NCBI RefSeq assembly: GCF_026011735.1
Contig: NZ_BRVN01000004.1
Location: forward strand, 124,001 to 188,000
From: Dietzia sp. NCCP-2495
GTDB taxonomy: Bacteria > Actinomycetota > Actinomycetes > Mycobacteriales > Mycobacteriaceae
Direction: 5' to 3'
Length of the DNA stretch: 64,000 nt
Shown here: positions 1 through 64,000 of the stretch, one piece after another
Position numbering within the stretch: the stretch's first letter is position 1
Layout: every line of letters begins with the position of its first letter
The notes under the pieces: generated by a model
Seen by the model: the letters and a program-made list of their open reading frames with translations, nothing else
What the model was told of the DNA's origin: nothing
Database searches by the model: none
Program-made: the position numbers and the translations under genes

Positions 1-1289
1 ACCGGCGAGCCGGGCTCGGAGGCCGCGGCCGACTGCGGCTCCCGAAGGTACTCCCTCTCGGCGGCGGCGTTGATCGTGCGGCTGACCTCGGACGCCGCCC
101 CGGGCACAGGTGCAGGACCCGCCGCGAGCTGGGCCGGGGTGTCGTGCCCGGGATCGGCCCCGGCCCCGGCGGCAGGCGCGGGCGCGCCTGTGCAGGTCGA
201 GCCGTCCAGGCCCGGGTACCGCGGGCAGTCCTGTGGCCCGTAGGGCATCGGGTCCGCGAACGACGGCACGGCGGTGATGTTGAACCGGCCCGTCTGGAAC
301 ACCGTCGTCCCGGCCTCACCCATCGGCCGCATGGCGTACAGCGTGCGGATCACCCCGTGGGGATTACGCGCGGTGCGGTCGAACACGACCCCGGTGTCGT
401 TGACGAGTCGGATCGCCCCGGGGACGGTCTGATCCGCCATGAGGACACCGGAGCGGGTGGACGCCAGTCCGGCGTCGAGCAGGCGGCTGATCGAGCCGGG
501 CCGGTCGAGGACGATCTGCGACAGCCGCGTGGCCTCCTCCACGGTCGCGAGGATCTCCGGCGTCGCGTCGGCCAGGTCCTCGGTGAGCCTCGCCAGGTCC
601 GGCGAGGCGTCCGCCGCGTTCTCCAGGGCCGGGGACAGGTCGGCACCCGCCCGGTCGGCGTCGGAGATCGTCCGTCCCAGAAGCTCCCCGCGGCCGTCCA
701 GCGCGCGGGCCAGAGCGGTGAGTGTGACCTGCAGGTCCTGCGGCTTACTCGCGGCGAGAAGGTCGCTCGCCCGGGTGAACACGTCGTACAGCAGCACGGC
801 CTCCTCCGAGGTGTCCGCGTGCAGTTCCGCGCCGCTGGTGAGGGGCGCGTTGCCCGTCGCTGCGTCGGGGGAGACCAGGTCCAGCCGGATGTCACCGAAC
901 AAAGTCCGCGGCACCACGCGCACCAGCACATCCGAGGGGATGCGCTCGGCGAACTCCCCGCCGATGAGCATCTCGACGCGGGTGCCCGGCACGGTGACGG
1001 TGTCGTCGTCGTCATCACCACCACCGGCGACCCCCGACCCGGCGGGAACCCTCGTGCCCTCCGACTCACGGACGTCGCCCACCTTCACACCCAGGTGGTA
1101 CACGGGCGCGTCCACCGGCACCCGGCCCGCCTCCGCCGGCAACATCACGGTCGCCGTGGCGCCGGTGTCGAACACGCCCGCGCCGCGCCCGACCAGCAGG
1201 ACCGCCGCCACCACCGCGACCACGGAGAACACCACCCCGCGGACGATCAAGGTCCGCCGCGGGGTCGGCCCCGCCACGCGCCGCCTCAC
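1..1289 (-). CDS. Mce family protein, MceA-type (3' end beyond window)
   Basis: First mce gene of a lipid-import operon; Mce proteins form the periplasmic or cell-wall substrate channel fed by the YrbE permease pair. The GTG start overlaps the yrbEB stop as GTGA. An Arg-rich N-terminus (RRRVAGPTPRR) is followed by one membrane segment (VVFSVVAVVAAVLLVG) and the MCE domain with the family-typical VPRTLFGDIRLDLV stretch. Near the left edge the reading frame contains YGPQDCPRYPGLDGSTC, a hallmark of MceA C-terminal regions, then an Ala/Pro/Gly-rich tail that runs off the window. About 430 residues are visible, close to full length. The MceA assignment rests on its position directly after yrbEA/yrbEB and on these motifs; the substrate is unknown. 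Confidence 0.88.
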   Translation of the reverse strand, partial: MRRRVAGPTPRRTLIVRGVVFSVVAVVAAVLLVGRGAGVFDTGATATVMLPAEAGRVPVDAPVYHLGVKVGDVRESEGTRVPAGSGVAGGGDDDDDTVTVPGTRVEMLIGGEFAERIPSDVLVRVVPRTLFGDIRLDLVSPDAATGNAPLTSGAELHADTSEEAVLLYDVFTRASDLLAASKPQDLQVTLTALARALDGRGELLGRTISDADRAGADLSPALENAADASPDLARLTEDLADATPEILATVEEATRLSQIVLDRPGSISRLLDAGLASTRSGVLMADQTVPGAIRLVNDTGVVFDRTARNPHGVIRTLYAMRPMGEAGTTVFQTGRFNITAVPSFADPMPYGPQDCPRYPGLDGSTCTGAPAPAAGAGADPGHDTPAQLAAGPAPVPGAASEVSRTINAAAEREYLREPQSAAASEPGSP

Positions 1290-2167
1290 GTGATCCCCAA
1301 CGCCGGGACCTCGGGCACCAGGCCCCACAGGGCGAAGGTCAAGACGATGTCGAGGAAGCCGATCGCGAGGATCGACGTCCGCAGCGCGCGGCCCGCCGCC
1401 CGGCCGACCCCCTCCGGACCGCCCGTCGCGTAGTAGCCGTAGCTGCAGTGCACCAGCACGATCACCGCCGCGAACACGATGGCCTTGATCAGCGAATAGA
1501 CGACATCCTCGGGGCCGAGCGCGATCTGGAAGAAGTGGTCGTAGGTACCCGCCGAGCCCCCGTTGACGTACACCACCACGACCCGGGTCGCGATGTACGT
1601 GGCCACCAGGCCGATCGCGTACAGCGGCACGATGCAGATCATCGTGGCGATCAGGCGCGTGCCCGCCAGGTACGGGATCGTCGGCACGGACATGGAGTCC
1701 AGGGCGTCGATCTCGTCCGAGATCCGCATCGAACCGAGCCTGGCGGTGAAGCCCGTGCCGACCTTCGCGGCGAGCGCGATCGACGCCACCACCGGCGCGA
1801 GCTCGCGCGTGTTGGCCATCGCCGAGAGCATCCCCGACAGGGTGGTCATGCCGATCAGATCCAGGCCGCGGTACGTCTCGACCCCCACCATGATCGCCGC
1901 GACGGCCGACATCGCCAGCACGATCCCCACCGTGCCGCCACCGGCGACCAGCGACTTGGAGCCGAAGCCCACGTCCACGACCTCGCGGAGCACCTGCCCG
2001 CGGTAACGGACGAGTGCCGTCGGCAGGGACACCAGGACCTTGCCCGCGAACGTGACGTGCCGGCCGACCTCGGCCATCGCCGTGCCGACCCGGCCCGCCT
2101 GACCGGCTGCGCGCATCGCGCGCACGCGCTGCCACGCGGTGGTCTGCGCGACCCCGAATCCCCCCAT
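1286..2167 (-). CDS. yrbEB: YrbEB-type Mce ABC permease (MlaE family)
   Basis: 293-residue integral membrane protein, the second of the two MlaE/DUF140 permeases of an Mce transporter. Several hydrophobic segments are visible, including VGIVLAMSAVAAIMVG, and the MlaE core GTGFTARLGSMRISDEIDAL, whose E-x-D-A motif follows a conserved region in this family, followed by PYLAGTRLIATMI. It starts 13 nt after the yrbEA stop and overlaps the mceA start by 4 nt, so the three are translationally coupled. In mycobacteria such pairs work with the separate Mkl (MceG) ATPase; no such ATPase is in this window, so it must be encoded elsewhere. Confidence 0.93.
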   Translation of the reverse strand: MGGFGVAQTTAWQRVRAMRAAGQAGRVGTAMAEVGRHVTFAGKVLVSLPTALVRYRGQVLREVVDVGFGSKSLVAGGGTVGIVLAMSAVAAIMVGVETYRGLDLIGMTTLSGMLSAMANTRELAPVVASIALAAKVGTGFTARLGSMRISDEIDALDSMSVPTIPYLAGTRLIATMICIVPLYAIGLVATYIATRVVVVYVNGGSAGTYDHFFQIALGPEDVVYSLIKAIVFAAVIVLVHCSYGYYATGGPEGVGRAAGRALRTSILAIGFLDIVLTFALWGLVPEVPALGIT

Positions 2168-2180
2168 GGCCCCGCTCCCC

Positions 2181-2990
2181 CTAATACTTTCCGACCGAGG
2201 GCACGACCAGGCCGTACACGGCGGAGAACACCGTGTTGATCACGAACACCGTGACGAAGGCCAGGACAACTGTCTCGTTGACCGCGTCCGCGACACCACT
2301 CGAGCCCCCACTCGCGTGCAGTCCCTTGAACGTGGCGATGAGCGCCGAGACGATCGCGAACGCGACCGACTTGACCATCGCCATCCACAGGTCAGACGGC
2401 CGGCCGTACGCGCTCAACGTCTGGAGGAACGCGCCGGCCGACTCCCCCTGCCCGTACACCTGGTAGATCAGGCACGCGACCACGCCCATCGCCGTGACCA
2501 ACGCGCACATCACCACCGACACCAGGACAGTCGCGATCACCCGCGGCACCACGAGCCGCTCGACCACGTCCAGTCCCATGACCTCCATGGCCTCGACCTC
2601 CTCGCGGATGGTCCGGGACCCCAGGTCCGCACAGATCGCCGAGCCCCCGACCCCGGCGAGCATCAACGCGCAGACCAGCGCCGAGGCCTGGCCCACCACG
2701 ACGAAGGCCACCACGGCCCCCGCGTAGCCGGCCGCCCCCAGTCGGCCGGCCATCTCGCCCACCGACACCGCGACCAGCACGCCCACCGGCAGCATGAGCA
2801 GCAGGGCCGGAATCGAGCAGACACGGGCGATGAACAGGGCCTGGTCGCGGGTCTCGGTGAGCGAGAGCCGGCCGCGGACCACGGTCGTCACGCACGAGGT
2901 CAGCGTGAACACCGAGAACCCGACGAGCGCGCCGACCTGGCCCGCCAGATCGGTGACCGGGCCGCGGCCGGTGGGCAGGTGGAAAGTCAT
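2181..2990 (-). CDS. yrbEA: YrbEA-type Mce ABC permease (MlaE family)
   Basis: 269-residue multi-pass membrane protein of the MlaE family, the first permease of the Mce importer. It carries the family signature around GVGGSAICADLGSRTIREEV with EAMEVMGLD after it, matching the E-x-x-A-M-x-x-M-G-x-D pattern of YrbE proteins. It follows the fadD5-like gene by 23 nt and precedes yrbEB by 13 nt in the same direction. The order fadD5-yrbEA-yrbEB-mceA is the order at the head of the Mycobacterium tuberculosis mce1 locus (established knowledge), which supports a role in fatty-acid or mycolate-derived lipid import. Confidence 0.93.
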   Translation of the reverse strand: MTFHLPTGRGPVTDLAGQVGALVGFSVFTLTSCVTTVVRGRLSLTETRDQALFIARVCSIPALLLMLPVGVLVAVSVGEMAGRLGAAGYAGAVVAFVVVGQASALVCALMLAGVGGSAICADLGSRTIREEVEAMEVMGLDVVERLVVPRVIATVLVSVVMCALVTAMGVVACLIYQVYGQGESAGAFLQTLSAYGRPSDLWMAMVKSVAFAIVSALIATFKGLHASGGSSGVADAVNETVVLAFVTVFVINTVFSAVYGLVVPSVGKY

Positions 2991-3013
2991 GAGACTGGGC
3001 CTGCCCTACCCGG

Positions 3014-4603
3014 TCAGACGCCGACCGAGCCGTGCTCGGCGCGCAGCGTGCCCTTGACGACCTTGCCGCTGGCGTTGCGCGGAAGCTCGTCCAGGATCAC
3101 CAGGTGCTTGGGGAGCTTGAAGCCCGCGAGCTTGTCCCGCAGCCAGCCGTTGAGCTCGTCGAGCGTGAGGTCCGGGCCCTCGGTCTCGTTCAGCGCGACC
3201 ACCGCGACCGGCACCTCGCCCCACTTGTCGTCCTTGCGGCCGATCACCGCGACCTCGCGGATGGCGGGGTGGCCGGCGATGATGTTCTCCACCTCGGCGC
3301 AGTAGATGTTCTCGCCGCCGGAGATGAGCATGTCCTTCTTGCGGTCCACCACGTAGACGAAGCCCTCGTCGTCCATACGGACCAGGTCGCCGGAGTGGAA
3401 CCAGCCGCCCTCGAACGCCTCGGCGGTCTCGGCGGGCTTGTTCCAGTAGCCGGACATCATGGTGGGCCCGCGGTAGACGATCTCGCCCACCTCACCGGGG
3501 GCGACCTCGTCGCCGAGCCCGTCGATCACGCGCGCCTGGACCGTGGGGATGACCTTGCCGACGGAGCCGAGCTTGCGGATCGCGTCGTCGCCGTCGAGGG
3601 CGCAGGTGATGGGACTCATCTCGGTCTGGCCGAACACCGCACAGTTGAGCGCGTCGGGGAAGGTCTCCGCCATGGCCCGCAGGATGGTGTCGGTCGACGG
3701 GGCGGCACCCCAGGAGATGTTGCGGAGCTCCAGGCTGCGCGGGCGGGCCTGCTGCTCGGCGCAGACGGCCTGCCACTGCACCGGGACCAGGAAGATCGAG
3801 GTGATCTTCTCGGCCTCCAGGGTGTCCAGCAGGGCGGCCGGGTCGAAGGCCTGCAGCGGGTGGATGACGGTGGTCCCGCCCAGCTGGAGGCTCGGGGCGA
3901 TGGATCCCAGGGCCGCGATGTGGAACATCGGGGCCGCGCACAGGGCACGGCCGTCCTCGTCGAAGAGCCGGAACACGCGGATGCAGGTGAGCGACTGGGC
4001 CGTCAGGTTCTCATAGGAGAGCATCGCGCCCTTGGGGCGGCCCGTCGTGCCCGAGGTGTACATGATGAGCGCGGTGGCGTCCTCGCGGACGTCGACCGGC
4101 GGGTGCGCCTCGGGGTGGGCCTCGAGGGCCTCGGCGTAGGTGGTCTGGTCTGCCGTCCCCGGCTCTCCGCCGATCACGATGTGCTCGCCGGGTTCCTCAC
4201 CCTGGGCGCGGATCGCCCCGACGAGCGGCGCGAGCATGGCATCGGTGATGACGACCGTCGGCGAGCAGTCGCTCACCAGGTAGGCCAGCTCACCCGGGGT
4301 GAGGCGGAAGTTCACCGGGACGGCGATCGCGCCGAGCTTGTTGATGCCCAGCACCGCCTCGACGAACTCCGGGTTGTTCAGCGTGATGAGCATGACCCGG
4401 TCGCCCTCACCCACGCCGCGGGAGGCCAGGGCCGCAGCGAACCGGCCGGAGCGCTCGTCGAGCTGCGACCAGGTGGTGGTCTGGCCGAGGTAGCGCAGCG
4501 CCTCGCCCTCGGGGTTCATCTCGGCGTGAGTGGCCACCCACGTGTTCCAGTTGTTGCGTCGCGCCGCGTGCAGCTCGACGATGGGATCAGTGGCAGTGCT
4601 CAT
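3014..4603 (-). CDS. fadD5: Long-chain fatty-acid CoA ligase, FadD5-like
   Basis: 529-residue acyl-adenylate-forming enzyme that activates fatty acids to acyl-CoA. The AMP-binding P-loop YTSGTTGRPKG is at residues 182-192, the A5-type motif FGQTEMSPITC lies in the middle, the A8 hinge YVVDRKKDMLISGGENIY follows, and the catalytic lysine is in NASGKVVKG near the C-terminus. Wording and length are very close to mycobacterial FadD5 as I remember it, including the unusual QWQAVCAEQQARPR stretch. FadD5 in M. tuberculosis also sits just upstream of yrbE1A. Here it lies between a crotonase and yrbEA, so imported fatty acids could be activated directly for the beta-oxidation enzymes of the same operon. 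Confidence 0.92.
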   Translation of the reverse strand: MSTATDPIVELHAARRNNWNTWVATHAEMNPEGEALRYLGQTTTWSQLDERSGRFAAALASRGVGEGDRVMLITLNNPEFVEAVLGINKLGAIAVPVNFRLTPGELAYLVSDCSPTVVITDAMLAPLVGAIRAQGEEPGEHIVIGGEPGTADQTTYAEALEAHPEAHPPVDVREDATALIMYTSGTTGRPKGAMLSYENLTAQSLTCIRVFRLFDEDGRALCAAPMFHIAALGSIAPSLQLGGTTVIHPLQAFDPAALLDTLEAEKITSIFLVPVQWQAVCAEQQARPRSLELRNISWGAAPSTDTILRAMAETFPDALNCAVFGQTEMSPITCALDGDDAIRKLGSVGKVIPTVQARVIDGLGDEVAPGEVGEIVYRGPTMMSGYWNKPAETAEAFEGGWFHSGDLVRMDDEGFVYVVDRKKDMLISGGENIYCAEVENIIAGHPAIREVAVIGRKDDKWGEVPVAVVALNETEGPDLTLDELNGWLRDKLAGFKLPKHLVILDELPRNASGKVVKGTLRAEHGSVGV

Positions 4604-4648
4604 GATCTCGGCCTTTCGGAAAATGCGGTGTGAGCGGGGGTCGACGGG

Positions 4649-8636
<3,988 letters not shown>

Positions 8637-8680
8637 GGAAGTCGTGTCGTCCTTCGTGAAAAATCTGCGGCCTGGGCGGA

Positions 8681-9898
<1,218 letters not shown>

Positions 9899-9966
9899 GT
9901 GGAGGGATTTCCTTTCGGGTGGACGTGTGGTCGTCTCCGTCGTCACCACGCTGGCATCTTGGATTC

Positions 9967-9984
9967 GATCACATATATCTGTGA
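9967..9984. promoter_or_regulatory. Operator-like palindrome between fadA and the TetR gene
   Basis: The sequence GATCACATATATCTGTGA contains the inverted repeat TCACA-N6-TGTGA in the divergent gap of fadA and the tandem TetR gene. A near copy, GATCACATATATTTGAT, occurs at 14217-14233 in another divergent promoter. A -10-like TACTAT (9994-9999) for the TetR gene lies just downstream, so a protein bound here could block both promoters. Binding by the neighbouring TetR protein is inference. Confidence 0.6.
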
Positions 9985-9997
9985 ATTGGGGTTTACT

Positions 9998-11485
9998 ATG
10001 GCCACTGTAACCGGTGTTGTCAACATCACAATGCCGTTCCGCCGATCCCGGGAGCCCCTCGTCGTGACCGCCACCCCGACGCACCGCCACGACCCCGCCG
10101 CACCGCTGAGGGTGCCGGAGCCGGGCTCCCGACGTGCAGAGATCGCCCTGGTGGCGGCAGAGGAATTCTCGCGTCGCGGCTATCACGCGACCCGCGTCGA
10201 GCACATCGCCGAGCGACGGTCGGTCACGGCCGGCGCGCTGTACCGCCACGTCCCGAGCAAGTACGAGATGTTCCGCGATGCCGTCGCCACGCTGGCCGCT
10301 GAACTCGACGTGGCGTCGTCGTCCCCCGCCGGCCCCGGGGCGGACGGCACACCCGGCGCAGGCGGCGCTCCCACACCGAACCGCTCCCCCACGCCGCTCG
10401 GGGACCTCGTCGCCTCGATCACCCGCATGACGCTGCGTCACCGCACGCGCGCGGCCCTCTACCGGTGGCAGAGTCGCTATCTCACGGCGGAGGACCGCGC
10501 CGCGGTGAACGAGGTGGACGCGAGGGTGCGGCGCCGGCTCGCCGACGCGATCAAGGAAGAACGACGACGACAACGACCACACACCGACGGGACCCGCGCA
10601 CCGGGCGCGGGATCGGCCGCGGCGGCGATCCTGTCGTGCATCGCCTCGCTGGGCCATCACCGGATCGCGGTCCCGGATGCCGACGTCGTCGCTCTCATGA
10701 CCTCGATCGCAGACGAGCTCGCGTTGGCGGTGCCGCCCCCGCGCCCGGACCCGGCCAGCGATCCCGTGCCGGAACAGAATGTGGCGCCGGCCCGGACACT
10801 TCCGCCGCCTGACGCGACACCGTCGACACCGGCCCCATCCCGCCTCCGCGGCGGTGCTGCCACCCGCGAGGCAGCGATCGTCGCCGCGGTCGCCCGGTTC
10901 CGCTCGCAGGGCTACGAGTCAGTGACGATGGAGGCGATCGGCGCCGACGTCGGCGTGGCGGCCTCCGCGCTGTACCGGCACTTCCCCGGGAAATCCGCAC
11001 TACTCCTGGCCGCGGTCGACCGCACCGCGCAGCTGGTGGAGGAACTGCTGGACGATCACGCCGTACTCGACGCCGCCGGCCTTGGCGCAGACACCGGAAC
11101 CGACTCCGAGCCGGGAGATCTGCTCGCCGCCCTGCTGGGCCAGTACGTCTCTATCGCGTTCTCCCACGGGCCGGACCTCATGCTCTACCACTCGGAGCTG
11201 GGCTCACTCGCCCCTGAGGACCTCGCGCGACTGCGGCAGTCCCAGCGCCGGCAATTGCACCGGTGGGCGAGTCTGGTCGTCCAGGCGACGCCAGCCACCC
11301 CGGACACCCCGGCCGCACCGGGCGCACCCCGTTCCGACGGCCGCCCCGAGGCCGAGTCCCTCGCCCGCATCCGCGTCCACGCCGCACTCGCGGCGGTGCT
11401 CGACGGCGGTCAGGGCACGGCATTCGATGAGGCCGTGGCTCCGCGTTTCGAACAGTTGGCCGGGATCATCCTCATCCCACACTGA
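9998..11485 (+). CDS. TetR family regulator with two TetR DNA-binding domains
   Basis: About 495 residues, over twice a usual TetR regulator (about 200). Two TetR_N helix-turn-helix domains are visible. The first spans [20 protein letters not shown] to [13 protein letters not shown]; the second spans [20 protein letters not shown] to [13 protein letters not shown]. Each is followed by a helical ligand-type region, separated by a Pro/Ala-rich linker, so it looks like a fused pair of regulators. Divergent from the fadA operon, and probably its repressor. The start is uncertain: ATG 9998 overlaps a -10-like TACTAT, so ATG 10031 or GTG 10064 (preceded by GGGAG) may be the real start; all precede the first domain. 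Confidence 0.88.
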
Positions 11486-11571
11486 CCGGCCGCCATCGGC
11501 GGAGACCTGGACGGGCCGGGACTGCGGAGGTCGTGTGAACCGTCCGCGGCCTCGCACCCGGTATCAGCGAC

Positions 11572-12693
11572 CTAGGCGCCCCCGTGCGGAACGGGACAGC
11601 CCCCGACCGCGCCACCGTGCGGCACGGGGCACCCGCCGGCCCCCGCCCGGTCCCTCGGGATGATGGGATGCGCCCCCAGGTCCGCGGGCCGGTATCCGTT
11701 CGGGTAGCCGGGGTAGGTCCGGTTCTCTGTCCCCTCCGTACTCAACGCCCGTCGGCGAATCGGGAACCATCGGATGACGCGCGACCGTGCCCGGATGGCG
11801 GCGTAGGCGGCATTCCGCAGTCGAGGCGACGGCGCCGGGAAGCCGAACGCGCGGGCCATGTCGTCGTCGAGGATCGACATCACCCCCTTGCGCACCGCCG
11901 GCCGGATCGGCTTCGGGAACCACGAACACATGAGCTCGAGCGTGTACGTACCGATCTCGTGGTTGGTGTCCGCGTAGCGGAACACCCGTGCCTCGTAGTC
12001 GTCCCGCCACCGCCGGAACTCCGCCATGTCCTCGGGGATATCCGCGATGTTCATCCGGTTGCCCACCGCTCGGTAGAAATTGAAGGCGGCGAGTCGCTCG
12101 TTCGGGTGCAGGCGGCGCCACCCGTGGGCGTCGATCCACTCGAGTGGCTCGTAGATGAACGTCGAGAGCACGTACAGCATGTCGTCGTTGGTGATGTCGT
12201 ACATGGAGTGCTGCCGGTTGATCACCCGCAGCGACTCCTTGCCGCGGGTCGAGTCGTACCCGTACTCCACGAGCTCAGCCATCAGCAGTGCCGTGTCGTC
12301 GTATCGCTGCTGCGGCTTGTCCCTGAAATTCCCCGCCTCCGACAGCACAGCCGAGACCGACGGCACGCAGTACGTGCGGTACAGCGCCAGCTCGAGCGCC
12401 CGTTGGTAGTCCCACGGGAACTCGTACGCGGCGGTGATGCGGTGGATCTCGGCTGCGTCCGCCACAGGGTCGAGGGTGGCGACCAGGTCCCGCCAGTAAA
12501 AGCGCCCGCCCCTGCGCGGGGCATGTGCGGTGAGCGGGTGCGCCCGGTCAGCGTCGATCACCATGTCGGTGGGGATCGGTCCGAAGACCCCGGGAACCGT
12601 GGGCTTCGACGAATCCGCCGTGGTCGTCGTGGTCGACGGCGACGGCGACGTGGGCGTCTCCTCCGCGGAACGGTGAGGGGTGGTGGCGGTCAT
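11572..12693 (-). CDS. MpaB/DUF2236 family oxygenase-like protein
   Basis: 373-residue protein of the ER-bound oxygenase MpaB/rubber-oxygenase-like (DUF2236) family, which includes haem-dependent oxygenases. The diagnostic block runs from INRQHSMYDITNDDMLYVL through EPLEWIDAHGWRRLHPNER to FYRAVGNRMNIADIPED. The C-terminus ends with two copies of GGCPVPHGGA, each a CP-x-x-H unit made by a tandem duplication in the DNA. The gene starts 6 nt after the aldehyde dehydrogenase stop, so the two form an operon and may oxidise the same lipid or alkane-derived substrate in succession. Reaction and substrate are not deducible. Confidence 0.82.
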   Translation of the reverse strand: MTATTPHRSAEETPTSPSPSTTTTTADSSKPTVPGVFGPIPTDMVIDADRAHPLTAHAPRRGGRFYWRDLVATLDPVADAAEIHRITAAYEFPWDYQRALELALYRTYCVPSVSAVLSEAGNFRDKPQQRYDDTALLMAELVEYGYDSTRGKESLRVINRQHSMYDITNDDMLYVLSTFIYEPLEWIDAHGWRRLHPNERLAAFNFYRAVGNRMNIADIPEDMAEFRRWRDDYEARVFRYADTNHEIGTYTLELMCSWFPKPIRPAVRKGVMSILDDDMARAFGFPAPSPRLRNAAYAAIRARSRVIRWFPIRRRALSTEGTENRTYPGYPNGYRPADLGAHPIIPRDRAGAGGCPVPHGGAVGGCPVPHGGA

Positions 12694-12699
12694 GTCAGA

Positions 12700-14196
12700 T
12701 CACAACTTTCCCTGAACGTTGGTGAGCATCCACTTGACGATCTTGATGTCGCGCGGCTTGCGGGTCATGGTCATGAGATTGAGCGGGGCCGAGAACTTCT
12801 CGACCGTGATCGAGCGCGGGCGCGCGAACTCCCGCAGGCCGTCGGCGCCGTGGATGCGGCCGAAGCCCGAGTCACCCGAACCGCCGAACGGCAGCGCCGC
12901 GATGCCCGCGAACGCGAGGAACGAGTTGACCGACACCATGCCGGCGTCGAGCTTCTCCGCCAGGGCCAGGCCGCGCTTTTTGTCGCCCGTGAAGATCGCG
13001 CTGCCGAGCCCGTAGTTGACCGCGTTGGCCTTCTCGACGGCCTCCTCCAGGTCGCCCACCTTGTTGATCACGACGGTCGGACCGAAGGTCTCCTCGGTGA
13101 TCGCGGTCGAGTCCTCGGGGACGTCCACCAGCACGACGGGCTCGACGACCCGCTCACCCACGGACTCCTCGCCACCGACCACGGCCCTGCCGCCTCGCGC
13201 GAGTGCGTCCTTCACGTGGCGCCGGACGATGTCGACCTGCGTCGGCAGGGTCATGGGGCCGTAGCTCGCATCGTCGGCGACACCCGGAGTCAGCGCGCGG
13301 ACCTTGGCGGCGAACTTGTGGACGAACGCCTCGTGGACGTCCTCGTGCACGTAGATCCGCTCGACACCCGCACAGGTCTGGCCGGCGTTTCCCATGGCAC
13401 CGAACACGGTCTGATCGGCGGCGGCGTCCAGATCCGCATCCTTGTCGATGAGCACGGCGTCCTTACCGCCGCCCTCGATGACGACGGGAGTGAGGTTCTC
13501 GGCACACGCGGCCATGACCTTGCGGCCGGTCGCGGCGGACCCGGTGAAGGCCAGCTTGTCGACGCCGGACGTGCACAGCGCGGCGCCGGTCGAGCCGTCG
13601 CCGGTGATGGTCTGGATGATCGAGTGCGAGGCTCCGAGGGAATCCCAGACCTCGGCGAGCCACACGCCGACCCCCGGGGTGAGCTCGCTCGGCTTGAACA
13701 CGACCGCGTTCCCGGCCGCCATCGCATACGACAACGTGCCCATCGGCGTGAAGACCGGGTAGTTCCACGGACCGATCGCGCCGACCACGCCGAAGGGCTG
13801 GTACTCGACGTACGCGGACTGGTTGGACATGAGCAGGCCGGCCGAGACGGAACGACGACGAAGGACCTTGTTCGCGTTCTTGGCCGCCCACTCCAGATGG
13901 CCGACCGCGAGCATGACCTCGAGCGTGGCGTCCTCGTCGGGCTTGCCCGTCTCCAGCGAGATCAACGAGGCCAGCTCCTGGGCACGGGAGGCGATGGCCC
14001 GCTTGTACTCGAGCAACCACTCTCGACGACCGCGCGGTCCCTGGGTCGCCCACCACCGCGACGCCGCCCGCGCGCGCTCGACGGCCAGCGCCACCTCTTC
14101 CGGACCCGCGATGGGGTACTCGGCGATCACACTTCCGTCACGCGGGTCCAGGCTGGCGAAGGTGGGGCCGGTCTTGCTCGGCTCGGTCGTGGTCAT
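12700..14196 (-). CDS. Aldehyde dehydrogenase family protein (succinic-semialdehyde type)
   Basis: 498-residue NAD(P)-dependent aldehyde dehydrogenase. Motifs in order: GPWNYPVFTPMG, VFKPSELTPG for cofactor binding, FTGSAATGRKVM, the general base Glu241 in VVIEGGGKDAVLI and catalytic Cys275 in NAGQTCAGVERIYV. The start at 14196 was preferred to an upstream ATG whose extension lies in the promoter. First gene of a two-gene unit with the MpaB-like oxygenase and divergent from an acyl-CoA dehydrogenase. An operator-like copy (14217-14233) of the fadA/TetR site lies in the gap, linking it to fatty-acid control. It could oxidise fatty or semialdehydes to acids. Confidence 0.92.
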   Translation of the reverse strand: MTTTEPSKTGPTFASLDPRDGSVIAEYPIAGPEEVALAVERARAASRWWATQGPRGRREWLLEYKRAIASRAQELASLISLETGKPDEDATLEVMLAVGHLEWAAKNANKVLRRRSVSAGLLMSNQSAYVEYQPFGVVGAIGPWNYPVFTPMGTLSYAMAAGNAVVFKPSELTPGVGVWLAEVWDSLGASHSIIQTITGDGSTGAALCTSGVDKLAFTGSAATGRKVMAACAENLTPVVIEGGGKDAVLIDKDADLDAAADQTVFGAMGNAGQTCAGVERIYVHEDVHEAFVHKFAAKVRALTPGVADDASYGPMTLPTQVDIVRRHVKDALARGGRAVVGGEESVGERVVEPVVLVDVPEDSTAITEETFGPTVVINKVGDLEEAVEKANAVNYGLGSAIFTGDKKRGLALAEKLDAGMVSVNSFLAFAGIAALPFGGSGDSGFGRIHGADGLREFARPRSITVEKFSAPLNLMTMTRKPRDIKIVKWMLTNVQGKL

Positions 14197-14216
14197 CGGT
14201 GGGGCCTCCCGTTTCA

Positions 14217-14233
14217 GATCACATATATTTGAT
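14217..14233. promoter_or_regulatory. Second copy of the fadA/TetR operator-like site
   Basis: GATCACATATATTTGAT shares its first 12 bases exactly with the site at 9967-9984 and has ATCA/TGAT inverted ends. It lies 21 nt upstream of the aldehyde dehydrogenase start and about 80 nt upstream of the divergent acyl-CoA dehydrogenase, so it could control both. Joint control by the tandem TetR protein is inference from the shared sequence. Confidence 0.55.
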
Positions 14234-14313
14234 GTAGCGTACGGTGATACCGGCCACACTAGTCCACCGCGGCCGATCCTGACACCCCCAAACACCACGA
14301 CGGAAGGTCACAC

Positions 14314-15456
14314 GTGTTCGACATCCTCACCGAAGAGCAGCGAGATTTCGCCGCGTCGATCGACGACTTCTGCGCCCGGGAGGTGGGCAGCGTCGAGAAG
14401 CGCGCCGAGCTCACCACCGAGGGCGGGACCCACTCCCCCGAGATCTACGCCAAGATGGCCAAGCTCGGCTGGCTCGGACTCACCGTTCCCGAGGAGTACG
14501 GCGGCTCCGCCGCCGGCGCGGTGGAACTGTGCCTCCTGCTCGAGCACTCCCTGCGGGGCCTGGCGCCCATCGGCGGCATCGGCCCCACCCTGATCACCGC
14601 CGCCGCGTACCAGAAGTTCGGCTCCGAGGAGCAGCGCAAGCGCGCTCTCGAGCTCACCGTGGGCGGCGGCACGCTGTCCATCTCGATGTCCGAGCCCGGC
14701 GCCGGCTCCGACGTCGCCGCCCTGCGCTGCAAGGCCGAGCGGGACGGCGACGAGTGGGTGATCAACGGCCAGAAGACGTGGTGCTCCAACGCCCACTTCG
14801 CCGACCGCATCCTGCTGGTCGCCCGCACCGACTCCTCGGGCAAGAAGCACGAGGGCATCACGATGTTCGACGTCCCGGCCGACATCGACGGCCTGCAGAT
14901 CACCGGCATCGAGACCATGGGCGGCAAGGAGGTCAACGACCTCTACTTCACCGACGTCCGCCTGCCTGCCGACGCCGTCGTGGGCGAGGTCGGCGGCGGC
15001 TGGAGCCAGCTCATGACCGGGCTCAACACCGAGCGGCTCATCCTCGCCGCGATGCAGCTCGGCGTGGCCCAGCGCGCGTTCGACGACTGCCTCAAATTCA
15101 TCCGCGAGCGCGAGCAGTTCGGACGCCCCGTCGGCTCCTTCCAGGTGATCCGCCACCGCATGGCCGACCTGGCCACCGAGATCGAGGCCACCCGCCTCCT
15201 CATCTACGCCGTGGCCAAGAAGGTCGACGACTCCAACCCGGAGGACCTCTTCCCCCGGGAAGCCTCCATGGCCAAGCTCAAGGCCACCGAGCTGAGCAAG
15301 CGCGTCACGCTCGAGTGCATGCAGTCCATGGGCGGCTACGGCTACGCCACCGAGTACGGCATGGAGCGACTCGTCCGCCAGGCCGTGGTCTCCACCATCT
15401 ACGGCGGCACCAACGAGGTCCAGCGCGACATCATCGGAAAGACGCTCGGCCTGTGA
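14314..15456 (+). CDS. Acyl-CoA dehydrogenase
   Basis: 380-residue FAD-dependent acyl-CoA dehydrogenase with a GTG start behind a GGAAGG ribosome site. The flavin/substrate motifs ISMSEPGAGSDVAAL and WVINGQKTWCSNA are present and the C-terminus is IYGGTNEVQRDIIGKTLGL. The position holding the catalytic Glu in medium-chain enzymes (IYEGT) is Gly here, while Glu240 is present in LNTERLILAA, the position used by isovaleryl-CoA and long-chain enzymes. A branched- or long-chain substrate is therefore more likely than medium-chain. The stop overlaps the next start as GTGA. Confidence 0.94.
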   Translation: MFDILTEEQRDFAASIDDFCAREVGSVEKRAELTTEGGTHSPEIYAKMAKLGWLGLTVPEEYGGSAAGAVELCLLLEHSLRGLAPIGGIGPTLITAAAYQKFGSEEQRKRALELTVGGGTLSISMSEPGAGSDVAALRCKAERDGDEWVINGQKTWCSNAHFADRILLVARTDSSGKKHEGITMFDVPADIDGLQITGIETMGGKEVNDLYFTDVRLPADAVVGEVGGGWSQLMTGLNTERLILAAMQLGVAQRAFDDCLKFIREREQFGRPVGSFQVIRHRMADLATEIEATRLLIYAVAKKVDDSNPEDLFPREASMAKLKATELSKRVTLECMQSMGGYGYATEYGMERLVRQAVVSTIYGGTNEVQRDIIGKTLGL

Positions 15457-16019
15457 GCGCCGACGGAGTCGCCTCGAAGCTCGCCGCCGAGCGCGCCACC
15501 GAGGCCCCTTCCGAACTCGCCGCTGACCTCGCAGCCGAGCTCGCGGAGATCCGCGCGCTCGACACCGTCCCGTCCGAGCGGGTCTCGGCCCTATGGGACC
15601 GCCTCAGTCCCGCCCGCGTCGACGACATCGCCGGCAGTCGCTGGAAAGGCACCGGCCTGGACACCGGGCACCCGATGTTCGCCATGCTCGGACAGATGCG
15701 GTGGTGGGGCAAGGACTTCACCGACGCCCGCAAGGTCGACCCCATCCTCGTCACCGACGACTCCGGCGACGTGGTCCCGGATACCTCAGCGACGGGCGGT
15801 GGCGGGGCATCACTGTGGGAGGTCTCGTTCCGGGGACGCCCGACCGCGTCCATGGTGTACGACCGGCTGCCGGTGATCGACCACTTCGTCGTCGTCGACA
15901 CCACCACCGATCCCACCACCGGCGCGTCACGGCCGTCCACCCTCCTCGCGGTGATGAACGGACGCGGCACCGTCTCCGACGGCGAGCACTTCTGGTTCCT
16001 CCTCGACCGGGAGGACTGA
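15453..16019 (+). CDS. GXWXG/DUF4334 domain protein
   Basis: 188-residue soluble protein with a GTG start overlapping the acyl-CoA dehydrogenase stop. The N-terminus is Ala/Glu-rich and helical. The GXWXG-type motif is GSRWKGTGLDTGHP, and the DUF4334 part covers WWGKDFTDARKVDPILV to the FWFLLDRED end. Neither domain has an established reaction that I know of; family members often lie beside acyl-CoA metabolism genes. Translational coupling suggests it works with the dehydrogenase, perhaps as a lipid-binding or redox accessory protein, but this is inference. Confidence 0.8.
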   Translation: MSADGVASKLAAERATEAPSELAADLAAELAEIRALDTVPSERVSALWDRLSPARVDDIAGSRWKGTGLDTGHPMFAMLGQMRWWGKDFTDARKVDPILVTDDSGDVVPDTSATGGGGASLWEVSFRGRPTASMVYDRLPVIDHFVVVDTTTDPTTGASRPSTLLAVMNGRGTVSDGEHFWFLLDRED

Positions 16020-16137
16020 CCGCCGCCCGGGCGGGCCCGGCGTCGAGAATCGGGGGGTTCTCGAACCCGGCCCGCCCACGGAGCGATTCGGCGCGGGATC
16101 GGCTGCGCCGCACGACGCACGGCCGCACAATGGGCAC

Positions 16138-16935
16138 ATGTCTCCCGCCGATCGACCTATCCGCATCGCCGTCCAACTCCAACCGCAACACTGCCCCGAC
16201 TACGGACAGCTGCGCGACGCCGTGGCCAGGTCCGAGGACGCGGGCGTGGACGTGGTGTTCAACTGGGACCACTTCTATCCCCTCTACGGCGAACCCGACG
16301 GCGCCCACTTCGAATGCTGGACCCTGCTCGCCGCGTGGGCGCAGCAGACCGAGCGCGTGGAACTCGGCGCGCTCGTGACCTGCAACAGCTACCGCAACCC
16401 CGACCTGCTCGCCGACATGGCCCGCACCGTCGACCACATCTCCGGCGGACGCCTCATCCTGGGCCTGGGCAGCGGGTGGTTCCAGCGGGACTACGCCGAA
16501 TACGGCTACGAGTTCGGCACCAAGGGCTCGCGACTCGACGACCTCGGTGGGTCGCTGGAGCGGATCGAGAAGCGATTCTCCGCGCTCAACCCGCCCCCCA
16601 CGCGCGACATTCCCGTCCTGCTCGGCGGCGGCGGTGAACGCAAGACACTGCGGCACGTCGCCCGGCACGCCGACATCTGGCACTCGTTCGTCGACGTGGA
16701 GACCTACCGGCACAAGGCGCAGGTGCTCGCGCGGCACTGCGCTGACGTGGGGCGCGATCCTGCGGAGATCGAACGGTCCACCGAGATCGGCGGCGCGGCC
16801 TCGCCGGACGACGCGCGGCGGACCGCGGAGGCGCTCCACGCCGAGGGGATCACGCTGTTCACCGTCGGACTGAACGGTCCCGACTACCCACTCGACCTGG
16901 TCGAACCGCTGGTCGCCTGGCGCGACGGGCGCTGA
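16138..16935 (+). CDS. LLM-class (F420-dependent-like) oxidoreductase
   Basis: 265-residue luciferase-like TIM-barrel enzyme. The family features are IAVQLQPQHCPDYGQLRDA at the N-terminus, GVDVVFNWDHFYP, the VELGALVTCNSYRNPDLLADM stretch, and GGRLILGLGSGWFQRDYAEYG, the typical LLM block. Actinobacterial members usually use coenzyme F420; the cofactor is not proven by sequence alone. It lies 118 nt after the DUF4334 gene on the same strand and has its own gap upstream, so operon membership is uncertain. An 18-bp direct repeat straddles its stop codon. Confidence 0.88.
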   Translation: MSPADRPIRIAVQLQPQHCPDYGQLRDAVARSEDAGVDVVFNWDHFYPLYGEPDGAHFECWTLLAAWAQQTERVELGALVTCNSYRNPDLLADMARTVDHISGGRLILGLGSGWFQRDYAEYGYEFGTKGSRLDDLGGSLERIEKRFSALNPPPTRDIPVLLGGGGERKTLRHVARHADIWHSFVDVETYRHKAQVLARHCADVGRDPAEIERSTEIGGAASPDDARRTAEALHAEGITLFTVGLNGPDYPLDLVEPLVAWRDGR

Positions 16936-16955
16936 ATTCGCCTGGCGCGACGGGC
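16913..16955. repeat. 18-bp direct repeat across the LLM gene stop, then a TTCG hairpin
   Basis: TCGCCTGGCGCGACGGGC occurs at 16913-16930 (the last codons of the LLM gene) and again at 16938-16955, just after the stop. A short hairpin GCCCC-TTCG-GGGGC follows at 16983-16996, between the convergent LLM and small membrane protein genes, without a T-run. It may end transcription from either side. Confidence 0.6.
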
Positions 16956-17002
16956 ACCGAGCCCGCTGGGGCCGGGCGCTGGGCCCCTTCGGGGGCGGAG
17001 GC

Positions 17003-17239
17003 TCAGAGGCCCTTGACCGCGCGATCGGCCCGGCGCCACGCCCGGTACGTCAGCCAGGACAGGACGAGCATCCCCAGCAGGACCACCGACGCCAGCATCG
17101 ACGGCCGGCCGGTGGCGATCAAGCCGACCGCGTTGACCACCGCGAGCAGCGTGAAGAAGCCGACGAACCCGGCGAGCATCTCCAGACGCTGACGGGTCGC
17201 CAGCGCGTCGGCCCCACCGCGCCCCGTGCCCCGTGCCAC
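17003..17239 (-). CDS. Small two-helix membrane protein, sugar transporter operon
   Basis: 78 residues with two predicted membrane helices, around MLAGFVGFFTLLAVVNAVGL and MLASVVLLGMLVLSWLTY, ending in the basic stretch RAWRRADRAVKGL. Not recognised as a named family. It starts 7 nt after the sugB-like stop in the same direction, so it is the last gene of the sugar importer operon. It could be a transporter accessory or assembly protein; no function is assigned. Confidence 0.7.
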   Translation of the reverse strand: MARGTGRGGADALATRQRLEMLAGFVGFFTLLAVVNAVGLIATGRPSMLASVVLLGMLVLSWLTYRAWRRADRAVKGL

Positions 17240-17246
17240 GCCCCGA

Positions 17247-18143
17247 TCAGCTCTTCAGGCCGCCGGCGGTGAGGCCGGAGACGATGCGCCGCTGGAAGAT
17301 CAGCACCATGATCACGAGCGGGATGGTCACGAGCGCGCCGGCCGCCATGATCGCTGCATACGGCTGGGTGAACGGGTCGTTCCCGGCGAAACGGGCGATG
17401 GCGACGGTGACCGGCTCGGTGGACTGGTTCGACAGCTGACTGGAGAGCATGAACTCGTTCCAGGTCATGATGAACGCCAGGATCGCCGTGGTGAACAGGG
17501 CCGGCGCGGCCAGCGGCAGGATGATCTTCATGAACGCCTGACCGCGGGTGGCGCCGTCGACACGAGCCGCCTCCTCGAGCTCCCACGGCAGGTCGTTGAA
17601 GAACGACGTGAGCGTGTAGATCGTCAGCGGCAGGGCGAACGAGACGTTGGGGATGATCATCGCCTGGTAGCTGCCGATCCAGCCGATGTCCGTGAACAGC
17701 TGGAACAGCGGCGTGACCAGGGCGACGCCGGGGAACATCGACGCCGCCAACACCACGCCCGAGACCAGGAACTTGCCCCGGAAATCGACGCGGGCCAGCG
17801 CGTAGGCGGCGAACACGCCGAAGATGATGGCCGCGAGCGTGGTGACCACGCTGATGAGGACGGAGTTGCCGATCGCCGCCAGGAAGTCGTTGCCGCCAGA
17901 GGTGTCGAGGGCCTGCTTGAAGTTGGCCATCGTCAGGTGCGACGGGAACGGGTTCTTCGAGAACGTGTGGACGTTGTCGCGGAACGCGGTGACGACCATC
18001 CAGTAGAACGGCGCCAGGCCCCACACGAGGATGAACAGGGCGCCGAGGTAGGTGCGGATCTGCGGCCAGATCGGCTGCCGGGGAGCGGCGATCGGGGGGC
18101 GCTCGGCGCCGGACCGGGTCGTGGATGCGGTGGGAGCGCTCAC
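17247..18143 (-). CDS. sugB: Carbohydrate ABC permease, SugB-like
   Basis: 298-residue MalG-type inner-membrane permease with about six membrane segments. The ATPase-coupling EAA loop reads LEEAARVDGATRGQAFMKIILPLAAPAL, showing the E-A-A-x3-G-x9-I-x-L-P pattern. It starts in a 4-nt overlap with the other permease. Order LpqY-SugA-SugB matches the mycobacterial trehalose importer (established knowledge). Trehalose is the likely substrate, but other sugars are possible. Confidence 0.88.
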   Translation of the reverse strand: MSAPTASTTRSGAERPPIAAPRQPIWPQIRTYLGALFILVWGLAPFYWMVVTAFRDNVHTFSKNPFPSHLTMANFKQALDTSGGNDFLAAIGNSVLISVVTTLAAIIFGVFAAYALARVDFRGKFLVSGVVLAASMFPGVALVTPLFQLFTDIGWIGSYQAMIIPNVSFALPLTIYTLTSFFNDLPWELEEAARVDGATRGQAFMKIILPLAAPALFTTAILAFIMTWNEFMLSSQLSNQSTEPVTVAIARFAGNDPFTQPYAAIMAAGALVTIPLVIMVLIFQRRIVSGLTAGGLKS

Positions 18144-19177
18144 CGGATCTCCTCCTTCTTACCGGTACGGTCCTCGACGACATTGGCGCCGAGCCACTTC
18201 ACCATGACGAACGCCACGGCGAATATCAGCAGGAACACCAACGTGGACAGAGCGGACGCGCTGTTGAACGCGCCGGTCCGCATCTGGTTGACCACGAGCT
18301 GCGAGATGGTGGCCGTGGGTGAGCTGGAGTTGGCGCTGATGAGGATCACCGGCAGGTCGTACATGCGCAACGCGTCGAGCGTGCGGAAGAGGATCGCGAC
18401 CATGAGCGCGGGGCGGACCAACGGGAGGGTGATCTTGACGAACTGCTGCCACTTGGTGGCGCCGTCGACACGGGCCGCCTCGTAGACGTCCCCGGGGATC
18501 ATCTGCAGGCCGGCGAGGATGAGCAGTGCCATGAACGGCGTCGTCTTCCACACGTCCGCGATGATCACGGCGACCTTCGAGTAGAAGGGGTCGGTGGTCC
18601 AGGCGATGTCGCGCCCCAGGATCGAGTTGACGATGCCCTCGGGGGAGAAGATGAACGCCCACAGCTTGGCGGTGACCGCGGTGGGGATGGCCCACGGCAC
18701 GAGGACCGCTGCACGGAGGAGGGCGCGGCCCCAGATGTTGCGGCCCATGACCACGGCCATCCAGAAACCGAGGACGGTCTCGATGGACACGGTGACGACG
18801 GTGAACATCGCAGTGTTGCGCATCGCCGGCCAGAAGTCGGTGGCGATGTTGCCGGGGGCACACGGCACGGAGACGCCGCTGTTGCTCGTACAGGTCTGGT
18901 TGAGCCAGTAGATGTAGTGCGAGAGCGTGCCGAACGCGCCGTCCTCGAACCGTCCGGTCTCCGGATTGAGCCCGGCGTCACCGACGAACGACAGGTAGAC
19001 CGCGCGCACGATCGGATAGCCGATGACGATGGCGAGGATGACCAGCGGCGGGCCGACCATCCACACCGGGCGCCAGTCGAACTTCTTCTTGACGAGCACC
19101 GGCGGGGAATCCGACGTCCGCCCGTCACCCGGCGGGGAAGCATGACCCGTCGAGAATTCCGGGATCTGGGCTGTCAT
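18140..19177 (-). CDS. sugA: Carbohydrate ABC permease, SugA-like
   Basis: 345-residue MalF-type permease. A charged N-terminal tail precedes membrane segments beginning with VWMVGPPLVILAIVIGYPIV; the EAA loop YEAARVDGATKWQQFVKITLPLVRPAL is near the C-terminal third. The start at 19177 was preferred because the upstream extension to 19231 is unlike the family. It follows the binding protein by about 150 nt, a gap that could hold an mRNA processing or attenuation signal, and overlaps the sugB-like gene by 4 nt. Confidence 0.88.
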   Translation of the reverse strand: MTAQIPEFSTGHASPPGDGRTSDSPPVLVKKKFDWRPVWMVGPPLVILAIVIGYPIVRAVYLSFVGDAGLNPETGRFEDGAFGTLSHYIYWLNQTCTSNSGVSVPCAPGNIATDFWPAMRNTAMFTVVTVSIETVLGFWMAVVMGRNIWGRALLRAAVLVPWAIPTAVTAKLWAFIFSPEGIVNSILGRDIAWTTDPFYSKVAVIIADVWKTTPFMALLILAGLQMIPGDVYEAARVDGATKWQQFVKITLPLVRPALMVAILFRTLDALRMYDLPVILISANSSSPTATISQLVVNQMRTGAFNSASALSTLVFLLIFAVAFVMVKWLGANVVEDRTGKKEEIR

Positions 19178-19329
19178 CGTCCCTCCTGCTCTCGAAGTGA
19201 TGCGGTGCGCGGACGACGAACCGGCCGGCACACGGGATCGTATACCCGTGCACCGGCCGGTCGACGACGGTCCGGCGAAGTGGGCCGGGGCTCACGGGCC
19301 CCGGTCGCCACGTCAGAACCGTCGATCTG

Positions 19330-20610
19330 TCAGTTGCCGGCCTGCTGGATGGCCGCGGCCATGTCTGTCGTGGCCTGCTCGACGTCCTTCTCACCCTTGA
19401 GCGCGGCGTGCGTGTTGTCCTGCACGGCCTTGGAGACGGCCGGGTAGAACGGGGTCACCGGACGCGGCTTGGCCGCCTCGAGCGCCGCCTTGAGCGCCGT
19501 CATGTACGGGAACTCGGCCTGCAGGGCCGGGTCGTCGTAGATCGAGGCCAGCACCGGCGGGAACGACGCCTGCGCGAAGCCCATCTGGACGTCCTCGCTG
19601 ATGATGAAGGAGACGAAGTCGACGGCGGTCGCTTTGTTCTCCGAGTAGACGTTGATGGCGTTGTTGTAGCCACCGAGGGTCGACGCACCGGCGCCCTCCG
19701 GGCCGACAATCGGCGCGACGTCGAAGTTATCCGCGACCTCGGGGCCGGCCTCGGTCTTGGCCTTGTCGTACATGTACGGCCAGTTGTACGAGTACATGGT
19801 CTCGCCGCCGAGGAAGCCGAGCGCGGTCTCCTCCTCCGAGAAGGCGTCGGTCTTCTTGGCGATGACGTCGTCCTGGTAGCCGTCGACGAGGGCCTGCAGG
19901 CCGGCGCGCGACTGCTCGGACTCGACCTCCGGGGTGGCACCGTCCTCGCCCACCACGGAGCCGCCCCAGCTATTGATGAACTGGCTCGCCGCCACGGTGG
20001 CCTGCTCGCCGAGCTTGAGCGGCATCTGGAGGCAGTCGACGTTTCGCTCGACCGCGACGTTGCACGAGTCGACGAGGGCCTGCCAGTTGGCGGGGGCCTC
20101 GGGAACCATGTCGGTGCGGTAGTACAGCAGCTGCGCGTTGGTGTTCTGCGGCACGGCGTAGAGGGTGCCGTTGTAGGTGGCCGACTCGACCGCGGCCGGG
20201 ATCAGCCCGGAGGTGTCGACGGAGGTGTCACCCTCGATCGCCTGGACCCAGCCGTTCGCGGCGAAGTGCGCGGTGTCGGTGATGTCGAGGGCGAACACGT
20301 CGTAGTCGCCGCTCTCGGCCTGGAGCGACTGGACCAGCGTGTCACGCTGGGCGTCGGCGTCGCCGGGCAGCTCGTGGAGGGTGACCTGCTCGTCGGGGTG
20401 CTCGGCGTTCCACTGCTCGACGGCGGGCTCGAGCGTCGCGATGTCGTTCTTGCCCATCGCGAAGGTGATGGGACCGCGCGAATCGGTGCCGGACTGAGCC
20501 TGCTCGTCCGAGGCGGCGGAGTCGCCACCGTCACTCGAACACGCCGTCACCGAGAGCGCCACGATCGAGGCGACCGCCGCTCCCTTGAAAATCCTGCCGA
20601 ATCCGGCCAT
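19330..20610 (-). CDS. lpqY: Sugar-binding lipoprotein, LpqY-like
   Basis: 426-residue extracytoplasmic solute-binding lipoprotein. The signal peptide ends in a lipobox LSVTACSS with Cys24 to be lipidated, then a Ser/Asp/Gly-rich linker and the extracellular sugar-binding fold with GGSVVGEDGATPEVES and YNNAINVYSENKATAVDFV. ATG 20610 was chosen over ATG 20616 because AGGAG lies 7 nt before the former but only 1 nt before the latter. First gene of the importer. Two CRP/GlxR-like sites are in the upstream gap, suggesting cAMP-linked carbon control. Confidence 0.9.
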   Translation of the reverse strand: MAGFGRIFKGAAVASIVALSVTACSSDGGDSAASDEQAQSGTDSRGPITFAMGKNDIATLEPAVEQWNAEHPDEQVTLHELPGDADAQRDTLVQSLQAESGDYDVFALDITDTAHFAANGWVQAIEGDTSVDTSGLIPAAVESATYNGTLYAVPQNTNAQLLYYRTDMVPEAPANWQALVDSCNVAVERNVDCLQMPLKLGEQATVAASQFINSWGGSVVGEDGATPEVESEQSRAGLQALVDGYQDDVIAKKTDAFSEEETALGFLGGETMYSYNWPYMYDKAKTEAGPEVADNFDVAPIVGPEGAGASTLGGYNNAINVYSENKATAVDFVSFIISEDVQMGFAQASFPPVLASIYDDPALQAEFPYMTALKAALEAAKPRPVTPFYPAVSKAVQDNTHAALKGEKDVEQATTDMAAAIQQAGN

Positions 20611-20682
20611 GTGCATTCTCCTACTGTCATGTCTCGACGCCCCCGCCGATGCGTATGGGCGGGATCAGCGATCCGTCATGGT

Positions 20683-20698
20683 TGTGACTCACATCTCA
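20683..20698. promoter_or_regulatory. CRP/GlxR-like site upstream of the lpqY-like gene
   Basis: TGTGACTCACATCTCA fits the actinobacterial CRP/GlxR pattern TGTGA-N6-TCACA with one mismatch in the right half. It is about 73 nt upstream of the lpqY-like start, on a 286-nt intergenic stretch shared with the siderophore-interacting gene. Confidence 0.45.
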
Positions 20699-20826
20699 CT
20701 GAGGACCAGCTGAGCGTATCCCACTTGCCAGCCGCCATTTGGAAGCCCCGCCACACGGGCGAACATGGTCGAGATCCAATCATGAAACATCAGTCACACA
20801 AGACACTCTAACAACATCAACATCAG

Positions 20827-20842
20827 TGTGACACCTCTCACC
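20827..20842. promoter_or_regulatory. Second CRP/GlxR-like site in the lpqY/SIP gap
   Basis: TGTGACACCTCTCACC fits TGTGA-N6-TCACA with one mismatch. The left half also forms an inverted pair with GTCACAC at 20793-20799. It is about 37 nt upstream of the iron box, so it might also influence the divergent gene. Confidence 0.4.
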
Positions 20843-20878
20843 CCAGGCATGTTCCGCACTAGCTGTCGAGGTGGATAG

Positions 20879-20897
20879 TTAGGTTAGGCTGCCCTCA
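20879..20897 (+). promoter_or_regulatory. DtxR/IdeR iron box overlapping the start codon
   Basis: TTAGGTTAGGCTGCCCTCA matches 16 of 19 positions of the iron-box consensus TTAGGTTAGGCTAACCTAA and ends on the A of the ATG of the siderophore-interacting gene. The inner TAGGCT (20885-20890) is well placed as a -10 element for a leaderless mRNA starting at that ATG. Iron-loaded DtxR/IdeR would then cover the promoter and start. Confidence 0.75.
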
Positions 20898-21754
20898 TGA
20901 GTGTGAAGCGCATGAAGCCGGACCACGCCACGACCATTCCCGTCACCCTGTCCGCCCGCGCAGAGGTGAGCCCGTCCTTCCTCCGACTGACGGTCACCGG
21001 TGCCGACCTGGACAGCTACCAGCCGATGGGAGCAGACCAGTGGTTCCGCCTGTTCCTGCCCTCCGGTGGCGGACTAGCCGCGGACGTCGCCGGAGACACC
21101 GGTAACGCAACCGGAACCGGGGTCGGGGCAGGTGAACCCAGGACCCTGCCCGACATGAGCCTGCGCAGTATCGCCAGCTACACGCTCACCCGGCCGTCCC
21201 GCAGGCCACTCATCCGCAACTACACGACGGTCGACTTCCGACCCGGCGACCCCGCCGCCGGGCGTGCCACCGCAGAACTCGACTTCGACGTGTACGTGGA
21301 CGACTCACACGAAGGACCGGGCCTGACCTGGGCACGCGATGCACCCCTCGGATCCGCCGCCGCGCTCCTCGACGAGGGCCGACTCTATGCCCCGCCCGAG
21401 GACTCCACCTGCGAGCTCCTGGTCGGCGACGAATCCGCCCTTCCCGCCATCGCCGGGATCCTGTCCGGCGCCCCGGAGACGATGACCGGGCTCGTCGTCG
21501 TCGAACTCGGGAACACCAACGACATCCGCGACCTTCCCCGGCCCTCCGGCGTCGAGGTGGTGTGGACAGAACGAGGAGACACCGAGCCCGGCGCCGGCGC
21601 GCTCGCCGAGGTCCGGCGACGCGGAGCCCCGGCCGACCTGAGCTACGCCTACCTCGCCGGCCCGTCGTCCATGGTCACCGGACTGCGGCGGTTCCTCGTC
21701 CGCGACTGCGGCGTCGCCAAGGACCTCGTGTCCTTCACCGGGTACTGGCGCTGA
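20897..21754 (+). CDS. Siderophore-interacting protein (FAD-dependent ferric reductase family)
   Basis: 285-residue SIP/ViuB-family flavoprotein that releases iron from ferric siderophores by reduction in the cytoplasm. The FAD-binding motif is RNYTTVDFRPGD, and the C-terminal NAD(P)H-binding half contains LLVGDESALPAIAGIL and YLAGPSSMVTGLRRFLVRD, ending in SFTGYWR, typical of the family. The loop GDTGNATGTGVGAGEP is an unusual Gly/Thr-rich insert. An iron box abuts the start, so the gene is probably repressed by DtxR/IdeR when iron is plentiful. It sits between the sugar transporter operon and its likely ATPase gene. In-frame ATG 20912 is an alternative start. Confidence 0.9.
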   Translation: MSVKRMKPDHATTIPVTLSARAEVSPSFLRLTVTGADLDSYQPMGADQWFRLFLPSGGGLAADVAGDTGNATGTGVGAGEPRTLPDMSLRSIASYTLTRPSRRPLIRNYTTVDFRPGDPAAGRATAELDFDVYVDDSHEGPGLTWARDAPLGSAAALLDEGRLYAPPEDSTCELLVGDESALPAIAGILSGAPETMTGLVVVELGNTNDIRDLPRPSGVEVVWTERGDTEPGAGALAEVRRRGAPADLSYAYLAGPSSMVTGLRRFLVRDCGVAKDLVSFTGYWR

Positions 21755-21786
21755 GCGAACGCCCGTAGGCAGCGCGGGCGGTCGCG

Positions 21787-21804
21787 TCAGCGCAGGCGGG
21801 TGAA

Positions 21805-21817
<13 letters not shown>
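21787..21817. repeat. 13-bp direct repeat at the 3' end of the sugC-like gene
   Basis: TCAGCGCAGGCGG occurs at 21787-21799 and at 21805-21817; the second copy includes the sugC-like stop codon on the minus strand. The copies are 5 nt apart, between convergent genes. The arrangement resembles the direct repeat at the LLM gene stop. Confidence 0.5.
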
Positions 21818-22863
<1,046 letters not shown>

Positions 22864-22950
22864 CGCTGACTCTTCCCTCCACCGGCAGGAACGTGCCGGA
22901 CGATCCGAAATATAAGGGTGACCACGTCGACTGTAGCGACCGGCCGGAGA

Positions 22951-22979
22951 GTTCACCTGCACTGTGCCCGTGGTTCATC
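22951..22979 (+). promoter_or_regulatory. PHO-box-like triple 11-bp direct repeat
   Basis: GTTCACC (22951), CTGTGCC (22962) and GTTCATC (22973) are spaced exactly 11 bp apart, the arrangement of actinobacterial PhoP/RegX3 PHO boxes built on GTTCACC. The site is about 105 nt upstream of the phoX start. Activation under phosphate limitation is inferred from the pattern and the phosphatase downstream. Confidence 0.55.
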
Positions 22980-23084
22980 AGTTGGTGGCCGCATCTCTGC
23001 CGCCCCGACTCCCTGAGTTCCTACGGTCGCAGCGATAGCTCAGCCGTCTCATGGCCAGTACCGCACTTGCTCTCAGGGAGAAAT

Positions 23085-25199
23085 ATGTCGATCCGCAACC
23101 TGCTTCCGCTCACGACCTCCGGCGGTGCCGCTCCCGGCATCTCCAACCGCCAGCACATCACCTGCCTCTACAAGTGCGGTGACCAGTGTTCCCAGCCGGT
23201 GCCCAACACCACCGACAACCCGTACTTCGGTGACATCGCCGCCGGCATCAGCCGTCGCGGCGTGCTCAAGGCGGCCGGCGTCATGACGCTCGCCGCGGGT
23301 GCCACGCAGATGCTCCCCTCCACCGCCGCCGCGCAGATCTCCGGCCCTCTCGGGTCCCTCGGCGGCGCCGCGGGCTCGCTCGGTGCGACGGTCGACACCA
23401 CGTTCACGCCGGTCGCACCCAACACCGACGACGCCGTGAGGGTGCCCGCGGGCTACCGCAGCGACGTGGTGATCCGCTGGGGCGACCCCGTCCTGCCCGG
23501 CGCCCCGGAGTTCGACTTCGAGAACCAGACCGCCGCCGCCCAGGCCATGCAGTACGGATACAACTGCGACCTCGCGGTCATGTTCCCGATGGACGACCGT
23601 GACGACCGGTTCCTGTTCATCGTCAACCACGAGTACACGACCGAGCCGTCGATGTTCCGTGGCTACGACGAGGCCGCCCCGACCCGCGAGCAGGTCGAGA
23701 TCGCCTGGGCCGCCCACGGCCTGACCGTGGTGGAGCTGGCCGCTCGCCCGACCGACGGCGGCCTGAGCCCGGTGATGGGCAGCTACAACCGCCGCATCAC
23801 GGCCACGACCCCGTTCGAGCTGCGCGGCCCCGCCGTCGGCGCCCTCACCCGCACCGCGGCCGACTCCACCGGCTCCCGCGTGCTCGGCACCCTGAACAAC
23901 TGCGCCGGCGGCCACACCCCGTGGGGCACCGTGCTGTCAGGCGAGGAGAACTTCAACCAGTACTTCGGCACCGCCGGTTCCGTCACGGACGCCGCCCGCC
24001 TCGAGGAGCTGCGCCGCTACGGAATCGCGGCCGAGCCGTCCGGACGCCTGTGGGAGAACTTCGACTCCCGCTTCGACCTGGCCGCCGAGCCGAACGAGGT
24101 CCACCGCTTCGGCTACGTCGTGGAGGTCGACCCGTGGGATTCCACCTCGACCCCGGTGAAGCACTCCGCGATGGGCCGCTTCAAGCACGAGGGAGCCAAC
24201 ATCCACGTCACCGCGGACGGCACGGTGGTGGCCTACTCCGGCGACGACGAGCGCTTCGACTACCTCTACAAGTTCGTCTCCAGCCGCAAGATCAACCCCG
24301 GAAAGACTGCCGAGGCCCGCCGCGAGAACATGCGGATCCTCGACGAGGGAACGCTCTACGTGGCCACCTTCACCGGAAACTCCCCGGAAGCCGAGATCGA
24401 CGGCAGCGGCACGCTGCCCACCGACGGCGCGTTCGACGGCACCGGGACGTGGCTCCCGCTGATGACGGTCGCGGCCGACGGCAAGGCCGTCTCCCACGTG
24501 CCCGGCATGACCCCGGAGCAGGTCGCGGTGTTCACCCGCGTGGCGGGCGACAAGGTCGGCGCCACCAAGATGGACCGCCCGGAGGACGTGGAGCCCAGCC
24601 CCACGACAGGCAAGGTCTACATGGCACTGACCAACAACAGCCAGCGCGGCACCGCCGGCAAGGCAGCGGCCGACGAGGCCAACCCGCGCCACAACAACAA
24701 GCACGGTCAGGTCCTCGAGCTCACCGACGATCACGCGGGCACCGGCTTCGGCTGGAACCTGCTGCTCGTCTGTGGCGACCCCGCTGCGGCCGACACCTAC
24801 TTCGGCGGGTTCGACAAGACCAAGGTCAGCCCCATCTCCTGCCCGGACAACCTGGCGTTCGAACCGGCCGGCGGCCTGTGGGTCTCCACCGACGGCAATG
24901 CGCTCGGCTTCAACGACGGCCTCTACTCGGTGGCCACCTCGGGCGCGAACCGCGGCGAGACGAAGCTGTTCCTCACCGTGCCGATCGGCGCCGAGACCTG
25001 CGGCCCGCTCGTCACGGATCACCGCGTGATCGTCAACGTCCAGCACCCGGGCGACAAGGACGGCGCCACGATCGAGGCCCCCGCTTCGCACTGGCCCGAC
25101 GGCGGGACCTCGCAGCCGCGTCCGTCGACCGTCGTCGCGTGGCGCGAGGGCTACCTCGGTGCGATGGGCTCGCTGGCGGGCGGTTCGCTCGGGAGCTGA
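23085..25199 (+). CDS. phoX: PhoX family (DUF839) secreted phosphatase
   Basis: 704-residue PhoX-type alkaline phosphatase, usually a Ca/Fe-dependent phosphomonoesterase that frees phosphate outside the membrane. The twin-arginine signal SRRGVLKAAGVMTLAAGA (Arg57-Arg58) predicts Tat export; a long N-region before it is common in PhoX. The catalytic block NNCAGGHTPWGTVLSGEENF contains conserved acidic ligands, and later blocks TKMDRPEDVEPSP and CPDNLAFEPAGGLWVSTDGN are typical. ATG 23085 was chosen because it follows AGGGAG by about 8 nt. A PHO-box-like repeat lies upstream, consistent with phosphate-starvation control. The following gap begins with an imperfect 29-bp repeat. Confidence 0.9.
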   Translation: MSIRNLLPLTTSGGAAPGISNRQHITCLYKCGDQCSQPVPNTTDNPYFGDIAAGISRRGVLKAAGVMTLAAGATQMLPSTAAAQISGPLGSLGGAAGSLGATVDTTFTPVAPNTDDAVRVPAGYRSDVVIRWGDPVLPGAPEFDFENQTAAAQAMQYGYNCDLAVMFPMDDRDDRFLFIVNHEYTTEPSMFRGYDEAAPTREQVEIAWAAHGLTVVELAARPTDGGLSPVMGSYNRRITATTPFELRGPAVGALTRTAADSTGSRVLGTLNNCAGGHTPWGTVLSGEENFNQYFGTAGSVTDAARLEELRRYGIAAEPSGRLWENFDSRFDLAAEPNEVHRFGYVVEVDPWDSTSTPVKHSAMGRFKHEGANIHVTADGTVVAYSGDDERFDYLYKFVSSRKINPGKTAEARRENMRILDEGTLYVATFTGNSPEAEIDGSGTLPTDGAFDGTGTWLPLMTVAADGKAVSHVPGMTPEQVAVFTRVAGDKVGATKMDRPEDVEPSPTTGKVYMALTNNSQRGTAGKAAADEANPRHNNKHGQVLELTDDHAGTGFGWNLLLVCGDPAAADTYFGGFDKTKVSPISCPDNLAFEPAGGLWVSTDGNALGFNDGLYSVATSGANRGETKLFLTVPIGAETCGPLVTDHRVIVNVQHPGDKDGATIEAPASHWPDGGTSQPRPSTVVAWREGYLGAMGSLAGGSLGS

Positions 25200-25304
25200 C
25201 CCCCGTCTTGCCGGACGCTGACCCGGTAGGGCGACCGCGCTCGGCGCACGGCCGGCCCGGTCGCCCTCGGCGCACGGCCGGCCCGGTCGCCCTCGGCGCT
25301 CTTT

Positions 25305-25356
25305 TTGACGCCGTCACGGCGGGAATCTGGCCCGGATCCCGCCGTGACGGCGTCAA
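25305..25356. terminator. Perfect 20-bp inverted repeat downstream of phoX
   Basis: Arms 25305-25324 (TTGACGCCGTCACGGCGGGA) and 25337-25356 are perfect complements separated by a 12-nt loop. No long T-run follows on either strand, though five As in the minus-strand exit and CTTTT before the left arm are present. It lies between phoX (plus) and the alpha/beta hydrolase (minus), so it probably acts as a bidirectional terminator. It may instead be a dispersed palindromic element. Confidence 0.55.
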
Positions 25357-25441
25357 GAATCGCCACCATGGCGGCAAGCTTGAGGGCTGGCGAGGGGGCC
25401 GCGCCCGGGGAGGGCGACATGTAGGCGCCGACCCGTTCAAA

Positions 25442-25528
25442 GCGAGGGGGTCCGGCTCAACCCGCGAAGGGATCCGGCACGACCCGCGAGGGGCCCGATT
25501 CAACCAGCGAGGGGGTCCGGCTCAACCC
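25442..25528. repeat. Tandem repeat of about 22 bp, four units
   Basis: Units start at 25442, 25464, 25486 and 25507, with the pattern GCGAGGGGGTCCGGCTCAAC. The first and fourth are identical, the second and third diverged. Weaker copies seem to flank them. The 366-nt gap 25200-25565 has no believable gene; it holds this array, the hairpin and the GGCGCACGGCCGGCCCGGTC duplication near 25250-25290. Confidence 0.65.
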
Positions 25529-25565
25529 TCGAGCAGGTTCAGCTCAGCACGCAAGCGAGCGCAAC

Positions 25566-26420
25566 TCAGCCTGAGAGCGCGGCCTGCTCGCGTTCGTGGT
25601 CGAGACTGCGCTCGTCAGCCAGTTCTCGCTCGCGGGCCAGACCTCGCTCGACAGTGGCGGCGATCGACGCGGCCACGCCTTCCGGGTCGTCCGACATCGG
25701 CACGTGCCCGTCGCGGGACACCTCGATCCTGGCCTGCGGGAACAGCAGTGACGCCAGCCTGCGCTGGGCAACCGGGAGAACGAGGTCGAACCTGCCCCAG
25801 CGAATGGTCAAAGGCATGTCCTCGTCGACGGGCGCGGAGAACACGAATGCGCGGCGGTCGGCGCGGTCGAGGACGGTGTTGGTGATGATCGCCTCGCCGT
25901 CGATCGCCGCGGCTTCTGCCGGGTATTTCCAGGGCCGGGTGCAGAACGCGCCCATCAGGACGGCGCGTCCGGCCGCCCGCTGCGATAACGCGGGGATGTA
26001 GCGGCTGACCCTGCCGGCGGTCTTCTGCAGGCTGTGGAAGACCATGAGGGTGTACTTCCAGTCGGCATTCGAGCGGAAGAACCCGGCGGGCGAGAGTGCG
26101 GTGGCGCTGTGCGCGTGGCCGCGAGCCGCCATCTCCAGCGCGAGGAACCCGCCGAGGGAGTTGCCGGCGATATGCGCGCGCTCCCCGGGCTCCAGGATGC
26201 CGTCGAGCAGGGTCGTGAGCTGGTCGACCATGTATTCCAGCGGGTCACCGTCGATTGGGAGGTCCGGCGAGTTCCCGTGCCCCGGCAAGTCGACGATCAC
26301 CAGCCGGTACCGGTCGGCGAGCAGCGGCACGACGGGATCCCAGGCGTGTCCGCGGTGGCAGACCCCGTGGATGAGGACGATCGTCGGGCCGGTCCCTGTC
26401 ACGCGGTGATACAGATCCAT
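25566..26420 (-). CDS. Alpha/beta hydrolase
   Basis: 284-residue alpha/beta-hydrolase fold protein. The oxyanion HG motif IVLIHGVCHRGHAWDPV, the nucleophile elbow Ser in AGNSLGGFLALE, an Asp in WGRFDLVLP and the His in VSRDGHVPMSDDPE complete a catalytic triad. The C-terminal tail is Glu/Arg-rich and helical. It is divergent from a MarR regulator, with TGATACT close to the start on the minus strand, so a leaderless or short-leader mRNA is possible. Substrate unknown; esterase or epoxide/C-C hydrolase are all possible. Confidence 0.87.
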   Translation of the reverse strand: MDLYHRVTGTGPTIVLIHGVCHRGHAWDPVVPLLADRYRLVIVDLPGHGNSPDLPIDGDPLEYMVDQLTTLLDGILEPGERAHIAGNSLGGFLALEMAARGHAHSATALSPAGFFRSNADWKYTLMVFHSLQKTAGRVSRYIPALSQRAAGRAVLMGAFCTRPWKYPAEAAAIDGEAIITNTVLDRADRRAFVFSAPVDEDMPLTIRWGRFDLVLPVAQRRLASLLFPQARIEVSRDGHVPMSDDPEGVAASIAATVERGLARERELADERSLDHEREQAALSG

Positions 26421-26532
26421 CGCTTAAGTATCACTCATGTGCCGGGGTGACGCCCCACGACGGGAAAAGTTCGTGCTTACATTCGGGTCGACGTGGTTTC
26501 GGGGGAAGCCGGTGTCGAGGGGGCTGGAGTAG

Positions 26533-27039
26533 ATGGAGACGACGACGACGGGCGGACCCGCAGTCGCCCATACCCGGGCAGAGGTGGATCTCCACGTCCT
26601 GGACCCCGGTCCCGACCTGGGGCTGGCGACCCAGTTCCGTCCGATCATGTTGCGGCTGGACCTGTTGGTCCGCCGGCAGAACTCCCAGTACGCCCTGAGT
26701 CGCGCCCAGACATCGATCCTCCATACGCTGGCCTGCCACGGCCCGCTCAGGATGTCCGATCTCGCCCGGCTCGAGAACGTGCGTGTCCCCACGACCAGTA
26801 ACTCGGTGAGCGTCATCGAGTCGATGGGCTATGTGGAGCGTGTGCCCGACGAGGCGGACCGCCGCGGTGTGTTGGTGCGGCTCACCGACCTGGGCCGGGA
26901 CTGCATCGAGAAGGTGCTGCAGGACCGCGACCGGGACTTCGCCGGTCACCTGGCCGCGCTGAGCCCCGAGCACCGAGACCGGCTCGCGGACGCGGTGCCA
27001 GCCCTCACCTCGCTGCTCGACGCATTCGACAGCGAGTAG
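26533..27039 (+). CDS. MarR family transcriptional regulator
   Basis: 168-residue winged-helix regulator. The DNA-binding region spans LSRAQTSILHTLACHGPLRM, DLARLENVRVPTTSNSVSV and the wing YVERVPDEADRRGVLVRLT, followed by the helical dimerisation end. The ATG follows a GGAG at short distance. Divergent from the alpha/beta hydrolase with a 112-nt gap, so it probably controls that gene and itself, responding to a small aromatic or phenolic ligand as MarR proteins often do (inference). A 10-bp hairpin, GGTCGATCGC/GCGATCGACC (27116-27154), follows it. Confidence 0.9.
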   Translation: METTTTGGPAVAHTRAEVDLHVLDPGPDLGLATQFRPIMLRLDLLVRRQNSQYALSRAQTSILHTLACHGPLRMSDLARLENVRVPTTSNSVSVIESMGYVERVPDEADRRGVLVRLTDLGRDCIEKVLQDRDRDFAGHLAALSPEHRDRLADAVPALTSLLDAFDSE

Positions 27040-27216
27040 GACGCGACGGACCGGCGAGTAGGTCTCGCTCGATCGCGAACTGGCGGACCACGCCGTTTCC
27101 CCGGCGCGAATAGGCGGTCGATCGCTGCGACCGACCGGGCCGCCGCGATCGACCCGCTTCCCCGGGGCACGGAGGTGGACTTCTCCCCGCACCCGGTGCG
27201 ACTAGCCTCGGCGGAC

Positions 27217-27891
27217 ATGAGCACTGTCGTCATCACCGGCGCCTCTCGCGGGATCGGCGCCGCCACCGCCCGCGCCCTGTCCGCCGACCACGACCTCGTC
27301 CTGGTAGGCCGCGATGCCGACGCCCTGCGGGCCGTCGCCGGGGACTGTCGCTCCGCCCGGGTCGTGACCGCCGACCTCACCACCGCCGACGGTCCCGCTC
27401 TGGCCGCCGCCGGGATCGCCTCCCTCGACGGGCTCGTCCACTGTGCCGGGATCGCCGAGCTCGGGAGGATCGCCGACTCCAGTGCTGACCAGTGGCGTCG
27501 CTCGTACGAGGTCAACGTGGTGGCGGTGGTCGAACTCACCCGCGTCCTGCTCCCGGCGCTGCGCGCGGCGAGCGGCCACGTCGTCGTCGTCAACTCCGGC
27601 GCCGGACACACCGCCAAGGCTGGCTGGGCCGCCTACGCCGCCTCCAAGTTCGCGGCGCGCGCGGTGACCGACGCACTGCGCGAGGAGGAACCGACCCTGC
27701 GGGTCACCTCCGTCCACCCTGGCCGCGTGGACACAGGAATGCAGCGCGCGATCGTCGCCGGTGAGGGTCGGGAGTACGACCCCCGCGCGTTCCTGCGCCC
27801 GGAATCGGTGGCCACCGCCATCCGGCAGGCGCTCGAGGCGACCGACGACGCGCACCCCACCGAGGTCGTCCTGCGGCCGCGGCCTCACTGA
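27217..27891 (+). CDS. Short-chain dehydrogenase/reductase
   Basis: 224-residue SDR with a cofactor motif VITGASRGIGAATARAL at the N-terminus, a DLTTADG acidic patch, the HCAGIAELG segment in place of NNAG, an active Ser in VVVNSGAGHTAK and the YxxxK catalytic pair in WAAYAASKFAARA. Shorter than the usual 250 residues. ATG 27217 was taken rather than the upstream ATG because that extension is not SDR-like; a TAGCCT -10-like hexamer sits just before it. Substrate is not predictable. Confidence 0.9.
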   Translation: MSTVVITGASRGIGAATARALSADHDLVLVGRDADALRAVAGDCRSARVVTADLTTADGPALAAAGIASLDGLVHCAGIAELGRIADSSADQWRRSYEVNVVAVVELTRVLLPALRAASGHVVVVNSGAGHTAKAGWAAYAASKFAARAVTDALREEEPTLRVTSVHPGRVDTGMQRAIVAGEGREYDPRAFLRPESVATAIRQALEATDDAHPTEVVLRPRPH

Positions 27892-28013
27892 CCTCCACCC
27901 CGGCACCTTTCACCAACTCTGACCGCCGACGCAGGCGACCTCCGACGACCCGACACCCACTCGCGCCGATCGGCGCACCCCGGGCCCGCGCGTGTCGTAA
28001 TGTGAACACCATC

Positions 28014-29087
28014 ATGACCAGCCCGAACACTCCCTCGCGCATCACCGTGATCGGCGCCGGCAACGTGGGCTGCTACCTCGGCGGCCGGCTGGCCCGATAC
28101 GCGGACGTGACCCTCGTCGGGCGCGCGCACGTGCTCGACCCGATCCGGGCCGTCGGCCTGACCGTCGAGTCGCGTGACGGAGGCGTCGACCGGCTCCACA
28201 TCGCCCCGCACGAGCTCACGCTGACCGAATCGTGCGAGTCGGTCCGGTTGGCCGACGTGGTGCTGGTGTGCACCAAGGCCGGCGACACCGCGGCCGCCAC
28301 CAGCGAGTTCGCGCCCTACCTGCGACCCGGTACGCTGGTCGTGGGCCTGCAGAACGGGCTGCACTCCGCGGACTCGATCCGCGACGGTGTGGACGGCTCC
28401 CCCGTGATCGCCGGGGTCATCCCGTTCAACGTCGCCCGGACCGGGCCCACCACCTTCCGGCGCACGTCGGCCGGTGAGGTCCGCATCGGTCGGCACCCCA
28501 AGGCTGGTCGCCTGCTGCGCGTGCTCGGAGAATCCGGACTGGCCGCACGATCGAGTGAAGACATCCAGGCCGTCCTCCACGGAAAAGTGCTGCTCAACCT
28601 CAACAACGCCGTGCAGGCACTGTCCGGCCTGCCGCTACGTTCCGAGCTCCTCAACCGTGACCTGCGACGCTGCGTGGCGATATGTCAGGCCGAGGCCAAC
28701 CGGGCCTTCATGGCGGCCGGTGTCGTGCCCCAGGTGCCGATCGCGGTTCCGGCCCGAGTGTTGCCCGCCGTCCTGCGGCTGCCGACCCCGGTGTTCACCG
28801 TGCTGGCCCGAGCCATCCTGCAGGTCGATGCCGACGGCACGTCCTCCATGCACGACGACCTCTCCCGGGGACGACCCACCGAGGTGGACATCCTCCAGGG
28901 CGAGGTGGCGCGGATCGCGCGGCGGGTCGGGCAGCACGCCCCGGTCTGTGAGCGCGTCGTCGAGTTGGTGCACGAGGCCGAGAAGGCCGGCGAGCAGCGT
29001 CGTCGCTGGACCGGAGCCCAGCTGTTGGCCGAGCTCCGGAGGGCGCAGCTCCGCGCGAACCGGGCGGCACGGGCCGCGAGCAGGTAA
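28014..29087 (+). CDS. 2-dehydropantoate 2-reductase-like (PanE/ApbA family)
   Basis: About 357 residues. The Rossmann motif ITVIGAGNVGCYLGGRLARY opens the protein, followed by VLVCTKAGDTAAAT and LVVGLQNGLHSADSIRD, a PanE hallmark, and the C-terminal helical domain with GKVLLNLNNAVQALSG and SSMHDDLSRGRPTEVDILQG. It would reduce ketopantoate with NADPH in pantothenate synthesis, but many family members act on other 2-keto acids. TAATGT (27998-28003) is a good -10 element, favouring ATG 28014; GTG 28002 is the alternative. It is longer than E. coli PanE (303 residues) by a basic C-terminal tail. Confidence 0.88.
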   Translation: MTSPNTPSRITVIGAGNVGCYLGGRLARYADVTLVGRAHVLDPIRAVGLTVESRDGGVDRLHIAPHELTLTESCESVRLADVVLVCTKAGDTAAATSEFAPYLRPGTLVVGLQNGLHSADSIRDGVDGSPVIAGVIPFNVARTGPTTFRRTSAGEVRIGRHPKAGRLLRVLGESGLAARSSEDIQAVLHGKVLLNLNNAVQALSGLPLRSELLNRDLRRCVAICQAEANRAFMAAGVVPQVPIAVPARVLPAVLRLPTPVFTVLARAILQVDADGTSSMHDDLSRGRPTEVDILQGEVARIARRVGQHAPVCERVVELVHEAEKAGEQRRRWTGAQLLAELRRAQLRANRAARAASR

Positions 29088-29106
29088 GGGCTCGGGCAAG
29101 AGCTCG

Positions 29107-29388
29107 TCAGTCCTCGTATCCGATCGAGAACGCGGCCTCGAGATCGTGCTTGGACTGGGCACGGAACGCGATGTGCGTCTCCGTCTCCGTCACGCCGGGC
29201 ACCTTGTTGAGCCGGTCGGAGACGATGTCGGCGATCTGCTCGTTGTGGCGGGCGCGCACCAGCACGATCAGATCGATGGTGCCGGTGACGGAATAGACCT
29301 CGGAGACACCGTCGATCTCGGCGATCGCGGAGGCCACCTCGGGGATCCGCGCTGTCTCGGCGTGGACGAACACGATTGCGGTGATCAT
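29107..29388 (-). CDS. Stand-alone Lrp/AsnC ligand-binding (RAM) domain protein
   Basis: 93 residues consisting of only the alpha-beta RAM ligand-binding domain of Lrp/AsnC regulators: ITAIVFVHAETARIPEVASA, then DGVSEVYSVTGTIDLIVLVRA and VPGVTETETHIAF. There is no helix-turn-helix, so it cannot bind DNA alone in the usual way. Such short proteins are common in actinobacteria and may bind amino acids and pair with full Lrp proteins. Convergent with the PanE-like gene and divergent from a small peptide ORF. Confidence 0.87.
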   Translation of the reverse strand: MITAIVFVHAETARIPEVASAIAEIDGVSEVYSVTGTIDLIVLVRARHNEQIADIVSDRLNKVPGVTETETHIAFRAQSKHDLEAAFSIGYED

Positions 29389-29582
29389 GCGACCCAGGCT
29401 AGTCGAGCACGCGGCGCACCCACCGTGGGATCCGTCCCTGCCGCGCGGTACCGAGGCCGGGACCACCCGGGATTTTATCTGACTACGTATGTTGTTAAAT
29501 GAGCCACGTGGCGGCCTGCGCACGAGTAGCTTCTGCGGAACCCGGACGGCCTGGGAGGCACGACACACGAAGGGATTCCCCC

Positions 29583-29690
29583 ATGGACCTGTTCCTGCAG
29601 AGCGTCGGTTCGGCCGGCGACGTGCCGGTTCTCAGCTTCCTGCTTGCCGGCGTCGCGGCGGTATTCGACGTGGCGTCCTCCGCCTCCTGA
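29583..29690 (+). CDS. Putative 35-residue hydrophobic peptide
   Basis: ATG 29583 opens a 35-codon frame starting MDLFLQSVGSAGDVPVLS and ending FDVASSAS, preceded by GAAGGGA about 8 nt upstream and by an AT-rich promoter-like stretch near 29470-29500. It has one amphipathic or hydrophobic helix and no recognised family. Very short peptides of this kind form cell-wall porins in corynebacteria (PorA/PorH), so a porin-like peptide is one possibility. It could also be a chance frame. Confidence 0.4.
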   Translation: MDLFLQSVGSAGDVPVLSFLLAGVAAVFDVASSAS

Positions 29691-29721
29691 CCTCGCTCGG
29701 TCTCCGCACACCTCCGCCGAA

Positions 29722-29759
29722 CCCACACCCACACCCACGCCCACGCCCACGCCCACGCC
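29722..29759. repeat. CCCACA/CCCACG hexamer microsatellite
   Basis: About six consecutive 6-bp units, first CCCACA and then CCCACG, in the gap after the small peptide ORF. It is just left of a long hairpin. No coding role is seen; such tracts vary in copy number by slippage. Confidence 0.7.
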
Positions 29760-29760
29760 G

Positions 29761-29838
29761 ACGAAATCCGCTACTCCCCCTGTAGATCTGCTGCCCTTCG
29801 GCGGGTAGCGGATCCGCAGCGGGAGTAGCGGATTTCGT
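29761..29838. repeat. Long nested hairpin with TAGCGGAT repeats
   Basis: Outer arms 29761-29778 (ACGAAATCCGCTACTCCC) and 29821-29838 are a perfect 18-bp inverted repeat. Inside, GATCTGCTGCCC and GGGTAGCGGATC pair with two G-U wobbles around a TTCG-type loop, so nearly the whole 78 nt can fold as one stem. The TAGCGGAT core recurs around 50740-50900. It lies between the small peptide ORF (plus) and the ketosteroid-isomerase-like gene (minus). A bidirectional terminator or dispersed palindromic element. Confidence 0.6.
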
Positions 29839-29872
29839 GCGTGAGCGGGCCCACGTGGGCGGGCCGACGCCG

Positions 29873-30247
29873 TCAGCTCATGTTCTCTGGCCCCCAGAAG
29901 GCGCGCATCGAGGTGACCTTGCCCTCGTCGTTGTGGATCATGTGGTCCCACACGTTGATCGTGGCCGAGTTCTCGGCGTCGAAGTGCGTGGTGATCTCGA
30001 AGTTGAACAGTAGCTCGTTGCCGCAGGCGCGAGCCTCGAGCACCTTGCCGTCGATTTTCAGCGCCACGACGCTGGCGTAGAACTCGCGCACCGCGGCCGC
30101 GCCGGTGTGGATGGTGCCGCCGCCGACCGGGTCCTCGACGGTGGCGTCCTCGGCGTAGAGGGCCATGACGGCGTCCAGGTCACCTGCCTCGAGGGCTGCG
30201 ATGTAGGAATCGGCGGTGGCGCGGATCTGTTCGGGTGACACGCTCAT
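29873..30247 (-). CDS. Ketosteroid-isomerase-like protein (SnoaL/NTF2 fold)
   Basis: 124 residues, the length of bacterial delta5-3-ketosteroid isomerase, which moves a double bond in steroids. Catalytic residues fit: Tyr15 in SYIAALEAGD, Asp39 in ATVEDPVGGG and Asp101 in NVWDHMIHND before KVTSMRAFWGPENM. Many SnoaL-like proteins lack such residues, so their retention supports real isomerase activity. A KstR-type palindrome (30302-30315) lies 55 nt upstream, linking it to steroid catabolism control. Confidence 0.85.
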   Translation of the reverse strand: MSVSPEQIRATADSYIAALEAGDLDAVMALYAEDATVEDPVGGGTIHTGAAAVREFYASVVALKIDGKVLEARACGNELLFNFEITTHFDAENSATINVWDHMIHNDEGKVTSMRAFWGPENMS

Positions 30248-30301
30248 GGGTGGGGACCTTCCGGTGACGACGACGACAACTTCAACAAGGTGCCCCCAGC
30301 G

Positions 30302-30315
30302 TAGAACGTGTTCTC
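30302..30315. promoter_or_regulatory. KstR-type operator upstream of the isomerase-like gene
   Basis: TAGAACGTGTTCTC matches the KstR consensus TnnAACnnGTTnnA at all positions but the last. KstR is the TetR-type repressor of sterol catabolism in mycolic-acid actinomycetes (established knowledge). The same core, complete, occurs at 42121-42134. Confidence 0.65.
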
Positions 30316-30352
30316 GTTCTGTGGGTTCATCCCGTCCGTTTTACTGCCTGCT

Positions 30353-30416
30353 TCGACCGCTGCCCGCCACGTCCACTGCCCGTCTCGACCGCTGCCCGCC
30401 ACGTCCGCTGCCCGCC
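30353..30416. repeat. 32-bp tandem duplication
   Basis: Two adjacent units (30353-30384 and 30385-30416) start TCGACCGCTGCCCGCCACG and differ at a few bases. They are in the 207-nt gap between the isomerase-like gene and the effector-binding-domain gene and contain no gene. Confidence 0.65.
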
Positions 30417-30454
30417 GGGACCACCCTTCTGCCGCTTGCACGGCCCGGGCGGTA

Positions 30455-31111
30455 TCACGCCGCGTCGTCGGGAGTCCGCACCAGGCAGTACAGGTCGGTC
30501 CGCAGGTCGGCGGGGTCCATGTCGGGCGACGGCTCGGTCACGTAGCTCTCCCAGAACGGGATCCCGGGCGCCCGGCCCATCGCGCCGATCTCTCCGAAGA
30601 ACTCGCCCCACGCCCGACCCAGCCCGTCGAATCCGCCGAGGTGGCTGGTCACGGCAACCTCGCCGGCGGGGATCACGGACGCCACCAGTCGCATGCCGTC
30701 GATCTCCACCGCATCGTCGTCGAGCTGCTCGATCAGCGGCCCGTCCAGGGGAAACCCGATTTCCACGTCCGCAGCGGCGTCGGGGCCGTCGGTCAGGCGC
30801 GTGTACAGGGCAAACGCGGGCCCGGCGGGCGTGAGTCCCTGCTCAAAGGCGGCGGGAAAGAGTTTTCCGAACACCGCGTCGAACAGCCCCGCGATAGTAG
30901 CCATCGGCACGTCAGCGGCCTGCACCACTGTCGGCACGGCCGGCGCGCGCAGGATCCGCACCCCGTCGACGGGCTCGGCGCCGAGCGCCGGGTAGCCGCC
31001 CGGCGCGTTCTCGGCGGCCGCGGGGCCGCGCCCCACGGAGGTGCCGTCCGGAGCGGTACCGTCCGGGTCCGCGGGTGAACCGTCCGGTGACGGATGTGAC
31101 GACGACGACAT
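30455..31111 (-). CDS. GyrI-like/AraC effector-binding domain protein
   Basis: 218 residues. The first 45 are a Ser/Asp/Pro/Gly-rich disordered tail. The rest resembles the GyrI-like small-molecule-binding domain: VDGVRILRAPAVPTVVQAAD, PAGPAFALYTRLT, ADVEIGFPLD, and VIPAGEVAVTSHLGGFDGLG with the typical G-x-Y/H hydrophobic pocket pattern. There is no HTH, so it is a stand-alone ligand-binding or hydrolase-type member. The disordered tail is unusual. Confidence 0.75.
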   Translation of the reverse strand: MSSSSHPSPDGSPADPDGTAPDGTSVGRGPAAAENAPGGYPALGAEPVDGVRILRAPAVPTVVQAADVPMATIAGLFDAVFGKLFPAAFEQGLTPAGPAFALYTRLTDGPDAAADVEIGFPLDGPLIEQLDDDAVEIDGMRLVASVIPAGEVAVTSHLGGFDGLGRAWGEFFGEIGAMGRAPGIPFWESYVTEPSPDMDPADLRTDLYCLVRTPDDAA

Positions 31112-31269
31112 GGTGTGCCTTCTTCCAGTGACGGATACCTGATTCCCAGTGTGCGCCCATTTCCCACCTCACCCCCGACCTTTGCCTCTCGCGAGGCCCG
31201 GCCTGCCCGGCCACGGCGGGACCGACCGGTGCGGATGCATGATCGGTCGGTGAGGCGGACACTCGGGGC

Positions 31270-31512
31270 ATGTCCACGTATCGATTCCGCACTCCGGACC
31301 GGACCATCGAACTGGGCGAGTTCGGCACCGCCCAGGAGGCACTCGAGGCCGCGGTCGACCTCCACCGCGCCGGCAACGACGCCGACGGCCACGACGGCGG
31401 CCACCACGACACCGCCCGCCGCGACCGGGACTCCGCCCCCACCGACGGCACCCTCGAGGTGCAGGTGGGAGGCGAATGGCATCCGGTGGACCTCGAGGGG
31501 GACATGGCGTGA
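31270..31512 (+). CDS. Small hypothetical protein coupled to an MBL-fold gene
   Basis: 80 residues, acidic and His-rich in the middle (DGHDGGHHDTARRD), with a beta-strand-like end DGTLEVQVGGEWHPVDLEG. Not recognised. The stop overlaps the GTG start of the metallo-beta-lactamase-fold gene, so it is co-translated and may bind metal for it or modulate it. The ATG at 31270 has no strong ribosome site, so the start is uncertain. Confidence 0.6.
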   Translation: MSTYRFRTPDRTIELGEFGTAQEALEAAVDLHRAGNDADGHDGGHHDTARRDRDSAPTDGTLEVQVGGEWHPVDLEGDMA

Positions 31513-32336
31513 GCGACCACGTTCAGTGCGCGACCTGCGGCGTCGAACGGGCCCGGCCGCTGCCCGAGGTGTGCCCGATCTGTGCTGATGAGCGCCAGTT
31601 CGTGCCGCGCTCCGGGCAGCGGTGGACGGGTCCCGCCGAGGCCGCTGAGCGTGGTGCCCGGCTGGAGTTCGTCGATCTCGAGCCGGGTGTCGTCGGCGTG
31701 ACGCAGCGCGACTGCCCGGGTATCGGCCAAAAGCCCGCACTCATCCGGACCGAGCACGGAAACGTGATGGTGGAGGCGCCGAACTTCATCGACGACGCGG
31801 CCGTGTCCGCCGTGCGCGAGTTGGGCGGCATCTCGGCGATCATCGCCTCGCATCCGCACATGTATGGACTGCAGTCGGTGTGGTCACGGGCGTTCGGCGA
31901 CTGCCCGGTCTACGTCTCCGCCGCCGATGAGCACTGGCTCGGGGTGCGCCCCACCAACACGGTGGTCTGGGAGGGCCGCCGGGCGGAGATCGAGATTCTG
32001 CCCGGCGTGCGGGCCAGCCAGCCGGGCGGACATTTCCCCGGCAGCGCGGTGGTCCACTGGACGGCGCCGGATGGTCGCGGGGTGCTGTTCAGCGGGGACA
32101 CGATCGGGGCGACCGCCGATCCCCGCTGGGTGACCTTCATGCGCTCGTTCCCCGTGTGGATCCCGCTGTCCGGGTCGGTGGTGCAGCGGATCGCCGATCA
32201 CGTCGAGCGGTACGAGTTCGATCGGCTGTACGGCAACTTCGGTTCCGGCATTCCCGATGGTGCGCAGGACGCGGTCCGGCGTTCGGCCGAGCGCTACGCG
32301 GACTGGGTCGGCGGCCGGTACGATCACCTCACCTGA
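31509..32336 (+). CDS. MBL-fold hydrolase-like protein with N-terminal zinc ribbon
   Basis: 275 residues starting at a GTG in a GTGA overlap with the preceding small gene. Cys pairs CATCGVERARPLPEVCPIC (about residues 7-25) form a zinc-ribbon or rubredoxin-like knuckle. The metallo-beta-lactamase fold follows, but the first metal motif reads SHPHMYG instead of HxHxDH, and HFPGSAVVHW and LFSGDTIG supply later ligands. The missing Asp-His means one or no metal, or an altered chemistry. Substrate unknown. Confidence 0.8.
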   Translation: MSDHVQCATCGVERARPLPEVCPICADERQFVPRSGQRWTGPAEAAERGARLEFVDLEPGVVGVTQRDCPGIGQKPALIRTEHGNVMVEAPNFIDDAAVSAVRELGGISAIIASHPHMYGLQSVWSRAFGDCPVYVSAADEHWLGVRPTNTVVWEGRRAEIEILPGVRASQPGGHFPGSAVVHWTAPDGRGVLFSGDTIGATADPRWVTFMRSFPVWIPLSGSVVQRIADHVERYEFDRLYGNFGSGIPDGAQDAVRRSAERYADWVGGRYDHLT

Positions 32337-32412
32337 CGGTCTCGGCTCCGAATCCAGGACGAGGGCCAAGGCAAGAGCCGGGCCGTGGCCACCGGCCGGG
32401 ACCCGTGCGGAT

Positions 32413-32778
32413 TCAGCCCTGATCGCGGGCCTTCGCCTCTGCCAACTTCCTCACCTGCGACAGCCGATCGTCCCAGCCGCGTGAAACCGCTCCGAGTAGG
32501 TCCGAGACTTCTCGAATGCGAGCCGGGTCGACACTGTGCACGCGTCGCCGCTGTTCGGTACGCACGGTCACGAGCTCTGCGTCGACCAGTTGACCCAGGT
32601 GTTTGGCGACAGCCTGGCGGCTCACCCCGAGTTCGCGGGCAACGGCGCCGGCATCGTCGGGCTGCTGCACCAACCGGACCAAAATCCGGCGGCGGGTCCG
32701 GTCCGCCAGCGCGGCAAAAACGTCGTCGGCTTCGTCGGTGAGAAGTCCCGCGGCGACATCGTGGCTCACAGGGTTCAC
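32413..32778 (-). CDS. ArsR-type transcriptional regulator
   Basis: 121-residue winged-helix protein with an N-terminal helix then DDVFAALADRTRRRILVRLV, the recognition region AVARELGVSRQAVAKHLGQL and the wing LVTVRTEQRRRVHSVDP. No Cys pair or metal motif is seen, so it is not an obvious metal sensor. ArsR genes paired with SRPBCC proteins are a known arrangement. Its ATGA overlap shows translational coupling to the SRPBCC gene upstream. Confidence 0.87.
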   Translation of the reverse strand: MNPVSHDVAAGLLTDEADDVFAALADRTRRRILVRLVQQPDDAGAVARELGVSRQAVAKHLGQLVDAELVTVRTEQRRRVHSVDPARIREVSDLLGAVSRGWDDRLSQVRKLAEAKARDQG

Positions 32779-33248
32779 GTCGCTCCCTCGGCGCGTCGAC
32801 GGGCCACGTCGAGTTCGATTCCCCAGCCTTCAGAATTCTCTTCGAATCGCCTCCGCCGCTCGATCGCGTCCGCGTCAAGGGCGGCGAAGCCGGTTTCCTT
32901 GACCGTCAGCACCACGCCGTCTCCGTCCGGGCGGATGGTGAACTCGACCGTGTTGGCGGGCGTGTCCTCGAGGGCTCCCACCTTGCCTCCCAGCCATCGG
33001 AAGACCGCGCGGTGCGGAGGATCCAGTTCAACCGTGCCGATGTGGAACTCCCCGTGGACGGGGTCGACGACCCGGGAAACGTCACCATCGGTGGTGACCT
33101 CGTGGTCTGTCCATTCTCCGTCGTTGATGAACCATCCGGGCTCGGAGACGATGTCCCACACAGTGGCCGCATCAGCCGCGATGTGGATGCTGCGTGTGAT
33201 CTCGTCCGGCACGTCCTCGGTGGTCACCTGTGCGTCTGCATCGGTCAT
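32775..33248 (-). CDS. SRPBCC (AHSA1/START-like) domain protein
   Basis: 157 residues of the SRPBCC lipid/hydrophobic-pocket fold: EITRSIHIAADAATVWDIVS at the start, then WTDHEVTTDGDVSRVVDPVH, VFRWLGGKVG and a C-terminal helix RRRFEENSEGWGIELD. ATG 33248 was preferred to the longer frame because the family begins a few residues before the ITRSIHI strand. First gene of the SRPBCC-ArsR pair; it may bind a hydrophobic ligand sensed with the regulator. Confidence 0.85.
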   Translation of the reverse strand: MTDADAQVTTEDVPDEITRSIHIAADAATVWDIVSEPGWFINDGEWTDHEVTTDGDVSRVVDPVHGEFHIGTVELDPPHRAVFRWLGGKVGALEDTPANTVEFTIRPDGDGVVLTVKETGFAALDADAIERRRRFEENSEGWGIELDVARRRAEGAT

Positions 33249-33341
33249 GTCCTCGCACCTCCTGCCGCCAACGGTCGCACACAATGACTGCTAAGGCAAC
33301 CATTTAGTTGCAGTAGCAGCTCCGTCGCCGCTCCGGCGAAA

Positions 33342-33351
33342 CGTGTACACG
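33342..33351. promoter_or_regulatory. Upstream copy of the CGTGTACACG palindrome
   Basis: The 10-bp palindrome CGTGTACACG lies 94 nt upstream of the SRPBCC start and is the third copy beside those at 33372-33381 and 33393-33402. Because it is outside the terminator stem, it may be an operator for the ArsR-type regulator of this operon. Inference only. Confidence 0.35.
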
Positions 33352-33366
33352 CCTTCGGCACCTCCG

Positions 33367-33405
33367 AAAAACGTGTACACGAAATCGCGTTTCGTGTACA
33401 CGTTT
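33367..33405 (-). terminator. Terminator hairpin of the SDR gene
   Basis: Arms 33369-33384 (AAACGTGTACACGAAA) and 33390-33405 are a perfect 16-bp inverted repeat with a 5-nt loop. Read on the minus strand, the stem follows the SDR stop and is followed by TTTTT, as in an intrinsic terminator. Each arm contains CGTGTACACG, so an operator role as well is possible. Confidence 0.65.
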
Positions 33406-33408
33406 CGG

Positions 33409-34308
33409 CTACTGACCGACCCGCGCGATCTCCGCCTCGGCGAGGTCCCAGTACCGCTCGGCGAGCGCCGGATCCGATGCCTGCTCACTGCGACCGATGA
33501 GCGTGGGCATGCCTCGCAGATGTCCCATCGCATCGGGACCGACGTAGCTGCACGGCGGCAGCGGGCGGGTCGCGGCGAACATCGTCGTCAAGGCCGCCTG
33601 CGACGCGGGCTGCGCGAAGACCGAACACACGCCGGTGATCACCCGATCGAGCACAGCGTTGCCGGTGGCGTTGGAGATATTGGTGGCCGCCCAACCGGGG
33701 TGCGTGACCTGGACGTCCACGCCGGGTGCGCCGGCCGTCGCACGTCCGTCGCGGAGCCGGCGGTCCAGCGCGAGCCCCCACAACAGGTCGGCCAGCTTGG
33801 ACTGGGCGTACGCGGCCGCCGGGCTCCACCGACGCCGGCGGAAGTGGGGGTCGTCACAATCGATCGCGCCGCTCTTGTGCGCGTTGGAGCCGACGACGAC
33901 CACCCGCCGCCGCACGAGCGGGAGCACCAGGTTGGTGAAGAGGAATGGCCCCAGGGCGTTGACACCGAGCACCATCTCGAAGCCGTCCTCGGTCTCGCGG
34001 CGGCGCGGCGTGATGCCCCCGGCGTTGTTGACCAGCACGTCGATCGACTCGTCGGGCCCGGTGAGCAGGTCGTCCGCGGCGCGGCGCACACTCGCCAGCG
34101 AGGCGAGGTCCAGCTCCACCACCCTGGCCTCGCCGGGCAGTTCGTCCGCCACCTGCCTGCCGCGGTCGGTGTCGCGGACGGCGAGGATCACCCTGGCCCC
34201 GTTCCGGGAGGCGGCCCGCGCGGTCTCGAGTCCGACGCCGTTGGTCGCGCCGGTGATCAGCCAGGTCTGACCGCTCAGGTCAGGGATGTCGATGCTTCGG
34301 GTGGACAC
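33409..34308 (-). CDS. SDR oxidoreductase, retinol-dehydrogenase-like
   Basis: 299 residues. Cofactor motif TWLITGATNGVGLETARAA, NNAGGITPRR, an active Ser in VVVVGSNAHKSG and the YAQSKLADLL catalytic YxxxK, then the VTHPGWAATNIS loop. This is the extended SDR type often annotated as retinol dehydrogenase 12-like or protochlorophyllide-reductase-like. GTG 34308 was chosen because a TTACTCT -10-like element lies just upstream and fits a leaderless mRNA; ATG 34341 would add 11 residues. Substrate unknown. Divergent from the sensor kinase gene. Confidence 0.87.
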   Translation of the reverse strand: MSTRSIDIPDLSGQTWLITGATNGVGLETARAASRNGARVILAVRDTDRGRQVADELPGEARVVELDLASLASVRRAADDLLTGPDESIDVLVNNAGGITPRRRETEDGFEMVLGVNALGPFLFTNLVLPLVRRRVVVVGSNAHKSGAIDCDDPHFRRRRWSPAAAYAQSKLADLLWGLALDRRLRDGRATAGAPGVDVQVTHPGWAATNISNATGNAVLDRVITGVCSVFAQPASQAALTTMFAATRPLPPCSYVGPDAMGHLRGMPTLIGRSEQASDPALAERYWDLAEAEIARVGQ

Positions 34309-34376
34309 GCGCCCAGAGTAACGTCCGGCACCACCGTTCACCGGTGCCCGGCGCGTGAATGATTAGGCTCGACCCC

Positions 34377-35828
34377 GTGTGGTCACGCCTGAACCGCCTC
34401 TTCGACGCCGAGGATCCGTGGATCCGTCCACTGCCGCCCGGCTATCTCCGCGCGGACATCACGCTCGCCGTGGTGATGTTCGCGTGCTCGGCGTTGGGCA
34501 TCGAGATCCTGCGGAGCATGGGCGTCCTGGCGGGCGAATCCGCCCCGCTGTGGGCCCAGTACCTGTCGATGGCCACGGCCGCGGCGATCCTCGCCATCCG
34601 CCGCCGCTTCCCGCTGACCACCGGCATCGCCGCGACTTTACATCTGCTGATCTTGGGCAGCGTGATGCCGCTCGTCATGGGGCAGGTGTCCCAACAGGTG
34701 TTGTACTTCGTGGCGGTCTACTCGTCGGTGGCCTGGGCCCGGGACCGCCGCGTGCTGGTGGGGGTCGCCACGGGCATCGCCGCAGCGCTGGGCGTGTGGC
34801 TGGCCTGGTATCTCGCGCTCGGGTCGGGGATGCAGCAGATCCTCGACGCGGTCTCCGAGACCGAGCCGGGCAGCGGCCTGTTCCCCGCGGTGCCCTCGTA
34901 TCTCGTCTACACCGCGCTGATCAATATCGTGTACTTCGGCGGCGCGGCGGCGCTGGGTATCGCCGCGTGGCGGTCGGCGCACCGGCAGGCCGTACTGGCC
35001 GAGCAGGCGCGGACGATCGAGGTCCAGGCCGAGTCGCTGAGGGATGCCGCGGTGGTCGAGGAGCGCCTACGCATCGCCCGCGAGTTGCATGACGTGGTGG
35101 CTCACCACATCGCGGCGATCGGGGTCCAGGCGGGCGCAGCCCGGCGCGTCATGGACCGTTCGCCGGAGGCCACCGCCGAGGCTCTGCGCACGATCGAGGG
35201 GTCGTCGCGGTCCGCGGTCGGCGAGATGCGGTCGCTGCTCGGAGCCCTCCGCTCCGACGGCCTCGGACCCGGGTCGGACACCTCGGCAGCCACCCGCGAC
35301 GCCGACTCCGGCACCGGCACCGTCTCGGCCTCACGCACCGCCGACCTCACTGACACCGCCTCCACCTCCGCCTCCGCCTCCCCGACCACCTCACGCACCG
35401 CTGGCCACGGCTTGTCCGAGCTACCCGAACTCGTCGCCTCGCACGCCACCGCGGGCTTCACGACCAGCTACGACGTGGCCGCCGATCCCGAACACCCGGT
35501 CACGGACGTCCCACCGCTCATCGGCTCGTCGATGTATCGCACGGTGCAGGAGGCGCTGGCCAACGTGCGCCGACACTCGACCGCCTCGCGCGCGAGCGTG
35601 GTCCTGCGCACCGGCGAGCGCACCGACCACACGCCGTACGTCGAGGTGGAGATCCTCGACGAGGGCCGTCCGCGCCCCGGAACCTCCGGCAGCGGCCTGG
35701 GTCAGCTCGGTATGCGCGAGCGCGTCCGGTCCCACCACGGCGAGTGCCAGATCGGTCCCCGCGTGACCGGGGGGTACCGCGTGCGGGTCCGCCTGCCGTA
35801 CGGCGCCGACGACTGGGAGAGAAAATGA
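34377..35828 (+). CDS. Two-component sensor histidine kinase (HisKA_3 type)
   Basis: 483 residues. Four to six membrane helices span the first 200 residues; a cytoplasmic helix leads to the H-box RIARELHDVVAHHIAAIGVQ with phosphorylated His238. A long Ser/Thr/Ala low-complexity insert precedes the ATPase part, where SMYRTVQEALANVRRHS (N-box) and GSGLGQLGMRERV (G-box) are seen. GTG 34377 is preferred because TAGGCT (34364-34369) is a -10 element with ideal leaderless spacing; ATG 34359 lies inside that promoter. Coupled by ATGA to a LuxR-type response regulator. Confidence 0.9.
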   Translation: MWSRLNRLFDAEDPWIRPLPPGYLRADITLAVVMFACSALGIEILRSMGVLAGESAPLWAQYLSMATAAAILAIRRRFPLTTGIAATLHLLILGSVMPLVMGQVSQQVLYFVAVYSSVAWARDRRVLVGVATGIAAALGVWLAWYLALGSGMQQILDAVSETEPGSGLFPAVPSYLVYTALINIVYFGGAAALGIAAWRSAHRQAVLAEQARTIEVQAESLRDAAVVEERLRIARELHDVVAHHIAAIGVQAGAARRVMDRSPEATAEALRTIEGSSRSAVGEMRSLLGALRSDGLGPGSDTSAATRDADSGTGTVSASRTADLTDTASTSASASPTTSRTAGHGLSELPELVASHATAGFTTSYDVAADPEHPVTDVPPLIGSSMYRTVQEALANVRRHSTASRASVVLRTGERTDHTPYVEVEILDEGRPRPGTSGSGLGQLGMRERVRSHHGECQIGPRVTGGYRVRVRLPYGADDWERK

Positions 35829-36601
35829 CGACGACACCGCCGCCTCCCCCACCCGAGGTACTGCGCGTCCTTGTCGTGGACGATCAACCGCTGATGCGAT
35901 CAGGGTTCTCGATGATGCTCAGCGCCGAGGACGACATCACGGTGATCGGCGATGCCGCCGACGGTGCCGCCGCGATCGAGGCGTGCCGCGAGCTGCGACC
36001 CGACGTGGTGCTCATGGACGTGCAGATGCCCGGAATGGACGGGATCGAGGCCACCACCCGGATAGTGGCCGAGGGACTGTCCCGCGTGCTCATCCTCACG
36101 ACCTTCGACCGCGACGACTACCTCTTCGACGCCCTGCGCGCCGGCGCCGGCGGCTTCCTGCTCAAGAACTCCGATCCCGACGACCTGGTGGACGGCATCC
36201 GTGCGGTCGCCCACGGGCACGCACTGCTCGCTCCCGAGGTGACCCGCCGGGTGATCGAGAAGATGACCACCTCTCCGAGCGCCCCTACACCTGCAGAGAC
36301 CACCTCCGGCACAACGCCGTCCGCCACGACATCACCTGCCTCGCCGTCCGCCTCAACTCCGTCCGCCGCAACGCCGTCCGCTTCCTCCCGCGCGCTCGAC
36401 GTGCTCACCGCCCGTGAGCTCGAGGTCCTGCGCCACGTCGCGCGAGGTCTGTCCAACGCGGAGATCGCCGCGGAACTCGTGGTGGGCGAGGCGACGGTGA
36501 AGTCGCACGTCTCGGCCTGCCTGTCGAAACTGCATCTGCGCGATCGCGTGCAGGCCGTGGTCCTCGCGTATGAGGCCGGGCTCGTCCACCCCGGCGACTG
36601 A
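35825..36601 (+). CDS. LuxR/NarL-type response regulator
   Basis: 258 residues. The receiver domain has [18 protein letters not shown], phospho-accepting Asp65 in [15 protein letters not shown], and KNSDPDD with the conserved Lys. The LuxR helix-turn-helix is [20 protein letters not shown] to [13 protein letters not shown] long Ser/Thr/Pro/Ala linker of about 45 residues separates the domains, which is longer than usual. Pairs with the upstream kinase and probably controls the ABC exporter that follows. Confidence 0.93.
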
Positions 36602-36640
36602 CCGCCGTGCCCTGACGACTCCGCACGCCCGCCCGGCTGA

Positions 36641-36749
36641 CAGTTCGGTCAGCCGGCAGTGCGGTCAGCCGTCAATGCGGTCAGCCGTCAGTGCGGTCAG
36701 CCGTCAGTGCGGTCAGCCGTCAGTGCGGTCAGCCGTCAGTGCGGTCAGC
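36641..36749. repeat. Tandem array of a 16-bp unit (six full copies plus part)
   Basis: Unit CAGTGCGGTCAGCCGT, starting at 36641, 36657, 36673, 36689, 36705 and 36721, then a partial copy from 36737. Three central copies are identical and the outer ones slightly diverged. The 364-nt gap 36602-36965 has no gene; the array lies between the response regulator and the ABC exporter. Copy number could vary and alter promoter spacing. Confidence 0.75.
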
Positions 36750-36965
36750 AAAACCCCTGGTCGGCTTCCGAGAATCCGTACCGGAGTGACGGCTCGCCCC
36801 CTTGAGACGGCTCTCCGCCTTGAGGAGGAGACGGGTCCGCAACTCCAGCAGCGGAATTCCGTCTCGCGGCTGATCCGCTCGTCGTCGTCGCCCCATACCG
36901 TCAGGGGTGTCATCAGGACGAGGGACCACCGCCCCCACGGGGTGGCCGGTCAGGGAAGGACCACC

Positions 36966-37847
36966 ATGCTCCGCATAGACGGACTGACCAGGCGCTTCGG
37001 CGAGAACCTCGCCGTGAACGGCGTCGAGTTCGACGTTCCACGTGGAACCATGACCGGTTTCGTGGGCGGCAACGGCGCGGGCAAGACCACCACCATGCGC
37101 ATGATTATGGGCGTTCTCCAGCCCACCGACGGGCGCGTGCTGTGGAACGGCCACGAGGCGACCGTCACCGACCGCCGCCGCTTCGGGTACATGCCCGAAG
37201 AGCGCGGGCTCTACCCCAAGCAGCCCGTGCTCGATCAGCTCGTCTACCTGGGCCGGCTCCAGGGCCGCTCGGCCGCGGACGCCAAGCGCGACGCGACCGA
37301 CCTCCTCGACCGCTTCGGCCTCGGCGAGAGGCTGGGTGACAAGCTCGAGTCGCTCTCGCTGGGCAATCAGCAGCGGGTTCAGATCGCCGCCGCGGTGATC
37401 GGCAAGCCCGAGCTGCTAGTCCTGGACGAGCCGTTCTCCGGCCTCGACCCGGTCGCTGTGGACTCCATGGTCGACCTGCTCCGCGAGTACACGACTCGCG
37501 GCGTGCCGGTGCTGTTCTCCTCCCACCAACTCGACCTCGTCGAGCGGCTCTGCGACAAGCTCGTTGTGCTCTCCAGCGGCCGGGTCGTGGCCCGCGGAAC
37601 CGTCGATGACCTGCGGCGACGTGGCCGCGTCCTGCACCGCCTGGTCGTGGGCGGCGACGCCGGCTGGGTGCGAGACCTGCCCGGCGTACACGTGGTGGAC
37701 GTCGACGGCCCCACCGCCCTGCTCGACATCAACGACCCGGCCGCCACGGACGCCGTCCTGCGCGAGGCCATGGCCCGCGGGACCGTGCGCGAGCTCGCCG
37801 AGGTCGTTCCCACCCTGTCCGACATCTACCGCGAGGTGACGGTATGA
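36966..37847 (+). CDS. ABC-2 exporter ATPase (NatA-like)
   Basis: 293-residue ATPase with Walker A GFVGGNGAGKTTT, Q-loop region GYMPEERGLYPKQPV, signature LSLGNQQRVQIAAAV, Walker B LLVLDEPFSGLDP and an H-loop FSSHQLDLVERLCD. The C-terminal part is a DUF4162-like domain. ATG 36966 follows AGGGAAGG. It is coupled to a permease and lies behind a two-component system, a common drug or envelope-stress export arrangement. The substrate (peptide, drug or ion) is unknown. Confidence 0.92.
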   Translation: MLRIDGLTRRFGENLAVNGVEFDVPRGTMTGFVGGNGAGKTTTMRMIMGVLQPTDGRVLWNGHEATVTDRRRFGYMPEERGLYPKQPVLDQLVYLGRLQGRSAADAKRDATDLLDRFGLGERLGDKLESLSLGNQQRVQIAAAVIGKPELLVLDEPFSGLDPVAVDSMVDLLREYTTRGVPVLFSSHQLDLVERLCDKLVVLSSGRVVARGTVDDLRRRGRVLHRLVVGGDAGWVRDLPGVHVVDVDGPTALLDINDPAATDAVLREAMARGTVRELAEVVPTLSDIYREVTV

Positions 37848-39160
37848 GCACCACCGACCAGTTCCCCTTCCCGACCGCCACCGCCAACGGCAGCGTCGCC
37901 GGGTCCGGCCCCGCGGCCAACGGCGATGCCGGATCCGGTCCCGGCACCGGCACCGACGCACCGGCCCCCGAGACGCAGGCGGCGTGGCGGATCGTCGCCG
38001 GCCGCGAGATCATGGTCAAGCTGCGGGACCGCAACTTCATCATTTCCACGCTCACCACCCTCGGGATCATGGTGATCGCGTTCGCCGTGTCGTTCGTCAT
38101 GAGCGGACAGACCGAGTCCAAGACCCTTGCCGTGGCCTCCGCTGACGGAGCGGCGATCGCCCAGCAGGCGACCTCCGAGGGCGGCGCGGCGATGTCCGGG
38201 CCGTTCGCCCCGGGAGACGTCGAGGTCACGATCAGCGAATTCCCGGACGAAGCCGCTGCAGAGCAGGCCGTGAGCGACGGGGACGCCGACGCAGCCCTGG
38301 TCGGCGGGCCCGGCGAGTGGACTCTCGTCGGCACCGACTCGATCGACAACACACTCGCCGGGCTGATCGGTACCACCGTGTCTGCCGACGCCCTGGCGAC
38401 CAACGCGGCCGCCGCCGGCACCACGGTCGGCGACCTCACCGCCGGCTCTGAGGTGGGTGAACGACTCCTCGACCCAGACGGCGCAGCCGACGAAGGCGTG
38501 CAGTTCATCGCCGGATTCGTCTTCGTGTTCCTGTTCTACCTGGCCGCGATCCTGTTCGGCTACGCAATCGCCAACAGTGTCGTGGAGGAGAAGCAGTCGC
38601 GGATCGTAGAGATCCTCGCCGCCGCCATCCCGCTGCGGCAACTGCTGGTGGGCAAGGTCGTGGGCGCCACCGTGCTCGCGATGGGTCAGATGGTGCTGTT
38701 CGTCGGAATCGGCCTGATCGGCTTGAGCTTCACCGCGTACACGGCACTTCTCCCGGCAATGGCCGGTGCAGCGGCCTGGTACCTGGCACTGTTCGTGATC
38801 GGGTTCGTCGCACTGGCGTGCCTGTTCGCCGTGGCCGGGGCGCTGGCCACCCGCGCCGAGGACGTGCAGTCCACCTCTTCCCCCGTGCTGACGCTCATCA
38901 TGATCGCCACCTTCGGCGGGCTGTTCGTCTCCGGAACCTGGCAGGTCGTGGCCTCCTACATCCCGATCATGTCGACGGTCACCATGCCGATCCGCCTCGT
39001 CGAGGGCACCGCCGCGTGGTGGGAGCCGCTCGTCGCGATGATCCTCTCGCTGGTCGCCGCCGCCGTGGTGATCGGTGTGGCCGAGCGGATCTACCGCCGC
39101 TCGATCATGCAAACCGGGCGCAAGCTCACCTACCGGGAGGCGCTCAAGCTGGCCGAGTGA
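37844..39160 (+). CDS. ABC-2 type permease (NatB-like)
   Basis: 438 residues. The N-terminal 40 residues are Gly/Ala/Pro-rich and probably cytoplasmic. A membrane segment FIISTLTTLGIMVIAFAVSF is followed by a large extracytoplasmic domain of about 150 residues, then five helices from FIAGFVFVFLFYLAAILFGY. The conserved NSVVEEKQSRIVEILAA is the ABC2_membrane_3 hallmark. It overlaps the ATPase stop by 4 nt, forming one exporter. Its ligand-specific activity is not predictable. Confidence 0.9.
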   Translation: MSTTDQFPFPTATANGSVAGSGPAANGDAGSGPGTGTDAPAPETQAAWRIVAGREIMVKLRDRNFIISTLTTLGIMVIAFAVSFVMSGQTESKTLAVASADGAAIAQQATSEGGAAMSGPFAPGDVEVTISEFPDEAAAEQAVSDGDADAALVGGPGEWTLVGTDSIDNTLAGLIGTTVSADALATNAAAAGTTVGDLTAGSEVGERLLDPDGAADEGVQFIAGFVFVFLFYLAAILFGYAIANSVVEEKQSRIVEILAAAIPLRQLLVGKVVGATVLAMGQMVLFVGIGLIGLSFTAYTALLPAMAGAAAWYLALFVIGFVALACLFAVAGALATRAEDVQSTSSPVLTLIMIATFGGLFVSGTWQVVASYIPIMSTVTMPIRLVEGTAAWWEPLVAMILSLVAAAVVIGVAERIYRRSIMQTGRKLTYREALKLAE

Positions 39161-39235
39161 ATGCCCCCCCCGAGTGCGCACATGTACCGGCCGTCGGTGG
39201 ATCTTCCCCCGGCGGTCGGCCCATGTTCGAGGCGA

Positions 39236-39760
39236 TCAGGGATGTACTGACCGGGACTCGCTCGACCGGCCGGCGTCGAGGTGCGCCACGTCGCTCAGTC
39301 GCAGGGGCGTGAATGTCCCCTCGGTGTGCGCCGAGAGCACCCGAGTGGTGAAGCAGGCGTGGTCGCCCCCGTCGTCGAGCATCGCGATTCTCTCGACCAC
39401 CATCCGGTTGGGGCAGTACCTGAGCAGCGGCAGGCCGTGCTCGTCGGTGTCCGTCACGCGTCCGTTGGCACCGCGACCCGCGAACTTGTCGGTCGTCTCC
39501 CCCGTCCGGGTGCCGAACCACTCGGCGACCGCGTGATCGGTTTCGGTGAGGAAGTGGATCGCAAAATGCGTCGCACGCAGCCCGGTCCGGTAGGTGTGAT
39601 TGGCCTTGGACAGCCACAGGCAATAGTGCTCGGCGGAGATACTCGACTGCGCATGGAAACCGACGAGACATCCCGCCGGCTCGTTCTCCGCGACCGTGGT
39701 GACCACGATCATCGCCGGATCCGCCGACGCCATCAGCCCGCCGAAGGCGTCCGCACTCAT
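39236..39760 (-). CDS. Flavin reductase-like domain protein
   Basis: 174-residue FMN-binding split-barrel protein: GLMASADPAMIVVTTVAENE, CLVGFHAQSSISAEHYCLWL and AIHFLTETDHAVAEWFGTRTGETTDKF match the flavin-reductase-like family. It may supply reduced FMN to a monooxygenase or act alone. The start overlaps the stop of the RibD-like reductase by 4 nt, so they are co-expressed. Confidence 0.87.
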   Translation of the reverse strand: MSADAFGGLMASADPAMIVVTTVAENEPAGCLVGFHAQSSISAEHYCLWLSKANHTYRTGLRATHFAIHFLTETDHAVAEWFGTRTGETTDKFAGRGANGRVTDTDEHGLPLLRYCPNRMVVERIAMLDDGGDHACFTTRVLSAHTEGTFTPLRLSDVAHLDAGRSSESRSVHP

Positions 39761-40533
39761 CGGTCGGACCTGTCGTCAGTCTCCGCCCGGCCGGCCGGGG
39801 CCTCGTACCGGAGGAAGATCGTGCCGCCCTCGGCCATGACGCCCTTCAGGTCGAACCTGGCGATGCCGGTTCCGGGAGGTGTCACGGACACGGGCAACGG
39901 GTCGCCGCCCATCATCGGGGAGATGGACAGCAGCAACTCGTCGAGCCGGTCGGCCGCCACGAGTTCGCCCAGCCAGGTGGGGCCGCCCTCGCAAAGCACG
40001 ACGCCGTGCCCGCGGGCGGAGAGCGCGCGCATGGCCTGCTCCGGCTCCACACGCTCGTCGCCGGCCAGGATGACCTCGGCGAACTCCTCGACCTCCTCGC
40101 GGCGCCCCGGATCGGCCCCCGCACAGGTGATGACCACCGTCGGGGCGTGCTCGGGAGCATCGGCGAACACGCTGGCCGCCCCGTCCAGATTCAGGCTCCT
40201 GCTGACCACGGCGACCGGCGGAGTGGCCGGCTTTCCCAGCTCTTGCCTCCGTGCCTGCGCGTCCTCGGACAGCCGCACCGGCCCATATCCTTCGCGCCGG
40301 ACCGTCTCGGCCCCGACCAGAACGACGTCGGCCATCTGCCGCATGCTGCGGAACAACGCCTGGTCCGGGCGGGTGGACAGCGCGCCCACCCGGCCGCCGA
40401 CCGCGGCCGTGCCATCCAACCCCGCGACCATGTGCCCGGCGACCCAGCATTCGTGCCGGGGCGAGGACCGATCCACCTCCAGGTACGGGGCCAGCGGGTC
40501 GGGGACATCTGCGCCGATCTCGAGTACGTGCAT
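39757..40533 (-). CDS. RibD C-terminal-like pyrimidine reductase
   Basis: 258-residue dihydrofolate-reductase-like protein of the RibD C-terminal (5-amino-6-(5-phosphoribosylamino)uracil reductase) family. Blocks WVAGHMVAGLDGTAAVGGR, ADVVLVGAETVRREGYGP and GVVLCEGGPTWLGELVAADRLDELLLSISP are typical. There is no deaminase domain, so it is unlikely to replace a full RibD. With the flavin reductase it may form a small redox pair linked to flavin use. Confidence 0.88.
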   Translation of the reverse strand: MHVLEIGADVPDPLAPYLEVDRSSPRHECWVAGHMVAGLDGTAAVGGRVGALSTRPDQALFRSMRQMADVVLVGAETVRREGYGPVRLSEDAQARRQELGKPATPPVAVVSRSLNLDGAASVFADAPEHAPTVVITCAGADPGRREEVEEFAEVILAGDERVEPEQAMRALSARGHGVVLCEGGPTWLGELVAADRLDELLLSISPMMGGDPLPVSVTPPGTGIARFDLKGVMAEGGTIFLRYEAPAGRAETDDRSDR

Positions 40534-40635
40534 GACGGCGATCCTAGGTTCCGTCCACAGCGCCGGACACCGGTCGATTCCCCACCGGAAGCCAGGCGCC
40601 TGTGAGCGGGATTAACGACGGAATACACTCCGCCT

Positions 40636-41862
40636 ATGAACTCCCTCACATCACGAGGCAAGACGCGCACCGCGCAGATGCTCACGTCAGCTGCGGCTGC
40701 CGTCGTCGTCGTCGCCTCTCTCACCGTCCCCGCGGCGGCCGAACCGGCGGCCTCGCCCAACCCCGCGCCCACGTGGTCCGGCCTGGACACCCGGCAGTGG
40801 ACGGCGCCGATCCCCGCACCCGGCGGCGTGGCCGCCACCATGCCGCTCGACCCGGCGCTCTCGCTGCCGCAGGCCGGACGGGCGGTGCGACAGGTCTACG
40901 GCACCATCGACCAGCACGGACAGCCCGCCATTTCCACCTCCGCGGTGTTCCTCCCGCACGGCGAGGCACCGGACGGCGGCTGGCCCGTCGTGGCGTGGGC
41001 CCACGGCACCACCGGCCTCGGCGACGACTGCGCGCCCTCGACCCAGCCGCGCTCCGACCGCGACGCCGAGTACCTCGGCCACTGGCTCGACCAGGGCTAC
41101 GCCGTGGTGGCCTCCGACTACGTGGGGCTGGGCACCCCCGGCCTGCTCAGCTACCTCAACGGGCCGGCCACCGGGCAGGCGATCGTCGACTCCGTGATCT
41201 CCGCACGAAGCTCCGACCTCCCCCTCTCGCCGACGTGGGCACTGGTGGGTCAGTCGCAGGGTGCCGGCGCCGCGCTCAACACCGCGGTCCGCGCGACAGA
41301 GCTCGGTGCGCCCGCCGGACTGGACTACCGCGGCGTGGTGGCCACCGGCGCGCCGGCCAACATCGAGCACATCTTCCAGTGGGGCGGGCCCGGTTTCCCG
41401 CCGGTCAACCTGCCCACCGGGCTCAACCTGTACGCGTTCTACATCCTCGCCGGGTTCCGCGACCAGCACCCCGAGCTCGACGTCAACTCGCTGCTCACAC
41501 CGGCGGGCCGAGACATGGTCGACTCCGCCGAAACCCTCTGCTACGCCGCGATGAGGGACAAGGTCGGCGGCTTCCAGGTCTCGCAGGCGCTCCAGCGCCC
41601 GCTCAAGGACATCCCCGACGTGTTCGGAAAACTGCAGCGCTACATGGGCACCCCGACCGTCGGTTACGACCGGCCGGTGTTCCTCGGCCAGGGGCTGCTC
41701 GATCTCGACGTGCCGGCGCCGGCCGCGCTGTCGCTCGCGGCCGAGATGACGCTGAACCGCCAGCCGCTCGAGCTGCGGGTCTACCCCGACCAGGATCACA
41801 GCGGGACCGTGTACGCCGCGACGCCGGACGCCACTGCGTTCCTCGCGCGCGTGATGGGCTGA
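40636..41862 (+). CDS. Secreted lipase/esterase (secretory lipase family)
   Basis: 408 residues with a Sec signal peptide: basic RGKTRTAQML, hydrophobic AAAAVVVVASLTV, and a likely cleavage after PAAA. The mature protein is an alpha/beta hydrolase related to fungal/mycobacterial secretory lipases, with VAWAHGTTGLGDDCAPS, the nucleophile Ser in LVGQSQGAGAAL, Asp near GQGLLDLDVPAPAAL and His in DQDHSGTV. It probably hydrolyses triacylglycerols or esters outside the cell and would feed fatty acids to the importers. Confidence 0.87.
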   Translation: MNSLTSRGKTRTAQMLTSAAAAVVVVASLTVPAAAEPAASPNPAPTWSGLDTRQWTAPIPAPGGVAATMPLDPALSLPQAGRAVRQVYGTIDQHGQPAISTSAVFLPHGEAPDGGWPVVAWAHGTTGLGDDCAPSTQPRSDRDAEYLGHWLDQGYAVVASDYVGLGTPGLLSYLNGPATGQAIVDSVISARSSDLPLSPTWALVGQSQGAGAALNTAVRATELGAPAGLDYRGVVATGAPANIEHIFQWGGPGFPPVNLPTGLNLYAFYILAGFRDQHPELDVNSLLTPAGRDMVDSAETLCYAAMRDKVGGFQVSQALQRPLKDIPDVFGKLQRYMGTPTVGYDRPVFLGQGLLDLDVPAPAALSLAAEMTLNRQPLELRVYPDQDHSGTVYAATPDATAFLARVMG

Positions 41863-41970
41863 TCCTCCCCGGCATCCGGGAGATCAACAGCAGCCGCGCG
41901 GTCCGAAACAGACGTCCAATTGGGCCCGGCCGCGCCGCTGCGGGTAGGCGCACGTCTGACATGTCACGGA

Positions 41971-41986
41971 TGTGATACGAATCATA
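41971..41986. promoter_or_regulatory. CRP/GlxR-like site upstream of the HsaD-like gene
   Basis: TGTGATACGAATCATA fits TGTGA-N6-TCACA with one mismatch. A TAGTAT hexamer lies 32 nt downstream (42018-42023), and TGACATGTCA is a perfect palindrome just before it (41957-41966). Regulation by a CRP-type protein is inferred only. Confidence 0.35.
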
Positions 41987-42037
41987 ATTGTTACGTACTT
42001 GTCACCTGAGGATTTTCTAGTATCGTCCACGACATCG

Positions 42038-42071
42038 CCGCGCGGGGATGTTTCAGGGACTCCCCGCGCGG
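42038..42071. terminator. GC-rich hairpin between the lipase and HsaD-like genes
   Basis: CCGCGCGGGGA (42038-42048) and TCCCCGCGCGG (42061-42071) are perfect complements with a 12-nt loop. It has no clear T-run. It sits downstream of TAGTAT and could end lipase transcription, or act as a leader attenuator for the next gene. Confidence 0.45.
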
Positions 42072-42120
42072 CTGACTTCATTTCGGGACTAGGGGCCACG
42101 TCCGGCATCAGCTGGGCACC

Positions 42121-42134
42121 TAGAACGTGTTCTA
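42121..42134. promoter_or_regulatory. Perfect KstR-type operator
   Basis: TAGAACGTGTTCTA matches TnnAACnnGTTnnA exactly. It lies 14 nt before the HsaD-like start, so a repressor bound there would block the transcription start or initiation region. Confidence 0.75.
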
Positions 42135-42147
42135 GTACCCTGAGGGC

Positions 42148-43017
42148 ATGAGCGCCCTCGACTTCGAGTCCACCAGCACGACCATCACCGCCGGCCGCTT
42201 CGAGCTGCACTACCACGAGGCAGGCGAGGGCAGCGTCGCCGAACCCGAGAACTCCGTGCCCGTCCTGTTCCTCCACGGCTCCGGCCCCGGCGTCACCGCG
42301 TGGTCCAACTTCGCAGGCAACTTTCCCGTGTTCGCCGAGCAGTTCCATACGATCCTGCTGGACATGCCCGGCTTCGGGAAGAGCTCCGACCTGGAGTGGG
42401 AAAAGGCCTACCCCCTGATCGCGGCCGAGGCGATCGACGCGTTCTGCGAGGCCAAGGGCATCGAGAAGGTCGACATCGTGGGCAACTCGATGGGCGGCAA
42501 CGTAGCCTGCGAAACCGCCCTGGCCTACCCCGACCGGGTCCGCAAGATGGCCCTCATGGGCCCCGGCGGCCTGGCCGCGCCCCTGTTCACCCCCGAGCCC
42601 AGTGAGGGCTCGCGTCGCCTGTTCGACTTCCTCGCCGACCCCACTGACGAGAAGATGAGCGCCTGGGTCGACACCATGGTCGGCAACAAGAAGGTCGTCT
42701 CCCCCGAGCTGATCCGCGCCCGCACCGAAGCCGCCACCGCGCCCGGCGCCGTGGAGCGCATGTACACGATCTTCGGCTCGATCCTCAAGCGCGAGAACGC
42801 CTACACACCGCTCTACGCGCGCGCCTCGCAGATTCGTCAGGAAACACTTCTCATCTGGGGCCGCGACGACCGCATGCTCCCCTACGAGCAGGCCCACTTC
42901 GCGTTTCGCCAGCTGCCCAAGGCCGAGCTGCACGCCTTCTCCCGCTGCGGCCACTGGGCCATGATCGAGCAGAAGGACAAGTTCGAGCGCCTGGTGATCG
43001 ACTTCTTCCTCAACTGA
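42148..43017 (+). CDS. HsaD-like C-C bond hydrolase (alpha/beta hydrolase)
   Basis: 289 residues. It resembles meta-cleavage product hydrolases such as HsaD of steroid degradation: FESTS and LHYHEAG at the N-terminus, HGSGPGVTAWSNF oxyanion loop, nucleophile Ser114 in IVGNSMGGNVA, LMGPGGLAAPLF, Asp in LLIWGRDDRMLP and His in SRCGHWAMIE. Triad and the MGPGGL signature match. A perfect KstR-type box sits at 42121-42134. It could be HsaD itself or a paralog for another aromatic ring-cleavage product. Confidence 0.85.
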   Translation: MSALDFESTSTTITAGRFELHYHEAGEGSVAEPENSVPVLFLHGSGPGVTAWSNFAGNFPVFAEQFHTILLDMPGFGKSSDLEWEKAYPLIAAEAIDAFCEAKGIEKVDIVGNSMGGNVACETALAYPDRVRKMALMGPGGLAAPLFTPEPSEGSRRLFDFLADPTDEKMSAWVDTMVGNKKVVSPELIRARTEAATAPGAVERMYTIFGSILKRENAYTPLYARASQIRQETLLIWGRDDRMLPYEQAHFAFRQLPKAELHAFSRCGHWAMIEQKDKFERLVIDFFLN

Positions 43018-43039
43018 ACAGGCCCGATACAGTCAGGGC

Positions 43040-43903
43040 ATGAGCACCCCGGAGCCTGCGGCCCCCGTCGACCCCGTGACCGGCGAGGACCTGTCGTGGA
43101 AACACACGCCCGTCACGTTCGTCCTGCTCGACCGGGCCGCGCCGGACCACCGGGAAATCGGCGAGCTCCTGGCCGAGGTGTTCGAGGGCGGTTACGAGGT
43201 CGAGCAGGGGGACGACGACGATCCCGCGGTCACCGTGGCGATCGAGGACGCCACCGTGATCGTCACCGCGATCGACTCGCCCGTGGCGGACGGCGAGGCC
43301 TCCCGGTACGCCCGCGACCTCGCGATGTGGAACGGTGGTGAGGCCGTGGTGGACACCCACCGATCCCAGGTGATCGTCGCGACGATGCGGTTCGGCCCCG
43401 AGGGGGACGACGGCGAGCCGACCGCGCCCGAGTACCTCGACCCGCGACTCGAGACCCTGCGCTGCGAGCTCGCCACCGCGACCGTGTCCGCGGCCCTCAC
43501 CGCACTGCCCGGGGTCGTGGCCGTGAGCGTGGGCGGGTCCGCCGCGACCCTCCCGGCGCAGCCGTACCGCGACCTCGTCGCCGGGAACCCGATCCCCGTG
43601 CCCGCGCTCGTGGGCGTGCGCGCCGGGATGCAGTCCGAGTCCACCGCGTGCGTCTACACCACCGGGATGGGCCGGTTCGGCCGCATGGACCTCGAGCGCC
43701 TCGACGTCGCGGCGCCCCCGGGGCAGCTGTACGGGCAGATGTGCGACCTCGTCGCCTTCGCGCTGGGGTCGGGCACGCGCTTCACACCGGGCCAGACGCT
43801 CGAGGTGGGCGGGCCCGCGCCGCTGGTCACCGAGACCGCGGTCTCGCCGTTCACCGGCCAGGAGGTCCTGAGGCTCACCGAAGGCGCGCCACACGGAAAC
43901 TGA
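43040..43903 (+). CDS. DUF4261 domain protein
   Basis: 287 residues, acidic, cytoplasmic, with no signal peptide. The middle has DTHRSQVIVATMRFG and the C-terminal half PVPALVGVRAGMQSESTACV, MGRFGRMDLERLDV and FTPGQTLEVGG, matching the DUF4261 pattern. No reaction is established. It follows the HsaD-like gene by 22 nt, so the two are probably co-transcribed and possibly KstR-controlled. Confidence 0.75.
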   Translation: MSTPEPAAPVDPVTGEDLSWKHTPVTFVLLDRAAPDHREIGELLAEVFEGGYEVEQGDDDDPAVTVAIEDATVIVTAIDSPVADGEASRYARDLAMWNGGEAVVDTHRSQVIVATMRFGPEGDDGEPTAPEYLDPRLETLRCELATATVSAALTALPGVVAVSVGGSAATLPAQPYRDLVAGNPIPVPALVGVRAGMQSESTACVYTTGMGRFGRMDLERLDVAAPPGQLYGQMCDLVAFALGSGTRFTPGQTLEVGGPAPLVTETAVSPFTGQEVLRLTEGAPHGN

Positions 43904-44079
43904 GACGCGTGTCAACGCCGGGCCGGGCGCCAGGCGGGCCCGGGGCGCCTCTCCGGCCGTTCGCGGGCGCCCGGCGGGCGAACGGGTGACGTTTCGACAA
44001 GGTAAGCGCGCGGCCGGTCCCCGAACCGTTTCCGGCGCAGTTAATTTCGTCAATGTTTCGGCTTCTTTACTTCTTGTCG

Positions 44080-44124
44080 AAGCTGCCATATCAGCTTGAC
44101 GCGCCTCACGCTGGGAAACAATAG
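44080..44124 (+). promoter_or_regulatory. Promoter and inverted repeat of urease cluster 1
   Basis: TTGACG (44096-44101) and CAATAG (44119-44124) are spaced 17 bp, the best promoter-like pair in the 285-nt gap 43904-44188, which has no gene. AAGCTG (44080-44085) and CAGCTT (44092-44097), 6 nt apart, form an inverted repeat overlapping the -35 box and could bind a repressor. The region around 44040-44100 is notably AT-rich against its surroundings. Confidence 0.5.
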
Positions 44125-44188
44125 TTCCTGACATGCAACAACGTTCCGGCGTCGCCCCCTGCCGCCCTCTCCCCCGGAGGGCCGCGCG

Positions 44189-44893
44189 ATGCATCTGACC
44201 CCCAAGGAAGAAGACCGGCTCCTGCTGTTCCTCGCGGCCGAACTCGCGCGCCGCCACCGGGACGCGGGCCTCAGGCTCAGCTACCCCGAGGCCCGGGCGC
44301 TCATCGCCGACGAGGTCGTCGAAGCCGCCCGCGCCGGCAAATCCGTCTCCGAAGCCGTGAGCGTCGGCGCGCACCTGCTCACCGAGGACGACGTCCTGCC
44401 CGGCGTCGCCGACCTGATCGGCACCGTCCAGGTCGAGGGGTTCTTCGACGACGGCCAGAAACTCGTCACCGTCCACGACCCCATCCGGCCCGGCGCGCCG
44501 TCGGCGACGGCCGAGCCCGCCGTGGTCCCGGGCGAGGTGATCGTCGACGACGGCGAGATCGAGCTCAACGCTGGGCGCCCTACCGCGACCCTGACCGTGA
44601 CGAACACCGGCGACCGTCCCGTCCAGGTGGGGTCACACTTCCACTTTTTCGAGGCCAACCGCGCCCTCGAGTTCGACCGCCGGGCGGCGTACGGCATGCA
44701 CCTCGACATCGCCTCCGGCACGGCCGTCCGCTTCGAACCCGGCGAGGAGAAGGCGGTGCAGCTCACCTCCTTCGGCGGCACCCGAGAGCTCTACGGGCTC
44801 AACGACATGACCAACGAGGCCCTCGGCGACCACCCCTCCGACTCGCTCATGGCCGCCCTCGACGAGGCCGGCTTCCGGTCCTCCCACTCCTGA
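44189..44893 (+). CDS. ureAB: Urease gamma-beta fusion subunit
   Basis: 234 residues, equal to a gamma subunit (about 1-100: [40 protein letters not shown]) joined to a beta subunit (about 110-234: [41 protein letters not shown]). Gamma-beta fusions occur in Helicobacter and some actinobacteria. Urease hydrolyses urea to ammonia and carbamate in the cytoplasm. First gene of cluster 1, preceded by a promoter-like region. The beta part's Asn-Asp-rich end [10 protein letters not shown] differs from cluster 2. Confidence 0.93.
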
Positions 44894-44918
44894 CACACAC
44901 CCGGAAGAGAGGTTCACC

Positions 44919-46634
44919 GTGTCCGTCCGCGTATCGCGACGTCACTACGCCGAACTGTTCGGCCCCACCACCGGCGACCGGGTCCGCCTCGCCGACACCG
45001 AACTGCTCGCCCGGGTCGAGGCCGACGACACCGTCTACGGCGACGAGGCCGTCTTCGGCGGCGGCAAGACCATGCGCGAGGGGATGGCCGTGCACAACTC
45101 GGTGACCAACGCCGAGGGCGCCCTCGACTTCGTCATCACCAACGCCCTGCTACTCGACCCGGTCCTCGGCATCCGCAAGACCGACATCGGTGTCAAGAAC
45201 GGCCGGATCGCCGGGATCGGCAAGGCCGGCAACCCCCGGCTCATGGACGGTGTGCACCCGGACCTCGTGATCGGCGCCGGCACCGACGTCCGCGCCGGCG
45301 AGGGGATGATCGTCACTCCCGGCGCGATCGACGTCCACGTCCACTTCGACAGCGCAGGCCTCGTCGACGAGGCGATCTCGAGCGGGATCACCACCATGAT
45401 CGGCGGCGGCCTCGGGCCGGTCACCGTCGGGATCACGAGTTCGGGCCCGACGAACCTCGCCCGCATGCTCCGGTCCGTCGAACACTTCCCGATGAACTTC
45501 GGGTTCCTCGCCAACGGCAGCGCAGCCCACGTCGCCCCGCTGATCGAGCAGGGCCGGGCGGGCGCGATCGGCTACAAGATCCACGAGGACTGGGGCGCGA
45601 CGCCGGCCGCCATCCGCGCGTCGCTCGACGCGGGGGACGAGCTCGGGCTACAGGTCCAGATCCACTCCGACACCCTCAACGAGGCGGGGTTCTACGAGGA
45701 CACCATGCGCGCCATCGACGGGCGCGTCATCCACACGTACCACGCCGAGGGCGCCGGCGGCGGGCACGCTCCCGACATCATGCAGGTGGTCGGCGAATCG
45801 TACTGCCTGCCGTCGTCGACCAACCCGACCAACCCCTACACGGTCAACACTTTCGACGAGCACCTCGACATGGTCATGGTATGCCACCACCTCAACCCCC
45901 GGGTCCCCGAGGACGTCGCGTTCGCCGAGTCCCGGATCCGCCGCGAGACGATCGCCGCCGAGGACGTGCTCCACGACCTCGGTGCGATCTCCGCGATGGG
46001 CTCGGACTCGCAGGGCATGGGACGGATCGGCGAGACCATCGCGCGGACCTGGCAGCTCGCGTCGCACATGCGGGCCACGCGCGGTGCGCTGCCCGAGGAC
46101 GCCGGGACCGGGGCGGACAACCACCGGATCCTGCGGTACCTCGCCAAGATCACGATCAACCCGGCGCGCATGTTCGGGATCGACCACGAGGTGGGCTCCC
46201 TCGAGCCCGGCAAGCTCGCCGACTTCGTGCTGTGGGAGCCCAAGTTCTTCGGGATCAAGCCCGAGGTGGTGTTCAAGGGCGGGTTCCCGACCTGGTCCGT
46301 CATGGGTGAGGCCAACGCCTCGCTCATGACCTGCGAGCCCCTGCGGTACCGGCCGCAGTGGGCGGCGTTCGGGAAGACCCCGTCCGACGTGTCGGTGAAC
46401 TTCGTCGCCGGCGCCGCGGTCGACGACGGGCTCGGCGACCGCCTCGGACTGGCCACCCCACTCGTCCCCTGCGTGGGCGCGAGGACGAATACCAAAGCCG
46501 ACCTGCTGCACAACGACTACTGCCCCGACATCCGCATCGACCCGGACACCTACCGGGTGGAAGTGGACGGCGAACTCTGCACGAGCACACCGATGACCTC
46601 GGTCCCGCTCGGGCGCGGATACACGATCAAGTAA
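44919..46634 (+). CDS. ureC: Urease alpha subunit, divergent
   Basis: 571 residues from a GTG start. All nickel ligands are kept: His140/His142 (AIDVHVHFD), carbamylated Lys220 and His222 (YKIHEDWG), His249, His275 ([13 protein letters not shown]) and Asp363 (GSDSQGMGR); the flap Cys322-His323 (MVCHHL) is kept. However, the loop canonically TTCTPG is ITSSGP here, GLLGKGN is GFLANGS, and SDSQAMGR has Ala to Gly. The reading is a nickel-binding but pocket-altered enzyme. It may hydrolyse urea with different properties or an analogue. Followed closely by ureG. Confidence 0.93.
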
Positions 46635-46649
46635 GAGATGGAGAACGAC

Positions 46650-47276
46650 ATGACCGGAGCACTCCGTATCGGCATCGGCGGACCCGTCGGCTCGGGCAAG
46701 ACGCGTCTCCTCGAGCGCCTGCTCCCGATGTTCCGCGACGCGGGCATCGAGATCGCCGTGATCACGAACGACCTCATGACCGACGAGGACGCGCAGCGCG
46801 TCCGTCGCAGTGGACTCATCGACCCGGACCGCGTGCGCGCGATCGAGACCGGCGCGTGCCCGCACACGGCGATCCGGGAGGATCCGTCCGCGAACCTCAC
46901 CGCGGCCGACGAACTCGAACTCGCCCACCCCGGCGTGCAGGTGATCCTCATCGAGTCGGGCGGAGACAACCTCGCGGCGACCTTCACCTCCGACCTGGTC
47001 GACTACTGGATCTTCGTGATCGACACCGCCGCCGGCGACGACATCCCGCGCAAGAAGGGGATCGGGATGCTGCAGTCCGACCTCCTGGTGGTCAACAAGA
47101 TCGACCTGGCCCCGCTCGTCGGTGCGGACCTCGGACGCATGCGCTCCGACGTCGCGGACGCCCGGCCGGACAGGCCGTCGGTGTTCACCGACCTCCGGTC
47201 CGGCGCAGGCCTGGACGAGACCTTCCGGCACGTCGTCACGGGCGCGATGCTCGCCGACCCCGCACCCATCCGGTGA
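46650..47276 (+). CDS. ureG: Urease accessory GTPase UreG (cluster 1)
   Basis: 208 residues. P-loop [16 protein letters not shown], the Asp/Thr region [16 protein letters not shown], the metal-site motif CPH in [12 protein letters not shown], and switch [10 protein letters not shown] are typical of the nickel-chaperone GTPase. ATG 46650 is favoured by GGAG 6 nt upstream; ATG 46638 would add four residues. It has no His-rich N-terminus; nickel storage here lies in UreE. The stop overlaps ureD as GTGA. Confidence 0.92.
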
Positions 47277-48124
47277 ACCACGGGACCGGTGCCGACACCG
47301 TCACCGGGAGCAGGCTCGAGTGCACGCTCGTGGCGGGTCGCGGGGGGCGGACCCGGATCGCCTCTCTCCTGCAGGAGTTCCCCCAGCGCGTCACCGTGCC
47401 CATGTACGCGGACCCGGGGTGCGCGTCGACGGCGTTCGTCTGCGTGCAGAACCCCACCGCGGGAGCGTTCCCGGGAGACGACCTCACCACCCGGTTCACC
47501 GTAGGCGGGGACGCGCGCCTGTTCCTCACCCAGCAGGCTGCGACGCAGGTCTTCGCCGGCGGGGCGGCGGCGACGCAGACGACCGTGCTCGACATCGCAC
47601 CCGGGGCGGTCGTGGAGTACGTACCAAAGACCGTGATCCCCCACGCCGACTCCGAGTACCGCCAGCGGACCGAGGTCTCGGTCTCGGACTCGTCGGTCTT
47701 CCTCGGCTGGGAGGCGTTCGCGGCGGGCCGGATCGGTCACGGCGAACGCTACGCCTACCAGGGGATCTCGTCGCGGACCGACGTGCGGTACAGCGGCCGG
47801 CTGCGGGCGAGGGAGTCGTTCCGCCTCGCTCCCGGGGAGGCGGATCCGGACGACCCGGGGCTGCTCGGGGGCCACGACTACGTCGCGTCGATGCTCGTCG
47901 TGGCGCCCGGTCGCGAGCTCACCGGGTTGATCGCTGAATTCCACGCCGGGATCGACGCGACCCCGGGCGTCACCGGCGCGGCGAGCACACTCCCGGACGG
48001 GATCGGCGTCTCCGTCAGGCTCCTCGCCGATCGCGCCCCGGACCTACACCGGGTCCACGACCTGCTCTGGAGCACCGCCCGCCGGTCGGTGCTCGACCTC
48101 GGCCCCCTCACCTCAAGGATGTGA
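47273..48124 (+). CDS. ureD: Urease accessory protein UreD (cluster 1)
   Basis: 283 residues with GTG start. The UreD/UreH blocks [38 protein letters not shown] and [19 protein letters not shown] are conserved. UreD binds apo-urease and, with UreF and UreG, guides nickel insertion. Genes upstream and downstream overlap or abut, making one operon ureAB-C-G-D-E-F. Confidence 0.9.
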
Positions 48125-48125
48125 C

Positions 48126-48665
48126 ATGAACTCGACGACGATCCTCGGCACCGCCTCCGATCCCGGGTACGCGACCCGCGAGGTCGACACCGTGCCGATC
48201 CCGTGGGGCGACGCGCGAAAGCACCGGCAGCTCCTCACCACCGCCACCGGGCGAGACGTCGCGCTCGCGCTCCCGCGCGGGACGTTCCTGTCCGAGGGCG
48301 ACGTCGTGGCCGACGACGGGACGAAGATCGTCGTGGTCACCCGGCCCCCCGAGGACGCCGTGGTGGTGGACTTCGCCGACAACACCGGGACCGACGCCGT
48401 GCGGCGGGCCCTCATCCTCGGCTACGTCCTGGGCAACCAGCACGCGCCGCTTGACGTCTCCGTGGACCGGATGCGGACACCCCTCATGACCGGACCCGAG
48501 ACCGCCGAACAGATGCTGCGGGACCTGCACCTGGTCGGGAGGGTCGACCGGGTGCCCCTGGCCGCGCGGGGCTGGACCAACACCTCCGCCGACCACCACC
48601 ACTCGCACGCGCACTCCCACGACCACGCCCATGACCATTCGCACGGACACGGGCATGCGCACTGA
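48126..48665 (+). CDS. ureE: Urease nickel metallochaperone UreE with His-rich tail
   Basis: 179 residues. N-terminal beta domain with RQLLTTATGRDVALALPRG, the central PPEDAVVVDFADNTGTDAVRR, and the GNQHAPLDV nickel-site His are present. The last about 25 residues are extremely His-rich (DHHHSHAHSHDHAHDHSHG), a strong nickel-binding tail. UreE delivers nickel to UreG. Cluster 2 lacks such a gene, so this protein might serve both. Confidence 0.92.
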   Translation: MNSTTILGTASDPGYATREVDTVPIPWGDARKHRQLLTTATGRDVALALPRGTFLSEGDVVADDGTKIVVVTRPPEDAVVVDFADNTGTDAVRRALILGYVLGNQHAPLDVSVDRMRTPLMTGPETAEQMLRDLHLVGRVDRVPLAARGWTNTSADHHHSHAHSHDHAHDHSHGHGHAH

Positions 48666-49344
48666 CCCGCTCGTCGCCGAGCTGACCTGGCTCCATCTCC
48701 ACGACAGCGCGTTCCCCTCGGGCCGGTTCGTCCACTCGAACGGTCTCGAGGCGTGGCTGCGCGACCGCCCCGACGCCACGGACGACCAGATCCGGGCGGT
48801 GGCCCGGGCCTACGTCGCCGGGAGCGTGGCCACCCTCGACGCGGTCGCCGTGGGCCACGCCTGGTCCACCCCCGATTCCGAGGCGCTGGTCGAGCTCGAC
48901 CTCCTCGTGCGGGCGTACAAGATCACCGAGTCGGCCCGGACGTCCTCCGAGGCATGCGGGCGGCAGCTCGTCACCACCGCACGCCGTACGATGCCGTCGG
49001 TCGCCGGCCTCGGGTACCTCGGGCACGTGGCGGCCGGGCGGACACCGGGCTCGCTCCCGGTCGTCGAGGGCGCGCTGCAGCGCGCGCTCGGCATCGACCG
49101 GTCGCGCGCCGTCGCCGGCACCGTCCGGTCGGGGTACGCCGGGGTGCTCTCCGCCGCCGTCCGACTCGGCCGCCTCGGCCCGATGCAGGTGCAGCGTGCC
49201 CTCTTCGACGACGTCCAGTGGATCACCGACCTCGTTCGGGCCGCGGAGTGCACGCCGCTCGAGGACGTCACCGCCTTCTCCCCCGGACTCGACATCGCCG
49301 CGATGCGTCACGAGACCTCCTCCGCGCGGTTGTTCAGTACCTGA
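48655..49344 (+). CDS. ureF: Urease accessory protein UreF (cluster 1)
   Basis: 229 residues, all-helical: LTWLHLHDSAFPSGRFVHSN near the N-terminus is the UreF hallmark, with YKITESARTSSEACGRQLV in the middle. It works as a gate with UreD and UreG. ATG 48655 overlaps the ureE end by 11 nt; ATG 48631 would overlap the ureE His tail by 35 nt. The C-terminus ends MRHETSSARLF, typical. Confidence 0.87.
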   Translation: MRTDPLVAELTWLHLHDSAFPSGRFVHSNGLEAWLRDRPDATDDQIRAVARAYVAGSVATLDAVAVGHAWSTPDSEALVELDLLVRAYKITESARTSSEACGRQLVTTARRTMPSVAGLGYLGHVAAGRTPGSLPVVEGALQRALGIDRSRAVAGTVRSGYAGVLSAAVRLGRLGPMQVQRALFDDVQWITDLVRAAECTPLEDVTAFSPGLDIAAMRHETSSARLFST

Positions 49345-49435
49345 CCGCGACGCCGCACCCCGCGGCTCCCACGAGCCGGCACCGCCCACGGTGCCTGTCC
49401 CCACCCCTGTCACACCCCGCCCCGAAAGGTTAGCA

Positions 49436-50689
49436 ATGTTAACATCTCGACGCCCGTTGTGGGCCACCACCACCGCCGTCACCATGGCGGTCCTGCTCAC
49501 CGCATGCGGGAGCAGGGTCGACGACGACGCGTCGGCCTCCGCCGCCGAGTCCTGCGTCGACACCTCCGGCGACACCGTCAAGGTCGGCGCGGTCAACTCC
49601 CTGTCCGGGGCCACGGCCATCAACGAGACGGTGATCGCCGACGCGATCACCCTCGCGGTGGACGAGATCAACGCCGACGGCGGCGTCCTGGGTAAGCAGC
49701 TCGACCTGATCGCCGAGGACGGCGCCTCCGAACCCACCGTCTTCGCCGAGAAGGCGGAAAAGCTGGTCGGCTCCGACTGCGTGGCCGCCGTGTTCGGCGG
49801 CTACACCTCGGCGAGCCGCAAGGCGATGCTGCCGGTGTTCGAGGACCGGAACGCCCTCCTTTACTACGGCCAACAGTACGAGGGCCTGGAGTCGTCGCCG
49901 AACATCTACTATACCGGCGCGACCACCAACCAGCAGATCATCCCCGCCCTGGACTACCTCAAGGAACAGGGCGTCGAGTCGCTCTACCTCGTGGGCTCGG
50001 ACTATGTGTTCCCGCAGACCGCGAACCGGATAGTCAAGGAGTACGCCGCGGCGAACGGGATCGAGATCCTGGGCGAGGACTACACGCCGCTCGGCTCCAC
50101 GGACTTCTCAACCATCGTCAACAAGATCCGCACCGCCGACGCGGACGCGGTCTTCAACGTCGTCGTCGGCGACTCGCTCATCGCGTTCTTCCGCGAGTAC
50201 TCCAGCGCGGGACTCACCGCCGAGGACATGCCGACCATCTCCATGGCGGTCGGTGAGGAGGAGGTCCGCTCCATCGGCGCCTCTGGCCTCGAGGGCCACC
50301 TCACCTCGTGGAACTACTACCAGACGGTCGACAGCCCCGAGAACGCCGAGTTCGTGGCCGCCTTCAAGGAGGAATTCGGCGAGGACCGCGTGACCTCGGA
50401 CCCGATGGAGTCGGCGTACACCGCCGTCTACCTGTGGAAGGCCATGGTCGAGGAGGCGGGCAGCTTCGACGTCCCCGCGATCCAGGAGGTCGCCGGCGGC
50501 ACCACCATCACGTCCCCCGAGGGCACCGTCACGGTCGACGGCGAGAACAACCACGTCACCAAGACCGCCCGGATCGGCGAGATCGGCGCCGACGGCCAGA
50601 TCAACACCGTGTGGGACTCCGGCGAACCGATCGAACCCGATCCCTACCTCGAGGGCTACGACTGGGCGACCGACTTCTCCGCGAACTGA
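49436..50689 (+). CDS. urtA: Urea-type ABC binding lipoprotein (UrtA paralog of cluster 1)
   Basis: 417-residue lipoprotein with lipobox LLTACGS (Cys24), then the periplasmic-binding fold: [60 protein letters not shown] and [20 protein letters not shown]. These match UrtA of urea importers, and it is a clear paralog of the urtA of cluster 2. It has no permease or ATPase genes of its own, and probably shares the convergent UrtBCDE transporter. RBS GAAAGG precedes the ATG. Located as the last gene of cluster 1. Confidence 0.9.
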   Translation: MLTSRRPLWATTTAVTMAVLLTACGSRVDDDASASAAESCVDTSGDTVKVGAVNSLSGATAINETVIADAITLAVDEINADGGVLGKQLDLIAEDGASEPTVFAEKAEKLVGSDCVAAVFGGYTSASRKAMLPVFEDRNALLYYGQQYEGLESSPNIYYTGATTNQQIIPALDYLKEQGVESLYLVGSDYVFPQTANRIVKEYAAANGIEILGEDYTPLGSTDFSTIVNKIRTADADAVFNVVVGDSLIAFFREYSSAGLTAEDMPTISMAVGEEEVRSIGASGLEGHLTSWNYYQTVDSPENAEFVAAFKEEFGEDRVTSDPMESAYTAVYLWKAMVEEAGSFDVPAIQEVAGGTTITSPEGTVTVDGENNHVTKTARIGEIGADGQINTVWDSGEPIEPDPYLEGYDWATDFSAN

Positions 50690-50740
50690 GCGCAGGGGCC
50701 TGGTTGGGACGCCTTTCGGAAAGCGCGGTTCTGATGATCG

Positions 50741-50905
50741 GGTAGCGGTCGGACGGGTATCGGATAGCGGAGTGCACCCGTCCGACCGCCGCGCCGCCAA
50801 TCCGCCACTCCCCCACAGGGTTCGCTGGGCCGACACGGCTAGCGGATCCTGCAGGAGAGTAGCGGATCGCGGGGGTGGGGTAGGCGGGGAGTAGCGGATT
50901 GCCGG
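50741..50905. repeat. Interspersed TAGCGGAT repeats in the convergent gap
   Basis: TAGCGGAT-like words occur at about 50743, 50764, 50839, 50859 and 50891, and the reverse CAATCCGCCACTCCCC at 50799-50814 pairs with GGGGAGTAGCGGATTG (50886-50901) with one mismatch. The same core builds the hairpin at 29761-29838. The gap 50690-50923 between the two urease/urea-uptake operons holds no gene. It probably serves as bidirectional terminator. Confidence 0.5.
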
Positions 50906-50923
50906 GGGTGGAGGGTGGTGGGG

Positions 50924-51625
50924 TCAGATTGCCATGGCGGCGGCGACCTCGGGGGCCGCGGTTTCGTCGGAGACGCCGGAACGGCTGATCCGCCCGGACT
51001 CCAGCACGTAGTACGTGTCCGAGGCGCGGAGCGAGAATCCCACGTGCTGCTCCACGAGCAGCACCGAGAGATCCGAGCGCGACGCGAGGTCCACGATGAT
51101 CCGCTCGATCTCGGCCACGACGTTGGGCTGGATGCCCTCCGTCGGCTCGTCCAGCACGAGCAGCCGCGGCTCGGTGATGAGCGTCCGCGCGATCGCCAAC
51201 TGCTGCCGCTGACCGCCCGAGAGCAGCCCGGCACGCCGGTCGAGGAGCCCCCGCAGCGCGGGGAACAGGTCGAGCGACTCGTCGATGAGCGCCCTGCCCC
51301 GCTTGCGGCCGTCCGCCACCACCTGCAGGTTCTCCGCCGTGGTGAGCTGGGTGAACGAGAGCTGCCCCTGAGGGACGTACCCGATCCCCCGCTGCACGCG
51401 CGCGTGCGGCCGCATCGACGTGACGTCCTCGCCGTCGAAGGTGATCGTCCCGGACATGCACGGCAGCAGTCCGACCGCCGTGCGCAGCAGCGTCGACTTG
51501 CCGGCGCCGTTGTGTCCCATCACCGCGGCCACGCCTCCGGTCGGCACCTCGAGGTCGACCCCGTGGACGACCTCTGTCCCGCCGTAGCCCGCGACCACTC
51601 CCGACATCTGTAGTAGTGCGCTCAC
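50924..51625 (-). CDS. urtE: Urea ABC transporter ATPase UrtE
   Basis: 233-residue LivF-type ATPase: Walker A GHNGAGKSTLL, GIGYVPQGQLSFTQLTTAEN with a UrtE-type Q-loop, signature LLSGGQRQQLAIARTL, Walker B LLVLDEPTEGIQPNV. Second ATPase of the transporter, overlapping urtD by 4 nt and last gene of cluster 2. Its short, hydrophobic tail (APEVAAAMAI) is unremarkable. Confidence 0.93.
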   Translation of the reverse strand: MSALLQMSGVVAGYGGTEVVHGVDLEVPTGGVAAVMGHNGAGKSTLLRTAVGLLPCMSGTITFDGEDVTSMRPHARVQRGIGYVPQGQLSFTQLTTAENLQVVADGRKRGRALIDESLDLFPALRGLLDRRAGLLSGGQRQQLAIARTLITEPRLLVLDEPTEGIQPNVVAEIERIIVDLASRSDLSVLLVEQHVGFSLRASDTYYVLESGRISRSGVSDETAAPEVAAAMAI

Positions 51626-52515
51626 CGGGGGTCCTCCTCGTCGTCGTCAGAAAATTCGGGTCCTGACACGGCGTCCGCACCGGGCGCGGCCTCGTCGGAC
51701 TCCAGCTCCGTCCCTGCCGCGGCGGCCGTCCCCAGGTAGACCTCCTGGACGCGCGGGTCTGCCTGGATCTCGGCGACGGTGCCCTCGGCGAGGACCTTCC
51801 CCGCCGCGAGCACCGTGACGGTCGTGGCGAACGCGCGCATGAACTCCATGTCGTGCTCGACCACCACGACCGTGCGGTCCTTAGCGATCCGCTGCAGCAG
51901 CTCGCCGGTGGCCTGCCGCTCCTCGGCGCCCATGCCGGCCACGGGCTCGTCGAGCAGCATGACCTCGGCGTCCTGCACGAGCAGCATGCCGATCTCGAGC
52001 CACTGCTTCTGACCGTGCGCGAGCACGCCCGCCCTGGTCTGCGCCAGGTGCTCGAGGCCGATGGTCTCCAGCGCCTCGGCGACGGCGGCCTCCCGCCCCT
52101 TCCGGCGACGCAGGAGGGTGAGCAGCCCGCGGCCGGCGCCGGCGGCGATGTCGAGGTTCTGCTCGACGGTGAGGTCCTCGAACACCGACGCCGTCTGGAA
52201 CGTGCGGCCGATGCCCATCCGCGCGCGCTTGTGGGTCTTGACCCCGAGGACCGGCTGCCCCGACTTGTCGATCGAGCCGGTCGCGGGCACGAGGCCCGTG
52301 ATCGCGTCGACGACCGTCGTCTTGCCGGCGCCGTTCGGGCCGATGAGGAACCGCAGGTCGCCCTGGTAGAGCGTGAGGTCCACGCCGTCGACGGCCCGGA
52401 ACTCGTCGAACGTGACGGTGAGGTCGCGGACCTGGAGGTACGCGCCGTCGGACTGTACGGTCCCGCCGACCGACGGCCCGGGGCCCGCGGCGGTCAGTGT
52501 CTTCCCGGTGGTCAT
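51622..52515 (-). CDS. urtD: Urea ABC transporter ATPase UrtD
   Basis: 297-residue LivG-type ATPase. An N-terminal tail of about 25 residues precedes YLQVRDLTVTFDEFRAVDGV; Walker A GPNGAGKTTVVDAI, GIGRTFQTASVFEDLTVEQN, the signature region VLAHGQKQWLEIGMLL with UrtD-type LAHGQKQWLE and Walker B VMLLDEPVAGM. The C-terminus is an acidic tail ending FSDDDEEDPR. Starts by ATGA overlap with urtC. Confidence 0.92.
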   Translation of the reverse strand: MTTGKTLTAAGPGPSVGGTVQSDGAYLQVRDLTVTFDEFRAVDGVDLTLYQGDLRFLIGPNGAGKTTVVDAITGLVPATGSIDKSGQPVLGVKTHKRARMGIGRTFQTASVFEDLTVEQNLDIAAGAGRGLLTLLRRRKGREAAVAEALETIGLEHLAQTRAGVLAHGQKQWLEIGMLLVQDAEVMLLDEPVAGMGAEERQATGELLQRIAKDRTVVVVEHDMEFMRAFATTVTVLAAGKVLAEGTVAEIQADPRVQEVYLGTAAAAGTELESDEAAPGADAVSGPEFSDDDEEDPR

Positions 52516-53675
52516 CGGGTCTCCTCGGTGTCGGTGGTGGCGCGGCGTCGGCGGAGGGCGAACAGGGAGGCGAGCCCTCCGGGGAGGAATCCGACGACGA
52601 CGATGAAGAGCACTCCCTGCAGGTAGGTCCACTGGGAGGGGTACGCCTCGGCGAACGTGACCTGCGCCCACGCCACGCCGATGGCGCCGAGCACCGGACC
52701 GAGCAACGTGGCGCGGCCGCCGATCGCGACGCCGATGAGGAACGCGATCGACGGCGCGATGCCGATTGCCGAGGGCGAGATGATCCCCACGACGGGGACG
52801 AACAGCGCCCCGCCGAGGCCCGCCGCGAACGCCGCCACCGCGTACGCGAAGGACTTGACCAGTGCCGGGTCGTAGCCGAGGAAGCGGACCCGCTCCTCCT
52901 GGTCGCGCACCGCGACGAGCAGCTCGCCGAAGCGCGAGAACATGAGCTGGCGCACGAGCAGCACCACGGCGACGAGCACGCCGCCGGTGATGAAGTAGAG
53001 CATGAGCCGGTTGGCGGGGTCGTTGAGTGCGAAACCGAAGAAGCCGGTGAAGCGGTTGAGCCCGTTCGAGCCGCCGAGGTCCGCGCGACTCACGAGGAAG
53101 ATCGCCGCGGCCGCCGCCAGTGCCTGGGACAGGATCGCGAAGTAGGCGCCCTTGACCTTGCGGTTGAACACGAGGTAGCCGAACCCGAACGCGAACAGGG
53201 CGGGGACGAGCAGGATCACCGCGAGCGCGAAGCCGGGCGAGGCGAATGGGGCCCAGTAGCCGGGCAGTTCGCGCATGCCGGCTATCTGCATGAAGTCCGG
53301 GAGGGCGTCCGGGCCGCCCCGGCCCTGCGCGTCGGCCATCTTGAGGTGCATCGCCATGGCGTAGGCGCCGATCCCGAAGTACACGCCCTGGCCGAGCGTG
53401 AGCATGCCGCCCCGGCCCCACGCGAGGCCGATGCCCGTGGCGACGAGGGCGAAGCAGAAGTACCGGGCGAGCTGGCTCAGGCGGAAGTCGCTGAGTACGG
53501 CGGGGGCGACCGCGAACACGAGAAGCACGGCCACGGCGAGGCCGGCCCAGAAGACCCACCGCGGCCGGCCCGACGCCCCGGGGGCGGTGAGGCGGGCGCG
53601 CAGTCCGGCGGGTGCGGAGGTGGCGGCGGTGTCGGAGGCGGCTGCGGCGCCGGAGGTGGTGAGGGTGTCGGTCAT
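52512..53675 (-). CDS. urtC: Urea ABC transporter permease UrtC
   Basis: 387-residue LivM-type permease with about nine or ten membrane helices; LARYFCFALVATGIGLAWGR and the GMLTLGQGVYFGIGAYAMAM block are conserved in UrtC/LivM. Overlaps urtB and urtD at both ends. Forms the channel with UrtB for urea entry. Its N-terminal region carries Ala/Thr-rich residues before the first helix. Confidence 0.92.
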   Translation of the reverse strand: MTDTLTTSGAAAASDTAATSAPAGLRARLTAPGASGRPRWVFWAGLAVAVLLVFAVAPAVLSDFRLSQLARYFCFALVATGIGLAWGRGGMLTLGQGVYFGIGAYAMAMHLKMADAQGRGGPDALPDFMQIAGMRELPGYWAPFASPGFALAVILLVPALFAFGFGYLVFNRKVKGAYFAILSQALAAAAAIFLVSRADLGGSNGLNRFTGFFGFALNDPANRLMLYFITGGVLVAVVLLVRQLMFSRFGELLVAVRDQEERVRFLGYDPALVKSFAYAVAAFAAGLGGALFVPVVGIISPSAIGIAPSIAFLIGVAIGGRATLLGPVLGAIGVAWAQVTFAEAYPSQWTYLQGVLFIVVVGFLPGGLASLFALRRRRATTDTEETR

Positions 53676-54556
53676 GCCAGGCTCCTGGTCTTGACGGCGA
53701 ACAAGCCCTGGGGCCGGACCTGGAGGAAGATGATGATCGCAACGAACACCAGGACCTTGGCCACCGAGGCGGTGGTCGAGTACTCGAAGAACGACTGCAT
53801 GACCCCGAGCGCGAACGCGGCGATCACGGCGCCGCGGAGGTTGCCGAGTCCGCCGATCACCACGACGAGGAACGCGTCGATGAGGTAGGACTGCCCGATC
53901 GTGGGGCTGGTCGAGCCGATGAGGGTCAGTGCGACGCCGGCGACGCCGGCCAGGCCCGAGCCGATGAAGAAGGTCGTGAGGTCGCTGCGCCGCGAGTTGA
54001 TGCCCGAGGCCTCGGCGAGGTCGCGGTTGAGGGTGACCGCGCGGATTCGGCGGCCCATCGGCGTGAAACGCATCGCGGCCATGAGAGCGGCCACACAGGC
54101 GACGGCGAGCACGAGGATGAACAGGCGCGTGTAGGGGACGGACGCGCCGAGGATCTCGACGTTGCCGCGGAGGAACGCCGGGACCTCGACGTTCACCGCG
54201 GGGGCGCCCCAGATGTCGCGGGCGATCTGCTGGAGCACGAGGCCCACACCGAAGGTCACCAGGAGCGTGTCGAGGGGGCGGGCGTACAGGCGCCGGATGA
54301 GCACCACCTCGATGAGCACGCCGAGGAGGCCGCCGACGACGAACCCGAGGACCAGCGAGACCAGGAGGCTCACGCCCGAGGCGGAGAGGATTTGCTGGGT
54401 GACGTAGGCGGTGTAGCAGCCCGCCATGATGAACTCGCCGTGGGCCATGTTGATCACGCCCATCTGACCGAAGGTCAGGGACAGGCCGAGGGCGGCGAGC
54501 AACAGGATCGAGCCGATGCTCAGGCCCGTGGCGAGTTGTCCGATGAGGACTTCCAC
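53672..54556 (-). CDS. urtB: Urea ABC transporter permease UrtB
   Basis: 294-residue LivH-type permease. LSIGSILLLAALGLSLTFGQ, GVINMAHGEFIMAGCYTAYV, SGINSRRSDLTTFFIGSGLA and LRPQGLFAVKTRSLA fit UrtB. GTG 54556 is preferred because AAAGGA sits about 6 nt before it; ATG 54583 adds nine residues that include the ribosome site. Follows urtA by about 90 nt. Confidence 0.92.
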   Translation of the reverse strand: MEVLIGQLATGLSIGSILLLAALGLSLTFGQMGVINMAHGEFIMAGCYTAYVTQQILSASGVSLLVSLVLGFVVGGLLGVLIEVVLIRRLYARPLDTLLVTFGVGLVLQQIARDIWGAPAVNVEVPAFLRGNVEILGASVPYTRLFILVLAVACVAALMAAMRFTPMGRRIRAVTLNRDLAEASGINSRRSDLTTFFIGSGLAGVAGVALTLIGSTSPTIGQSYLIDAFLVVVIGGLGNLRGAVIAAFALGVMQSFFEYSTTASVAKVLVFVAIIIFLQVRPQGLFAVKTRSLA

Positions 54557-54647
54557 ATCGTTTCCTTTCTTCTGGATGCGCACCCCGGGCCGCGGCGCCC
54601 GGTGGTGGGCCGGGGCGCCGCGGACGCCGGGTGAGGGGAACGGGCCG

Positions 54648-55928
54648 TCAGTTGCCGGAGAGCTCGCCGGCCCAGTCGTAGGTCTCGAGGTACGGGTCGG
54701 GCTCGATCGGCTCGCCGGAGCTCCACACCTCGTAGATCAGGCCGTCCGGGCGGATCTCGCCGATGAGGGCCGTCTTGGAGATGTGGTTGTTCTCGCCGTC
54801 GATCGTGACCGTGCCCTCGGGGGCCTCGTAGCTCACCCCGTCGGCGGCCTCCTGGACTGCGGGGACATCGAAGCTGCCGGCCTTCTCGACCGTGTTCTTC
54901 CACAGGTAGACCGAGGTGTACGCGGCCTCCATCGGGTCGGAGGTGACCCGGTTCTCGCCGTACTTCGCCTTGAACGCGTCGACGAACGCGGTGTTGGCCG
55001 GTGAGTCGATGGTCTGGTAGTAGTTCCACGACGTGAGCTGACCGACGATGTTCTCGGCCCCGATGCCCTGGACCTCCTCCTCGGCGATCGACACGCTCAC
55101 GACCGGGGTGTCCTCGGCGGCCAGGCCCGCGTTGGAGTACTCGCGGAAGAACGCGACGTTGGAGTCGCCGTTGAGGGTGTTGAACACCGCGTCGGGCTGG
55201 GCGGTGCGGACCTTGTTGACGATCGTGGAGAAGTCGGTGGAGCCGAGCGGCGTGTAGTCCTCGCCGAGGATCTCCACGTCGTTCGCGTCGGCCCACGCCC
55301 GGATCACCCGGTTGGCGGTCTGCGGGAACACGTAGTCGGAGCCGACGAGGTACAGCGACTCGATGTCGCGCTCCTCCTTGAGGTAGTCGAGCGCGGGGAC
55401 GATCTGCTGGTTGGTCGTGGCGCCGGAGTAGAAGATGTTCGGCGACGACTCGAGGCCCTCGTACTGGACGGGGTAGTAGAGCAGCGCGTTGTTGTCCTCG
55501 ACCACGGGGAGCATGGCCTTGCGGCTCGACGAGGTCCAGCCGCCGAAGACCGCGGCCACGCAGTCGGCGGTGATGAGCTTCTCGGCCCGCTCGGCGAACA
55601 CGGCGGGGTCGGACGCGCCGTCCTCGACGATCGGCTCGATCTGCTTGCCGAGCACGCCGCCGTCGGCGTTGATCTCCTCGATCGCCAGCGCCACGGAGTC
55701 GCGCACGGTCTCCTCTGAGATCGCCATGGTGCCCGACAGGGAGTGCAGCGAGCCGACCTTGATCGTGTCGCCGGAGGTGTCGACACAGGACTCGGCGGCG
55801 GCTGCGGACTCGTCGGTGGTGCGGCTGCCGCACGCGGTGAGGGCGCCGACGCCGAGCGCCAGGAGCGCCGCGGCGGCCACGGCCCGGCGCGGGCGGGTGG
55901 TTCCGGTACGGAAGGGGGTGCTGGTCAC
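54648..55928 (-). CDS. urtA: Urea ABC transporter binding lipoprotein UrtA
   Basis: 426 residues; lipobox ALTACGS with Cys33 and [20 protein letters not shown] in the mature part. The urea-binding fold ([40 protein letters not shown]) and C-terminal [10 protein letters not shown] are very similar to the cluster 1 paralog but differ in about a quarter of positions by eye. It opens the urtABCDE operon. The gap to ureD2 (55929-56126, about 200 nt) probably has its own promoter. Confidence 0.94.
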
Positions 55929-56126
55929 GATGGATCGTCCTCGATGTCTCTTCGCGGCTGTCGTGACTTCCCGGGGCCCGGGGTCCGAAGCTCGATGAGA
56001 AGTAAAGGTATGGACGCCGTGTGCGCCGCAGGGGTCAACCGTGTTTCGGCCGTGTTGCCCGGCCCGGCCGCTCGTGAAGGTTGTGTGTCGCGCGCCGTCG
56101 GCCTGTGCCGCGTGCCGGGTGCCGGG

Positions 56127-57062
56127 TCAGCTCTTGCGCAGGTCCGGCGCGGGGGCGCCGAGGACGTGGGTGCGGCTCGCCGACCACGCGGCACGGACCG
56201 CGCCCTCGACCTCCTCCTGCCCGTCCCCGACCAGGCGGACCCACGCACCGGCGCCGTCCGGGAGCGTGCTCACGCCGGCCCGGCACCCGGGGGCGTCCGC
56301 CGTGGCGTCGCGGAGGACCCCGGCGAGCTCGGCGGCGGGTCCGGGGGCCACGACGAACAGCGTGCCCATGGCCCCCGCGGCGCCCACCACGAGGGGGTGC
56401 GCGGCCTCGGCGCCGACGATGCGGGTCGTGTCGACCGCGACCGGGTCCCCGCCGGGGCGGACGATCTCGACGGTGGACACGAGCGCGTCGAGGTCCCACC
56501 GCTCCCCGCGTGCCACGCGGCCGGCGGTGAGCACGTCGGCGGCGACGAGCACCGCGTCGTCCGGCACCTCGGCGACCAGTCGCTGCTGGAAGCGGCTCCC
56601 CGCGTACGGGATGAGGGGATCGGGCACCCACTCGCACACCGCGCCGCGTTCCAGGGTCAGGGACACGGTCTGGGTGCCGTACCCGACGTCGGTGCGGTGG
56701 ACTCGTGTCGCCGCCTGGGTGGTGACGACGACGTGGGCACCGTCTGCGACCCTGATGCCCGTGTCGAGGCGGTCGCCCCCGACCACGCCGCCCCCGGTGG
56801 ACATGACGTAGGTGACCGGGACGTGCGGGAGTGCGGGGTCTACGTACAGCGGCCGCATGACCTGGAGCGGGGACTTCTGGTGGCGCCGGGCGAGGACCGT
56901 CCGGCCGCCGGGGTCTTTACGAAAGTCGAGGTCGAGCACGCCCACCTTGCCCGGCGAGCCCACGGGCAGCGCGCCGGGCCCGGTCTCCGGGCCCGCGGCC
57001 ACCTCCGGCCAGACAGGCCCGGGGTCGGCCGCGCGGGTGAGCCGGGTTCCGGGCCGGGTCAT
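56127..57062 (-). CDS. ureD: Urease accessory protein UreD (cluster 2)
   Basis: 311 residues. UreD blocks YVMSTGGGVVGGDRLDTGIR, VVTTQAATRVHRTDVGYGTQ, EWVPDPLIPYAGSRFQQRLV and AADVLTAGRVARGERWDLD are present, closer to classical UreD than the cluster 1 protein. It follows ureG2 by an ATGA overlap. The N-terminal 45 residues before DLDFRKDPGGRT are an extra low-complexity part. Confidence 0.9.
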   Translation of the reverse strand: MTRPGTRLTRAADPGPVWPEVAAGPETGPGALPVGSPGKVGVLDLDFRKDPGGRTVLARRHQKSPLQVMRPLYVDPALPHVPVTYVMSTGGGVVGGDRLDTGIRVADGAHVVVTTQAATRVHRTDVGYGTQTVSLTLERGAVCEWVPDPLIPYAGSRFQQRLVAEVPDDAVLVAADVLTAGRVARGERWDLDALVSTVEIVRPGGDPVAVDTTRIVGAEAAHPLVVGAAGAMGTLFVVAPGPAAELAGVLRDATADAPGCRAGVSTLPDGAGAWVRLVGDGQEEVEGAVRAAWSASRTHVLGAPAPDLRKS

Positions 57063-57694
57063 CCGGCGGGCAACAGGTCCGCGCGCCGGGACTCGAGATG
57101 GTCGAGCACGTCGTCGATCCCGGTGCCGCTGAGGCAGTCGGTGAGCGCGACGGGCCGGCCGGAGCGGACGCGATCGGCGTCGGAGGCCATCACGTCGAGG
57201 TCGCACCGCACGTATTGCGCGATGTCGATCTTGTTGATCACGAGCAGGTCGCACTCGGTGATGCCCGGGCCGCGCTTGCGGGGCATCTTCTCTCCCTCGG
57301 CGGTGTCGAGGACGAAAAGAAAGAGGTCGACGAGCGCCGGGGAGAACGTGAGCGTGAGGTTGTCGCCTCCGGACTCGAAGATGAGGGTGTCGACGTCGGG
57401 GTGCTCGTCGAGCATCTCGGCTCCCACCGCGAGGTTCATCGTGGGGTCGTCGCGGACGGCGGTGTGCGGGCACGAGCCCGTCTCCACGCCCACGACGCGC
57501 GCGGGGTCGAGCACGCCGGCCAGCGTGCGGCGCACGTGCTCGGCGTCCTCCTGCGTGTAGATGTCGTTGGTGATCACGGCCGGGGTCCGGCCGCGCTCGA
57601 TGAGGGCGGGGACGAGCGCCTCGATGAGTGCCGTCTTCCCGGAACCCACGGGTCCCCCGATTCCGATCCGCAGTACCTGTCGCCCGAGTGCCAT
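57059..57694 (-). CDS. ureG: Urease accessory GTPase UreG (cluster 2)
   Basis: 211 residues. P-loop [39 protein letters not shown], the CPH nickel motif in VGVETGSCPHTAVRDDPTMN, and VINKIDIAQYV are classical UreG. It shares only the core with UreG1. It is separated from ureF2 by 154 nt containing an inverted repeat, so ureG2-ureD2 may have a separate promoter. No His-rich N-terminal extension is present. Confidence 0.94.
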   Translation of the reverse strand: MALGRQVLRIGIGGPVGSGKTALIEALVPALIERGRTPAVITNDIYTQEDAEHVRRTLAGVLDPARVVGVETGSCPHTAVRDDPTMNLAVGAEMLDEHPDVDTLIFESGGDNLTLTFSPALVDLFLFVLDTAEGEKMPRKRGPGITECDLLVINKIDIAQYVRCDLDVMASDADRVRSGRPVALTDCLSGTGIDDVLDHLESRRADLLPAG

Positions 57695-57746
57695 GGTGCC
57701 GACGCTACCCCGCGCGTGTTTCGGGGCCGTTGCGCACCGTTCCGGC

Positions 57747-57824
57747 GATCGATCGCATCTCGTGAAAATCGATCACATTCCTGGCGAGACCTACTCAGCC
57801 GATGCGGCATAAATGCGATCGATC
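57747..57824. promoter_or_regulatory. Inverted repeat upstream of ureG2
   Basis: GATCGATCGCAT (57747-57758) and ATGCGATCGATC (57813-57824) are perfect inverted 12-mers 54 bp apart in the ureF2-ureG2 gap. AT-richer sequence between them includes TGAAAATCGATCACATTC. Could be an operator pair forming a loop, or a palindrome ending the upstream transcript. Confidence 0.45.
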
Positions 57825-57848
57825 TGGGAGGGCCGCGCCCGGGGCGGG

Positions 57849-58658
57849 TCAGCTCGCGAAGAGCCGGGCCTCCGCGTGCTCGTGGCGACACGAGGCCAGG
57901 TCGAGCCCGGGCGCGGAGCCGCCGATCCACTCGAGGGGCCGCCGCAGCGCCGCGTCGGTGACCTCCTCGATCACGGGCGCCGCGCCGCGGACCAACGCCT
58001 GCGCACTGCGGTGGTCGGCCAGACGCAGCCGGAGCGCGGCCCCGGCCATGCTGATCACCACCGCGGTGAGATCCGCAGCCACCGCCTCGCGCCGGGTGAG
58101 CCCGCCCCGCGCGTAGACCACTCCCATGACGACGGACTGCGAGCCCGGGGCCCGCTTCGCCCGCACGTGCGCGTTCCACGCGTCCACCACGGGGTCGTCC
58201 AGGATCTCGGCGGCCAGGTCGAGGACCTGACGGCCGGTGCGGGTCGCTCCGTCGCGGAACTCCCTGGTCAGTCGCGTGGCGTGGAGGCGCCGGTCGATGC
58301 GCGTGAGGGCCGCCAGGAGCTCGGTGGCGCCGCACCCGCTGGCGTCCGGCCCGGCCTCGCCCGGCACCGCTCCGCCTGGCACCGCCATGTCGCCGTGCTT
58401 TCCCGGTGCCGCCCCGCCGCCGTGCTCCGCGACCGCCGACCACGCGAGCGCGAGCGCCGTCGCGTCCGCCGGCCCTGTGGAGTGCCGCAGGATCCCGTGC
58501 ACCATGTCGGCCAGCGAGTCCGCGTCGACCCGCCCCTCCTGCGCGAGCCCCTCGAGCCCGTGCGAGAGCGTGTACATGCCCGAGGGGAACGACGAGTCGG
58601 TGAACTGCAGCGCGAGCAACAGCCGCCCGAGCCCGGCCTCCGGAACTGCCCCCGTCAT
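57849..58658 (-). CDS. ureF: Urease accessory protein UreF (cluster 2)
   Basis: 269 residues. [20 protein letters not shown] is the UreF hallmark; [20 protein letters not shown] and the ending [16 protein letters not shown] are typical. Length exceeds cluster 1 UreF by about 40 because of an insert in the first half ([19 protein letters not shown] region) made of Gly/Pro/Ala with two His. Start overlaps ureC2 stop as ATGA. Confidence 0.9.
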
Positions 58659-60838
58659 GCCAGGTAGTGGAGCTGCGCGAGCGGCAGCGTGGTGGCCGGG
58701 GCAATGGTCGCGGGCTCGCCGTCGACGGTGACGACGTACGTCTCGGGATCGACCCCGATCTCGGGGCAGCGGTCGTTGCGCACCATGTCGGCCTTGCCGA
58801 TCCCGCGGCAGCCGCGGACCGGCAGGCACGGCGAGCCCAACCCGAGCTGGTCGGGTACCCCGGCCTCGATCGCGGCGGCGGACAGGAACGTCACGCGCGT
58901 GGCCTGCAGCGCCCGGCCGTACGCCCCGAACATCGGCCGGTAGAGCACGGGTTCGGGCGTGGGCAGCGACGCGTTTGGGTCGCCCATCGGCGCCCAAACG
59001 ATCATCCCGCCCTTGATCACGGCGGACGGCTTGGCGGCGAACGAGTCGACGGGCCACACCACGAGGTCGGCGAGCTTGCCCGGCTCGACCGACCCGAGGT
59101 GCTCGGCGACCCCTGCGGCGATCGCCGGGTTGATCGTCATCTTGGCCAGATAGCGCAGGACGCGCTCGTTGTCGTTGCGCGCGCCGCCGGCGCCGTCGGG
59201 GGACGCGGCGACGTCCTCGGGCAGCGGCCCGCGCTCGAGGCGGCAGTGGTGGGCGGTCTGGAACGCGCGTATCCACGACTCGCCGATCCGCCCCATGGCC
59301 TGGGAGTCGGAGGAGAAGATCGAGATGATCCCCTCGTCGTGCAGCACGGTCTCGGCGGCGATCGTCTCGGCGCGCACCCGGGAGTCGGCGAAGCTCACGT
59401 CCTCGGGGATGTCGTGCGACAGGTGGTGGCACACCATGACCATGTCGAGCAGCTCGTCGACCGAGTTGACCGTGTACGGCAGCGTCGGGTTGGTCGACGC
59501 GGGCAGCACGTTGGGTTCGCCGCACACGCGGAGGATGTCGGGCGCGTGCCCGCCGCCGGCGCCCTCGGAGTGGAACGTGTGGATGGTCGAGTCGCCGATC
59601 GCGGCGCGCGTGTCCTCGTAGAAACCGGACTCGTTGAGCGTGTCGGTGTGTATCGCCACCTGCACGTCGTGGGCGTCGGCGACCTCCTGCACGCAGCGGA
59701 TCGCCGCGGGGGTCGTGCCCCAGTCCTCGTGGATCTTGAGCCCGGCCGCGCCGGCGACGATCTGCTCGACCGCCGACTCCGGCTGCGACGTGTTGCCCTT
59801 GCCCAGCAGCCCGACGTTGACCGGTAGCCCGTCGACGGCCTGCAGCATGCGGCCGATGTTCCAGGCGCCGGGCGTGCACGTGGTGCCCTTGGTCCCCTCC
59901 GCCGGACCGGTGCCACCGCCGAACAGGGTGGTCACGCCGTTGGACAGCGCCTCCTCGGCCTGCTGGGGCGCGAGGAAGTGGATATGGGTGTCCACGCCGC
60001 CGGCGGTGACGATCTTGTGCTCGCCGGCCACGACCTCGGTGCCCGGGCCGATCACGAGGTCGGGGTGCACGCCGTCCTGCAGGTGCGGATTGCCGGCCTT
60101 GCCCACGGCCACGATCCGCCCGTCCCGTACGCCGATGTCGCCCTTGACCACGCCGATCACCGCGTCGAGGATCGTCGCGCCGGTGATCACGAGGTCGAGC
60201 GCCCCCGACGCCCGCGTCCCGGCGGGGTCCTGCGCCATCCCGTCGCGTATCGCCTTGCCACCCCCGTACACGGCCTCCTCGCCGTACCCGCGCGAGCCGT
60301 CGTGGGTCTCGGCGTTGTGGTCGCGCGTCACCTCGATCGTCAGCGCGGTGTCGGCGAGCGTGAGCCGGTCGCCGACGGTCGGTCCGTAGATGTCGGTGTA
60401 GGTCGCGCGCGGCAGGACGGTCGGCGGCCCGTCCGGCTCCCCCGCCGTCCCGTCCCCGTCCGGCCGGGGTTCGTCGCCGAACCCGCCGGCGGCCAGCCTC
60501 TCGAGGGCCCGCGCGCGCACCTCGTCGTCGTCCAGTGGGCCGTTCACGAGCCCCGAGAACCCGTGGCAGACACGGGCTCCCGCGTAGTCGACGAGCCGTA
60601 CCGTCCGCGTCTGCCCCGGCTCGAACCGCACCGCGAGCCCGGCCCCGATCGCGAGGTGACGGCCGTAGGCGGCCCGCCGGTCGAACCGGAGCTCCCGGTT
60701 GGCCTCGAAGAAGTGGTAATGCGAGCCGACCTGGACGGCGCGGTCGCCGGTGTTGGTCACGGCGACCTCGACGGTCGGGCGTCCGGCATCGAGCGTGACG
60801 TCACCGTCTCCATAGGTGTAGTGGACTGATGCGGACAT
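58655..60838 (-). CDS. ureBC: Urease beta-alpha fusion subunit (UreB-UreC)
   Basis: 727 residues in one uninterrupted frame. Residues 1-120 are urease beta ([40 protein letters not shown]), 121-142 a Gly/Asp/Pro-rich linker, and 143-727 a full alpha subunit ([18 protein letters not shown]). Nickel ligands are His285/His287, Lys368/His370, His397, His423 and Asp511, with Cys470-His471 in the flap. The canonical TTCTPG, GLLGKGN and SDSQAMGR are all kept, so it is the conventional enzyme of the two. Gamma is a separate protein (ureA2). Beta-alpha fusion is the junction found in plant ureases but is unusual in bacteria as far as I know. Confidence 0.92.
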
Positions 60839-60857
60839 CGGGACTCCTCGTGCGTGA

Positions 60858-61658
60858 CTAGTGCGAGTGGCTGTAGAGGGTGCCGTCGGCGGCGACGTGC
60901 GAGTGGGCGTAACCGTGACCGTCCTCGGCCTCGAGCGCCGCGTCGATCCCGTCCCGGCCGTGCTCGAGTCGGTGCACGGCTTCGGCGGCGCGGGTGTCGA
61001 GCACGCTGCGCACGACGGCGGGCCCGAACAGCGCGGTGCCCTCGCCGGGGAGCCCGTGTCCGGTCACCGGGGCGGGGGCGAGGGTCGCCGGCACGATCAC
61101 CGGCCGCGCGACGCCGAGGGCCGTCAGGCGCGCGAGCCCCCCGGCGAGGTCGGGGTCGGGCTCGACGCCGCCGTCGAACGCCACCTCGACCAGCGCGGGA
61201 CGGCCGTACTGCCGGGCCAGGCGCGCGACGCGGAACAGTTCGGCGTCGGCGAACGGGTCGATCCCGGGGCTCACGACGAGCGCGCCCTCAGCGTCGGGGT
61301 GGCGGCGCAGAGCCGCCCGCAGGCGAGTGACCAGCATCGACGGGTCGCCGAAGGGGTCGGCCAGGGCGAGGCGGCCCGGCCCCAGCCGGGGCCGGAGGTC
61401 GCGGAGAGTGCGGGAGCAGTCCGCGATCACCGCGGGGGACCGACCGAAAGAGAGGGGGACGACGACGACGAGGTCGTCAGGAGCACCGGTCGCCAGGGCC
61501 TCCACCACGTCGCCGAGCGCGCGGCCCGGCCGGGCGGTGGGCACACCGGGATCGGGCATCCCCTCGGCCTCCGGACCGACGGCCGCGACGACGTGCACCG
61601 CGGACGGGGGGCGGTGCGCGGGGGAGTGCGTGTGCGCGCCGGGGCGGGTGTCGCTCAT
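60858..61658 (-). CDS. CbiX-like protein with His-rich ends, in urease operon
   Basis: 266 residues. Two half-domains recall the CbiX/SirB sirohydrochlorin chelatase fold: [40 protein letters not shown] and [20 protein letters not shown]. The canonical metal-site GHGSRDP is SPGIDP here, so the usual chelatase His is missing. His clusters occur at the N-terminus ([15 protein letters not shown]) and the C-terminus ([19 protein letters not shown]). It lies between ureA2 (ATGA overlap) and ureBC2. With no ureE in this cluster, it is a likely nickel-binding accessory protein replacing UreE. Alternative: a chelatase-like protein of unknown role. Confidence 0.8.
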
Positions 61659-61975
61659 GCCCGCGTCTCTACCGGGCCGACCGGGTCGTGGACGGTGACG
61701 AGCTTGGAGCCGTCGGGGAACGTGGCCTCGACCTGGATCATGGCGAGGCGTTCGGGGACCCCGGGCATGACCTGACCCACGTCGAGGACCTGCCGGCCGA
61801 GGTCCATGCACTCGGCGACGGTCCGTCCGTCGCGGGCGTGCTCGACGATCTCCCACGAGATGAGGGCCGTGGCCTCGGGGACGTTGAGCAGCACTCCGCG
61901 GTCCAGCCTGCGGCGCGCGATCTCGGCCGCCGTGAACAGAGTGAGCTTGTCCGTCTCACGGGGGGTGAGTTTCAT
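61655..61975 (-). CDS. ureA: Urease gamma subunit (cluster 2)
   Basis: 106 residues, the usual gamma length: [40 protein letters not shown] and [19 protein letters not shown]. Unlike in cluster 1 it is not joined to beta. First gene of cluster 2; its stop overlaps the CbiX-like start. An inverted-repeat promoter region lies upstream. Together with ureBC it forms the (alpha-beta-gamma) enzyme. Confidence 0.95.
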
Positions 61976-62071
61976 CCGGCGTCCTCTCGTGGGGTGGGGT
62001 GCCGCGTCGTGCCCGCGGGGCGTGCCACGCCGTCGCGTGCCCGTGGGGCGCGTCGTTCCCGGCGCGATATG

Positions 62072-62095
62072 ACACACGCTAGCGCCGGCGTGTGT
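62072..62095. promoter_or_regulatory. Operator-like inverted repeat upstream of cluster 2
   Basis: ACACACGC (62072-62079) and GCGTGTGT (62088-62095) form a perfect 8-bp inverted repeat with 8-nt spacing, about 100 nt before ureA2. A CATATC hexamer on the minus strand (62066-62071) may be the -10 box. The nearby ArsR-type regulator is a candidate ligand. Confidence 0.45.
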
Positions 62096-62124
62096 CGGGC
62101 GTGTTTCGTCGGCTCGGGCCGCGG

Positions 62125-62412
62125 TCAGTCGTGCCGCGCGCCCATGAGGTGCAGGATGCGGTGCACCGTCTGGTCGACGAGCGAGTACCGTACGACGCGC
62201 CCGTCCGCGGGGTCGCGCTCGGCCGTCACCCACCCCTGCTCCCGCAGCACGCGGAGGGCCTGCGACGCGGCGTTGCCAGTGATACCCACGGCGGCCGCGA
62301 GGTCCGTCACGGTCGCGGCCCCCGGGCCCCGCTCGTGCATGTGCGCGAGCAGGCCGAGCCGGGTCGGGTCGGCGAGCAGGTCGAACCGCAGCGCCCAGTC
62401 GTCCAGATCCAT
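62125..62412 (-). CDS. ArsR-type regulator next to urease cluster 2
   Basis: 95 residues: [20 protein letters not shown], the helix-turn-helix [20 protein letters not shown], a wing [19 protein letters not shown] and an end [14 protein letters not shown] that includes three His and acids. Those could bind metal, as in NmtR/KmtR-type nickel sensors, but the exact alpha5 motif is not matched. An AAAGGAG ribosome site precedes it by about 9 nt. Transcribed in the direction of cluster 2 and divergent from the transport gene. Confidence 0.85.
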
Positions 62413-62466
62413 CGCGACGTGCTCCTTTACATCGACGACACATCGGGTCCCTACGCTCTGGGTCAT

Positions 62467-62482
62467 GTGTCCGGCCGGACAC
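62467..62482. promoter_or_regulatory. Perfect 16-bp palindrome upstream of the binding protein gene
   Basis: GTGTCCGGCCGGACAC is a perfect palindrome in the 96-nt gap between the ArsR-type gene and the divergent lipoprotein gene, 27 nt before its start. It may be an operator for the ArsR-type protein or a leader hairpin. Confidence 0.4.
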
Positions 62483-62508
62483 GTACCGCCCCGGCAGGAA
62501 GAGTCGCC

Positions 62509-64000
62509 GTGCCCCTGTTCTACCCCTCCCCCCGCGCCCGTGGTCCCGTCTCCGCCGCGGTCGCGGCCGGTCTGGCCCTCGCATTGACCGGCTGCGTCGC
62601 GCCCGGGTCGGCCGCCCCGGAGGGCACCCGTCTCGTCCTCGCCGACGGCGCGGAACTCGGCGAGTTCAACCCCGTCTCCGGCTACGGCTCGACGGGCGTC
62701 TCGCCGCTGTACGAGGGACTGCTCCGACCGGACGCACCCGACGACTCGTCGCTCCCCGAGCTGGTCCCCGCGCTCGCGGCGGCCGAACCGGAGGTGAGCG
62801 ACGATGGCCTCGCGTGGACCGTCCGACTCCGCGAGGGCGTGCGCTTCCACGACGGCAGCGCCTTCGACTCCGCCGACGTCGCAGCGACGTACGCCGCGGT
62901 GACGGACCCCCGGTCCGGGTCCCCGATCGCGTCGGACTACGAGACGATCGAGCGCGTCGGCACCCCCGACCCGTTCACCGTGACGTTCACGCTCGCCGCG
63001 CCCGACCCCGGCTTCCCGGCACGGCTCCTGCTCGGGATCGCCCCGTCCGAGCTCCTCGCGCCCGGGCCCGCGGCGGCGTCGCCCCTCAACACCGCGCCGG
63101 TCGGGACGGGCCCGTACCGGCTCGAGAGCCTGTCGGCGGGCGAGGCCGTCCTCGTGGCCGACCCCGCGTACCGCGACGGGCCCGCCGACGTGGAGACGCT
63201 CGTCCTGCGTTCGGTGCCGGACGAGAATGCGCGCGCCCAGATGGTCCTCACCGGGGAGGTCGACGGGACGGTCCTGCCGCCCCGGCTCGCCGCCGGCCTC
63301 GCGGACCGGGAGGGCGTCGAGCTGGTCTCGGTTGCGACCGCGGACTGGCGCGGCGTCTCGCTCCCCGCCGCGCACCCGTTCACCGGGGACCCCGAGGTCC
63401 GACTCGCGCTCGACACCGCGCTCGACCGCGACGCCCTGGTCGAGCACGTCCTGGGCGGCCACGGCGAGCCCGCGACGAGCCCCGTCACCCCGGCGTACCC
63501 GGAGTTCGAGTCCACCCGACCCGCCGGCGGCGGCACACCCGTAGAGAACCTGGAGGCGGCCGCCGCGCGGCTCGAGGCGGCGGGATGGCGCCCGGACCCG
63601 GACGGGGTGCTGCGGCGCGGAGCGGACCGCGCGGAGCTCGAGCTGGCCTACCCGGCCGCGGACTCGCTCCGGCGCGAGCTCGCCTCCGCGGTCGCCGACC
63701 AGCTGTCCGGGCTCGGGGTGGCCGTGGAGATCCGTGGCGGAACCTGGGACGAGATCGAGCCGCGCGCGGCGGACGTGGCGATCCTCCTCGGCGGCGGGGA
63801 CAACCCCTACACCGTCGACACGCAGGCGTACCGCGCACTGCACTCCCGCTCGGAGCGGACCGCCCCGCTCGACAACCCGGGCGGCTACGCGAACCCCGAC
63901 GTCGACCGCGCGCTCGACGCCGCCCGCGCCGCGACCGACCCGGCCGACCGTACCGAGCGGTACCGCGAGGCCCAACGGGCGTTCGCGCTCGACCCCGGAT
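62509..64000 (+). CDS. Peptide/nickel-type ABC binding lipoprotein (3' end beyond window)
   Basis: GTG 62509, read directly from the DNA, opens a frame that stays open to the window end (at least 497 codons). The signal peptide ends in a lipobox LALTGC (Cys29). The SBP family-5 fold is seen in [53 protein letters not shown] and [20 protein letters not shown]. Such proteins bind oligopeptides, or nickel in NikA-type systems. Position beside an ArsR-type gene and a urease operon makes nickel attractive, but there is no residue proof. The rest of the transporter would be beyond 64000. Confidence 0.82.

Follow-up and report, generated by a model that had tools for sequence, protein, structure and literature searches.

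The protein X, encoded within a urease operon of Dietzia sp. NCCP-2495 that has no ureE, is likely the metallochaperone that carries nickel in a urease lineage distinct to certain actinobacteria, with an origin among the two-domain SirB/CbiX chelatases and a Ni(II)-binding tail. Among the actinobacteria examined, X occurs where both of the usual nickel carriers, UreE and a histidine-bearing end of UreG, are missing, and it is therefore probably a third means of supplying urease with its nickel. The gene was found in a stretch of 64,000 nucleotides, referred to as the window throughout, and homologues were followed through samples of Dietzia, of two families, of the class and of the phylum, and through a plasmid collection.

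The urease operon encoding X

X is a two-domain, CbiX/SirB-related protein of 266 residues with His-rich ends, and its reading frame (60858..61658, minus strand) belongs to the second urease cluster of the window, which on the minus strand is ordered ureA-X-ureBC-ureF-ureG-ureD-urtA-urtB. The gamma subunit gene ureA2 (61655..61975; TIGR00193 and NF009712), ureBC2 for the fused beta and alpha subunits (58655..60838; TIGR01792 and TIGR00192), ureF2 (57849..58658; PF01730), ureG2 (57059..57694; TIGR00101), whose product has no His at either end, and ureD2 (56127..57062; PF01774) all lie on the minus strand and score above the cut-offs of the models named, as do the urea ABC transporter genes urtA and urtB that follow the operon (53672..55928, minus strand; TIGR03407 and TIGR03409). 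The start of X and the stop of ureA overlap by 4 nt (ATGA), ureBC begins 19 nt after X, and X thus sits between ureA and the fused ureBC. The operon has no ureE; at E <= 0.001 the genome gives a single UreE_N match, which is the ureE (approximately 48126..48665, plus strand) of the separate cluster 1 (about 44189-49344), outside the X operon. An operon without ureE in which X overlaps ureA, as given in the preliminary description, is therefore what the window contains.

Direct searches with X gave no match at E <= 1 in NCBIfam and, for the window protein, none at E <= 10 among PDB sequences; an X profile compared with solved structures returned insignificant matches only, with a cobaltochelatase at E 0.53 ranked below three CasDinG chains. 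The dN/dS values among the seven Dietzia copies are between 0.21 and 0.46 (21 pairs).

Distribution of X

X was found at 28 loci, some in Dietzia and some in three further families of actinobacteria, a tally which includes one decayed copy (L012) and one locus split over two contigs (G943), and 25 of the loci adjoin ureA and/or ureB. Wherever both neighbours are seen in an X operon, the position between ureA and ureB is constant. In Dietzia, X is present in seven of 23 genomes, each with the order ureA-X-ureBC-F-G-D, and all seven are among the 15 genomes that are at least 90% complete. UreC occurs in eight of the 23 Dietzia genomes at 11 loci, seven with X and four with UreE, and UreE_N is found in four of the 23.

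A search of the class sample with X matched 62 genomes, five of them at E <= 1e-35 (5/394: the window's genome and G434, G601, G661 and G611, in the last four of which X lies between ureA and ureB) and the other 57 at E >= 4e-12; for the weaker matches no urease gene was seen at 25 loci spanning roughly 3 kb each (L063-L087) or in two stretches of 12-14 kb (L092, L093). The two family samples gave four new X genomes among 140 and ten among 120, and in the phylum sample of 178 genomes the matches were the window's genome and one weak one (G850, E 4e-13). The plasmid collection held X in two of 72,556 records, as a complete operon in Streptomyces sp. NBC_01237 and as a remnant, with ureB present and ureC absent, in Embleya sp. 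NBC_00896 (L160). Remnants rather than working operons are also L012 and L165, the latter keeping ureA-X in a genome (G768) that has no UreC match. Three copies have no adjoining urease genes (L185, L186 and L187, in G990, G1013 and G940); G990 gives no UreC match, and in G1013 and G940 UreC is on another contig.

Complementarity of X, UreE and the ends of UreG

X had initially been placed in the role of the missing ureE. That absence proves little when taken alone, as genomes of the class sample usually lack UreE (of the 394, 9 have UreE_N and 178 have UreC); absence was accordingly rejected as stand-alone evidence. The absence itself is nevertheless consistent. A model built from ten known UreE proteins, which recovers all ten (10/10) in a leave-one-out check, gave no hit in any X stretch searched with it (E <= 0.1) and, at the same threshold, no further UreE in the fetched operon stretches searched. 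Four genomes (G004, G016, G020 and G022) contain no UreC locus besides that of the X operon and give no UreE_N match, and such a match is likewise absent from G434, G601, G661 and G611. The survey that had been proposed, of genomes in which X accompanies ureE-less operons, was run in these samples, and X together with UreE was seen nowhere in the X stretches searched.

A complementarity between UreE and histidines on UreG is already published: Haas et al. 2009 (PMC2770081) reported that, two exceptions apart, the UreG of genomes without UreE bears a stretch of His. For the DISCRIMINATING test, 60 urease operons were fetched, hand-picked for spread among the matches listed; six have UreE, 54 have neither UreE nor X, and none has X. 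Of the 54 operons with neither, 48 yielded a UreG, and the six left out either reach a contig end (three) or have no UreG within the fetched 10 kb (three; together L129, L133, L135, L137, L140 and L147). A UreG end counted as His-bearing with two or more His in the N-terminal extension or three or more in the C-terminal tail, thresholds that were chosen after the data had been seen and that were applied to UreG starts from a simple ribosome-site rule. By this definition, all 48 of the operons with neither UreE nor X in which UreG was recovered have a His-bearing UreG end, which is found in none of 21 X operons (L181, where the contig starts at X, included) and in none of ten UreE operons (the six fetched and four of Dietzia). 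The total number of His in the UreG ends is 2-20 in the operons with neither, 0-2 in 11 X operons and 0-1 in UreE operons, with one X operon and one comparison operon tying at 2, and the UreGs of ten more X operons have no His in the N-terminal extension and 0-1 among the last 20 residues.

All 21 X operons with UreG thus have neither UreE nor a UreG His end, and X supplies them with a His-rich segment where no other recognised one is present. Taken together, the counts mean that every operon scored has one His-rich carrier, be it UreE, the UreG end or X. Fisher's test of X against the UreG His end gives 3.7e-18 with relatedness ignored, a value that overstates the association, since X and His-ended UreG each form one clade and the independent events are accordingly few. 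A UreC tree was built by a quick method from 79 rows, rooted at the midpoint and supported by SH-aLRT values only, and it leaves out six X operons found later. In this tree the 15 X rows form one clade (100) and the 54 rows with neither carrier another (99), with the UreE rows in three places around both. The simplest reading, which depends on the root, has two losses of UreE, one accompanied by a His end on UreG and the other by X; the complementarity is therefore strong in rows and modest in independent origins. We consider it reasonably likely that X constitutes a third, separately evolved form of nickel delivery to urease, made from a sirohydrochlorin chelatase minus catalytic residues plus a His tail, and that it marks a separate lineage of actinobacterial urease in which UreE was lost and the UreG His end was not gained.

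The His-rich ends of X

The motifs that had first drawn attention to the ends of X are all present, namely AHTHSPAHR at residues 8-16 (61611..61637, minus strand) and YAHSHVAAD and LYSHSH at the C-terminal end. The His enrichment they suggested is real and, in the window protein, modest, with 13 His per 266 residues, five of them within the last 20 (by shuffling, p is 0.0012 for this end and 0.065 for any 20-residue window). It is the conservation across homologues that sets the tail (residues 247-266; 60861..60920, minus strand) beyond chance: His248, His252 and His254 are invariant in all 11 aligned copies (11/11), His264 and His266 likewise in the seven Dietzia copies (7/7), and no stretch of invariant columns in the seven-copy Dietzia alignment is longer than that at residues 244-254. 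The N-terminal patch is not conserved, as its length varies among the Dietzia copies and it is absent in L051. When tail His are counted by one rule across copies, Dietzia X has 5-7, other copies adjoining urease genes have 4-32, the lowest non-Dietzia in-operon tail being that of L184 with 4, and each of the three copies remote from urease genes has 3. The pattern HxH..DG..HxH of the Dietzia tail occurs in 9 of 69 UreGs and in 7 of 17 X proteins, those seven all from Dietzia. UreGs with a GPVGTGKS-type P-loop (L094-L149) often have C-terminal ends of the form DPGPMAPHxH....

A tail that varies so widely in length could also be that of a nickel store or buffer, which would hold nickel near urease with no hand-over to UreG, and the genomic data fit such a function equally. 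A store alone, however, would leave the bare UreG of the X operons unexplained when set against the His-ended UreG of other operons without UreE, and the chelatase core is conserved along with the tail, so that we regard storage as the sole function as unlikely. The constant place of X between ureA and ureB, compared with the cluster 1 ureE, which is found among the accessory genes, would be in keeping with a factor acting mainly in urease subunit assembly, for which the His tail is secondary. Such a role appears improbable, as the longest invariant stretch in the Dietzia copies is within the tail region and the copies remote from urease genes have short tails.

Relationship of X to the class II chelatases

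While the window protein scores 16.9 bits against Pfam CbiX (PF01903) and does not reach the gathering cut-off of 22, matches to this family at E <= 1 are found in nine of 11 X homologues, with the best at 2.1e-4, and a comparison of profiles is considerably clearer. With 11 X cores aligned by hhalign against 23 of 28 collected SirB-type sequences, the remaining five having been left out beforehand as wrong in frame, masked or odd, the match is 98.6% with E 5.7e-16 over 182 columns; it extends over both lobes and leaves out the initial 34 columns of the X core. Judged by these profiles, X is clearly a distant two-domain relative of CbiX/SirB, and the kinship proposed in the preliminary description holds in the profile comparison although not at the Pfam threshold. 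Like the class II sirohydrochlorin chelatases SirB, CbiX-L and CfbA, X has two homologous lobes; it differs from them in being encoded in a urease operon, in the sub-threshold Pfam score of the window protein and in the catalytic site.

According to a published account, the catalytic His pair of class II chelatases is kept in one lobe or the other (PMC7689651). The loss of a catalytic His from X had been argued from SPGIDP standing where CbiX has GHGSRDP; SPGIDP is present and located in domain 2. The His is indeed absent there, but it is also missing from domain 2 of three SirB-type proteins that were read (L001, L013 and L014), which makes this loss uninformative, and the changes of the site that would be informative are those in domain 1. 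The SirB motif of lobe 1, GHSKGD, has its His aligned with residue 76 of X, which directly follows a GRxP motif, and this second catalytic position is non-His in all 11 aligned copies. The first position, residue 29, is outside the profile alignment and was therefore read by eye, within Dietzia as GPE in six copies, the window protein among them, and as GAE in the seventh, and outside Dietzia as GHE in 18 of the 19 copies with the region and GPE in one. A His pair within one lobe is thus not found in X (0/11 His at the second position, Pro at the first in the window protein), and chelatase activity has likely been lost. The genome also encodes a separate SirB-type protein, L001, with the motifs HGT and FHVTHD, and the possibility that X is an ordinary SirB placed in the operon by chance was rejected on this account and on that of the class search, with its gap between strong and weak matches and no urease gene at the weaker loci looked at. 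That X is a still-active chelatase producing a metallo-tetrapyrrole is very improbable: the GHE of the non-Dietzia copies would allow the old site to remain in part, but residue 76, the separate L001 and the recognised operon genes, which are for urease and urea transport, all argue against it.

A proposed route of nickel delivery

The carrier function of X was suggested in the preliminary description partly on the domain 2 argument, which does not carry it; what favours a nickel carrier is the sampled survey, that is, the position at ureA or ureB in most loci, the lack of any UreE in the X stretches searched and the UreG without a His end. In the proposed mechanism, a two-domain sirohydrochlorin chelatase (SirB/CbiX) would have been the ancestor of X. 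One catalytic His of the pair, or both as in the window protein, would have disappeared, the core would have stayed two-lobed, and a His-rich tail that binds Ni(II) would have been added. The tail would gather nickel, and X would then hand it to UreG on the UreG-UreF-UreD complex with apo-urease, thereby filling the part that UreE or the UreG His end plays in other operons. From the genomic pattern we infer the binding of nickel, its transfer and UreG as the partner, as we do the loss of chelatase activity.

Several known systems share parts of this arrangement. First, UreE (PF02814) is likewise an operon gene, has a His-rich C-terminal tail in the cluster 1 protein and is found where UreG is bare; X, in contrast, is of an unrelated family, with the one PF02814 match of the genome belonging to cluster 1 and no UreE-like sequence in the X stretches, and it is encoded between ureA and ureB. 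Next, the His-rich nickel-binding proteins of gastric Helicobacter have, to our knowledge, no chelatase-like core. These proteins are likewise found in organisms dependent on urease, and, unlike X, they are described as small (PMC4671568). The His-stretch UreG of UreE-less genomes (PMC2770081) also provides a His-rich segment where UreE is absent, whereas in the X operons it is a separate protein that bears the segment, next to a UreG with no His end. Finally, the B. megaterium CbiX-L, like X, has a His-rich C-terminal region, for which metal storage and delivery have been proposed (PMC7689651). The literature searched, with subscription journals mostly outside it, contained no CbiX-related protein in a urease operon and no CbiX-derived third carrier.

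If the proposed function is true, a tetrapyrrole metal chelatase has become a carrier that passes metal between proteins, and the missing nickel donor of one set of UreE-less ureases is accounted for. The rule of one His-rich carrier per operon is directly testable, and X is a candidate to seek in Bradyrhizobium japonicum USDA 110 and Frankia sp. CcI3, both reported as having neither UreE nor a UreG His stretch (PMC2770081).

Second urease cluster and neighbouring genes

The two urease clusters of the window (44189-49344 and 56127-61975) are about 7 kb apart and differ both in subunit fusion, ureAB in cluster 1 and ureBC in cluster 2, and in carrier, UreE in the former and X in the latter. Upstream of ureA in cluster 2 are a divergent ArsR/SmtB-type metalloregulator gene (62125-62412, minus strand) and a family-5 solute-binding protein gene (62510-64000, plus strand), with transporter-like genes past the window. 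The solute-binding protein scores far under the cut-off for NikA. A link to nickel uptake through these neighbours was considered and rejected; 15 other X stretches gave a single weak ArsR match (37%), about 5 kb from X in L160, which places the regulator and the solute-binding protein outside the system.

The window's own genome has a second, decayed ureA-X pair (L012; G000, contig C5:179922-181950), in which ureA is interrupted by an internal stop and X gives way to unrelated sequence close to the end of the contig; the N-terminal His patch of this X is longer than in the intact copy. In another X operon (L162, G756), a tandem repeat at about 3470-3560 fills the spacer between ureF and ureG and reads (HDDN)n in the frame of UreG, but it lies upstream of the likely UreG start.
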